Assembly (NCBI GenBank): GCA_017448795.1
Contig: JAFSKV010000044.1
Location: forward strand, 1 to 41,317
Reading direction: 5' to 3'
DNA from: Synergistaceae bacterium
GTDB taxonomy: Bacteria > Synergistota > Synergistia > Synergistales > Aminobacteriaceae
DNA: 41,317 bases
Part shown: positions 1 to 41,317 of the stretch, one piece after another
How the letters are laid out: every line of letters begins with the position of its first letter
Position numbering within the stretch: the first letter of the stretch is position 1
The notes under the pieces: generated by a model
What the model saw: only the letters and a program-made list of their open reading frames with translations
The model's database searches: none
What the model was told of the DNA's origin: nothing
Position numbers and translations under genes: made by a program

Positions 1-1
1 G

Positions 2-109
2 CTGTCAGACAGGGAATATATCTGCCCTGAATGCGGGTCAGTGATGGACAGGGACAAGAACGCAGCAATAAACCTGCGTGAGTGTGTGAAGTACCGTACC
101 GCTGGCTAG
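2..109 (+). CDS. tnpB: TnpB-family RNA-guided nuclease/transposase accessory protein, C-terminal end only (5' cut by window)
   Basis: The last 35 residues are readable. They hold the second half of the TnpB zinc ribbon (CPECG) and then the conserved DRDKNAAINL segment, which carries the last RuvC aspartate. This combination is diagnostic of TnpB/OrfB proteins of IS200/IS605 and IS607 elements. In known systems TnpB is an RNA-guided DNA nuclease that helps keep the transposon at its site. The tail is typical for the family, so the gene probably ends naturally here and only its 5' part lies outside the window. Whether a tnpA partner exists cannot be seen. Confidence 0.88.
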   Translation: MSDREYICPECGSVMDRDKNAAINLRECVKYRTAG

Positions 110-200
110 GCGGGAAGGGGTTAAAAGGCCTCTGGACTGTCGGGCAAGCCTTAGTAGCTTACGCGAAAAGGGACAGGATGAACGAGGAATATTCTAGAAA
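110..200 (+). mobile_element. Probable right end of the tnpB element, overlapping the expected omega-RNA 3' end
   Basis: The sequence just after the tnpB stop is non-coding and GC-rich, and ends in a GGACAGGATGAACGAGGAAT-like stretch of the kind found at right ends of IS605/IS1341-type elements. In characterised systems the guide (omega) RNA is transcribed through the 3' end of tnpB and stops at this boundary, with the guide read from flanking host DNA. The exact boundary (about 190-205) is inferred. Nothing else is recognisable up to 245. Confidence 0.4.
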
Positions 201-245
201 TGTTGATGGCATATTATCACACTTTTTTAGTAGCAGGATGAAACG

Positions 246-2954
246 ATGACTATACGCTTGAAGTTCACTCATCAGGATTTCCAAGCAAGAGCCGCCGAGT
301 CAGTGTGCGGGATATTCACGGGACAGCCGAATACTGACTCACTCCTCGCCGCAAGTGAAGGCCGGGCATTCCCCGTAATCCCAAATTCGGAACTCCGTAT
401 CACACGGTCTGACATTCTCGCCAATCTCAGGAACATTCAGCGCGGGAACGGACTCACCGAGTCAGAGTCTCTTGACGGACTCAGGTTCACGGTTGAGATG
501 GAGACAGGGACAGGCAAGACTTACACCTACATCAAGACGATACACGAGCTTCAAGCAAGATACGGCTGGAGGAAGTACATAATAGTTGTGCCGAGCATAG
601 CAATCCGCGAGGGTGTCAGCAAAACATTCCAGTCAACAAACGAACACTTCAAGCAGGATTACCGGGACAACATAGACTATTTCATCTACAACTCCGACAA
701 CATCGGGCAGGTTCAAGGTTTCGCTGAGGAAGGCGGAATTTCCGTAATGATCATCAACTCCCAAGCCTTCAACTCACAGACTGAATCCCGGCGCATAAGG
801 CAGGAGTCTGACAGCTTGGGCAGCAGGAAGGCAATCGACATTATAGCCGTGACGAGGCCTATTGTGATTATTGACGAGCCCCAATCAGTCGAGGGCGACA
901 AGACGGTGAAGGCTCTTGAGGATTTCAGGCCGCTGTTCACTCTGAGATATTCCGCGACACCGAGAGACTACTACAACTTAGTGTACAGGCTTGATGCTGT
1001 TGACGCGTACAACAAGAAGCTCGTGAAGAAAATCTGCGTTACAGGAATGACGATGACCAACATATCCGCGCAGGGAAGCTATGTTTACGTCAAAGGAATA
1101 ATCAAGTCCGAGCATGACCCGGAGGCGATAATAGAGTTTGACGCGAGGCAGTCAGCAGGAATCAGGAGGGTAACACGCAAGGTTGTTGACGGTGCGAATC
1201 TCTATGAAATGTCGGGGGGGCTTGATGAGTACCGGGCAGGCTACATCATCAGGAGCATCAACGCTCTGACTAATACGGTTGAGTTCTTGAACGGGCTGAA
1301 GGTTGCGCCGGGTGAGATTTCCGGCCTCACGAACGAGGACCAGTTCAGGCGGTTACAGATACGTGAGACTATAGAGCGTCATCTGAGGAAGGAAAGTCAG
1401 CTTTACTCTCAGGGAATAAAAGTGTTGTCGCTGTTCTTCATTGACAGTGTGGAGAAGTACAGGAGCTACGCGGGTGATGAGGCTGTTCCGGGAATTTACG
1501 CGAGAATGTTCGAGGAAGAATACCGCGAGGCAGTCCGTGAGTTTCAGCGGGAAGTCAGCGGGGAATATGCGGGGTATCTTGCCGGGATTGAGGCTGTGAG
1601 GACGCATGAGGGGTATTTTTCTGTCGACAAAAAGAATCACATGACTGACAGCAAGATAACATCAAGGAAGGACGGCACTACTGACGACATATCAGCCTTT
1701 GACTTAATCATGCGCGACAAGGAGAAGTTGCTTGTCCTTGACCCGAAGAAATCCCCTGTCAGGTTTATATTCTCACACTCTGCATTGCGTGAGGGCTGGG
1801 ACAATCCCAACGTCTTCCAGATTTGCGCGCTCAGGAACAGCACAAGCGACATCAGACGCAAACAGGAAGTCGGACGCGGACTCAGGCTCTGCGTGAACCA
1901 GAACGGCGACAGGGTAGACTCTGAGATTGCTGGCGCGGGTGTGCAGGACGTGAACGAGCTCACCGTGATAGCCAGTGAGAGCTACGCGGCAATGGTGAAG
2001 GGATTGCAGGATGAATACAAGGAAGTTACCGGCAGCAGCTTGGGTGTTCCTCCTATTTTCGACACACGCAGGGCAAGAACAGGGAGGGTAAACCGCAGAA
2101 TCTTGGAGTCCCCTGAGTTCACGGAGTTCTGGCGCAAGATCAACCGCAAGCCTGTCTACTCTGTCAGCTTTGACGGGGGCGAGTTCATACGGGGCTGTGT
2201 CAGCGAGCTCAACAAGGAGATGAACATATCGCGTGCGATGATAACGGTTGAGCATGGGACGATGACGGCTGACGGCTCCGGCGTAACGTTCACGAGGGAC
2301 AGCAGGCGCACCATTGAGGCGGAATACAGGGCCGGGAATGTCAGGTATGACGTTGTCGGGAGGATTGCCGGGACAACGGAGCTTCCCCGCCGGGTAATCG
2401 CCGAGATTCTGAAGGGTGTTGACCGTGAGACATTCGGAATGTACAGGAGGAACCCGGATATATTCATCACTGAGGCCGCGAGAATCATACTTGCCCGGAA
2501 AAATTCAGTTTCTTCCGCCCGCATAGCCTACAAGCTCCTAGACACGCCCGCATGCACGGAAGATTTCCGGGACACCTGCGACATCATGCGCGCCGACTCA
2601 ATGACCGCAGAGACCCCCAAGCGCGGACTCTATGACCTCACAGCCTGCGACTCAAAGGTTGAGCGGGATTTTGCCGTTGAGGCTGACAGTGAGGAGACAC
2701 TTTTCGCGCACATCAAGCTGCCTGCGTCATTCATCATTCCTACACCGGGAAGGGGATATATTCCTGACTGGGGGATAATCACGAAGGACGGCCGTGTGTT
2801 TGTCGCAGAAACGAAGGGAGTAACGGACAAATCAGGGCTGAGATTTTCGGAGGAAGCGAAGATTTCGTGCGCGGAAAAATTCTTCAGAGAAGCCGGAGTA
2901 AGGTACACAGTAGCATCAAGTTTTGACGGACTTATGAGTCGCATTCAGGGTTAA
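246..2954 (+). CDS. Type III restriction endonuclease Res subunit (DEAD/DEAH helicase-nuclease)
   Basis: At 902 aa this is a full-length type III Res subunit. Res partners with a Mod DNA-methyltransferase, translocates on DNA with ATP and cuts near unmethylated sites. The superfamily-2 helicase core is visible: Walker A METGTGKT (residues 85-92), a DEPQ box (210-213) in place of DEAD, and motif III SATPR (236-240). Motif VI, QEVGRGLRL, lies in the second RecA lobe. The C-terminus has a PD-(D/E)XK nuclease signature, PDWG at 840-843 and ETK at 855-857. The ATG follows a weak AGGA eight bases upstream. No Mod gene lies on either side: upstream is an IS end, downstream an unrelated ABC operon. 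Mod may lie beyond the IS, or this may be an orphan helicase-nuclease of a related defence type. Confidence 0.9.
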   Translation: MTIRLKFTHQDFQARAAESVCGIFTGQPNTDSLLAASEGRAFPVIPNSELRITRSDILANLRNIQRGNGLTESESLDGLRFTVEMETGTGKTYTYIKTIHELQARYGWRKYIIVVPSIAIREGVSKTFQSTNEHFKQDYRDNIDYFIYNSDNIGQVQGFAEEGGISVMIINSQAFNSQTESRRIRQESDSLGSRKAIDIIAVTRPIVIIDEPQSVEGDKTVKALEDFRPLFTLRYSATPRDYYNLVYRLDAVDAYNKKLVKKICVTGMTMTNISAQGSYVYVKGIIKSEHDPEAIIEFDARQSAGIRRVTRKVVDGANLYEMSGGLDEYRAGYIIRSINALTNTVEFLNGLKVAPGEISGLTNEDQFRRLQIRETIERHLRKESQLYSQGIKVLSLFFIDSVEKYRSYAGDEAVPGIYARMFEEEYREAVREFQREVSGEYAGYLAGIEAVRTHEGYFSVDKKNHMTDSKITSRKDGTTDDISAFDLIMRDKEKLLVLDPKKSPVRFIFSHSALREGWDNPNVFQICALRNSTSDIRRKQEVGRGLRLCVNQNGDRVDSEIAGAGVQDVNELTVIASESYAAMVKGLQDEYKEVTGSSLGVPPIFDTRRARTGRVNRRILESPEFTEFWRKINRKPVYSVSFDGGEFIRGCVSELNKEMNISRAMITVEHGTMTADGSGVTFTRDSRRTIEAEYRAGNVRYDVVGRIAGTTELPRRVIAEILKGVDRETFGMYRRNPDIFITEAARIILARKNSVSSARIAYKLLDTPACTEDFRDTCDIMRADSMTAETPKRGLYDLTACDSKVERDFAVEADSEETLFAHIKLPASFIIPTPGRGYIPDWGIITKDGRVFVAETKGVTDKSGLRFSEEAKISCAEKFFREAGVRYTVASSFDGLMSRIQG

Positions 2955-3017
2955 ATCTCGCAACAACTGCTATAATAATTCCACATTCCATAACAATCCA
3001 AAGGAGGAAACTTCAGC

Positions 3018-4244
3018 ATGAAGCTCAAACTCTCAGCGGCAATAATGCTAGTGTGCGCTATGTTTGTGTGCGCGTCATTCGCAGCCGAACCCGCAAAGTT
3101 CCACATCGGAGTCATGACCGGGACAGTCTCACAGTCAGAGGACGACCTAAGAGGCGCGGAACTCATGATCGAGAAATACGGCGACGCTAAGGACGGCGGA
3201 ATGATCGTACACATCACCTACCCCGACAATTTCCCGTCAGAGCAGGAGACCACAATCAGCCAGATAGTCGGGCTTGCTGACGACCCGCTCATGAAGGTTA
3301 TCGTCGTCAACCAGGCAGTACCCGGAACAGCGGAGGGCTTCAGGAGAGTTCGTGAGAGACGGAGCGACATTCTCCTTCTCGCCGGCGAACCCCACGAAGA
3401 CCCCGGCGTAATCACGGAGGCCGCTGACATTTCCACGCACACCGACCACATAGGGCGCGGCTACACAATCCCTCTAGGTGCGCAGAAGATGGGCGCAAAG
3501 ACGTTCGTACATATCTCGTTCCCCCGTCATATGAGCTACGAGACTCTCGGACTGAGACGCGCAATCATGGAGGAAGCCTGCAAGGACCTCGGCATCAAGT
3601 TTGTGTTCGAGACAGCCCCCGACCCCACAAGCGATGTAGGAATGGCCGGAGCACAGCAGTACATTCTTGAGAACATGCCCGCGTGGATCGAGAAATACGG
3701 CAAGGACGCGGCTTTCTTCTGCACGAATGACGGACACACTGAGCCTTTGCTCCGTCAGGTCGCGGCATTGGGCGGCTACTTTGTGGAAGCAGATTTGCCC
3801 TCGCCCCTCATGGGCTATCCCGGAGCGTTGGGGATTGACCTCTCGAAGGAGCAAGGAGACTGGCCCGCAATCCTCAAGAAGGTAGAAGAGGCTGTAATCA
3901 AAGCAGGCGGCGGCGGAAGAATGGGGACTTGGGCGTATTCATGGGGCTACACGACAACGGCGGCTCTTGTTGAGTACGGCAAGCGTTATGTTGAGGGGAC
4001 ATTCACGAACAAGCTCGGTTCTGCTCAGGCACTGCGTGATATGAGGACTGCTTACGATGAGTTCTGCCCCGGCGCGCATTGGGGAGCAAGCTACTTCACC
4101 GATGCTGTTACCGGCGTGAAGAACACAAAGTTTGTCCTTCTGAGACAGGATACTTACGTACTCGGCGGAACATATCTCGGACTTGCTGAGGTTGAGATCC
4201 CGGAAAAGTACTTCCACATCCGCATGACCCCTCCAGAGAAGTAG
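3018..4244 (+). CDS. DUF3798 extracytoplasmic substrate-binding protein of an ABC transporter
   Basis: This 408-aa protein starts with a signal peptide (basic MKLK, hydrophobic stretch, likely cleavage after SFAA near residue 22). The rest has the two-lobed periplasmic-binding-protein pattern of the DUF3798 family (FHIGVMTG; DDLRGAELM; GYPGALGIDL; the aromatic-rich WAYSWGYTTT segment). It is expected to capture a small solute outside the membrane and deliver it to the permeases encoded downstream. The ligand is unknown; sugar- and nucleoside-type (BMP-like) ABC systems are the closest functional class. AAGGAGG sits 10 bases before the ATG, and a TATAAT -10 box lies at 2971-2976. It is first gene of the operon; a hairpin after it probably lets most transcripts end here. 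Confidence 0.85.
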   Translation: MKLKLSAAIMLVCAMFVCASFAAEPAKFHIGVMTGTVSQSEDDLRGAELMIEKYGDAKDGGMIVHITYPDNFPSEQETTISQIVGLADDPLMKVIVVNQAVPGTAEGFRRVRERRSDILLLAGEPHEDPGVITEAADISTHTDHIGRGYTIPLGAQKMGAKTFVHISFPRHMSYETLGLRRAIMEEACKDLGIKFVFETAPDPTSDVGMAGAQQYILENMPAWIEKYGKDAAFFCTNDGHTEPLLRQVAALGGYFVEADLPSPLMGYPGALGIDLSKEQGDWPAILKKVEEAVIKAGGGGRMGTWAYSWGYTTTAALVEYGKRYVEGTFTNKLGSAQALRDMRTAYDEFCPGAHWGASYFTDAVTGVKNTKFVLLRQDTYVLGGTYLGLAEVEIPEKYFHIRMTPPEK

Positions 4245-4249
4245 GACAC

Positions 4250-4326
4250 AGTGATTAGTGATGAGTGATTGGTGAGTAGTAATCAGTGAGCAAACTGACC
4301 GCTACACACTACAAACTAGACACTAG
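4250..4326. repeat. Degenerate heptanucleotide (AGTGATT-type) array
   Basis: The array starts 6 bases after the stop of the binding-protein gene. About six direct heptamers (AGTGATT, AGTGATG, AGTGATT, GGTGAGT, AGTAATC, AGTGAGC) are followed by copies in the opposite orientation (ACACTAC, AAACTAG, ACACTAG), so it can also fold on itself. The same heptamer family recurs at 13191-13245 and 30818-30867. Confidence 0.7.
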
Positions 4327-4334
4327 ATTTTTGC

Positions 4335-4373
4335 GGGGAGTGCGTGGAAACTGTCTGCGCATTCCCCTTTTTT
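4335..4373 (+). terminator. Rho-independent terminator/attenuator inside the ABC operon
   Basis: A ten-base-pair stem (GGGGAGTGCG with CGCATTCCCC, one G-U pair) is followed by six T. It sits between the binding-protein gene and the ATPase gene. Partial termination here would give many more binding-protein transcripts than transporter-core transcripts, as in other binding-protein-dependent systems. Confidence 0.8.
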
Positions 4374-4396
4374 CTGACACATAAGAGGTGATTATT

Positions 4397-6070
4397 TTGT
4401 CGGAAGGTAACACACCATTATTACGGCTTGACCACATAGGCAAGGAATTTTACGGCAACCGCGTATTGTCGGACATCTCGTTTGACATCAATGCGGGCGA
4501 AATCATCGGCTTAGTCGGCGAAAACGGCGCGGGAAAATCTACCCTCCTCAACATACTTTTTGGGATGCCCGTAATCTCATCGACAGGCGGACACGAAGGC
4601 AAGATACAGATTGACGGAAGAAACGTGAACTTCACTTCCCCGAATCAGGCACTCGCACACGGTATCGGCATGGTTCATCAAGAATTTTCCCTCATACCCG
4701 GATTCACAGCCGCCGAAAATATTTTGCTCAACCGCGAAGTTCTCAACGGGTCATCAATGAGCTACCTTTTCAGCGACCGCGTATCAACCCTCAACCGCAC
4801 GGCCATGAACGAGCGCGCAAGGGCGGCAATAAACACATTGGGCGTGAACATAAGCCCCTACATGTCGGTAAGCGAAATGCCCGTAGGCTACAAGCAGTTC
4901 ATCGAGATAGCCCGCGAGATTGACCGCAAGAATACCCGCCTTCTTTTCCTCGACGAACCTACAGCAGTCCTCGCCGAATCTGAAGCCGAAATCCTCATAG
5001 CCGCCCTCAAGAAATTAGCCCGCTCAGGAATCGCAATCGTATTCATCTCACACAGACTGAGCGAGGTCAAAGAGTTGTGCCACAGAATACTTGTTCTCAG
5101 GGACGGAAGACTCATTACTGACAGACCAGCCGATGAACTCACAACAAGGCAGATAGCTTCCCTCATGGTTGGCCGTCAGTCATCATCCGTAGACTTGGAG
5201 AAGCACGAAATCCCGGAGGAAATCCCCGCAGAGCCTGAGACTGCCGACTCCGTTCTTGCTTCGCCCAAAAAGAAGAAGAAAATCCGTCCTGCCCTCAAGG
5301 TCGAGCATCTCTGGGTAGACATGCCCGGTGAAACAGTGCGTGATGTGTCGTTCGAGGTGAAGAAGGGTGAAATTTTCGGCATAGGAGGACTCGCAGGTCA
5401 TGGCAAGCTAGGCATCCCCAACGGCATAATGGGACTCTACCCGGCTGGCGGAACTGTGAGGCTGTTCGGGCGGAAATTGACACTCAACAAGCCCCGTGCC
5501 GCTTTGGGCAGAAAGATGGCTTTCGTCAGCGAGGACAGAAGGGGAGTCGGACTGTTACTGGATGAGCCGCTTGACTGGAACATTACCTTCACGGCCATGC
5601 AGACACAGGGAAGATTCCTGCTTGGGATTCCGTATATCTTCCAGGTACGCAACGAACACGCGATGCGCAGGGAAGCCCGGAAGTTCATCGACAGCCTTAG
5701 CATCAAATGCACCGGGCCGGGACAGCTTGCGGGCGAATTATCCGGCGGCAATCAGCAGAAAGTGTGTCTAGCAAAAGCCTTCGTACTCCGTCCCAACATA
5801 TTACTCATCTGCGAGCCAACGCGGGGAATCGACATCGGCGCAAAGTCCCTCGTCCTCGACACCCTCAAGGAGTACAACCGCGAGAACGGCACAACGATTA
5901 TCATCACCAGCTCGGAGCTTGAGGAGTTGCGGAGCGTGTGCAACAGGGTAGCAATTGTTGACGAGGGGAAAATCGCCGGGATACTGCCAGCGTCGAGTCC
6001 TGCTGAGGATTTCGGAATGCTCATGATGGGGCAGACAAGACATGATGAGGAAGGTGAGGAGTCAGCATGA
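4397..6070 (+). CDS. Sugar/nucleoside-type ABC transporter ATPase with two nucleotide-binding domains
   Basis: This is a duplicated ATPase of the RbsA/XylG/BMP-transporter class that would power import by the two downstream permeases. The first domain has an intact Walker A (GENGAGKST, about residue 41-49), a Walker B ending LLFLDEPTAV and an H-loop FISHRLS. The second domain has a degenerate P-loop (GGLAGHGKLG) but an intact signature LSGGNQQK, as is usual in this class. A lysine-rich linker (PKKKKKIRP) joins the halves. An in-frame GTG at 4388 overlaps the ribosome-binding site AAGAGGTGA, so TTG at 4397, with proper spacing, is the better start (557 aa). Its stop overlaps the next start by ATGA. 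Confidence 0.92.
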   Translation: MSEGNTPLLRLDHIGKEFYGNRVLSDISFDINAGEIIGLVGENGAGKSTLLNILFGMPVISSTGGHEGKIQIDGRNVNFTSPNQALAHGIGMVHQEFSLIPGFTAAENILLNREVLNGSSMSYLFSDRVSTLNRTAMNERARAAINTLGVNISPYMSVSEMPVGYKQFIEIAREIDRKNTRLLFLDEPTAVLAESEAEILIAALKKLARSGIAIVFISHRLSEVKELCHRILVLRDGRLITDRPADELTTRQIASLMVGRQSSSVDLEKHEIPEEIPAEPETADSVLASPKKKKKIRPALKVEHLWVDMPGETVRDVSFEVKKGEIFGIGGLAGHGKLGIPNGIMGLYPAGGTVRLFGRKLTLNKPRAALGRKMAFVSEDRRGVGLLLDEPLDWNITFTAMQTQGRFLLGIPYIFQVRNEHAMRREARKFIDSLSIKCTGPGQLAGELSGGNQQKVCLAKAFVLRPNILLICEPTRGIDIGAKSLVLDTLKEYNRENGTTIIITSSELEELRSVCNRVAIVDEGKIAGILPASSPAEDFGMLMMGQTRHDEEGEESA

Positions 6071-7191
6071 TACGGAGATTCATACAGAACGCGGGATGGC
6101 CGAGGATAATCATCGCGCTTTTCCTGCTTGGGCTGTTCATTGCCGCCCCGTTCGTTGGAGTGAGGGTAGACACGTCGCTGTCGAACACTCTCGTGCGCTT
6201 CGGGATGAACGGCGTTATGGTGCTTGCTATGATACCGATGGTACAGGCTGGGTGCGGGCTGAATTTCGGCCTGCCTCTGGGGATTATCGCGGGGCTTCTG
6301 GGCGCAACATTGTCGATTGAGTGGAACACGGAGATTCTAGCGTGGCTTTCGGGGCTTGGGACTCAGTACAAAATTTCGTGGCTCAATGACATGTTCGTTA
6401 CGGCGTGGAGAGAGCCCCTCGGCTTTGCGTCGGCAATAATTATCGCTGTCCCAATTGCGGCAATACTGGGCTGGTTTTACGGCAAGCTCCTTAACCGCGT
6501 GAAGGGCGACGAGATGATGATTGCTACGTATGTGGGATTCTCGTCCGTGTCTTTCATGTGCATTGCGTGGTTACTCCTCCCGTACAAGCACCCCACGATG
6601 GTTTGGGGCTATGCGGGTAAAGGTTTGCGCACAACAATCAGCGTCGAAGGCTACTGGCTTCATGTCCTGAGCGACTCACTTGCCCTCAACATTCAGACGG
6701 ATGATATTCACCTCTACATACCCACGGGGATGCTGATATTCTTTGCGGTTATGGCGGTGCTTGTGTGGATATTCATGCGGACTAAGACGGGCACGGCCAT
6801 GACAGCGGTCGGCTCAAACCCGGAATTTGCGCGGGCATCGGGCGTTAATGTCGACCACATGAGGACGGTTGCCGTGATGATGTCGACAATACTCGGCGCG
6901 GTTGGAATCATCGTCTACGAGCAGAGCTTCGGCTTCATTCAGCTCTACATGGGACCGTTCTACATGGCTCTTCCTGCTGTAGCGTCAATCCTTCTCGGAG
7001 GCGCGAGCGTCAACAAGGCCGGAATCCTCAACGTGATAGTCGGGACGTTCCTCTTCCAGGGGATTCTCACCATGACACCGAGCGTAATCAACAGCTACTT
7101 GCAGACTGACATGTCGGAGGTCATACGGTTAATCGTGAGCAACGGAATGATACTCTATGCTCTCACAAGAAAGGTGCGTGCCGGAAGATGA
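6067..7191 (+). CDS. ABC transporter permease (BMP/sugar type), first subunit
   Basis: A 374-aa, very hydrophobic protein with about eight to ten membrane segments and the BPD_transp_2 pattern of ribose/nucleoside permeases, including GCGLNFGLPLGIIAGL and the coupling-region motif SILLGGASVNKAGI. It would form half of the membrane channel with the next gene product. The start overlaps the ATPase stop (ATGA) and its own stop overlaps the next start (ATGA), indicating translational coupling. Confidence 0.9.
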   Translation: MIRRFIQNAGWPRIIIALFLLGLFIAAPFVGVRVDTSLSNTLVRFGMNGVMVLAMIPMVQAGCGLNFGLPLGIIAGLLGATLSIEWNTEILAWLSGLGTQYKISWLNDMFVTAWREPLGFASAIIIAVPIAAILGWFYGKLLNRVKGDEMMIATYVGFSSVSFMCIAWLLLPYKHPTMVWGYAGKGLRTTISVEGYWLHVLSDSLALNIQTDDIHLYIPTGMLIFFAVMAVLVWIFMRTKTGTAMTAVGSNPEFARASGVNVDHMRTVAVMMSTILGAVGIIVYEQSFGFIQLYMGPFYMALPAVASILLGGASVNKAGILNVIVGTFLFQGILTMTPSVINSYLQTDMSEVIRLIVSNGMILYALTRKVRAGR

Positions 7192-8360
7192 GAAAAATTT
7201 TCGACCTTGTCGCAAATAACGCGGTCCCGGCAGTCTTCATCATAATATCGGCGTTCGCAATCCCTCTGTCCGGGTACTCGGCAAGCTACCTGATTCAGGA
7301 ATTGCTGACACGAATCGGGCGCAACTCGTTCCTGATACTCTCACTGCTGATTCCCATCATGGCCGGAATGGGTCTGAATTTCGGAATGGTTCTCGGAGCT
7401 ATGGCCGGGCAGATAGGACTCCTGTTCATATGCGACTGGGGAGTCGTTGGGATTCCGGGAATGGTTCTCGCCTGCCTCATAGGGACTCCAATCGCAATAG
7501 TACTCGGAATATTCTGCGGCCATGTCCTCAACCGCGCAAAGGGGCGTGAGATGGTTACGTCATACATACTCGGTTTCTTCATCAACGGCGTGTACCAGAT
7601 GACCGTGCTGTATCTCATGGGCTGGGTGATACCGATAACGAACCCCGCGCTTCTTCTCTCACGGGGCTACGGTGTGAGGAACGCTGTGAGCCTCTTGGGC
7701 ATTCGCGGAGTCCTCGACAACCTCATTCCCACAATCATCACCGGGACTCAGGGAGCAGGGCAGTTCCTCAGCGTCAACGGGGCAAAGTCATACATACTCA
7801 TGCAGATACCGTTCCTTGAGGGGGCAATAAGGATACCGCTTGCGACTCTTGTTGTGATTGCGCTGTTCTGCGTGTTCATCGTGTGGTTCAGGAAGACCAA
7901 GCTCGGACAGGACATGAGGGCAATAGGACAGAGCCAAAGCGTAGCCGACAGCTCCGGGATTCCCGTCAACCGTACAAGAATTATCGCAATCGTAATCTCG
8001 ACGGTGCTTGCCTGCTACGGTCAGATAATCTACCTTCAGAACATGGGGACTCTCAACACCTACAACAGCCACGACCAGACCGGAATGTTCTCTATAGCCG
8101 CGCTGTTGATTGGAGGGGCGAGCGTATCACGTGCAACAATCGCAAACGTTTTCGCGGGGGTAATACTGTTTCACCTGATGTTCATCGTTGCACCTGTAGC
8201 CGGGAAAAATCTCATCGGTGATGCTCAAATCGGGGAATATTTCCGTGTGTTCGTTTCTTACGGGATAATCGCGATTTCGCTCGTCCTTCATGCGTGGAGG
8301 CGCAACCGTGAGCGTGAGGCGGCCCGGAGGAGTCTCCGCGGCAACAAAGGAGGCGAGTAA
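7188..8360 (+). CDS. ABC transporter permease (BMP/sugar type), second subunit
   Basis: A 390-aa multi-pass membrane protein related to the preceding permease: MGLNFGMVLGAMAGQIG near the N-terminus and LLIGGASVSRATI near the C-terminus match equivalent segments of its partner. The two would pair as a heterodimer. It ends in a basic cytoplasmic tail (RRNREREAARRS). The ATGA overlap with the upstream gene and three-base gap to the next gene place it firmly in the operon. Confidence 0.9.
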   Translation: MRKIFDLVANNAVPAVFIIISAFAIPLSGYSASYLIQELLTRIGRNSFLILSLLIPIMAGMGLNFGMVLGAMAGQIGLLFICDWGVVGIPGMVLACLIGTPIAIVLGIFCGHVLNRAKGREMVTSYILGFFINGVYQMTVLYLMGWVIPITNPALLLSRGYGVRNAVSLLGIRGVLDNLIPTIITGTQGAGQFLSVNGAKSYILMQIPFLEGAIRIPLATLVVIALFCVFIVWFRKTKLGQDMRAIGQSQSVADSSGIPVNRTRIIAIVISTVLACYGQIIYLQNMGTLNTYNSHDQTGMFSIAALLIGGASVSRATIANVFAGVILFHLMFIVAPVAGKNLIGDAQIGEYFRVFVSYGIIAISLVLHAWRRNREREAARRSLRGNKGGE

Positions 8361-8363
8361 CGA

Positions 8364-8879
8364 ATGACTGAGATTCTGAACGAGTACGCGGGGCTTGTGA
8401 TGCCGTATCTTGAGGCTTGGGGAATCAGTTTGTGCCAAGCGGGATTGATTGCGCTCGTCGTTGTGTGGCTGTTGCTGTACGTGCTGCGGGGCGTGAGTTT
8501 CTTCCGCTTTCTCATGAGGTGGTATCAGCGTCTGATTGTGGTTTGCGGACTGGCTGCGCTGGGATTCTGGCTGTTCTACATTGGCCGTGAACATCAAATC
8601 TTCCTCGACAACAAGGCAGTGAATGACTATAAGCCGCTTGAGCAGGTCAACGTGAGCATTAACGGCGGTGAAGCCGCGGAGCTTATGCCGAGGGACCGGG
8701 ACATGCGCAAGACTGTCGGGCCTGAGTTCGAGATTAAGGCGGAAATTTTTGACGACAAGGGCGGAATAGTGAACACAATAACGCGCCGGGTTGTTGTAGG
8801 TTGCAGCAAGGACATAATGATTAGCCTGCCGATTTTGGCGGGAGGGTCTGAGGATTTCGTGATGCCTTCGCCGAGATGA
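8364..8879 (+). CDS. Small membrane-anchored protein of the ABC operon (DUF6672-like)
   Basis: This 171-aa protein has two strong hydrophobic helices (about 22-42 and 52-72), then a soluble beta-rich domain (from about 85) with the pattern VNVSINGGEAAELMPRDRD, probably extracytoplasmic. It lies three bases after the second permease, so it is the last gene of the uptake operon. I believe it belongs to a family recorded as DUF6672, seen beside DUF3798 transporters, but I cannot confirm this. A role as accessory subunit of the transporter is inferred from position only. Confidence 0.6.
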   Translation: MTEILNEYAGLVMPYLEAWGISLCQAGLIALVVVWLLLYVLRGVSFFRFLMRWYQRLIVVCGLAALGFWLFYIGREHQIFLDNKAVNDYKPLEQVNVSINGGEAAELMPRDRDMRKTVGPEFEIKAEIFDDKGGIVNTITRRVVVGCSKDIMISLPILAGGSEDFVMPSPR

Positions 8880-8886
8880 TGAGGAC

Positions 8887-9338
8887 ATGAGCATACTCAC
8901 GAGGGCTGTAATACGCGAGAAAATCCAGCACGTGATGAGGGCCGCCGATGGTTACCGCTGTGTGAGGCTGGATATATATAAGCTGTCGACTCCGACAACA
9001 GGCGTTACGACGTGGAGATTCTGGTCAACCCTAAAGGATGTATTAGGTGAGGGCGAACCGATATACTTCATTGACCGCGTAATCATGAAGTCGGGAAAGC
9101 CCTTCAATGACGGCTCACATATAGTGTACGTGAACGCGTCGCATCAGGATTTCGGGACGGCACTGGGAAAGCTCATGCATGATTTCCACTGTGTGAAGTC
9201 AAAAGATATGACCGACCCGGTTTTTGCTAGGAAGGCGCGTGAGCTGAAAGGAGATTGGGAGTGAATACGCTTGAGCAAATCGCCGAGGCCTGCGGTTTAT
9301 CTCTCCAGCGTGTACAGGAACTCGCCTCACAAAACTAG
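8887..9338 (+). pseudogene. Decayed Rpn/PD-(D/E)XK family nuclease-transposase gene
   Basis: The reading frame from 8887 to 9264 (125 aa) ends with the C-terminal signature of Rpn-family proteins (PIYFIDRVI, GKPFNDGSHIVYVN, GKLMHDFHC). Its middle is broken. After VRLDIY (to about 8978) the family sequence continues in another frame as DSDNRRYDVEI (from about 8984), where the catalytic E-x-Q region would follow. It then returns to the first frame at KDVLGEGEP near 9035, with perhaps 70 family residues missing. The N-terminal part is also short. The last piece, 9261-9338 (MNTLEQIAEACGLSLQRVQ, a helix-turn-helix-like tail), is a separate frame overlapping the stop by GTGA with AAAGGAG in front. 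Active nuclease is very unlikely. Confidence 0.75.
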
Positions 9339-9350
9339 CCACGTTCACAC

Positions 9351-9385
9351 ACGGAAGGTCAGCGGATTCATTCCCTACCTTCCGT
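9351..9385. terminator. Bidirectional hairpin between convergent genes
   Basis: A perfect nine-base-pair inverted repeat (ACGGAAGGT / ACCTTCCGT) with a 17-base loop separates the Rpn remnant from the convergent LysR gene. It lacks a long T tract, so termination strength is uncertain. Confidence 0.5.
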
Positions 9386-9388
9386 ATT

Positions 9389-10366
9389 TCATCCCCCCAG
9401 CCTGCTCAGTCTCGCCAGCTTCTCCCCCCCAATAACCGCAAACTGTTCCTCCAGCAAATCAATAAACCTCCGGCAATGATGGTTCAGGTATCTCTGCTTG
9501 CTGTATATCACGTAGAGTTTCAATAGGACAGGCTCACCCCTGAAATACAGCGGAAATATGTTCACGTCATCCGAAATATGATAGTGCCAGCGCGCAAGAT
9601 TCATGTGGGACGTGAAGCACCCGGCTAATCCGGCGTTACACACAGGAGCCATTATCGTTGTGTACCCGGCCTTAAGGTAAACACGAGGCTCATACCCCGC
9701 ATCGTCAAAGCACCGCGCAATCCTCCGCCCCATCCTTCCACGCGGCGACACAATCAGGAACGGCAGCCGCGAAAAGTCCCCAAGGTCAGCCCCGTTTATC
9801 GCACGCTCGCGCAGAGAGTTCATATCATCCCCGTAATGACTGTAAAGCAGCCTGTCAGACACGCAGAAATACACAGGGTCTTCGTAGGTAGCTTTGACGT
9901 TCACCTTGAGCTTTCTTGCGTCAGTGTCAACAGTAACAGCAAAGTCAACCTGATTCTTCTGAACGAGGACTTCAGAGTCATCACTTGTCCTGTCTACTAG
10001 GTCAATTGTTACGTTGGGATATTCCGCCGAAAATTTTTCCAGCACATTGGGCAGGTAGTAGTTGAAGCGCGGTGAGCTTGCAGAAAGGGTGATCTCTCCT
10101 ATGTCGCTTTCCAGTGTGTCGACAAGCCGGGCCTTAAGGTTGATTTCTTCTTTGTGGACTGACTGGGCAAACCTGAGAACTTCTTTTCCCGCCCCCGTGA
10201 GCTGAAGTGTTGGGTAACGGTAGAAGAGCTTTGCGCCGTAATACGCCTCAAGCCGTGCGATGTGGTTGCTCAGTGTCTGCTGTGAGATGTGAAGTCTTCC
10301 TGCCGTCCTCGTAATGTGCAAGTCCCGTGCCGTCTCAGCAAAGTAATACAGGCTCTCAAGCTCCAT
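9389..10366 (-). CDS. LysR-family transcriptional regulator
   Basis: The 325-aa protein has an N-terminal winged helix-turn-helix (MELESLYYFAETARDLHITR, then AGRLHISQQTLSNHIARLE) and a periplasmic-binding-protein-like effector domain from about residue 90 (EITLSASSPRFNYYLPNVL). LysR proteins bind DNA as tetramers and respond to small metabolites. The frame is open 13 codons further upstream, but ATG at 10366 is preceded by GGGGGGAA at good spacing and begins the conserved domain. No divergently transcribed target lies next to it, so the regulon is unknown; the ABC operon and the catabolic block from 11936 are candidates. Confidence 0.9.
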   Translation of the reverse strand: MELESLYYFAETARDLHITRTAGRLHISQQTLSNHIARLEAYYGAKLFYRYPTLQLTGAGKEVLRFAQSVHKEEINLKARLVDTLESDIGEITLSASSPRFNYYLPNVLEKFSAEYPNVTIDLVDRTSDDSEVLVQKNQVDFAVTVDTDARKLKVNVKATYEDPVYFCVSDRLLYSHYGDDMNSLRERAINGADLGDFSRLPFLIVSPRGRMGRRIARCFDDAGYEPRVYLKAGYTTIMAPVCNAGLAGCFTSHMNLARWHYHISDDVNIFPLYFRGEPVLLKLYVIYSKQRYLNHHCRRFIDLLEEQFAVIGGEKLARLSRLGG

Positions 10367-10401
10367 GATGATTCCCCCCCGGAATTTTTGCTGACAGTAT
10401 A

Positions 10402-10662
10402 TCAAGATTCATGCTCACGTTTCAGCCTCATGCAGGACTCGCGGTTCATGGCGTAAAACTCCTCGCGTGTCATCTTGCGGCTGAAGAATATATCGTACAT
10501 GGCATCAATGTTGCAGATTACCGGGCGGGAGTCATAGATTGTGCATAAGTCATTATCGCGGTCGAGGTAGATGCATGTCCCTGTTCTGTCGTCGAAAGCC
10601 TCAAGCATCTTTATCCCGGAAATGTGCCTACAGCAGAGTCCGCAGCAGTCGCAATTGAACAT
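10402..10662 (-). CDS. YkgJ-family cysteine-cluster protein
   Basis: The 86-aa protein begins CDCCGLCC and later has RPVICNIDAMYD, matching the CxxCxxCC...C pattern of the YkgJ/UPF0153 family, thought to bind zinc or an Fe-S centre; the biochemical role is unknown. It is shorter than many members but has both halves of the motif. It ends 35 bases before the LysR start on the same strand, so the two may be co-transcribed. AAGGAGG lies 12 bases before the ATG. Confidence 0.75.
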   Translation of the reverse strand: MFNCDCCGLCCRHISGIKMLEAFDDRTGTCIYLDRDNDLCTIYDSRPVICNIDAMYDIFFSRKMTREEFYAMNRESCMRLKREHES

Positions 10663-10736
10663 GGCCGGATGATTCCTCCTTGCGTGGTATAGTTCTCATG
10701 TGCTAATACTACACTAACACAGAAATCATTTACCGT

Positions 10737-10973
10737 TTAGGTCTTAACTTTCTCGGAGGCCTTCACTAGGTCTGACTGGGTTACAATAGTAAGACGCTTC
10801 GACAGCAGAGAGTCCGACTCATCGAGGAACAACACAGCATCTTCACGTTCAGCCGCCATAGTCTTGCCCGTTCCCGGCGCACCGTAAAAGCTCATAGCCG
10901 ATACCGCGTTGAGGATCTTCCGCGTGATAGCTGAGGGATAATTTCTAGTAGTCGAACTCGCTGGGTTCATCAT
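10737..10973 (-). pseudogene. AAA+ ATPase remnant with an internal deletion
   Basis: The 78-codon frame contains a good Walker A (FYGAPGTGKTMAAE) followed at once by a Walker B (DAVLFLDESDSLLSKR). In AAA+ proteins these are normally 50-60 residues apart, so the intervening segment has been deleted, and everything after sensor 1 is missing. The product cannot be a working ATPase. It overlaps the end of another broken frame upstream (10945-11200). Confidence 0.7.
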
Positions 10974-11200
10974 GTGAGTCCTGCTTGGGTTTTGCTGACG
11001 GGGGGAGATTCTGAGGCCGGTAATCCGGGTTGAGCCTCTGATAGTTCAGGCGGACACCAACGGGGCAGGCGAATATTTCTGTGATTGCTGACGTGATTTC
11101 GGATTCATGGCCGGGACGTTTGGCGTTCTCCATGATGCAGACTGAAGCAGAGTCGCCCTCGAAAAACTCAATGTCAGAGCCGAGAAGGTCTGTTACTTCA
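10945..11200 (-). pseudogene. Broken reading frame of unknown origin upstream of the AAA remnant
   Basis: An open frame reads from about 11200 (VTDLLGSDIEFFEGDSASV) through NYQRLNPDYRPQNLPP to a stop at 10945. Its only ATG (11133) lies well inside and has no ribosome-binding site, so this is probably the tail of a gene whose start was lost or frame-shifted. The segment ITEIFACPVGVRL faintly recalls C-terminal domains of DNA polymerase III gamma/tau subunits; that is a guess. Confidence 0.35.
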
Positions 11201-11336
11201 GGGTCAGGCGTTGTACTCTCGCCTTTATCAGCTCAATATCATCCGTCATTTTTCCGCCTGATGTCGCCCCAATAATATGGGTGAATCCTCTCTCCCTTGC
11301 TTTCTTGAGGACTTCAGATGTGGCCAGTAACGACAT
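11193..11336 (-). CDS. Small hypothetical protein, 47 aa, possibly the start of a frameshifted gene
   Basis: ATG at 11336 is preceded by a strong GGAGGAAGG ribosome-binding site. The product begins MSLLATSEVLKKARERGF and stops at 11193, where the next frame (10945-11200) is already open. The two may therefore be halves of one gene split by a frameshift near 11210. No family recognised. Confidence 0.35.
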   Translation of the reverse strand: MSLLATSEVLKKARERGFTHIIGATSGGKMTDDIELIKARVQRLTLK

Positions 11337-11354
11337 TTTCCTTCCTCCATTCTT

Positions 11355-11549
11355 CTATGCGTAAATGCGGCCGCCTTCATGTACATCTGACGAAATTTCA
11401 TCGCCCTCAACTTCAAGATACCTGTTCCGCTTTATGTCCTTCAGCTTTACTTTGCGTGCGTTCCTGTTGACCGTGTCAATGATTGCCTCCTGAAAATCGT
11501 TGTTCCTCATTGCTTCGCGGAGTCTGCGCTTGTCAATTATGCCCTTCAC
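11355..11549 (-). CDS. Hypothetical fragment, 64 aa (GTG start), probably 3' part of a broken gene
   Basis: The basic product contains KRRLREAMRNNDFQEAIID and LKDIKRNRYLEVEGD. Its GTG overlaps the stop of a short frame reading RTVIDFGVEKYLVM, which itself continues in register from the end of the gene at 11577-11849. The three pieces look like one small gene (about 165 codons) disrupted twice by frame changes. No family assigned. Confidence 0.35.
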   Translation of the reverse strand: MKGIIDKRRLREAMRNNDFQEAIIDTVNRNARKVKLKDIKRNRYLEVEGDEISSDVHEGGRIYA

Positions 11550-11576
11550 ATGACGAGGTACTTCTCAACTCCGAAA

Positions 11577-11849
11577 TCAATAACCGTTCTGCATGAGTTC
11601 ATCACGAGCCGTTATCCAGTCCATGACCTCATCAAATGTGAATGTTGTTACCGTTGAAGCTTCACCGAAATTGCGCTTGAGGGTCTCTTCACTTTCCCTG
11701 AGCTTTCTTTCCTTCATACGAACCGCGAGCCTGTCCGCAACAGCACCAACAACCAGACCGCCCGCAAAAGTCCCTGCGAGTGTCATCAATCCGACTTCCA
11801 AATTATTCTTGTGGCCATGACAACACAGACTTGTGAAAATGACAAGCAT
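11577..11849 (-). CDS. Hypothetical protein with one membrane segment, probably 5' part of a broken gene
   Basis: The 90-codon frame may really start at the internal MTLAGTFAGGLVVGAVADR, which gives one glycine-rich membrane helix and then a charged region ending FDEVMDWITARDELMQNGY. Right at its stop, another frame continues with RTVIDFGVEKYLVM. No ribosome-binding site clearly marks the first codon. Function unknown; see the fragment at 11355-11549. Confidence 0.35.
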   Translation of the reverse strand: MLVIFTSLCCHGHKNNLEVGLMTLAGTFAGGLVVGAVADRLAVRMKERKLRESEETLKRNFGEASTVTTFTFDEVMDWITARDELMQNGY

Positions 11850-11856
11850 TCACGAT

Positions 11857-11885
11857 TTTACATTGTGAGGCCGCGAAAATATAAT
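11857..11885 (+). promoter_or_regulatory. Sigma-70-type promoter for the SLC13 transporter gene
   Basis: TTTACA (11857-11862), 17 bases, then TATAAT (11880-11885). The expected start gives a leader of about 45 bases before the ATG at 11936. Confidence 0.75.
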
Positions 11886-11935
11886 CTCACCATTCACACA
11901 AATCAACAAAATCCAACATAAAGAGGTGTCATCAC

Positions 11936-13189
11936 ATGAGCCAGATGGCTATAGCACTGCTCATCCTCGCAATAACTATCATCCTGTTCATCTGGGAGCC
12001 CGTCCCAATCCTCGTAACAGCAATAGGCGCGTCAATCGCTTATGCTTACGCCGGAATCATCCCAATCAAGGACATCTTCGCGGGCTACAACAGCACAACA
12101 ATAGTCCTCCTTGCCGGAATGATGATTGTCGGCTCATCACTCTTCCACACGGGAGTAACCGACATCATAGGCGCGAAAATGGTGAAGCTCACGGGCAAGA
12201 GCGAGCGCAATATCGTCCTTGCTACCCTCATAGTCTCGTGCGCGTTAAGCTCCGTATGCTCCAACATCGGAGTCATGACCGCAATGGCTCCCCTAGTTAC
12301 CGCAATGTGCCTCTCAGCAGGACACGGGCCTTCACGGACTCTCATGGCTCTTCTTTTCGGCGCACAGTTCGGCGGCTTCGTTACTCTTGTCGGAGTCGGG
12401 TCTAACGCATCGGCGGCTAATGCTATGGCTGACTTAGGGCTTACACCTTTCGGGTTCTTCGGGATTACTCCGTTCGGCTTGGGAGTGTGTGTGCTTGGGA
12501 CATTGTATTTCGCTTTCGTGGGAATGAAATTCATCCCTGATACAGGGTACATTCCAGAGTTCGCCAAAGCCGAGAAGAAACCCTTTGACCCCAAGAAGGC
12601 AACAATAGCATGTATCACAATGGCGGCTGTACTTGTCGTTATCGCAATGAGTCCCAAGAATATGCCCATGCATGTGGCGGCGGTTATAGGCTCTCTCGTC
12701 ATCATGGGGACTAAGTGCATGACCGTCCGCGAAGCTATCGAGGCTGTTGACTGGAACTGTATGCTGCTCGTAGGCTCACTCACCGCGATTTCTACGGGCG
12801 TGAAGAACTCAGGGGCCGGCGACGCTGTGGCGGGAATAATCCTCCAGATACTCGGCGACAACCCAAGCACCTTCATGATTACGACGGTGATGTTCCTTGC
12901 GGCGGCGTTGCTGACACAAGTCATGTCCAACATCCCAACAATAATGTTATTCATGCCCATCGGCGTATCAATCGCAAAAGCTATCAACGTCAGCCCATAC
13001 CCTATCTGCATGATAATCACACTTGCAGGCGCGGCATCATACGCGACTCCCTTCGCTGCCCCGCAAAACATGATGACTGTAGGCTGGACGAACTACAAAT
13101 TCACCGACTACCTCAAAATCGGCCTGCCCATGCTCCTTGTTACGTGGCTGGTAATCGTCGCAATCATCCCGGTGTACATGCCCTACTAA
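11936..13189 (+). CDS. SLC13/DASS-family (ArsB/NhaD-superfamily) anion transporter
   Basis: This 417-aa protein with about eleven membrane segments resembles Na+-coupled carboxylate/sulfate transporters of the ion-transporter superfamily. The inverted-repeat architecture shows in two helix-breaking motifs: ALSSVCSNIGVMTAMAPLV (about 103-121) and QVMSNIPTIMLFMPIGVSI in the second half. The SNx(V/P)T-type motifs normally bind Na+ and the carboxylate; here the first has SNIGV instead of SNTAT, so specificity may differ from the paralogue at 29544. AAAGAGGTG lies just upstream of the ATG. It opens the catabolic block and may bring in its substrate. Confidence 0.88.
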   Translation: MSQMAIALLILAITIILFIWEPVPILVTAIGASIAYAYAGIIPIKDIFAGYNSTTIVLLAGMMIVGSSLFHTGVTDIIGAKMVKLTGKSERNIVLATLIVSCALSSVCSNIGVMTAMAPLVTAMCLSAGHGPSRTLMALLFGAQFGGFVTLVGVGSNASAANAMADLGLTPFGFFGITPFGLGVCVLGTLYFAFVGMKFIPDTGYIPEFAKAEKKPFDPKKATIACITMAAVLVVIAMSPKNMPMHVAAVIGSLVIMGTKCMTVREAIEAVDWNCMLLVGSLTAISTGVKNSGAGDAVAGIILQILGDNPSTFMITTVMFLAAALLTQVMSNIPTIMLFMPIGVSIAKAINVSPYPICMIITLAGAASYATPFAAPQNMMTVGWTNYKFTDYLKIGLPMLLVTWLVIVAIIPVYMPY

Positions 13190-13190
13190 A

Positions 13191-13245
13191 AGCTAGTGGC
13201 TAGTGATTAGTGATTAGTGGCTAGTGATTAGTGGCTAGTGAACAG
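13191..13245. repeat. Heptanucleotide array after the SLC13 gene
   Basis: Right after the TAA, perfect heptamers alternate: AGTGGCT, AGTGATT, AGTGATT, AGTGGCT, AGTGATT, AGTGGCT, AGTGAAC. The first 19 bases from the stop codon are identical to those after the paralogous transporter at 30813. No hairpin with a T tract is present. Confidence 0.85.
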
Positions 13246-13266
13246 TAAAATGTGAAAGGTGAGCGC

Positions 13267-14076
13267 ATGAAAAACGTAATCGATATGCACGTTCACACAA
13301 GCCCTGACGTTGTAGCCCGGAAACTCAGCGACATTGAGCTTGCGGAAAGATTCAGGGATGCGGAATTCACTGGTGCGGTCATAAAGTGCCACTACTCAGA
13401 CACAGCACCAAGAGCCGCCCTCCTCAACGAACGCTACAAGGGCATGAAGTTTTTCGGCGGAATAACCCTCAACCGTCAGGCAGGAGGCATTAACCCCCAA
13501 GCAGTCGAGGCCAGCGCGAAAATGGGAGGCTGTTACGTCTGGTTTCCCACAATGGACGCTAGGCACTACCTGAATCACAGGAAGGCTGACGCAGCAAACG
13601 GTATCAGCATTCTTGATGATGAGGGCGGAATTATCCCGGAGGCTTTGAGGGTCTTGGAGACGGCGGGGAAGTACAACATGCTTGTTGGCACCGGGCATAT
13701 GAGCGCAGATGAAGGGATGGCGTTAGTCCGCGAAAACGTGAAGATAGGCTGCCGGATTGTCCTGACACACGCAGACAACCCCGCCGATTTCTACACCGTC
13801 CAGCAGCAGGAAGAAGCGGTAAGTATGGGGGCGGTTGTTGAACACAGCTACTTCACGATATACTACCAGCGTACCCCGATCGAATTAATGTGTGAGCAGA
13901 TACGCGCTGTAGGAGTGGAGAATGTATTTCTCTCGTCTGACTTGGGACAGCCGGCTTCCCCGTACCCTGACGAAGGGCTGAGAGATTTTGCGGAACTCAT
14001 CCGCGCAAACGGCTTCAGTGAGAGTGAAACCCGGTCAATGTTCCGGGACACCCCGGCGAGTCTGCTGGGAATATAG
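13267..14076 (+). CDS. DUF6282-type metal-dependent hydrolase (amidohydrolase/PHP-like)
   Basis: The 269-aa protein opens with IDMHVHTSPD, an HxH metal site at residues 8 and 10. It has further likely ligands in GTGHMS, LTHADNP and SSDLGQP near the expected ends of barrel strands, so a TIM-barrel hydrolase is likely. This matches proteins called DUF6282. An in-frame GTG at 13252 exists, but ATG at 13267 is correctly spaced from AAGGTGA. Context (transporters, a dehydrogenase and another amidohydrolase) suggests a step in organic acid or amide breakdown; the reaction is unknown. Confidence 0.75.
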   Translation: MKNVIDMHVHTSPDVVARKLSDIELAERFRDAEFTGAVIKCHYSDTAPRAALLNERYKGMKFFGGITLNRQAGGINPQAVEASAKMGGCYVWFPTMDARHYLNHRKADAANGISILDDEGGIIPEALRVLETAGKYNMLVGTGHMSADEGMALVRENVKIGCRIVLTHADNPADFYTVQQQEEAVSMGAVVEHSYFTIYYQRTPIELMCEQIRAVGVENVFLSSDLGQPASPYPDEGLRDFAELIRANGFSESETRSMFRDTPASLLGI

Positions 14077-14096
14077 ATACAGGAGGAATTATCGTT

Positions 14097-15008
14097 ATGT
14101 CGCTCAGGTTAGGATTTATCGGTTTCGGCGAGGCGGCCTACAACATGGGCAAAGGCCTCAAGGGCGAGGGCTTCGAGGACATCAAAGCCTATGATGTCGT
14201 CATGGACAGGGAAGGCCCGATGCGCGACACGGTGCTGAAACGCTGTGAGGACTCGAAAATCACGGCAGTCTTCTCCGCAAAGGAACTCGTGGAGAACAGC
14301 GACTTTGTTGTCATCGCAGTACCCGCAAGATTCACAGCGTCAACCGCTGACGGTCTCAGGCAATACGCAAGGGCAGGACAGCTTTTCGCCGACGTAACAA
14401 CCGCGCTCCCACCCGTCAAAGAAGCTCAGGCGAAGGCATATGCTGAACTCGGCGCGGATTACATCGACTCGGCAATGCTGGGCTCACTCATGGCACTCGG
14501 CCATAAAGTCCCAATCCTCGCTTCAGGCAAGGGCTGCAAGAAGTGGCACGACACAATGAACCCCTACAACATGAAGATTTCCCTCGTCAACCCTGACGAC
14601 CCCGACAACACCAAAGCAGGCGAGGCCTCAAAGATCAAGCTCGTCCGCTCGGTGTTCATGAAGGGCATCGAGGGACTCATTGTTGAGACATTGCTATTCG
14701 CCCGGAAATGCGGAGTCGAGGACTATATTCTGTCGTCAATCTCCAACTCAATGAACCGCGACAAGTTCGAGGATATTGCGCTGAGGATGGCCGGAGCTGA
14801 TCTCATTCACTCAGAGCGCAGGAGCTTCGAGGTCGGCGAGTCAATGGAACTCATGAAGGAAGTCGGTGTTGAGCCGCTCATGGCACAAGGCACAAAGGAC
14901 AGGTTAGCACGGACGGCGGCACTCGGTCTCAATGAGGAGCTTCACGGAATCGTTCCCAAAGAGTTCGGCAGGATTTATGCTCTCTGGGATGAGAAAAAGT
15001 ACAGCTAA
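14097..15008 (+). CDS. NAD(P)-dependent beta-hydroxyacid-type dehydrogenase with DUF1932 C-terminal domain
   Basis: This 303-aa protein has a Rossmann domain (LGFIGFGEAAYNMGKGL, nucleotide loop at residues 9-14) and a helical C-terminal domain of the DUF1932 type found in 6-phosphogluconate-dehydrogenase-like enzymes. YIDSAMLGS corresponds to the family substrate loop and GEASKIKLVRSVFMKGIEG to the lysine-containing catalytic helix. It probably oxidises a 3-hydroxyacid or reduces the matching semialdehyde. AGGAGG precedes the ATG, 20 bases after the hydrolase stop and 12 bases before tctC. Confidence 0.82.
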   Translation: MSLRLGFIGFGEAAYNMGKGLKGEGFEDIKAYDVVMDREGPMRDTVLKRCEDSKITAVFSAKELVENSDFVVIAVPARFTASTADGLRQYARAGQLFADVTTALPPVKEAQAKAYAELGADYIDSAMLGSLMALGHKVPILASGKGCKKWHDTMNPYNMKISLVNPDDPDNTKAGEASKIKLVRSVFMKGIEGLIVETLLFARKCGVEDYILSSISNSMNRDKFEDIALRMAGADLIHSERRSFEVGESMELMKEVGVEPLMAQGTKDRLARTAALGLNEELHGIVPKEFGRIYALWDEKKYS

Positions 15009-15020
15009 GGAGGATTTACC

Positions 15021-15995
15021 ATGAGGAAAGTATTTGCGTTCGCTCTCGTTGTCGTTATGGCTCTTGCGGGGTCATCGTTCGGTGCTGACTGGCCCGCGAA
15101 AACCGTCAATGTCGTTCTCCCTTACGGTGCAGGCGGAGACACTGATACATACTGCCGTCAGTTGTTCCAGAGAGTCAGCAAGGTTACAGGGCAGACTTTC
15201 GTGGTCATCAACCAGCAGGGAGGCTCAGGAATCGTTGCGGCTATGGATGTCATGAACAAGCCCAATGACGGCTATACTCTTCTGTTCAACCACACAGGCG
15301 CGGCACTCGTTCAGGAAGCTACAGGGATGGTTGATTTCTCGTACACAAAGGATTTCGAGAACTGCTGCACGGTTGCCATTGATGAGACGTATTCACTTGT
15401 AGCGATTTCACCAGAGGGCGAGTACAAGCAGTACAGCAAGGGCTGGAAGACTCTCGCGGACATGCTGGCCTACGCAAAAGAGAATCCCGGCAAGGTCAGG
15501 TATTCGACAGTCTTCGGGTCAACAACTGAGTATGTCGGGACAATGCTTGAGATGCAGGCGGGAGTCCAGTTCGACAACATCAACGTAGGGACTTCCGGCG
15601 GTGAGAGAATGGCGGCCATGTTAGGCGGTCAGGTTGATATTCTCGCGGCTAACTACATGCAGGTGAAGGACTACATCGAGAAGGGCGATCTTGTTTGCCT
15701 GGGCGTAATGTCGAAGCAGAGAGTCCCCGGAATCGATTACCCGACGTTCACGGAGCTGGGATATGACAAAGTAGTTACGGCGAAAAAGTACGAGGTCAAA
15801 TTCCCCAAAGGCACAGACAAGGCAATAGTCGACAAGCTCGCGGCAATCTGCAAGGATATAGTACTCGGCGACCAGTCATATGCTGACGTTCTGAAGGTCT
15901 ACTACGCACAGCCCCTCTACAGGGACGCGGAACAGATGAACCGTGAAGACCCGGAGGAAGTCAAGGAGCTTGAAGCGGGACTCGCCGCCGACTAG
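15021..15995 (+). CDS. tctC: Tripartite tricarboxylate transporter substrate-binding protein (TctC/Bug)
   Basis: The 324-aa protein has a signal peptide (MRKVFAFALVVVMALAG, cleavage near SSFGA) followed by the Bug-family start WPAKTVNVVLPYGAGGDTD, whose PYGAGG loop binds a carboxylate. Such proteins bind citrate, dicarboxylates, hydroxy acids or aromatic acids outside the membrane and hand them to TctAB; the ligand here is unknown. Two cysteines (NCCT) near residue 114 are unusual for the family and might form a disulfide. It is followed by a weak attenuator and then tctB. Confidence 0.9.
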   Translation: MRKVFAFALVVVMALAGSSFGADWPAKTVNVVLPYGAGGDTDTYCRQLFQRVSKVTGQTFVVINQQGGSGIVAAMDVMNKPNDGYTLLFNHTGAALVQEATGMVDFSYTKDFENCCTVAIDETYSLVAISPEGEYKQYSKGWKTLADMLAYAKENPGKVRYSTVFGSTTEYVGTMLEMQAGVQFDNINVGTSGGERMAAMLGGQVDILAANYMQVKDYIEKGDLVCLGVMSKQRVPGIDYPTFTELGYDKVVTAKKYEVKFPKGTDKAIVDKLAAICKDIVLGDQSYADVLKVYYAQPLYRDAEQMNREDPEEVKELEAGLAAD

Positions 15996-16013
15996 TCCAA
16001 GGATGAAGGAATT

Positions 16014-16049
16014 TCCGCCTGACAATGTGAGAGTTGCGGGCGGATTTTT
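16014..16049 (+). terminator. Weak attenuator between tctC and tctB
   Basis: TCCGCC pairs with GGCGGA across a 19-base loop and is followed by five T. As in the ABC operon, partial termination just after the binding-protein gene would raise its level over the membrane subunits. Confidence 0.5.
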
Positions 16050-16071
16050 GTTACAAGGAGGGAAAATCTCA

Positions 16072-16542
16072 ATGACCAACAAGACACGCGATATTCTCTG
16101 CTCAATCATAGTGCTTGCGTTTGGCGCGGCCATGATCTACTTCGTGAAGGACGTTCGCAGGGTCATACGCTCGGATGTGGGCTCTGCGTTCGTCCCGACA
16201 CTGATAGGCTGGTGCATAGTCGCAACAGGGGCGGCAAAGTTACTGTACTCAGTCTTCACCGGCCTCAAGGAAGAGAACAAGAAGATTGTCTTCGACCAAG
16301 ACTTCTTCGGCGGAATCGGGACAATCGTCCTCATGGTGCTGTACATGCTCGCGTTCCAGCCCGTCGGGTTCGTTGTGGCGAGCGCGGTGTACCTGTTCCT
16401 GCAGATGCTCCTGTTCAGCGAGAAGAGTAACAGGAAGATTCTGCTCTTTGCGGTGATAGCGGTGCTGTTGCCTCTTGCGGTTGACGCGCTGTTTGTGTTC
16501 GTGATAAAGATGCCGCTTCCTGTCGGCGTTTTCGGATTCTAG
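16072..16542 (+). CDS. tctB: Tripartite tricarboxylate transporter small membrane subunit (TctB)
   Basis: The 156-aa protein has four hydrophobic helices and the TctB layout: MTNKTRDILCSIIVLAFGAAM start, GSAFVPTLIGWCIVATGAAKL second helix, long loop, then two closing helices. The frame is open further upstream, but ATG at 16072 follows AAGGAGGG with good spacing, and the upstream codons would run through the tctC stop. It forms the membrane complex with TctA. Confidence 0.85.
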   Translation: MTNKTRDILCSIIVLAFGAAMIYFVKDVRRVIRSDVGSAFVPTLIGWCIVATGAAKLLYSVFTGLKEENKKIVFDQDFFGGIGTIVLMVLYMLAFQPVGFVVASAVYLFLQMLLFSEKSNRKILLFAVIAVLLPLAVDALFVFVIKMPLPVGVFGF

Positions 16543-16554
16543 GGGGTGGACTTC

Positions 16555-18084
16555 ATGATAGCAGACGCATTAGCCAACGTAATGAACCCTGTATGCCTGT
16601 TCCTGATCTGGGCGGGCACGGTGATAGGAATAATATTCGGCTCAGTCCCCGGACTGTCGGCGACAATGGCAGTGGTCCTCTTCCTCCCGATGACGTTCTC
16701 GCTTGAGGCCACGAGGGGAATAGCTCTTCTTGTCGGCTTGTACATGGGCGGAATTTCCGGCGGGTTAATCTCGGCAATCCTCCTCAAGATTCCCGGGACT
16801 CCCTCGTCAATCTCAACAGTGTTCGACGGCGGCCCCATGGCTGAGAAAGGCGAGGCAGGCCGGGCGTTAGGCGTTGGAATCCTGTACTCGTTCATCGGCT
16901 CAATTCTCGGAATCCTCGCGCTTATGTTCATCAGCCCCATGCTCGCGAAGGTGTGCCTGCTTTTCGGCCCTGCGGAATATTTCTCGGTGGCTGTGTTCTC
17001 GCTGACGATAATTGCGGCGCTGTCGGGAAAAGACATGCTCAACGGGCTAATCGCGGGCTTGACGGGGCTGGCCTTGTCGATGGTCGGAATGGCACCGATA
17101 GACACGAAGGTGCGCTACACTTTCGGCAACTACCAGCTGCTTAACGGCTTCGACATCACGGTGCTTCTCATCGGAGTGTTCGCGGTTACGGACATCATAC
17201 TTGCCGGGTTCGGACGTAGGACGCTTGCGCAGAGGCTGGAGCAGAAGAAGTACCAGTTACGCGGCTACGGAATCTCAATGATAGAGTTCATCCAGCAGAT
17301 ACCCAACGCGATAATCTCATCAATCATCGGCATCATAATCGGCATACTTCCCGGAATCGGCGGGTCAACAGCAGGACTCTTAGCGTACACTGCGGAGAAG
17401 TCGCGCTCAAAGCACCCTGAGAAGTTCGGGACTGGCATAATCGACGGCGTGATAGCGTCCGAGACCTCGAACAACGCGGTCATAGGCGGCTCGCTCGTAC
17501 CGTTGCTGTGCATGGGCATTCCGGGCAACACGGTAGCGGCGGTGTTCCTTGGCGGGCTTCTGGTTCACGGCATCAACCCCGGGCCATTGATCTTCGACAA
17601 GAGCGGCGTGTATGTCTACGGGATATACTTCGCGCTGATTGTGGCGAGCGTCTTCATGCTGATATTCGAGCGTGCTGGCCTTCGGATTTTCGCCAAGCTC
17701 CTCGACATCCCCAAGCATATATTGCTCCCGATAATCATGGTGATGTGCTGCGTAGGAGCGTATTCGAGCAACAGCAGAGTCTTTGACGTACAGTGTGTGC
17801 TTTTCTTCGCGCTGCTGGGACTGATGTTCAAGTGCTTCAGGATACCTTCAACGCCGCTGATAATCGGGTTCATACTCGGCTCAATGTTCGAGGAGAATCT
17901 GAGGATGGCGCTTCAGGCGAGTCATGGGAACTGGATGATATTCGTGCAGAGGCCTATATCGCTGGGATTCTTGGTTGTGGCTGTGGTGTTCTGCACGTAC
18001 ACGGTGATAAGCAACCTCCGGGCCAAGAAGAAGGCCGAGCTTGAGGGCAAGGAGTTCCACGAGGCGGAGGAAGGCGAGCTGTAG
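16555..18084 (+). CDS. tctA: Tripartite tricarboxylate transporter large membrane subunit (TctA)
   Basis: A 509-aa protein with about eleven membrane segments. The diagnostic TctA motifs are present and duplicated: IIFGSVPGLSATMAVVLFLP in the first half and IIGILPGIGGSTAGLLAY in the second, plus LLKIPGTPSSISTVFDG and ETSNNAVIGGSLVPLLCMG. It carries the translocation pathway, driven by an ion gradient. GTG at 16546 is in frame but lies inside the GGGGGTGG ribosome-binding site, so ATG at 16555 is preferred. Confidence 0.92.
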   Translation: MIADALANVMNPVCLFLIWAGTVIGIIFGSVPGLSATMAVVLFLPMTFSLEATRGIALLVGLYMGGISGGLISAILLKIPGTPSSISTVFDGGPMAEKGEAGRALGVGILYSFIGSILGILALMFISPMLAKVCLLFGPAEYFSVAVFSLTIIAALSGKDMLNGLIAGLTGLALSMVGMAPIDTKVRYTFGNYQLLNGFDITVLLIGVFAVTDIILAGFGRRTLAQRLEQKKYQLRGYGISMIEFIQQIPNAIISSIIGIIIGILPGIGGSTAGLLAYTAEKSRSKHPEKFGTGIIDGVIASETSNNAVIGGSLVPLLCMGIPGNTVAAVFLGGLLVHGINPGPLIFDKSGVYVYGIYFALIVASVFMLIFERAGLRIFAKLLDIPKHILLPIIMVMCCVGAYSSNSRVFDVQCVLFFALLGLMFKCFRIPSTPLIIGFILGSMFEENLRMALQASHGNWMIFVQRPISLGFLVVAVVFCTYTVISNLRAKKKAELEGKEFHEAEEGEL

Positions 18085-18106
18085 TATTTCGCGTGAAGAA
18101 GTGATG

Positions 18107-18135
18107 ACCCTGCGGAGAAATCTGCGGGGTTATGT
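18107..18135 (+). terminator. Hairpin after tctA
   Basis: ACCCTGCGGA pairs with TCTGCGGGGT (two G-U pairs) around a GAAA tetraloop, followed by TATGTTTTA. It probably ends or reduces transcription before the HNH gene. Confidence 0.6.
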
Positions 18136-18157
18136 TTTATGGGGAGGTGTGCGAGAA

Positions 18158-18949
18158 ATGAGGGCTTGGCTGTTGACGTGGAATCCAGAAAAATGGCAAT
18201 GGGATAATTACGATGAAGAATGTGAGGAAGCCTCGGAGGAAAAACCTTTAGGCTTCACGTGGTCATGTGTCAGCAAGAAGGCGCAAGCGGGCGATGAGTT
18301 TTACCTGATGAAGCAGGGCAGACTTCCCCGCGGGATTATCGCTCATGGGATCATAACTGCTGGCGGTCTCGACTATGAACACTGGGACGATGACAAGGCA
18401 GGGCAGACTATCAACTACGTAGATGGTGAATGTGATACTCTGCTGAACTACAAGACGGAGGATATACTTGACGTGTCAGTTCTTGATGAAAGATGTCCGC
18501 AACAATTTTGGCATCCACAGTCGTCAGGAATAAGAATCAAAGATGGGGTGCTTCCTGTGCTTCGTGAGCTTTGGGCTGAAGTAACGGGGTATTGTCCCAA
18601 GAATCCAGATGAGAGCGTCTACCCTGAAGACACAGCGGGCGGTTCAGCCGAGGGCGCAAAGAAATCCGTCTACACCACGAAATATGAACGAGACCCGAAA
18701 ATCAGGCGGGCTTTCCTGAAGGGTAAACATCTCAAGTGTGAAGTCTGCGGGTTCGACTTCGGGAAAGCTTACGGCGAGTTAGGCGCGGGATATATCGAAG
18801 TCCACCACAAGAAGCCAGTCTCAGAAGGCGTGAGGATGACCGACCTGAACAACGACCTTGCTATGCTCTGCTCCAATTGCCACAGGATGATACACAGAGG
18901 CAAGGATCACATGATTACGGTTGAAGAACTGAGAAGTATTGTAGCCTAA
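18158..18949 (+). CDS. HNH endonuclease with N-terminal EVE-like domain (McrA-like, probable modification-dependent restriction)
   Basis: The 263-aa protein has two parts. Residues 1 to about 130 (MRAWLLTWNPEKWQW, then AGDEFYLMKQG and RGIIAHGII) match the EVE/PUA-like fold that recognises modified bases. From about 185 there is a zinc-bound HNH nuclease: CEVCGFDF, IEVHHKKPVS, LAMLCSNCHRMIHRG. Proteins of this layout are thought to cut DNA with modified cytosine, for example phage DNA. ATG at 18158 follows GGGGAGG and begins the domain. It sits in a carboxylate-use block, between tctA and an amidohydrolase gene, which points to insertion by transfer. Confidence 0.82.
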   Translation: MRAWLLTWNPEKWQWDNYDEECEEASEEKPLGFTWSCVSKKAQAGDEFYLMKQGRLPRGIIAHGIITAGGLDYEHWDDDKAGQTINYVDGECDTLLNYKTEDILDVSVLDERCPQQFWHPQSSGIRIKDGVLPVLRELWAEVTGYCPKNPDESVYPEDTAGGSAEGAKKSVYTTKYERDPKIRRAFLKGKHLKCEVCGFDFGKAYGELGAGYIEVHHKKPVSEGVRMTDLNNDLAMLCSNCHRMIHRGKDHMITVEELRSIVA

Positions 18950-18972
18950 AACAGATATAAGGAGGAATCAAC

Positions 18973-20118
18973 ATGCACCAAATACTCATACGCAACGCAA
19001 CACTCATAGACCCCGCCAGCAATCTCCGCGCCCCCCTCGACCTCGCAATCGACGGCGGCAAAATCTCCTCAGTAGCACCCATCATCGACTCCCAGGCCGT
19101 GAACGAAATCGACGCATCCGGCTGCATCATCACCCCCGGCCTCATCGACCATCACGCTCACGTCTGGCCCCTCGCCAAAATCGGAATCCCCGCCGAGTCA
19201 GTCTGCTTCTCCTCAGGCGTAACAACAATCGTCGACGCTGGCAGCACAGGCGCAATGACCTACCGTCAGCACAAAGACTTCATCAGCAAGTCCAAGCTCA
19301 CCGTCAAAGCCTACATCAACGTATGCTCAACAGGACTCGATTCACTCCCGGCAAAAATGGAGGACGTTGACCCCGCTCACTATGACGAGGACGCAATACG
19401 CGAGCTTTTCGAGGAAGAAGGCGCGAATCTCTTGGGACTCAAGCTCCGTACCAGCAAGGAAATCGTGAAGGACATGGGTTATGAGCCTTTGCGTCAGACT
19501 GTTAGGCTCGCGGACAAGCTCGGACTCTCCGTCATGGTTCACTGCACCAATCCTCCCGCCGAAATGTCGGAGCTTCTCTCATGCCTCAGACCCGGCGACA
19601 TCATCACACACATGTACATGAACAAGGGAAGCACAATCCTTGACGGTCTCGGCCATGTCAGCAAAGCGGCGATTGAAGCGAGGAACAGGGGAGTAATCTT
19701 CGAGGCCTCAGACGCACGGGCGCATTTCGGTTTCAGCGTTGCGGAGAGGGCGATACGCGAGGGATTTTTGCCGGACATTCTCGCGACTGACATAACGAAA
19801 CTCAGCGTGTACCTCCGTCCTACAGCCTTCAGCATGGCCAGCCAGCTCGCAAAATATTCCATGCTCGGAATCCCAGAGGATGACTTGTTCCGCCTATGCA
19901 CAGTCAACCCTGCAAGACACATGAAGATTGATGCCGGGACTCTCAGGGTTGGGAGTAATGCTGACGTTGCCGTGTTCAGGAAGGAGGAGTGTTCGCTGCA
20001 GTTCGGTGACAGGCCTTATAGTGATGAGACGGGAAGCCTCCGTTACGGGGAATATGTGTACAGGCCTTTGATGACCATAAAGAATGGCGAGGTTGTTTAC
20101 AGGGATATAGCATTCTGA
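18973..20118 (+). CDS. Amidohydrolase/deacetylase-family metallohydrolase (dihydroorotase-like)
   Basis: The 381-aa protein has the full amidohydrolase pattern: an N-terminal beta domain (ILIRNATLIDPASN), the HxH metal site at 61-63 (LIDHHAHVW), a likely carboxylated lysine 157 (LLGLKLRTS), His190 (VMVHCTNPP), His213 (ITHMYMNKG) and Asp273 (ATDITK). This is the binuclear-metal arrangement of the group that includes EF_0837/AHA_3915-type enzymes, which act on N-acyl amino acids or cyclic amides. AAGGAGG precedes the ATG. Joined with the transporters and the dehydrogenase upstream, it probably acts on an imported amide or lactone-like compound. Confidence 0.85.
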   Translation: MHQILIRNATLIDPASNLRAPLDLAIDGGKISSVAPIIDSQAVNEIDASGCIITPGLIDHHAHVWPLAKIGIPAESVCFSSGVTTIVDAGSTGAMTYRQHKDFISKSKLTVKAYINVCSTGLDSLPAKMEDVDPAHYDEDAIRELFEEEGANLLGLKLRTSKEIVKDMGYEPLRQTVRLADKLGLSVMVHCTNPPAEMSELLSCLRPGDIITHMYMNKGSTILDGLGHVSKAAIEARNRGVIFEASDARAHFGFSVAERAIREGFLPDILATDITKLSVYLRPTAFSMASQLAKYSMLGIPEDDLFRLCTVNPARHMKIDAGTLRVGSNADVAVFRKEECSLQFGDRPYSDETGSLRYGEYVYRPLMTIKNGEVVYRDIAF

Positions 20119-20136
20119 CTGTGATACAATTTCCGC

Positions 20137-21210
20137 ATGAACAAGCGCAGGATTGACGAAATCGGAATAAGATACGTTGAGAGCCTCAAGCTCTACGAGG
20201 AATACGCCGCGAGAATCCGCAACCTGATACAAGACCTCGTTGAAGTTGAGGGCGTGGAGTTCTATGCGATTGAGGGATGGGCAGAGCCTCCCGCCGAACT
20301 CCTGCGTATGCTTACGACTCTTGAGGAGAAAGACCTTGCTGGTGTTGACCTCGTTACTATAAGAGTCCTGCTGAGATTTCCTGCTGACGTTCTCAGGATA
20401 GAGTCGCTCATAAAGTCAGAGTTTGACGTTGACCCCTCGCGCTCCCTCCCGTCAAATTCCCGCGTCCTCAAAGACCCAGGAAGATTCGGCTACCCCGCTG
20501 TAGTCTACATACTTTCACTCTCACAATCCCGCTCAACCCTCAAGGAATGGGAGAAGTACAAGGATCTCAATTTCCGGCTCGAACTGCGCACCCTCCTCCA
20601 GGAAGCATGGGCGACAATACTCCCCAAAGTCAGCCAGACAGTAGGGCGCGAATCAGAGGACGAGTTCACACGGGAATTGTTCCTGCTGGGGGCTATGCTT
20701 GAGAAGGCAGACAAAGGCTTCCTGACATTGCGCGACGAAATCAAGAATGATGCTGTCCTAGTCTCTCCGTCAGCAAACAAAGCACCCGAACAGGTTACGG
20801 CTGAAACAGTTTTCACGGACGAGGAACTGTACCAGCTCTTCCGGGACGACCCGTCGCTCCTGGCTAAATGGAACGCCCGCGCAATCGAGGCAGGCTTCCC
20901 TGAGTTCACGCCCGACGCGCAGTATCTGCGTGAAAGTTTCTCGTGCCTGTGCAAGATTCTGAGGGCTTCAGGGATTGACACGCTGTCAGAGTTCAGGAAG
21001 TTTCTTGACGACATGGAGAGCGAGGACAAAGGACTCCGCCAGCTCAAGACGCTTAACGACAGCTTCCGGGACAATAAGGGCTGGAGGGTTGACCCGTTTT
21101 CTGCATTGTTCCTTCTTGTGCTCAATTTCAGGTGGGACGTTCTCAAGGACAAGGATTTACAGGGCCTCGGCATAAAAGAAGGCTCAGACCGTATAAGCGG
21201 CAAAGACTAG
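20137..21210 (+). CDS. RelA/SpoT-like (alarmone-synthetase-fold) protein with altered active site
   Basis: Residues about 15-190 follow the RelA/SpoT synthetase pattern: DLAGVDLVTIRVLLRF (66-81), RFGYPAVVY (116-124) and LELRTLLQEAWATI (148-161). Several residues differ from active (p)ppGpp synthetases. The GYxxxH motif lacks its histidine, and in the ExQxRT strand the glutamate position appears to be arginine and the glutamine a glutamate. The 357-aa protein adds a helical C-terminal part. It may use another substrate or be regulatory. There is no Shine-Dalgarno; the ATG lies six bases after an extended -10 box (TGATACAAT, 20122-20130), so the transcript may be leaderless. It overlaps nothing; plsY follows 17 bases later. 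Confidence 0.7.
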   Translation: MNKRRIDEIGIRYVESLKLYEEYAARIRNLIQDLVEVEGVEFYAIEGWAEPPAELLRMLTTLEEKDLAGVDLVTIRVLLRFPADVLRIESLIKSEFDVDPSRSLPSNSRVLKDPGRFGYPAVVYILSLSQSRSTLKEWEKYKDLNFRLELRTLLQEAWATILPKVSQTVGRESEDEFTRELFLLGAMLEKADKGFLTLRDEIKNDAVLVSPSANKAPEQVTAETVFTDEELYQLFRDDPSLLAKWNARAIEAGFPEFTPDAQYLRESFSCLCKILRASGIDTLSEFRKFLDDMESEDKGLRQLKTLNDSFRDNKGWRVDPFSALFLLVLNFRWDVLKDKDLQGLGIKEGSDRISGKD

Positions 21211-21227
21211 AAGGGGGAAATATCGCA

Positions 21228-21860
21228 GTGAGAAGCATAATTTTGTGGGTAATAGTGTCTTACCTTATAGGCTCATTTCCGACGGGCTATGTTGTAACCA
21301 AGCTCTTCCACAAGGACGAGAACGGAAAACGCGACGGCCTCGACATCCGCACGATAGGGAGCGGGGCAATCGGGGCAACGAACGTGGGCCGGGCAATGGG
21401 GCCTGCGTGGTCATGGTTCACGGCAATTGTTGACATGCTCAAGGGTGCGTTTGCGTTATTGCTTGCGGCTCATCTTGTCCCGGCGGAACAGCAGGAGATC
21501 ATTGCGGCGGTGTCAGCGTTTGCGGTTGTTGTAGGTCATAATTACCCGGTGTGGCTGAAGTTCAGGGGCGGAAAGGGAGTCGCTACGTCATACGGGACAT
21601 TGTTCTTCCTGTGGCCGTATCAGTCATTCGCGGCGGTGTTGTTCTGCGGGGGGCTCTGGTACATTATAAGGGAGCTGACTCACATCGTTTCTGTTGCGTC
21701 TATGCTGTCTCTTGCGTGTGTGTCGGTGTGCTTCATGATGCTCGGCGCGCCTGTGAATTACACGGTGCTTGCGGCACTGCTTGCGTTATTGTGCGTGTGG
21801 CGGCACAGGACTAACATTGTGAGGATAATTCACGGGACAGAGAACAAGTGGCACAGGTAA
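21228..21860 (+). CDS. plsY: Acyl-phosphate:glycerol-3-phosphate acyltransferase PlsY
   Basis: The 210-aa membrane enzyme transfers an acyl chain from acyl-phosphate to glycerol-3-phosphate, the first step of phospholipid synthesis in most bacteria. All three conserved loops are visible: GSFPTGYV (about 15-22), GSGAIGATNVGRA (about 45-57) and GHNYPVWLKFRGGKGVAT (about 104-121). GTG at 21228 follows GGGGGAAA at the right distance; the frame is open further upstream within the preceding gene but lacks a signal there. Confidence 0.93.
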   Translation: MRSIILWVIVSYLIGSFPTGYVVTKLFHKDENGKRDGLDIRTIGSGAIGATNVGRAMGPAWSWFTAIVDMLKGAFALLLAAHLVPAEQQEIIAAVSAFAVVVGHNYPVWLKFRGGKGVATSYGTLFFLWPYQSFAAVLFCGGLWYIIRELTHIVSVASMLSLACVSVCFMMLGAPVNYTVLAALLALLCVWRHRTNIVRIIHGTENKWHR

Positions 21861-21877
21861 GGGCGGAAAATTAATTT

Positions 21878-21907
21878 GGGAGCAACGAACCTGTCTTCAT
21901 TGCTCCC
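21878..21907. terminator. Hairpin between convergent plsY and mrp genes
   Basis: A perfect eight-base-pair stem (GGGAGCAA / TTGCTCCC) with a 14-base loop. On the minus strand it is followed by AAATTAATTTT, so it best serves the mrp transcript but could stop both. Confidence 0.55.
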
Positions 21908-21917
21908 GCGCAGTATC

Positions 21918-22736
21918 TTACATATTCACCAGAGAAGACGCAAGCCCCTCAAGATATTTCACCGCGTCAGACTCCTCAATCCTCCCTGTGTCGCACATCT
22001 CCGCAAGTCCGGGCATAATCGGGAGCCGGGCTGTTGACTTGATTCCGTTTTCCGCCGCAGCCGCATCAAGGTGAGACTGCCCGAAAATGTAGTGCTTCTT
22101 ACCGCAGTCAGGACACTCGAAATAGGCCATGTTCTCGACAATCCCAAGCACTGGAATCTTCATGATAGCGGCCATGTTGAGGGCCTTGCGCACAATCATC
22201 CCTACAAGCTCCTGCGGCGTGGTAACAATGACTATCCCTTTGAGCGGCAATGACTGGAACACCGTCAGCGGAACATCCCCGGTGCCGGGCGGCATGTCAA
22301 CGAACATGAAATCCGTAATGCCCCAGTCGACTTCCTCCCAGAACTGCTGTAGCACCCCTCCCAGTACCGGGCCCCGCCACACAACCGGCTGTGTCTCGTC
22401 AGGCAAGCACAAGTTCATAGAGATTAGCTTTGTCCCGTTCTTGCTGACTGCGGGCTGAATCTTGCGGCCGTCCGACAATACAGCGTCCTTTATCCCGAAC
22501 ATTCGAGGGATTGACGGCCCTGTGATGTCCGCGTCAAGTATTGCTGTCCTGCATCCCTTGGCGTTCATTGCGCAGGCGAGCAGCCCGGTAACTAGGGATT
22601 TCCCGACACCGCCCTTTCCGCTTACTACTCCGATTACGTTTTTGACACCTGGATTCGGCGCGAACATGAGAGACTCTGCTTTGCGTTCCCCGCATGATGA
22701 GCCGCAGTGTTCGCAGTCATGGTTGCAGTTTGACAT
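21918..22736 (-). CDS. mrp: Mrp/NBP35-family iron-sulfur cluster carrier ATPase
   Basis: The 272-aa P-loop ATPase has the deviant Walker A GKGGVGKS (40-47), LDADITGPSIPRMFG, and the switch FVDMPPGTGD (146-154), all typical of Mrp/ApbC/NBP35 proteins that carry and hand over Fe-S clusters. It has an N-terminal Cys cluster (C4, C8, C11, C15), as in NBP35, and the central CPDC pair (C208, C211) that bridges a cluster in the dimer. It starts two bases after the uridine phosphorylase stop, so the pair forms an operon. Confidence 0.9.
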   Translation of the reverse strand: MSNCNHDCEHCGSSCGERKAESLMFAPNPGVKNVIGVVSGKGGVGKSLVTGLLACAMNAKGCRTAILDADITGPSIPRMFGIKDAVLSDGRKIQPAVSKNGTKLISMNLCLPDETQPVVWRGPVLGGVLQQFWEEVDWGITDFMFVDMPPGTGDVPLTVFQSLPLKGIVIVTTPQELVGMIVRKALNMAAIMKIPVLGIVENMAYFECPDCGKKHYIFGQSHLDAAAAENGIKSTARLPIMPGLAEMCDTGRIEESDAVKYLEGLASSLVNM

Positions 22737-22738
22737 GA

Positions 22739-23497
22739 TTATTCCCCCTTCTTGTCATATTCTATCAGCTTCGACAATGCCCGGACCGCTACACGTATTC
22801 CCCGCTCGGTGTCGAAATTGTCCGGGTCAATCAATCCTGCTGACTCGCGTTCCTGATTCCAGATGACATTGAGGACGCTCCCGCACTTCACGCCCAACGC
22901 GCTGGCCACAACAAACAGAGTCGCCGACTCCATTTCGCTGGCCAAGACTCCGAGTCTCTTCCATGCCTCCCACTTTGCGATAAGCTCATTGCTGACCGGC
23001 ATTCTTTGGGGGCTGTGCTGGCCGTAAAAAGAGTCTTTGCTCTGTACGACTCCGGCGTGCCATCGTTCACCGAGTTCCTGAGCAGAGTCGACCAAAGCCC
23101 GGACAATCCCGAAATCCGCCGCCGCCGGAAATTCTATCGGCGCATATTCCCGGCTAGTCCCGTCGATTCTCACTGCTGACGTGGCTATGACTATGTCCGA
23201 GCTTCTCACGTCCATGTGAATCCCCCCGCATGTCCCGACACGGATGAATGTCTTTACGCCGATCGCTGAGAGTTCCTCCATAGCTATAGCTGCCGAGGGG
23301 CCGCCTATGCCTGTTGATGTTACGAGGACTTTTTCCCCCGCAAGATTTCCTGACCATGTGGTGAACTCGCGGTTGTCTGCCACAAATTGAGGGCTGTCCA
23401 GATGCCGGGCGATTTTCTCACAGCGTCCGGGGTCTCCGGGCAATATGCAGTATTTCCCCGCGTCTGACTCGTCCAGTGATATGTGATACTGTTTCAT
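22739..23497 (-). CDS. udp: Uridine phosphorylase-type nucleoside phosphorylase
   Basis: The 252-aa enzyme would split uridine (or another nucleoside) with phosphate to the base and ribose-1-phosphate. NP-I family signatures are visible: [12 protein letters not shown] near residue 20 (phosphate site), [15 protein letters not shown] (about 61-75), RVGTCGGI and the substrate motif SEMESATLF. Length and sequence fit uridine phosphorylase better than purine enzymes. AAGGAGG precedes the ATG. Confidence 0.88.
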
Positions 23498-23562
23498 TGA
23501 TGAAGCCTCCTTGTCTCAATGGTAGAATGATACACGAAAATTTATTGACGGAGGAACGTTTT

Positions 23563-23619
23563 ATGACCAGCGGAAAATTAACGGATACTGTTTCAGGTCT
23601 GGAGGTCTGGAGCAGGTAA
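23563..23619 (+). CDS. Possible leader peptide or small ORF, 18 aa
   Basis: MTSGKLTDTVSGLEVWSR is preceded by a strong GGAGGAA at good spacing. It lies in the gap between divergent uridine phosphorylase and the RNHCP gene, 59 bases before the latter. It may be a leader peptide or chance. Nothing else is recognisable in 23498-23678. Confidence 0.25.
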   Translation: MTSGKLTDTVSGLEVWSR

Positions 23620-23678
23620 CAAAAAACTCTCTGGGCCTCGCGGAATCGAATCATCAACAACATTCAGGAGGTCAGAGA

Positions 23679-24080
23679 ATGAACAGGGAAAACAAACGCA
23701 GGAAGTACGAGAAAGGTTACTACAAGACTCACCCGTGCGATGACGGCTTCACGTGCAGGGTATGCGGCTGGAAGGTCAATCCCCCGGTTTACGGCGAGAC
23801 TCACAGGAATCATTGCCCGAACTGCCTGGCAAGTTTGCACCTCGACAACGAACCCGGCGACCGTGAGTCAGGCTGCGGGGGAATAATGGACGCAATTGGC
23901 GTGTGGGTAAGGAACAACGGAGAATGGGCGGTGATTCACAGGTGCAGGCGTTGCGGTCATCTCAGCTCGAATCACGTTGCTCCTGACGATAACCCGGTGA
24001 AGCTGGTATCAATTGCGCTGAAGCCGATAGCTTGTCCGCCGTTCCCGCTTGAGCATATCGGGGAAATGGTAAATCAATGA
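23679..24080 (+). CDS. RNHCP-domain zinc-ribbon protein
   Basis: The 133-aa protein has two cysteine pairs, TCRVCGW and the name-giving RNHCPNCLAS, and a later pair HRCRRCGHLSSN, indicating one or two structural zinc sites. The RNHCP family has no known biochemical role. AGGAGG precedes the ATG. A hairpin with a T run closes the gene on the downstream side. Confidence 0.85.
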   Translation: MNRENKRRKYEKGYYKTHPCDDGFTCRVCGWKVNPPVYGETHRNHCPNCLASLHLDNEPGDRESGCGGIMDAIGVWVRNNGEWAVIHRCRRCGHLSSNHVAPDDNPVKLVSIALKPIACPPFPLEHIGEMVNQ

Positions 24081-24086
24081 GGAATA

Positions 24087-24127
24087 ATCCGGGATATTGG
24101 GACAAAACTTTTATCCCGGATATTTTT
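24087..24127. terminator. Terminator between RNHCP gene and feoAB
   Basis: A perfect ten-base-pair stem (ATCCGGGATA / TATCCCGGAT) is followed by ATTTTTG on the plus strand. It ends the RNHCP transcript and may also work for the convergent feoAB. Confidence 0.8.
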
Positions 24128-24130
24128 GTG

Positions 24131-26467
24131 TCAGACAGCAAGCACAATCCAGCGTGTAATCATGGCTGCAACCCACGCAACCGCACACTGCCACACCACG
24201 ACTCCCAATGCCCATTTCCCGCCCATCTCACGACGTATTGACGCTACAGCCGCCACGCAAGGAGTATAGAGCAAGCTGAACACCAAGAGCGATGCCGCAG
24301 ACACAGCAGAAATCATCGAGCCAACATTTCCCCCGAAAAGCACCTCAAGTGTAGACACTACGCTTTCCTTCGCCATGAACCCGGAGATTAACGCCGTGCA
24401 TATCCTCCAGTCGCCGAGACCAACAGGCCTGAACAACGGTACAAGCATCCCGGAAATTGCCGCAAGAATACTCTCATCCTGAGTCGCCGCCAAGTTGAAG
24501 CGCAAATCGAAGCTCTGCAGGAACCACACAACCACCGTCGCGACGAATATCACCGAGAATGCCCGCTGTATGAAGTCCTTTGCTTTCTCCCACAAGAGCA
24601 TGAACACGTTGCGCGCGCCCGGAAGACGATAATTCGGAAGCTCCATCACGAACGGCACTGCTTCCCCCCGGAACAGCGTCTCCTTGTAGAGCAACGCCAC
24701 GAGAATCCCCATCACAATCCCAAGCACATAAAGCCCGGTCATAATCAGCCCTTCATGTTCAGGGAAGAATGCGTTGACGAAGAACGCGTATATCGGCAGC
24801 TTTGCGGTACAGCTCATGAAGGGAGTCAGCAATATCGTCATTCTGCGGTCGCGCTCGCTTGGGAGGGTTCGTGTTGACATTACAGCCGGGACAGTACACC
24901 CGAAGCCTATCAGCATTGGTACGATGCTCCGTCCTGACAGCCCTATCTTGCGCAGCAGCTTGTCCATGAAGAAGGCAACACGCGCTGTATATCCGCTGTC
25001 CTCAAGCACAGACAGGAAGAAGAACAGAGTGATGATGATGGGCAGGAAGGACAACACGCTCCCGATGCCCGCGAAGATTCCCCCAGTAATCAGCCCGTGA
25101 AGAACCTCGTTCACCCCAACGCTGGTCAGAAAAGCGTCGGCATATTCCGTGAAAGCGTCAATCCATCCTTCAAGCACCTCCTGAAAGTACGCGCCGATTA
25201 CCTCGAACGTCAGCCAGAAGATTCCGGCCATGACAGCCACAAACACAGGGATTGCCGTGTATTTCCCGGTCAAAATGCTATCCAGTTTCTGACTCCTGAG
25301 ATGCTCGCGGCTCTGCTTGGGCTTGACGACTGACTGAGCGCAGACTTTCTCGATGAAGGCAAATCTCATGTCAGCCATCGCGGCGTTGCGGTCGAGTCCT
25401 CGCTCACGTTCCATCTGGATTATGATGTGCTCCAGCATTTCGCGTTCGTTCTGTTCGAGGCCGAGGCGTGAGAGTACCAGCTCGTCATTCTCGATGACCT
25501 TGCTTGCTGCGAATCTGAGGGGGATATTTGCGCGCTCTGCGTGGTCCTGTATGAGGTGGCAGATCGCGTGAATTGCGCGGTGGACTGCTCCGTTGTGGTC
25601 GTTCTCGCCGCAGAAGTCGTAACGCTTGGGCTTCTCCTGATACTTGGCGATGTGGACTGCGTGGTGGACAAGCTCGTCGACTCCCTCGTTCTTGAGGGCT
25701 GAAATCGGGACTACCGGGACTCCCAGCAATGACTCCATGCGGTTGATGTCGACCGTTCCGCCGTTGCCGCTCAGTTCGTCCATCATGTTCAAGGCTATCA
25801 CTGTCGGAATCTGCATCTCCAGAAGCTGGATTGTCAGGTACAAATTGCGCTCAATGTTCGTAGCGTCTACTATGTTGATGACGGCTTTGGGCTTCTCGTT
25901 GAGGATGAAGTTGCGTGAGACTATTTCCTCGCCGCTGTAAGGGGACATCGAGTATATTCCGGGCAGGTCAGTGATGAGCGTGTCAGGATGCCCGCGGATT
26001 ATTCCGTCCTTTCTGTCGACTGTAACGCCCGGAAAGTTGCCGACTCTCTGGGTTGCTCCTGTGAGCTGGTTGAAGAGGGTAGTCTTGCCGGAGTTCTGGT
26101 TGCCAGCGAGGGCGAATGTGAGGGTTGTTCCTTCGGGCAATGGCTCAGACTCGCCTTCAACATGGTACTTCCCTTCCTCGCCGAGTCCGGGATGCTCTAT
26201 GCTGTGGAGCGCGTCAATGAGTCTCTCTGCGGTCTCTGTGTCATGGGCGGGGCTGACGGTGATGCGTGATGCGTCAGCGGCCCGGAGTGTCAGCTCGTAG
26301 TCGTGAATGCGAAACTCTAAGGGGTCTCCCATTGGTGCTGGGCGTATCATCCTGACCTTTGCGCCGGGGATTATGCCCATGTCCAGAAGGTGCTGGCGGA
26401 GATGCCCGGTTCCTCCAACTGTGTCGATGACGGCGGATTTTCCTGTTCCGAGTTCGTCGAGTGTCAT
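24131..26467 (-). CDS. feoB: FeoA-FeoB fusion: ferrous iron transporter
   Basis: The 778-aa protein imports Fe2+ under anoxic conditions. Residues 1-72 form a FeoA (SH3-like) domain (HLLDMGIIPGAKVRMIRPAP). From about 115 comes the FeoB G domain: G1 GNQNSGKTT (122-130), G2-region NFPGVTVDRKDG, G3 DLPGIYSMSPYS and G4 NMMD. The membrane part carries two Gate domains with the FeoB cysteine motif GFGCTVPAVMSTRTL. FeoA is usually separate; fusion to the N-terminus is known in some anaerobes. No FeoC follows. AAAGGAG lies before the ATG. The start is only a few bases from a divergently encoded GTPase. Confidence 0.95.
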   Translation of the reverse strand: MTLDELGTGKSAVIDTVGGTGHLRQHLLDMGIIPGAKVRMIRPAPMGDPLEFRIHDYELTLRAADASRITVSPAHDTETAERLIDALHSIEHPGLGEEGKYHVEGESEPLPEGTTLTFALAGNQNSGKTTLFNQLTGATQRVGNFPGVTVDRKDGIIRGHPDTLITDLPGIYSMSPYSGEEIVSRNFILNEKPKAVINIVDATNIERNLYLTIQLLEMQIPTVIALNMMDELSGNGGTVDINRMESLLGVPVVPISALKNEGVDELVHHAVHIAKYQEKPKRYDFCGENDHNGAVHRAIHAICHLIQDHAERANIPLRFAASKVIENDELVLSRLGLEQNEREMLEHIIIQMERERGLDRNAAMADMRFAFIEKVCAQSVVKPKQSREHLRSQKLDSILTGKYTAIPVFVAVMAGIFWLTFEVIGAYFQEVLEGWIDAFTEYADAFLTSVGVNEVLHGLITGGIFAGIGSVLSFLPIIITLFFFLSVLEDSGYTARVAFFMDKLLRKIGLSGRSIVPMLIGFGCTVPAVMSTRTLPSERDRRMTILLTPFMSCTAKLPIYAFFVNAFFPEHEGLIMTGLYVLGIVMGILVALLYKETLFRGEAVPFVMELPNYRLPGARNVFMLLWEKAKDFIQRAFSVIFVATVVVWFLQSFDLRFNLAATQDESILAAISGMLVPLFRPVGLGDWRICTALISGFMAKESVVSTLEVLFGGNVGSMISAVSAASLLVFSLLYTPCVAAVASIRREMGGKWALGVVVWQCAVAWVAAMITRWIVLAV

Positions 26468-26485
26468 GTGAAATCTCCTTTATGT

Positions 26486-27409
26486 GTGGAATGTTTTATC
26501 AATGATACAACAGCGTGGGAAATTCCGGGCTGGGATGTCGCCGGGGGATTGGGGAGACTCTTGCGGCTGAAGTTTACGGGCGGTACAGGTGTCGGCAAAA
26601 GCTCAACCATCAACGCGCTGTTCGGCCGGGAAATCTCACGTGTAGGCATTCACGCAGAGCCTGAGACGATGGAAATCAAGTCCTACGAGCTGAACGACAA
26701 GATAACGTTGTGGGACTCTCCCGGTCTTGGCGACGGGAAAAAAGACCCGGAACATGCGCGGAAGATTGTCGACCTTCTCCGCAGGAAGGACAGCTCAGGA
26801 GCGTACATGATTGACCTCGTGCTTGTACTCGCTGATGCCGCGTCAAGGGACTTGGGGACAACTTACAGCCTCATCAGTGATGTGATTGTGCCGAACTTGG
26901 GCGACGCGAACGACAAGAAGACCCGAATTATTGCCGCGCTCAACAAATGCGATGCCGTAAATCCGAGACACTGGGACTACACGAACAGCAGGCCGGACGC
27001 GAAACTCACAGCGGAGCTTGACGGCAGGGCGGACACTTTCAGGCGTAGGGTCAAGGAGACGACCGGTGTTGACGTTGATACGATGTACTACTCGGCGGGC
27101 TATAAGGACGATGACAACGCGGAGCAGGAGAAGCCGTACAACCTCGCAAAATTGCTGTCGCTGATAGTCTCTCACACACCGGACAAGAAACGCCTCGTTG
27201 TTCTCGACAATGTTTCGCGCGACCAAGAGGCATGGAGGAGCAATGACAGCAAGCGGGATTACAGGAAGGACATAAGGGACTCGGTCAGCAGCGGCATGAA
27301 AGCTGTAGCAGGAGCGGCGGCTGGCGCGGAAATAGGAAGCATGTTCGGGCCGATTGGCACTATCATCGGGGCAGGCATAGGCGGATTCTTGGGCTGGTTA
27401 CTGGGATAG
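26486..27409 (+). CDS. Small GTPase with C-terminal glycine-zipper membrane segment (tandem copy 1)
   Basis: The G domain has G1 GGTGVGKSS, G3 DSPGLGDG and G4 NKCD, a TRAFAC-type GTPase resembling YeeP/50S-binding-GTPase-like proteins. The last 35 residues (AVAGAAAGAEIGSMFG, then GTIIGAGIGGFLGWLLG) form a glycine-zipper hydrophobic tail that could insert into membranes. The start is unclear: GTG at 26486 has no ribosome-binding site, upstream codons lie within the divergent feoAB start, and the region before G1 is a few residues shorter than in the copy downstream. A TTG near 26553 is an alternative. About 307 aa from the GTG. Role unknown. Confidence 0.7.
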   Translation: MECFINDTTAWEIPGWDVAGGLGRLLRLKFTGGTGVGKSSTINALFGREISRVGIHAEPETMEIKSYELNDKITLWDSPGLGDGKKDPEHARKIVDLLRRKDSSGAYMIDLVLVLADAASRDLGTTYSLISDVIVPNLGDANDKKTRIIAALNKCDAVNPRHWDYTNSRPDAKLTAELDGRADTFRRRVKETTGVDVDTMYYSAGYKDDDNAEQEKPYNLAKLLSLIVSHTPDKKRLVVLDNVSRDQEAWRSNDSKRDYRKDIRDSVSSGMKAVAGAAAGAEIGSMFGPIGTIIGAGIGGFLGWLLG

Positions 27410-27412
27410 CTT

Positions 27413-28087
27413 ATGCTCAGGGATTACAGGCTTGATGATATACGCTCGCGGCTTGGGCGGATTGGGCTGAAGATCCTTGACGTTATGCTCATAGGCGGAA
27501 CTGGCACGGGCAAATCCACGACCCTCAACGCGATATTCCAGACTGACACGGCAAAAGTCGGACACAGTTTCGCTCCTGAGACAATGAACGTCAGCGAACA
27601 CATGCTCAACGACAACTTCAGGCTTTGGGACACGCCCGGACTCGGCGACGGCTTCGGGAGCGACAAATCACACGTCAGGAAAATCACGGAGCTTCTGCAC
27701 AAACCATACGGCAATCACAACGAGTTCGGGATAATCGACCTTGCTCTTGTTGTGGTTGACGCAAGCACGAGGGACTTGGGGACGGTCTACAGCCTCATTG
27801 CTGACGTGCTGCTGCCGAACATCAACGCCGACAGGATTTTGACGGTCATCAACCAGTGCGACTCGGCCATGAGCGGAAGACACTGGGACTATTCCAGCAA
27901 CACCCCGGACCTCGCGCTCAAAGCATTTCTTGACGAGCAGGCGGCCTCAATCCAGCGCAGAATCCGCGAGACCACAGGCACAAGCATAATCCTTCCCGTG
28001 TACTACTCGGCGGAATACGGCTACAACATCGGGCGCGTCCTTGACCTCATCATCGACCACATACCAACCGAGCGCAGGAGGCTTTAG
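27413..28087 (+). CDS. Small GTPase, tandem copy 2, without membrane tail
   Basis: This 224-aa paralogue starts three bases after copy 1. G1 GGTGTGKSTT, G3 DTPGLGDG and G4 NQCD line up with the first copy, as do the segments ASTRDLGTVYSLIADV and SGRHWDYSSNTPD. It lacks the glycine-zipper tail and ends soon after the G domain. The pair may act together, for example as a soluble and a membrane-bound partner; that is inference. Only a weak ribosome-binding site is present, consistent with coupling to copy 1. Confidence 0.75.
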   Translation: MLRDYRLDDIRSRLGRIGLKILDVMLIGGTGTGKSTTLNAIFQTDTAKVGHSFAPETMNVSEHMLNDNFRLWDTPGLGDGFGSDKSHVRKITELLHKPYGNHNEFGIIDLALVVVDASTRDLGTVYSLIADVLLPNINADRILTVINQCDSAMSGRHWDYSSNTPDLALKAFLDEQAASIQRRIRETTGTSIILPVYYSAEYGYNIGRVLDLIIDHIPTERRRL

Positions 28088-28116
28088 CGGCCAGTAACCC
28101 GGCGCGGAATCACGGG

Positions 28117-28146
28117 GCTTCCTCATAAAACGGGGAGGCTCTTTTT
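28117..28146 (+). terminator. Terminator after the GTPase pair
   Basis: GCTTCCTC pairs with GGGGAGGC (two G-U pairs) over an ATAAAAC-type loop, followed by TCTTTTT. Confidence 0.7.
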
Positions 28147-28169
28147 GTGCGCGGGAGTGAAAATTTTTG

Positions 28170-28200
28170 TTTACAGGAAAAACAAGAATGTATACAATTC
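28170..28200 (+). promoter_or_regulatory. Promoter and probable operator of the first GntR gene
   Basis: TTTACA (28170-28175), 17 bases, TACAAT (28193-28198). Overlapping the -10 is an imperfect palindrome GAATGTATACAATTC (28186-28200) with a GTATAC core, the usual form of FCD/FadR-type GntR operators. Autoregulation is likely. The expected transcript start is only a few bases before the ATG at 28208. Confidence 0.65.
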
Positions 28201-28207
28201 ACGCATC

Positions 28208-28792
28208 ATGTTGGAACTCAGGAAGAAGTACAAGTCAGGAAGCGCGGCAGAAATCATCAGGGACGCGATTTTGTCCGGCGACATTTCCGGCGAGATAATA
28301 CAGAATGAATTTGCTGACAGCCTCGGCATCTCAAGAATCCCGGTCCGCGAGGCTCTAATCAATCTCGAATACCACGGCCTCATCGAGAAGCTGCCCAACC
28401 AGCACGTGAGAGTGATACCCATCGACGGCCGGGCAATAAGGGATGTCTTCGCTGATATGTCGCTGCTTGAAGTTGAGGTGATAAAGAGTCTCGGCGGCGA
28501 AATTCTGGACTCCCTCTCATCGTCAGGCCAAGCGGAATTTCACAGGAGGCTCTGCGAATTTGCGTCCCCGTTGCGCAAAACTTTCCTCAAAGTCATAACT
28601 GAGACTTACGTTATGTTTGTCCTTGGACACTCTGACAGCCGCAGATTAACGCCGGTCTTCGAGAACCTGAAATCCTCGCTCGGGGATATGGCTCTCATGA
28701 AGGCAGGCTATGCTGTTTACGCTGAAGTCCTGGCGGCTGAACTCATAAGAATACGGAAAGACAACAGGAGAAATAACCATGCTGAACATTAA
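28208..28792 (+). CDS. GntR-family (FCD) transcriptional regulator, copy 1
   Basis: The 194-aa protein has a winged helix-turn-helix (AAEIIRDAILSGDISGE, then ADSLGISRIPVREALINLE) and a short alpha-helical FCD effector domain, slightly smaller than usual (about 210-220 aa). The frame is open upstream to a TTG at 28145, but that lies on the terminator stem; ATG at 28208 begins the conserved domain. It has no Shine-Dalgarno and the promoter -10 lies 9 bases upstream, so a leaderless transcript is possible. Its last 14 bases overlap the next GntR gene. Confidence 0.82.
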   Translation: MLELRKKYKSGSAAEIIRDAILSGDISGEIIQNEFADSLGISRIPVREALINLEYHGLIEKLPNQHVRVIPIDGRAIRDVFADMSLLEVEVIKSLGGEILDSLSSSGQAEFHRRLCEFASPLRKTFLKVITETYVMFVLGHSDSRRLTPVFENLKSSLGDMALMKAGYAVYAEVLAAELIRIRKDNRRNNHAEH

Positions 28793-29420
28793 GCCAGTAA
28801 AATTGATGCCAGTACGTGAGCAGGCGGCCTCATCACTTCGCGAGGCTATAATCACCCGAAACCTGAAGGAGGGGGAAATCCTCACGCTTGAAGCGACCGC
28901 GAAGGCCCTCGGAATTTCGGCGACACCAGTCCGTGAGGCCTTCCAGATTTTGGCGCGGGACGGGCTGATTGAGCTTGCGCAGAACCGCGGGGCGGTGGTC
29001 TTAGGCTTCAACGAGAATACGATACGTCAGCACTACGAAATCCGGGCGGCACTCGAATCCGTGTCATGCAGACTGGTCTGCGAGAAAGAAGCACCGCTCG
29101 AAGGAATCGAACACTGCATCATCCAGGCGCGGGAAGTATTATCGTCCAATCCCGAAAAGTACCCGGACTATAACCAGTCATTCCACTACAACATATGGCT
29201 TGCTTCCGGCAACATAAGAATGCTCAACATGCTCTCCGAATTATGGAACGGCTTATCACTCGGACTGAAGACGACAAGAGCGGAGTACTTCACAAATTCC
29301 CACGCTGAACACGAAAACATCTTCGCCAGACTCAAGGAGCGCGACTCGCATGGAGCATATGAGGCCATGTACGCGCACATAGTCCGAAGCATGAACGACA
29401 TCCTCACAAGATACGTCTGA
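28779..29420 (+). CDS. GntR-family (FCD) transcriptional regulator, copy 2
   Basis: The 213-aa protein carries the winged helix (SLREAIITRNLKEGEILT; AKALGISATPVREAFQILAR) and an FCD domain with the usual metal/effector residues in a helical bundle (IRQHYEIRAALESVSCRLV; ending MYAHIVRSMNDIL). It overlaps copy 1 by 14 bases and has AGGAG before the ATG. The two may form heteromers or sense two ligands. The likely target is the transporter and ttdAB genes just downstream. Confidence 0.88.
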   Translation: MLNIKPVKLMPVREQAASSLREAIITRNLKEGEILTLEATAKALGISATPVREAFQILARDGLIELAQNRGAVVLGFNENTIRQHYEIRAALESVSCRLVCEKEAPLEGIEHCIIQAREVLSSNPEKYPDYNQSFHYNIWLASGNIRMLNMLSELWNGLSLGLKTTRAEYFTNSHAEHENIFARLKERDSHGAYEAMYAHIVRSMNDILTRYV

Positions 29421-29448
29421 GACTCACGGAAAATTTTCACGCGGGCAG

Positions 29449-29501
29449 TTGACATTTTGAGGGTTGATAGTTATCATTGCACTTAATCCACGTATACATT
29501 A
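29449..29501 (+). promoter_or_regulatory. Strong promoter with GTATAC operator-like site before the second SLC13 gene
   Basis: TTGACA (29449-29454), 17 bases, TATCAT (29472-29477): one mismatch from consensus. ACGTATACATTA (29490-29501) lies just after the expected start point and shares the GTATACA core with the site before the GntR pair, so a GntR protein bound here would block transcription. Confidence 0.7.
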
Positions 29502-29543
29502 TTTCAAATCGTAAATCTAAAATTTGTCAGGAGGGTTCACTCT

Positions 29544-30815
29544 ATGAGTCCGGCAGCAATTACCCTGTGCTTCCTCGCCTTCGCCATTGTCATGTTCGTT
29601 ACCGAGAAAATTCCACTCGGCTTAACGGCAATGATTGTGTGCATCGGCCTCGTCGTAACAAAAGTCCTCGACATGAAGACCGCCTTCTCCGGCTTCATCG
29701 ACAGCAACGTTATCCTCTTCGTTGCAATGTTCATCGTAGGGGGCGCGCTGTTCGAGACGGGGATGGCAAACGAAATCGGCGGCATAGTAACCAAGTTCGC
29801 AAGCAGTGAAAGAATGCTCATCGTAGCAATTATGACAATCGTCGGGCTGATGAGCGGCGTGCTGTCCAACACAGGAACAGCGGCAATCCTCATCCCCGTA
29901 GTAATCGGCATCGCGGCTAAGTCAGGCTTTAAGCGTTCACGCCTCCTAATGCCCCTCGTCTTCGCGGCGGCTATGGGCGGCAACCTCTCACTCATCGGAG
30001 CGCCCGGCAACATGATCGCCCAGTCGACACTCAACAACGCGGGGCTTCCGACATTCGGCTTCTTCGAGTACGCGATTGTAGGCTTCCCGATTCTCATCGT
30101 GGGAATACTCTTCTACGCGACAATAGGCTTCTACCTTCTCCCCAATCATGACCCCAAAGGCGAGGGCGTATTTGACACAGCAAAAGATTTCTCGTCCGTT
30201 CCTCAGTGGAAGAAAAATTTATCCCTCATCATCCTTGTAGCTACACTGCTGGGAATGATCTTCGAGAAACAGATCGGCATATCCTTAAGCGTCGTGGGAT
30301 GCATCGGGGCGGTACTGCTCATTCTCACGGGGGTAATCTCTGAGGATGACGCGCTGAAATCCATTGACCTCAAGACAATATTCCTGTTCGGCGGGACTCT
30401 CTCTCTTGCGTCAGCTCTCGACAAGACAGGGGCGGGCAAGCTCATAGCCGAGACAGTAATCGGAGCGTTAGGCGAGAATCCTTCACCGACAGTGTTCACG
30501 TTCGTGGTGTTCATACTGTGCTGTGTGATGACAAACTTCATGAGCAACACAGCTACTACCGCCCTCATGGCTCCCATCTGTCTCTCAATCGCCCAGGGGA
30601 TGAACGCTGACCCCCGCGCCGTGCTCATGGCCTGCGTCATAGGCGGCTCGTGCGCATACGCAACACCAATCGGGATGCCGGCCAACACAATGGTCGTGGG
30701 TGCTGGGGACTACAGGTTCATGGACTACGTGAAGTCAGGTCTGCCGCTGATCGTCATAGCAACAATCATCAGCATGATATTACTGCCGTGGGCGTTCCCG
30801 TTCTTCCCGGGGTAA
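29544..30815 (+). CDS. SLC13/DASS-family dicarboxylate (tartrate/succinate-type) transporter
   Basis: The 423-aa protein with about eleven membrane helices is a paralogue of the one at 11936. It has the classical SNT motifs: GVLSNTGTAAILIPVVIG (about 112-129) and MTNFMSNTATTALMAPIC in the second half, which bind Na+ and dicarboxylate in VcINDY-type carriers. It lies directly before ttdAB, as the TtdT antiporter does next to ttdAB in E. coli, so import of tartrate, malate, fumarate or a similar acid is likely. AGGAGGG precedes the ATG. Confidence 0.88.
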   Translation: MSPAAITLCFLAFAIVMFVTEKIPLGLTAMIVCIGLVVTKVLDMKTAFSGFIDSNVILFVAMFIVGGALFETGMANEIGGIVTKFASSERMLIVAIMTIVGLMSGVLSNTGTAAILIPVVIGIAAKSGFKRSRLLMPLVFAAAMGGNLSLIGAPGNMIAQSTLNNAGLPTFGFFEYAIVGFPILIVGILFYATIGFYLLPNHDPKGEGVFDTAKDFSSVPQWKKNLSLIILVATLLGMIFEKQIGISLSVVGCIGAVLLILTGVISEDDALKSIDLKTIFLFGGTLSLASALDKTGAGKLIAETVIGALGENPSPTVFTFVVFILCCVMTNFMSNTATTALMAPICLSIAQGMNADPRAVLMACVIGGSCAYATPIGMPANTMVVGAGDYRFMDYVKSGLPLIVIATIISMILLPWAFPFFPG

Positions 30816-30817
30816 AA

Positions 30818-30867
30818 GCTAGTGGCTAGTGAGTAGTGAGTAGTGAGTAGTGGCTAGGGATTAGAGC
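30818..30867. repeat. Heptanucleotide array after the second SLC13 gene
   Basis: AGTGGCT, three AGTGAGT units, AGTGGCT and a decayed AGGGATT follow the TAA almost directly. The first bases match those of the array at 13191. The rest of the gap to ttdA holds no clear terminator. Confidence 0.85.
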
Positions 30868-30939
30868 CAATAAGGATATTACTTCCGGGACTATTCATCA
30901 TCCGGCGTAATATAAATAACAATAAGGGGGTAAAAATTT

Positions 30940-31830
30940 ATGACACAAGTCGAAAAGATGACCGACATGATCGCCAAGTTTGTCGGCCACACCGCCAAGA
31001 AGCTGCCTGATGATGTCATCGCAAAGCTGCAGGAGCTACGCGCAAAAGAAGACAGCCCTATGGCCAAAGTCATCTACGATACCATGTTCAGGAATCAGGA
31101 ACTTGCCGTGAAACTGGACAGGCCTTCGTGCCAGGATACAGGAGTCCTTCAGTTCTGGGTGAAGTGCGGAACAAAATTCCCGCTCATCGATGACCTTGAA
31201 GCGTTACTCAAGGAAGCTGTCATCAAAGCGACGTTCGAGACTCCTCTCAGGCACAACTCGGTTGAGACTTTCGACGAGTACAACACGGGCAAGAATGTCG
31301 GCAAAGGGACTCCCACCGTTTTCTGGGACATAGTGCCTCACTCGGACAAGTGCGAGATCTATACGTACATGGCCGGGGGCGGATGCACTCTTCCGGGCCA
31401 CGCGATGGTTCTCATGCCCGGTGAAGGCTACGAGGGAGTCACAAGATTCGTCCTCGACAGGATGACCACTTACGGCCTCAACGCATGTCCTCCGCTTCTT
31501 GTCGGCGTGGGTGTGGCGACTTCGGTTGAAACTGCCGCGCTCCTGTCAAAGAAAGCCCTCATGCGCCCGATAGGCTCGCACAACCCCAACGAGAGAGCCG
31601 CGAAAATGGAGAAGCTCCTTGAGGACGGAATCAACGCAATCGGCCTCGGCCCCCAGGGAATGGGCGGCAACTACGCTGTAATGGGCGTGAACATCGAGAA
31701 CACAGCGCGCCATCCGTCAGCAATCGGTGTAGCCGTGAACGTGGGATGCTGGAGCCACAGGAGAGGACACATAATCTTCGACAAGGATCTCAACTATGAG
31801 ATAACGACTCATTCGGGGGTGACGCTATAA
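30940..31830 (+). CDS. ttdA: L(+)-tartrate dehydratase / class I fumarate hydratase, alpha subunit
   Basis: The 296-aa subunit matches E. coli TtdA along its length, for example LRHNSVETFDEYNTGKN (104-120), MAGGGCTLPG (144-153) and ACPPLLVGVGVATSVETAA. With TtdB it forms a [4Fe-4S] hydro-lyase that dehydrates tartrate to oxaloacetate or hydrates fumarate to malate. Cys64 (PSCQDTG), Cys183 (NACPP) and Cys270 (VGCWSHRRG) fit the three cluster ligands of class I fumarases. The enzyme is oxygen-sensitive, in keeping with an anaerobe. AAGGGGG lies before the ATG. Sequence alone does not settle tartrate against fumarate. Confidence 0.92.
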   Translation: MTQVEKMTDMIAKFVGHTAKKLPDDVIAKLQELRAKEDSPMAKVIYDTMFRNQELAVKLDRPSCQDTGVLQFWVKCGTKFPLIDDLEALLKEAVIKATFETPLRHNSVETFDEYNTGKNVGKGTPTVFWDIVPHSDKCEIYTYMAGGGCTLPGHAMVLMPGEGYEGVTRFVLDRMTTYGLNACPPLLVGVGVATSVETAALLSKKALMRPIGSHNPNERAAKMEKLLEDGINAIGLGPQGMGGNYAVMGVNIENTARHPSAIGVAVNVGCWSHRRGHIIFDKDLNYEITTHSGVTL

Positions 31831-32465
31831 TGTCAGTGGAAATCAGGGACGGCAAGAAGATTCTCGTAACACCCATCAGCGCGGAAGACCTCGCGGACAT
31901 CAAGATAGGCGACATCGTGTACCTGTCAGGAAGCCTCACGACATGCCGGGACGTTGCGCACAGGAGAGTTGTCGAGGAAGGCAGGGAGATTCCTGTAGAC
32001 GTTCGGAACAACGCCATCCTCCACGCAGGGCCCATCATCAGGCCTATTGACCCGGACAACGGGAAGTTCGAGATGGTCTCGGTCGGGCCGACAACGTCAA
32101 TGCGCATGGAGAAGTTCGAGTACGATTTCGTTAAGACGACGGGAGTCCGCGTGATCGTGGGCAAGGGCGGAATGAAGGAGAACACGTCGAATGCCTGCAA
32201 GGATTTCGGGTGCATACACTGCGTGATTCCTGCGGGGAATGCTGTTGTTGCGGCGGTGTGCGTTGAGGAGATCGTCAAGGCTGAATGGCGCGACTTGGGT
32301 ATGCCTGAGACGCTGTGGAACTGCCGGGTGAAGGAGTTCGGGCCGCTGATTGTGTCGATTGACGCGCAGGGACGCAACTACTTCGAGGAGAAGAAGGTTG
32401 AGTACAACGCCAGGAAAGAGAAAATTGCGGAGGAGATCTGCAAGCAGGTAGGGTTCATCAAGTAG
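31830..32465 (+). CDS. ttdB: L(+)-tartrate dehydratase / class I fumarate hydratase, beta subunit
   Basis: The 211-aa subunit matches TtdB: GDIVYLSGSLTTCRDVAHRR, LHAGPIIRP, VSVGPTTSMRME, VGKGGM and CRVKEFGPLIVSID. It supplies the substrate-binding beta domain and completes the enzyme with TtdA. The stop of ttdA and this start share one base (TAATG), so the subunits are coupled at about 1:1. Confidence 0.93.
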   Translation: MSVEIRDGKKILVTPISAEDLADIKIGDIVYLSGSLTTCRDVAHRRVVEEGREIPVDVRNNAILHAGPIIRPIDPDNGKFEMVSVGPTTSMRMEKFEYDFVKTTGVRVIVGKGGMKENTSNACKDFGCIHCVIPAGNAVVAAVCVEEIVKAEWRDLGMPETLWNCRVKEFGPLIVSIDAQGRNYFEEKKVEYNARKEKIAEEICKQVGFIK

Positions 32466-32489
32466 CAGGACTCATGACGTGAAAGACTG

Positions 32490-32520
32490 CCGGGATTCCT
32501 GATGAGGGAGTCCCGGTTTT
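32490..32520 (+). terminator. Terminator after ttdB
   Basis: A ten-base-pair stem (CCGGGATTCC / GGAGTCCCGG, one G-U) with a short loop and TTTTG. It closes the transporter-ttdAB unit. Confidence 0.85.
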
Positions 32521-32541
32521 GTTATGGTGAAATTCTCGCTA

Positions 32542-33813
32542 TTACGCTTCATTCCGCAGGAGAGAGTCGAATCCTGTAGTCTGTAATATTTCCTGCACCG
32601 TTGGCTTAATGCTGAACATCCTGAATCCGCCCGGAGGAAGTGCCTTGAACATAATCATCAGCACACGCAATCCCGCCGATGAAATGTAGTCCAGATCACT
32701 CATGTTGATTTCGACAGCCTGAAAGTTATTCTCCTTCTGACGCTCACGGAACATGTCCAAAAGTTTTGGTGCTGAAATCGTGTCAAGCCTGCCGCTGATG
32801 TGGAAGCTCAGAGTCCCGCCGCTCATTGTTGATTGGGCTGTGAATTTCTGGCCGGGAGGATTGCTTGCGGATGAGGATTTCGTTTTTCGGGTGGTCATGA
32901 CGTAGTAGCACATTCCCTCCAAGATTCTGCGGACTGCCTGCTGTTTTTCTTCGGACAAGGCGTTTATCGAGTGCAGTTTTTCCGGGAGATAGTCTTTCAC
33001 TGGATCAAACGTCAAATCGAAGCCCATATCGTGAATGAATTTCCTCGTCTGCTCTTCATCGTCCGAAAACATCACGTTATCCGTAACATCAATTGAGCGG
33101 GCTGACAGTGATTCGCGGACAAAATCGGCTTTGTTCCCGGTGAAATTCCCCGAAATAGTCTGCCGGATTTCTTCAGTTTTCGGGGAAAGCAGCCTGTCCA
33201 GAGTAATCCATCGTCCGCCAAATTCATCAAGCAGCCGGTGAATGTTGCGGAAAACTTCTTCAAGCTCGGACTGAGTGAAGTACATCAGCATTCCTTCTGT
33301 GGTGATTAGAATCCCGTCATGTGAATCCTTGAGGGCATTCCGCAGGGAGTCGTAATTTGTCGCGTCAACAGGTGAATAATGAATCGATTTCATGTCCTCC
33401 GCGCTGAGAAAATTTTTGACCACAGGCAGAAACTCATCAATCACAGCAGGAATATCACAGCCGTAATATGTGAATCCCTTTTGTGCCAGACGCAAGCCCC
33501 TCGAAGTATAGCCGCATGGAAGGTCAACAAGCTGGTGAAGTCCCGAACGTGTGAAGTAATTTTCCGTTGACTCGAATCTCATCTCTATAATTGCGGAAAT
33601 AGTCAGCCTCAGCAATTTCTTCATGTTCACGGCTTCTTCAGGCAAATCATTTCCGCTGTCAGTGTGAAGAGTGTTGAACCCCAAAACAGCAAGGAGCTTC
33701 TGTGCGTTGGCATCACCGTAACCCGCGCTTATCTCAAGGCAGGACTTTGCAGTGAGGAAAACGGGGTTTACTTCCCTGCGGAGGTCTGCGAGTTTGTTGT
33801 CTTCATTCGGCAC
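32542..33813 (-). CDS. Methyltransferase (LCM/PPM1-like) fused to a STAS anti-sigma-antagonist domain
   Basis: The 423-aa protein joins two domains. Residues about 15-312 form a SAM-dependent methyltransferase of the leucine-carboxyl-methyltransferase type: DLPCGYTSRG (97-106) as SAM loop, GCDIPAVI (118-125) as acidic second strand, TTEGMLMYFT (171-180) as the family core motif. Residues about 325-423 are a STAS domain like SpoIIAA/RsbV: HISGRLDTISAPKL and DLDYISSAGLRVL, with Ser379 at the position phosphorylated by anti-sigma kinases. The link suggests a methyltransferase governed by partner switching; the methyl acceptor is unknown. It starts six bases after the stop of the next gene upstream. 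Confidence 0.8.
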   Translation of the reverse strand: MPNEDNKLADLRREVNPVFLTAKSCLEISAGYGDANAQKLLAVLGFNTLHTDSGNDLPEEAVNMKKLLRLTISAIIEMRFESTENYFTRSGLHQLVDLPCGYTSRGLRLAQKGFTYYGCDIPAVIDEFLPVVKNFLSAEDMKSIHYSPVDATNYDSLRNALKDSHDGILITTEGMLMYFTQSELEEVFRNIHRLLDEFGGRWITLDRLLSPKTEEIRQTISGNFTGNKADFVRESLSARSIDVTDNVMFSDDEEQTRKFIHDMGFDLTFDPVKDYLPEKLHSINALSEEKQQAVRRILEGMCYYVMTTRKTKSSSASNPPGQKFTAQSTMSGGTLSFHISGRLDTISAPKLLDMFRERQKENNFQAVEINMSDLDYISSAGLRVLMIMFKALPPGGFRMFSIKPTVQEILQTTGFDSLLRNEA

Positions 33814-33819
33814 AATGAT

Positions 33820-35082
33820 TCACCGTTCTCTTTCCTGCGTATCACTCTTAGGCTCAAGAGCAAGCTCGCCGTTCATGTACTTCATCATAGCTTCAGCCGC
33901 TTTCTTCGCACCCTCGACGGCATGTACGACAGTCTTAGCCCCCGTAACCACATCACCCGCCGCAAACACTCCCTCGCGTGTGGTCATGTAGTTATCGTCA
34001 ACAATGAGGAGTCCATTTTCCGCCGCAGTGAGTCCGCTGGTCGTCCTCACGAGTTTTCCGCGCGGTATCTGGCTGATTGAGATTATCGTCGAGTCCGCGT
34101 GAACCTGGATGCGTTCGTCCTCATGGCCTATTATCTCGTCATTCTCCCCGTAAATCGTCCGGCAGAACACAGGGCCTTCCTCCGTGATTTCCTGAACCTG
34201 CATTCCCGTCTCAATTTCCGCCCCGTCAAGCTGTGCATAGGCCACCTCGCTTGAGCTTGCCGCAATCTCCTTGCCCATTGCGTAGAGGGTTACTGACTTC
34301 GTGCCGTTGCGGAGGGCTGTGCGCGCTACGTCCATTGCCGCGTTCCCAACGCCGATAACAGCGACTGTATTCCCCAGATGATGAGCCTTCGGGTTGGCAA
34401 GATAATTCATCGCAAAGTGAACGTTCCCGAAACTCTCACCCCTTATTCCGAGTGTGCGCGGTCTCTCTGCCCCTGTCCCGACGAAAATTGAGTCGTAACC
34501 GTCCCTGAACAGGTCATCAATCATGAGGATGCTTCCTATTGTGGCGTTAAGGCGGATTTGTATTCCCATCTCCTCAAGGCGTTTCTCGTAGCGGTCAAGA
34601 ATGGATTTCTGCAGCCTGAACTCAGGAATCCCGTACTGCATGACCCCGCCGATTTTGCTCTTCCACTCGAACAGTGTTACGTGATAGCCCTCACTCGCAA
34701 GAATCACAGCAACAGTGATCCCAGCCGGGCCTGCTCCGATTACGGCTACGTGCTTGTCGACTCTCTTCAGCGGAACTGAGGCGTGCATACGGTCAAGGTA
34801 CATGTCGGATATGTAGGTCTCAATGCTGGAGAAGTGAACGGGGCTGTCCTTGCGTCCTCGTATGCAGTTTCCGGCGCATTGTTTGGCGTGGTTGCAGACC
34901 ATCGAGCAGACGAGTGAGAGCGGATTGTTGCGGAAAAGAATCTCCCCGGCCTCCATGAGCTTGTGATCCTTGAAGAGCTGTATGACCTGCGGAATCGGAG
35001 TGTGTACCGGGCATCCTTTCTGGCACATCGCGTTCTTGCACTGTAGGCAGCGTTCAGCTTCTGTTACTATGTGCAGAGGCAT
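33820..35082 (-). CDS. GltD/NfnB-like Fe-S flavoprotein, NAD(P)H-dependent oxidoreductase
   Basis: The 420-aa protein resembles the small subunit of glutamate synthase and related electron-transfer flavoproteins. Its N-terminus has two groups of cysteines for [4Fe-4S] clusters (C12, C15, C20, C24; C59, C63, C69, C73). FAD binds at GAGPAG (116-121) and NAD(P) at GVGNAAMDVA in the middle; GVFAAGDVVTGAKTVV near the end is the closing FAD motif. No large GltB-like subunit is adjacent, so it may work alone or with another partner. GGGGGAA precedes the ATG; TATAAT on this strand lies at 35122-35127. Confidence 0.82.
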   Translation of the reverse strand: MPLHIVTEAERCLQCKNAMCQKGCPVHTPIPQVIQLFKDHKLMEAGEILFRNNPLSLVCSMVCNHAKQCAGNCIRGRKDSPVHFSSIETYISDMYLDRMHASVPLKRVDKHVAVIGAGPAGITVAVILASEGYHVTLFEWKSKIGGVMQYGIPEFRLQKSILDRYEKRLEEMGIQIRLNATIGSILMIDDLFRDGYDSIFVGTGAERPRTLGIRGESFGNVHFAMNYLANPKAHHLGNTVAVIGVGNAAMDVARTALRNGTKSVTLYAMGKEIAASSSEVAYAQLDGAEIETGMQVQEITEEGPVFCRTIYGENDEIIGHEDERIQVHADSTIISISQIPRGKLVRTTSGLTAAENGLLIVDDNYMTTREGVFAAGDVVTGAKTVVHAVEGAKKAAEAMMKYMNGELALEPKSDTQERER

Positions 35083-35121
35083 GAATAGTTTTCCCCCTTG
35101 TTGTTGTATGGAATTGGTGAG

Positions 35122-35150
35122 ATTATATCATCATCGCGCTGTGCTATAAT
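35122..35150. promoter_or_regulatory. Divergent promoter region with facing -10 boxes
   Basis: TATAAT reads rightward at 35145-35150 and leftward at 35122-35127, for the methyltransferase and the flavoprotein genes. Each -10 falls where the -35 of the other would be, so the two promoters probably compete. No good -35 is visible for either. Confidence 0.5.
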
Positions 35151-35205
35151 CCGTGTAAATCCCAGCAATAAGGAGGTTGACAGCTGTGAAATTTAGTGCG
35201 TATAA

Positions 35206-35880
35206 TTGTCAGCAGTCAGCAGTCAGCAGTCCCATGTTGTCGTCAATTTAGGTTGCGGCTCTTCTCCCATCAAAGACGCAATTAACATCGACAATTCCCC
35301 CTCAGTATTCTTAGGCCACCACAAAATAATATGCGCGTTACTGAGTGCTTTGGGTCTCATCAGCCCTGAGCAGAAGAAGGTCATTTCTGCCACGCGCGAG
35401 TACGGAATAATACGCGGCAGCGCCTGTTCGATCCCGCTGGAGGACGGGAGCGTTGATGTCCTCTACACAAGCCACATGGCCGAGCATCTCTATGAGGATG
35501 AGTTCAGGAAATTTCTCGCCGAAGCCCGGAGAGTCCTCAAGCCCGGCGGAGTCCTCAGAATATCAGTGCCGAATCTCGAAGCCGCCGTGAAAAGCTATAT
35601 TCAGGACGGTGATGCCGACGATTTCTGTGACAGGCTTCTTCTTTGTCATGGCCGGAAACTCAGCGGCATAAAGAGGCTGAACGCGCTTCTCTTCGGGGAC
35701 AGGGGGCTTCACAAGAGACTGTATGATCCCCGCTCAATGAAGAAATATATCGAGGAACATACGGGAATGAGCGTTACAATCCTGAAGGCCGGAGAGACCA
35801 CGATAGATTTTCCGACAAGCATCGATTACCGCGAGCGCGAGGAAGGAAGCCTCTACGCAGAGTGCCGCAAGAACGCCTGA
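35206..35880 (+). CDS. SAM-dependent methyltransferase (type 11) with a heptanucleotide tract at its start
   Basis: The 224-codon frame holds a class I methyltransferase: VNLGCGSSPI (SAM loop, about 13-22), INIDNS, IPLEDGSVDVLYTSHMAEH and RRVLKPGGVLRISVPN. Proteins like this act in cell-surface glycan pathways, which fits the next gene. The start is odd. A strong AAGGAGG (35170-35176) and a GTG nine bases later (35186) are in another frame, ending at 35251. The first codon available in the methyltransferase frame is a TTG (35206) without a ribosome-binding site, directly at an AGCAGTC tract. Adding one heptamer would put the GTG in frame with no stop. Confidence 0.75.
   Translation: MSAVSSQQSHVVVNLGCGSSPIKDAINIDNSPSVFLGHHKIICALLSALGLISPEQKKVISATREYGIIRGSACSIPLEDGSVDVLYTSHMAEHLYEDEFRKFLAEARRVLKPGGVLRISVPNLEAAVKSYIQDGDADDFCDRLLLCHGRKLSGIKRLNALLFGDRGLHKRLYDPRSMKKYIEEHTGMSVTILKAGETTIDFPTSIDYREREEGSLYAECRKNA
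35208..35231 (+). repeat. AGCAGTC heptanucleotide tract in the methyltransferase 5' end
   Basis: GTC plus three perfect AGCAGTC copies (35211-35231). Since 7 is not a multiple of 3, copy-number change switches the frame joined to the GTG at 35186. Confidence 0.85.
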
Positions 35881-35940
35881 GAGTCCCGGAGCCTACCTGC
35901 GCGGCATGGTGTACAATCTCACGCATAAGGAGGCCTCGAC

Positions 35941-37887
35941 ATGTTCAGATCATACACGGCTGGTAGCGTCATCAAGTCTCTGGCAAAATATGACACTGTC
36001 AGCTTCGACGTTTTCGACACCCTCATAAAACGCTGCGTTGCTTCCCCCCGTGATGTTTTCGCACGGACAGCAAGGGACTTCATGGACATTCACGGGTGCT
36101 TTGTCGACCCTGAGAGATTCCTTCACGACAGGAGGACGGCGGAGCATGACGCTTACACGGCGATGAAAGCCAGCTCACCGGGCTGTGAGGAAATCACCCT
36201 TGACCAGATATACACCAGGCTGCCCAGTGAATATGACGGCATAAGGGATGAGCTTAAGGCTCTTGAGATCCGGCGCGAGGTGAAATGCGCGAGGCCTGAC
36301 CCGGCCATGAAGGAAGTGTACAGATGGTGCAGGGACAAGGGCAGGCGCGTCTTCATCATATCGGACATGTACCTTCCCGGTGAAGTAATCCGCGAGATTC
36401 TCACCTCATGCGGCTACGAGGGCTGGGAAAAGCTGTACGTGTCATCAAGCGCGCTTCTCAGGAAACAGTCAGGCGGCCTCTTCCGTCATTTCATCCGCGA
36501 CTCAGGCATCAATCCCAAGCGCCATGTCCACATCGGCGACTCATGGAGGAGCGATTACTTCCGTGCGTTAATGTCCGGGCTTCACGCGCTCAAAATCCCC
36601 CGCAGCCCCAGAAGAAGCACCTACACAAAAACACTCGGCCTCAATCCCGGGCACAAAGCACAGTACAGGAAGTATGAGTCAGTGATAAGCGGCCATGTTC
36701 CGCCGGATTGTAGCCCATATTACCGTTACGGCTTCGAGGTTGTGGGCATTATGCTTTACGGGCTCTGCTGCTGGCTTCATGAGCGTTTTACTGAGATGGG
36801 GCATGAGCGGGTTTTCTTCCTTTCTCGGGACGGCTACATCATGCAGGAGGCCTACAACATGCTTTTTGGGAACAAGGCCGTGAGGAACAGCTACCTTTAC
36901 GCGTCGAGGAACGCGTTTATTTTCCCGCGCATATGGATGAAGCCGGCTCTTCCTGACATATTCGAGTCTGTTACGCCGTTCGAGCTTATAGGCCGGGATT
37001 ATGCCTGCGATGTCCTTCACATTTCTGACAGGGAGCGCGCTTGCAGTGTGTGGAAGGAATGCGGTTTTGGCGACGGCGAGAGGATGAGCAGGAAGCAGTT
37101 TCTCAGCGACAAGAGGGCGGGGAAATTCTTTGAGGCCTTCAGGGATGAAGTGTGCCGCGAATCCAGGAGAAGGTTTGAGCTTGTTACGGAATATCTGAGG
37201 CAGGAAGGCCTGCGCGGGTCAGTTGGGATTGTCGACATAGGCTGGGCCTGCACGATGCAGAAATATCTTGAGGAGTTTACAGAGGCGGCAGGAATTGATG
37301 CTGACATTCACGGCTGGTATCTCGGGCTGAAGCCGGAAACTTTCGTCAGCAAAAACTTTGAGTCCTACATCCCTGCGGAGCTCAACCCCTCGCTGTTCTG
37401 CCCCTCCCTCATGGAGTACCCTTTCACGAAAAACAGCGGCTCAACAGAGACATATTCACGCGGAGAAAACGGTGATGTTGTCCCCGTCCTCTATGACTAC
37501 GAGTTCCGGGGCAGCGATGACGAGGAGCATACGCGGCAGATTCAGAAGGGTATGCTGGACTTCATATCTGTCATGCGTGACGGCTATGGCGCGGAGAGTG
37601 TAGGCTATGATGTTGCGTATTCACGGCTCAGGAAGGTAACAAAATCTCCCTCCCTCAGTGATGCCTGTCTGCTTGGCGGTCTTCGTTACGTCAACCACGG
37701 GCATATGACTAATATTGCCGCGCCCAGGAGCCTAATTCATTACGTTCTTCACCCCGCTGATTTCAAGGCGGATTTCAGCGCGAGCGGATGGAAGGCAGGC
37801 TTCCTGCGGAGGCTGATGAGGCTTCCTCTTCCGTATGATAGGATGCTGTCTTTTGTCCGCAGAAAATTGGAACGCAAATATACCTAG
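35941..37887 (+). CDS. HAD-superfamily protein of surface-glycan type (COG5610-like)
   Basis: The 648-aa protein begins with a HAD hydrolase domain: DVFDTL (23-28) with nucleophile and acid aspartates, IISDMYLP (motif II), the motif III lysine region KLYVSSSALLRKQSGG and GDSWRSD (motif IV). The remaining 400 residues contain MGHERVFFLSRDGYIMQEAY and VDIGWACTMQKYL, as in large HAD proteins in O-antigen or capsule gene clusters. A phosphatase or glycosyl-phosphate role on a surface polysaccharide is likely; the substrate is unknown. AAGGAGG precedes the ATG and GTACAAT lies about 24 bases before. Confidence 0.8.
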   Translation: MFRSYTAGSVIKSLAKYDTVSFDVFDTLIKRCVASPRDVFARTARDFMDIHGCFVDPERFLHDRRTAEHDAYTAMKASSPGCEEITLDQIYTRLPSEYDGIRDELKALEIRREVKCARPDPAMKEVYRWCRDKGRRVFIISDMYLPGEVIREILTSCGYEGWEKLYVSSSALLRKQSGGLFRHFIRDSGINPKRHVHIGDSWRSDYFRALMSGLHALKIPRSPRRSTYTKTLGLNPGHKAQYRKYESVISGHVPPDCSPYYRYGFEVVGIMLYGLCCWLHERFTEMGHERVFFLSRDGYIMQEAYNMLFGNKAVRNSYLYASRNAFIFPRIWMKPALPDIFESVTPFELIGRDYACDVLHISDRERACSVWKECGFGDGERMSRKQFLSDKRAGKFFEAFRDEVCRESRRRFELVTEYLRQEGLRGSVGIVDIGWACTMQKYLEEFTEAAGIDADIHGWYLGLKPETFVSKNFESYIPAELNPSLFCPSLMEYPFTKNSGSTETYSRGENGDVVPVLYDYEFRGSDDEEHTRQIQKGMLDFISVMRDGYGAESVGYDVAYSRLRKVTKSPSLSDACLLGGLRYVNHGHMTNIAAPRSLIHYVLHPADFKADFSASGWKAGFLRRLMRLPLPYDRMLSFVRRKLERKYT

Positions 37888-37891
37888 CCGC

Positions 37892-37927
37892 AAAAAAAAA
37901 ACCGGGTCTCACATCTCAGAGACCCGG
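37892..37927 (-). terminator. Terminator of the fumarate-reductase-like gene
   Basis: Read on the minus strand, CCGGGTCTC pairs with GAGACCCGG (nine base pairs) and is followed by ten T. A strong intrinsic terminator; it may also serve the convergent HAD gene. Confidence 0.9.
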
Positions 37928-37946
37928 CCACATGTTTCACTTCACG

Positions 37947-39818
37947 CTAATACTTCGCCGCTTCCTGCCCCGCGATTCTCCCGAACACCACGAAGTCAGA
38001 CACCGCTGTTCCTCCGAGCCTGTTCCCGCCGTGAACACCGCCCGTAACCTCGCCTGCCGCGAAAAGTCCCGGTATCACTTCACCGTTGCCCTTGAGGACG
38101 CGAGTCCTTCCGTCAATCTTGAGGCCGCCCATCGTGTGATGGATTCCCGGCGTTACCTTGATCGCGTAGAACGGCGCTTTGTCCAGCGGGTTGATGAAGC
38201 TCGTGCGCCCGAAGTCGGGGTCTTTGCGGTTCACCACGTAGCTGTTCCAGGCGTTCATAGTCTTCACGAACTCGTCAGCAGGAATGTTTATCTCCTTCGC
38301 CAATGCCTCATAGGTGTCGCCCTTGAAGCTGTAGCCCTTCGCGATGTAGCCCTGAATGAGCAGAGACTCGTCAACCATCTTCTGGTCGATTATCAGGTAC
38401 GCGAACGAGCCGGGCTGCGCGATTTCCGCCGCTGAGACAACATCACGCGCAAGCACCTCGTCGATGAATCTCTTGCCCTCAGTGTTGACTAGGATAGCAC
38501 CGTCTCCGCGGAGTCCCTCTGTGATTAGGTTGGATGAGTCATACTGGACCGTCGGGTGAATCTGTATCTGCTTCATGTCGACAGTAGCCGCTCCCAATTC
38601 CTGGGCCATCACGATCCCGTCGCCGTCAATTCCGGGGGCGTTGGTTGTCATGAAGCCCTCAAGCGCGGGGTTGAGCCTCGCAACCATCTTCAGGTTCGCG
38701 CCGAAGCCTCCCGTCGCAAGAATTACTGCCTTCGCGTTCACGGTGATCTTCGCTCCCTTGCTCTCTGCCTCGATGCCTGAGACTTTGCCGTCCTTGTCGG
38801 TCATTATGTATTTCGCCGTCGTCTCCATGAGCATTGTGATGTTCTTGCGGGACTTGCACGCCGCCTCGAGTCTCGGAATCATGTAGCCCCCGACTGATAC
38901 AACCTTCTTCTGCTCGTTGAGGGGTCTGTGAATCCTTTTGACTGATGCCGCCCCTGCCGCTCCGACAGAAATCAGGTCAATGTTCACGGTCTTGAGCCAG
39001 GCTATAGCGTCCGCTGTGTTGTCGGCAAGAGTCTTCACGAGCGTGGGGTCATTGATGCCGTGCCCGCCTATCATGGTGTCCAGCTGCATCAGCTCCGAGC
39101 GGTCAAAGTATCCTTCCGGCTTGGCTTTGTATGCGTCCCATTCGGTTTTGACTTTCCCGGCAAGCTCTGTGATTACGGGGTGATTGCTCCACTTTTCGGC
39201 GGCAGTCTTGAGGGTCTTCTCGACTCCGGCTTCCTCGGTGAACTTGTTGCTGTTCTGTTCCGGGGTGTTGGCGGCGTTCATTCCTCCCGAAGCCCGCACG
39301 GAGTTACCGCCTGTCATGGCCTGCTTCTCGATGAGGACGACCTTCTTCCCTGCGTCGGCGGCAGTGATAGCGGCAATCATTCCCGCACCGCCCGCGCCAA
39401 CTATCACAATGTCGGTGTCATAAGTCTTGTCCTCGACCTTTGCGGATGATGCTCCCTTGAAGTCATCAGGGTTGACCCCCGCGGCTTTGAGGGCTGACTC
39501 TGCGGCCTTGAGGATTCCTGTTGACGAGACTGTTGCGCCTGTTACGCCGTCGACGTTGATTGTGTTTCCTGCGACCATTTCGCCGGGCATCTTCTCGACT
39601 GCTACCGAGCCGATTCCGGGAGTCTCTTTCGGGCCTTCCGCCTTAACGTCCGCGATCTTGCCGTCCTTGAGCATCACTGTTACTGTGATTGCCCCCGGTC
39701 CTCCGAAGCCGTCTGCTGTGCCGGTGCCCATGACTGACGAGCCGCGGTTCTGCTGGGTGATTACCATAATGACGATTATCACTATGGCTGAGACTAACGC
39801 GAATACTTTTTTCTTCAT
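37947..39818 (-). CDS. Extracytoplasmic fumarate-reductase-like flavoprotein (FMN-binding and FAD domains)
   Basis: The 623-aa protein has an N-terminal membrane anchor or signal (KKKVFALVSAIVIIVIMVI). Its FMN-binding domain carries the ApbE flavinylation motif DGVTGATVS (90-98, Thr96 the attachment site). From about 134 comes a flavocytochrome-c/urocanate-reductase-type FAD domain (GAGGAG at 141-146; EKQAMTGGNS; GIHHTMGGLKID; GGNRLGGTAVSD). It would reduce fumarate or a related unsaturated acid outside the membrane as a respiratory acceptor. No heme motif is present, so electrons must come through FMN. The frame is open another 199 codons upstream, but that part is a tandem repeat; ATG at 39818, with AGGAGG 12 bases before, begins the signal. 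Confidence 0.9.
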   Translation of the reverse strand: MKKKVFALVSAIVIIVIMVITQQNRGSSVMGTGTADGFGGPGAITVTVMLKDGKIADVKAEGPKETPGIGSVAVEKMPGEMVAGNTINVDGVTGATVSSTGILKAAESALKAAGVNPDDFKGASSAKVEDKTYDTDIVIVGAGGAGMIAAITAADAGKKVVLIEKQAMTGGNSVRASGGMNAANTPEQNSNKFTEEAGVEKTLKTAAEKWSNHPVITELAGKVKTEWDAYKAKPEGYFDRSELMQLDTMIGGHGINDPTLVKTLADNTADAIAWLKTVNIDLISVGAAGAASVKRIHRPLNEQKKVVSVGGYMIPRLEAACKSRKNITMLMETTAKYIMTDKDGKVSGIEAESKGAKITVNAKAVILATGGFGANLKMVARLNPALEGFMTTNAPGIDGDGIVMAQELGAATVDMKQIQIHPTVQYDSSNLITEGLRGDGAILVNTEGKRFIDEVLARDVVSAAEIAQPGSFAYLIIDQKMVDESLLIQGYIAKGYSFKGDTYEALAKEINIPADEFVKTMNAWNSYVVNRKDPDFGRTSFINPLDKAPFYAIKVTPGIHHTMGGLKIDGRTRVLKGNGEVIPGLFAAGEVTGGVHGGNRLGGTAVSDFVVFGRIAGQEAAKY

Positions 39819-39839
39819 GGCTGTATTGCGCCTCCTGAA

Positions 39840-39876
39840 TAATTTTGTGTGGATGAGATTAGTATATAACATGTTG
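39840..39876 (-). promoter_or_regulatory. Probable promoter of the fumarate-reductase-like gene
   Basis: On the minus strand TATACT stands about 40 bases before the ATG, in the AT-rich stretch between the gene and the 54-bp array. The -35 match (TTCACG, 18-base spacing) is weak. Confidence 0.4.
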
Positions 39877-39907
39877 TGCTGTATCGTGAAAATTTTTTGC
39901 TGACTGT

Positions 39908-40410
39908 GAGCTTGTCGCCGGGTCTGAATGCTAGCTGTAGCGGGGAAATCTTGCAGGCAGTGAGAGAGTCGCCGGGACTTAATGCAGACTGTAGCGGGGA
40001 AATCTTGCAGGCTGTGAGCTTGCCGCCGGGTATGAATACTGACTGTAGCCGTGAAATCTCGCGGACTATGAGCTTGTCGCCGGGTCTGAATGCTGACTGT
40101 AACCGGGCAATCTCGCGGACTATGAGCTTGTCGCCGGGTCTGAATGCTGACTGTAACCGGGAAATCTTGCGGGCTATGAGCTTGTCGCCGGGTATGAATG
40201 CTGGCTGTAGCCGTGAAATCTCGCGGACTATGAGCTTGTCGCCGGGACTGAGTGCTGACTGTAACCGTGAAATCTTGCAGGCCGTGAGCTTGTCGCCGGG
40301 TCTGAATGCTGGCTGTAGCGGGGAAATCTTGCGGGCTGTGAGCTTGTAGCCGGGACTTAGTGCTGGCTGTACCGTGAAATCTTGCAGGCCGTGAGCTTCT
40401 CACCGAGTCC
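39908..40410. repeat. 54-bp tandem-repeat array, about nine copies
   Basis: Units of 54 bases repeat head-to-tail, for example GTCGCCGGG recurs at 39914 and 39968 and continues every 54 bases. Central copies are nearly identical; the outer ones, especially the last (40342-40410), are worn. Because 54 is divisible by 3, frames without a stop in one unit stay open through the whole array in several frames on both strands, so the long reading frames seen there are not evidence of protein. The array lies between two divergently transcribed genes and fills most of 39819-40465. Confidence 0.92.
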
Positions 40411-40422
40411 GGCATGTTGAGA

Positions 40423-40428
40423 TATAAT
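40423..40428 (+). promoter_or_regulatory. -10 box before the secreted coiled-coil gene
   Basis: TATAAT lies 38 bases before the start codon. The -35 would fall in the last worn unit of the 54-bp array and is not recognisable. Confidence 0.5.
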
Positions 40429-40465
40429 CACGGAAATTCTTTCACTCACTAAAGGAGGAAACACT

Positions 40466-41317
40466 TTGCGCAGAAAATTAATCCTCGCACTTCTCATCAT
40501 ACTCATAATCCCGTCATTATCCCCCGCTGAAGAGACAAAAGAGCTTGCCGCAGATTACGTTGCACGCATACAGGACGAAATCAGCGCGGACATATCCCAC
40601 CTCAGAGCCTCGCTTGAAGCCGAGCTTGACGGAATCAACCTCGACAGCCCCGACATTGCCGCACGGATTCAGGAACTCGAACAACTCACCGCAAGAGCCT
40701 CCGAAGACATGGCCGCATGGGGATACACTCCCGAACAGAGGCAGCTTCACACAAACATACTCTCCGAACTCATCACGGCATATTCCGCTTACGGCTCGCT
40801 CATTCAGTCCCAGCAGTCCCAGCCCCCGGCCTCTGATGACGTTTCATCGCTCGGCAGCATCGCATCACCCGACATCAACAGCAGTGACTCTCTCAGGCAG
40901 GAAATCGCGAAAGTATCACGGGGGCTTGACGTTCAGGTGTTCTATCTCCAGTCGAAAATCAGCAAGCTCCGCCTCGACCTCGCTGAAGCATCCTCGCTGC
41001 GCAGACAGCTCAAAGCCGCTCAGGAAGGCGGAGAAGCCCTCGAACTGCCTCACACGCACATTCTGAGTCTGGAGAACGCGAGGATTAACGCTGCTTTGAC
41101 CCGGCTTCAGGTACGTGCGCAGAAGGCCGCTTTCGACTCCAACGTCAGGGCTATACTCAGATTCAGGAGACAGCTTGCGGACATGCAGGGAAAAATCTCG
41201 TTCACTAAGGAGCTTCTTGACGCTAACGTTGAGGCATTGCAGGCGAGAATCTCTGAGCTTACGGAGGAGATGACCAGCGCAAGAAAGTCCCTCAGCTCGG
41301 CAAATTCCGCCCTCAAA
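40466..41317 (+). CDS. Secreted or membrane protein with long coiled coil, N-terminal part (cut by window end)
   Basis: TTG at 40466 is preceded by AAAGGAGGAAA and starts a signal peptide (MRRKLILALLIILIIPSLS, cleavage near SPA). The 260 residues that follow are mostly charged heptads (LRASLEAELDGI; SKISKLRLDLAEASSLRRQ; ALQARISELTEEMTSARK), with a Pro/Ser-rich linker near residue 118. Such an extracytoplasmic helical region is found in large mechanosensitive channels (MscK/KefA type), but without the C-terminus this is only a possibility. The frame remains open at the end of the window. Confidence 0.7.
   Translation, partial: MRRKLILALLIILIIPSLSPAEETKELAADYVARIQDEISADISHLRASLEAELDGINLDSPDIAARIQELEQLTARASEDMAAWGYTPEQRQLHTNILSELITAYSAYGSLIQSQQSQPPASDDVSSLGSIASPDINSSDSLRQEIAKVSRGLDVQVFYLQSKISKLRLDLAEASSLRRQLKAAQEGGEALELPHTHILSLENARINAALTRLQVRAQKAAFDSNVRAILRFRRQLADMQGKISFTKELLDANVEALQARISELTEEMTSARKSLSSANSALK

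Follow-up and report, generated by a model that had tools for sequence, protein, structure and literature searches.

A dispersed repeat-bearing leader cassette predicted to phase-vary glycan-type genes in an uncultured genus of Synergistaceae

The segment at 35140-35231 of the window, that is, of the whole 41,317-nucleotide stretch of Synergistaceae DNA analyzed here, belongs to a dispersed family of cassettes. We propose that these cassettes form a multi-locus phase-variable leader-ORF system, in which repeat slippage would act through translational coupling or fusion, and we put the probability of this reading at about 85%. The sequences themselves show how the cassette is built, that its array units are non-triplet, that one frame connects to the gene, and that the cassette recurs at several loci, whereas the switching would be a predicted consequence of these features.

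Results

Promoters, start site, and array of the window locus

The features of the window locus are listed in Table 1. The original prediction had paired the Shine-Dalgarno (SD) motif AAGGAGG at 35170-35176 with the GTG at 35186 as a start whose frame closes early. Both are present, and the frame, which translates as VKFSAYNCQQSAVSSPMLSSI*, stops at the codon 35249-35251. The three perfect AGCAGTC copies that had been noted occupy 35211-35231 within the array delimited by TRF (period 7, 3.4 copies, 100% matches, score 48), and AGCAGTCAGCAGTC had no second occurrence across the 2.54 Mb genome. The earlier reading had missed that the GTG sits within the spacer of P2, a perfect 12/12 sigma70 match with an 18-base spacer, and that the whole unit is a copy of a dispersed family. 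We also considered that AAGGAGG and GTG might merely mimic a start site within a perfect sigma70 promoter; this was rejected because the family's frame statistics point to selection on both signals.

Table 1. Features of the window locus.
Feature	Position	Strand	Remark
P1, extended -10, TGnTATAAT (TATAAT 35145-35150)	35142..35150	+	likely promoter of the leader ORF, activity putative
Leader Shine-Dalgarno, AAGGAGG	35170..35176	+	kept across the cassette family
P2, nested sigma70 promoter (TTGACA 35177-35182, TATAAT 35201-35206)	35177..35206	+	overlaps the leader start
Leader ORF, GTG start (35186-35188), 21 codons, and TAG stop	35186..35251	+	present register, predicted OFF
Heptamer array, (GTCAGCA) x 3.4	35208..35231	+	proposed slippage tract; TRF
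SAM-dependent methyltransferase (Methyltransf_11), no good start of its own	35239..35880	+	Pfam and frame test
HAD-domain protein with its own Shine-Dalgarno	35941..37887	+	weak HAD-family matches

In the frame test, the window start with 1.4 or 4.4 copies opened an ORF of 226 or 233 aa including the methyltransferase, and with 2.4, 3.4, 5.4, or 6.4 copies it yielded only 21-37 aa. The expectation that one more copy, or two fewer, places the GTG in the methyltransferase frame was thus borne out, and the unit length changes the reading frame, as in an SSR contingency locus. The window copy belongs to the fused class, in which the leader is joined to the gene, and not to the coupled class described below. 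As read here, the methyltransferase is predicted to be in the OFF register. No alternative start in the methyltransferase frame is plausible because the TTG at 35206, already regarded as a weak alternative, overlaps the P2 -10 hexamer and lacks a Shine-Dalgarno.

The encoded protein matched the Methyltransf_11 profile (PF08241; E=1.3e-12; 48.6 bits against a curated cut-off of 21.2), which places it among the class I SAM-dependent methyltransferases. A protein scan of GTDB contigs returned no relatives, no close orthologue was detected among 60 relatives, and the genus gave weak domain matches only. The methyltransferase and the HAD-domain gene are possibly co-transcribed. An Rfam search gave no match, and no terminator was found in the window region.

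Other repeats were observed in the window. Degenerate intergenic heptamer arrays of the GCTAGTG/ATTAGTG type occur at 4250-4325, 13192-13241, and 30819-30857; they contain stop codons, have no cassette, and form a second class of heptamer repeats in the genome. Additionally, a 54-bp minisatellite (39897-40409, 9.5 copies) lies upstream of a minus-strand flavoprotein gene and can itself be read as an open frame continuous with that gene.

Distribution of the cassette family

The search with 1.6 kb of window DNA matched the neighboring oxidoreductase gene and many unrelated places, in the same genome and in congeneric species, that resembled only about 35140-35230. Approximately 80 cassette copies were collected. 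The exact core pattern occurred at 26 places in 15 of the 43 genus genomes, and the pattern read backwards had no match in these 43 genomes. A sequence profile gave matches in 34/43 genomes, with as many as 19 in a single genome at E<=0.01 when weak matches are counted; we take the copy number per genome to reach about ten. Over the GTDB contigs, 18 of the 25 core matches came from Synergistaceae-type MAGs, largely of ruminant gut. The remaining seven, which lacked arrays, were set aside as chance or ordinary promoters. Among 151 genomes of the order, which represent 54 genera, no genus other than that of the window gave a score better than E=8.6e-5. Judged by these searches, the family is confined to the genus of the window, an uncultured group of Synergistaceae found mostly in the ruminant gut.

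Cassette anatomy

The elements follow the order extended -10, SD, start codon, nested sigma70 promoter, tandem array, tail, and gene, and the tail is often similar to TAGCTTAGTCTGTCC. The P1-type extended -10 (TGnTATAAT-like) was found in 54 of 66 members. For P2, the -35 (TTGACA) and the -10 (TATAAT) had at most one mismatch in 59 and 62 members, respectively, and the spacer was 16-18 in all 66. The start codon was located 6-16 nt past the SD in 61/63 members, against 34.9 expected with shuffled spacers. The period-5 group, recognized by eye, often has an ATG 14-15 nt past the SD, a long distance and a weak point, and some cassette copies have no good start codon.

Two array-less loci were observed. 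In one (L190, about 100-190), a cassette-like leader is fused to a methyltransferase-like gene and perhaps represents a locked or ancestral form of the cassette. In the other, in the genome of the window (L194, G000 contig 74, near 10966), P1 is kept and P2 is degraded ahead of a possible glycosyltransferase-like gene.

Units, coupling, and fusion

The array unit differs by locus, with 23 types, and the periods were 7 (59 loci), 5 (11), and 8 (3), never a multiple of three. A coding-strand stop was present in one of the 23 unit types, itself a doubtful assignment, against 4.9 expected (P=0.03); on the opposite strand, six types had a stop.

In 50 of the 66 loci, one array-exit frame ends at the start codon of the gene, a count that accepted any start in the frame of the gene and was therefore biased towards coupling. 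Among the coupled loci, the leader stop formed ATGA 28 times and lay at +4 or +5 12 times. For the remaining two frames, the commonest closing positions are -1 and +4 relative to the array end. The leader was fused to the gene at 13/66 loci, window included. Of the three left over, two (L015 and L151) were nearly coupled by eye. In L015, as seen in its tail, the gene coupled to the cassette is methyltransferase-like, carries an early in-frame stop, and is apparently a pseudogene.

As the any-start count leans towards coupling, the statistics rest on a strict test, in which gene starts were picked by SD strength and start codon, blind to the leader frames. Strict overlap was obtained at 39/53 loci, whereas tail shuffling gave an expectation of 15.2 and never more than 28 in 200,000 draws; being related, the copies do not provide independent tests. 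The automatic choice of starts overlooked a few coupled loci. At the coupled loci, which do not include the window copy, the leader stop overlaps or adjoins the gene start, as in translationally coupled pairs. The same ATGA overlap occurs in the genome of the window, at the start of contig 81. At five loci preceding the same kind of methyltransferase (L045, L091, L094, L141, and L159), the stop stays at +5 with arrays differing in unit, period, or number. The ON register was found at 14 of 52 loci, so the cassette phases are roughly random, not far from the expected third.

With about 80 related cassettes, non-triplet units, and one frame of three joining the gene at nearly all analyzable loci, these data support the phase-variable start proposed in the original prediction.

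Genes behind the cassettes

The Pfam survey of 66 downstream proteins recovered ten radical SAM proteins, nine to ten members of methyltransferase families, seven glycosyltransferases of family 2, six of group 1, and five DUF1919 proteins. Further families were cytidylyltransferase, sugar transferase, TupA-type ATP-grasp, GDP-mannose dehydratase, and MBOAT. In the genome of the window, the targets comprise a glycosyltransferase group 1, a bacterial sugar transferase, a polysaccharide pyruvyl transferase, an FkbM-type methyltransferase, a short-chain dehydrogenase, and the window methyltransferase. Most of the targets are enzymes of glycan type, and from these families, we infer a surface-glycan role for the cassette targets; the other targets and the neighboring gene point to such a role for the window methyltransferase.

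Signs of copy-number variation

The genomes compared were one per species. Two contig pairs, G062 C95/C124 and G061 C195/C212, share an overlap of exactly 141 nt, and in each pair the break falls within the array; both loci belong to species other than that of the window. The default largest k of MEGAHIT is 141. Assuming this assembler, each pair may be neighbors in a branching assembly graph, as occurs with coexisting copy-number variants, and the two overlaps indirectly suggest copy-number variants within one sample. Matches lying less than 150 nt from the first base of a contig numbered 8 of about 150 listed, against approximately 1.5 estimated from contig numbers.

Three contig ends of the window's genome (L163, L164, and L204; G000 contigs 2, 85, and 81) lie within arrays of the same GACAC type, so assembly breaks at these arrays as well. 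In another genome (L182 and L183; G030 contigs 2 and 10), two contig ends share at least 2374 identical bases, and each of them runs out in an AACCACG array; this identity reflects either a duplication or two strains.

Discussion

In the proposed switch, P1 would make the mRNA and ribosomes would initiate at the leader codon, GTG 35186 in the window, before traversing an array of stop-free, non-triplet units. Slippage in vivo would shift the copy number by one and thereby change the frame at the array exit. One frame of three would then reach the gene, at most loci by a leader stop overlapping its start codon and in the fused class, which includes the window, by joining the leader to the protein. 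In the other two frames, translation would stop at or soon after the array, leaving the gene off or poorly made; how strongly ON and OFF would differ is something we infer. The window array is short, with 3.4 copies, and slippage is less frequent in short arrays. The OFF state may be leaky since the leader start would be missing from P2 mRNA and each coupled gene carries an SD of its own. P2 may serve basal expression, slippage by array melting, or polymerase pausing. A more tentative extension, which we consider doubtful, is that the phase switch is reusable and is spreading or being copied between loci with P2 as part of the device, either melting the array and so raising slippage or pausing RNA polymerase long enough for the leader ribosome to catch up.

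The near-perfect, conserved P2 directly before the array could instead indicate a transcriptional switch, in which the array opens the P2 transcript and, through its length, adjusts promoter output or the stability of the mRNA, with the frame irrelevant. Repeat number acts at the transcript level in Haemophilus hmw, which provides a precedent. However, the array lies downstream of the -35 and -10, whose spacing is constant, and such a switch fails to predict exclusively non-triplet, stop-free units, conserved leader starts, or overlaps of leader stop and gene start, so we consider it very improbable. Leader-peptide attenuation or polarity, in which ribosomes block termination between leader and gene rather than being coupled at the start codon, shares its design of a leader with repeats with S. 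gallolyticus pil1 (PMC3894217), and a leader ORF with non-triplet repeats is indeed found here. The tails contain C about twice as frequently as G, which would fit a possible Rho-dependent polarity in OFF frames. Yet no stem-loop terminator of the pil1 type was found in 46 tails, which had no hairpin excess (mean fold z -0.27), or in the window region, and attenuation requires neither exact start-codon overlap nor fused loci; we judge it unlikely.

A neutral repeat would make the heptamers a chance expansion, with the methyltransferase constitutively translated from TTG 35206 or decaying. The degenerate intergenic heptamer arrays elsewhere in the genome and the lack of a close methyltransferase orthologue among the 60 relatives would agree with this view. 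Nevertheless, evidence against it comes from the family-wide frame architecture, from the position of the TTG on the -10 box without an SD, and from a methyltransferase frame that remains open over 224 codons (the listed ORF from TTG 35206), and we consider it extremely improbable. The frame-dependent switch acting through coupling or fusion is therefore our preferred reading.

In S. gallolyticus, the leader peptide of pil1/pil3 carries GCAGA repeats, and repeat gain or loss moves the leader end and hence the expression of the surface structure, a longer leader opening a transcription terminator (PMC3894217). The cassettes share with pil1/pil3 a short leader ORF before the gene and non-triplet repeats that set the leader end. 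They differ in that no terminator was seen, the leader either ends in an overlap with the gene start or continues into the gene, and one dispersed cassette with many unit types precedes unrelated glycan-type genes. The heptanucleotide repeats of neuO and the Haemophilus lic genes exemplify in-frame SSR contingency genes, where the repeat belongs to the gene itself. In lic and in neuO, the latter an E. coli K1 gene (PMC13001214), repeats near the 5' end reframe a glycan-modifying gene, which resembles what is proposed for the fused class, window included; unlike them, promoter, start, and array here form a shared module, and most loci use a separate leader ORF. The coupled loci resemble gene pairs with an ATGA overlap, in which the upstream stop overlaps the downstream start, but here the upstream partner is a short leader ORF, and a slippable array determines its frame. 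Multi-locus SSR phasomes are described in Campylobacter and Neisseria (PMC6321876, PMC5084427). As in these, several surface genes per genome would each be expected to switch independently; however, their tracts arose gene by gene, whereas here one conserved cassette is reused.

Repeat phase variation, repeat-bearing leader peptides, and translational coupling are each known separately, and repeat-driven phase variation has been described mostly from pathogens, with repeats mostly within the varying gene. Full-text literature searches, with partial coverage, returned no account of the three being combined in a dispersed cassette, or of repeat-driven switching in Synergistaceae. An uncultured genus of gut Synergistaceae appears to randomize several glycan-type genes independently by means of one standard cassette, mostly via translational coupling. 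The sequence rule predicts ON or OFF for each locus; therefore, the surface heterogeneity of this uncultured group could be readable from metagenomes.
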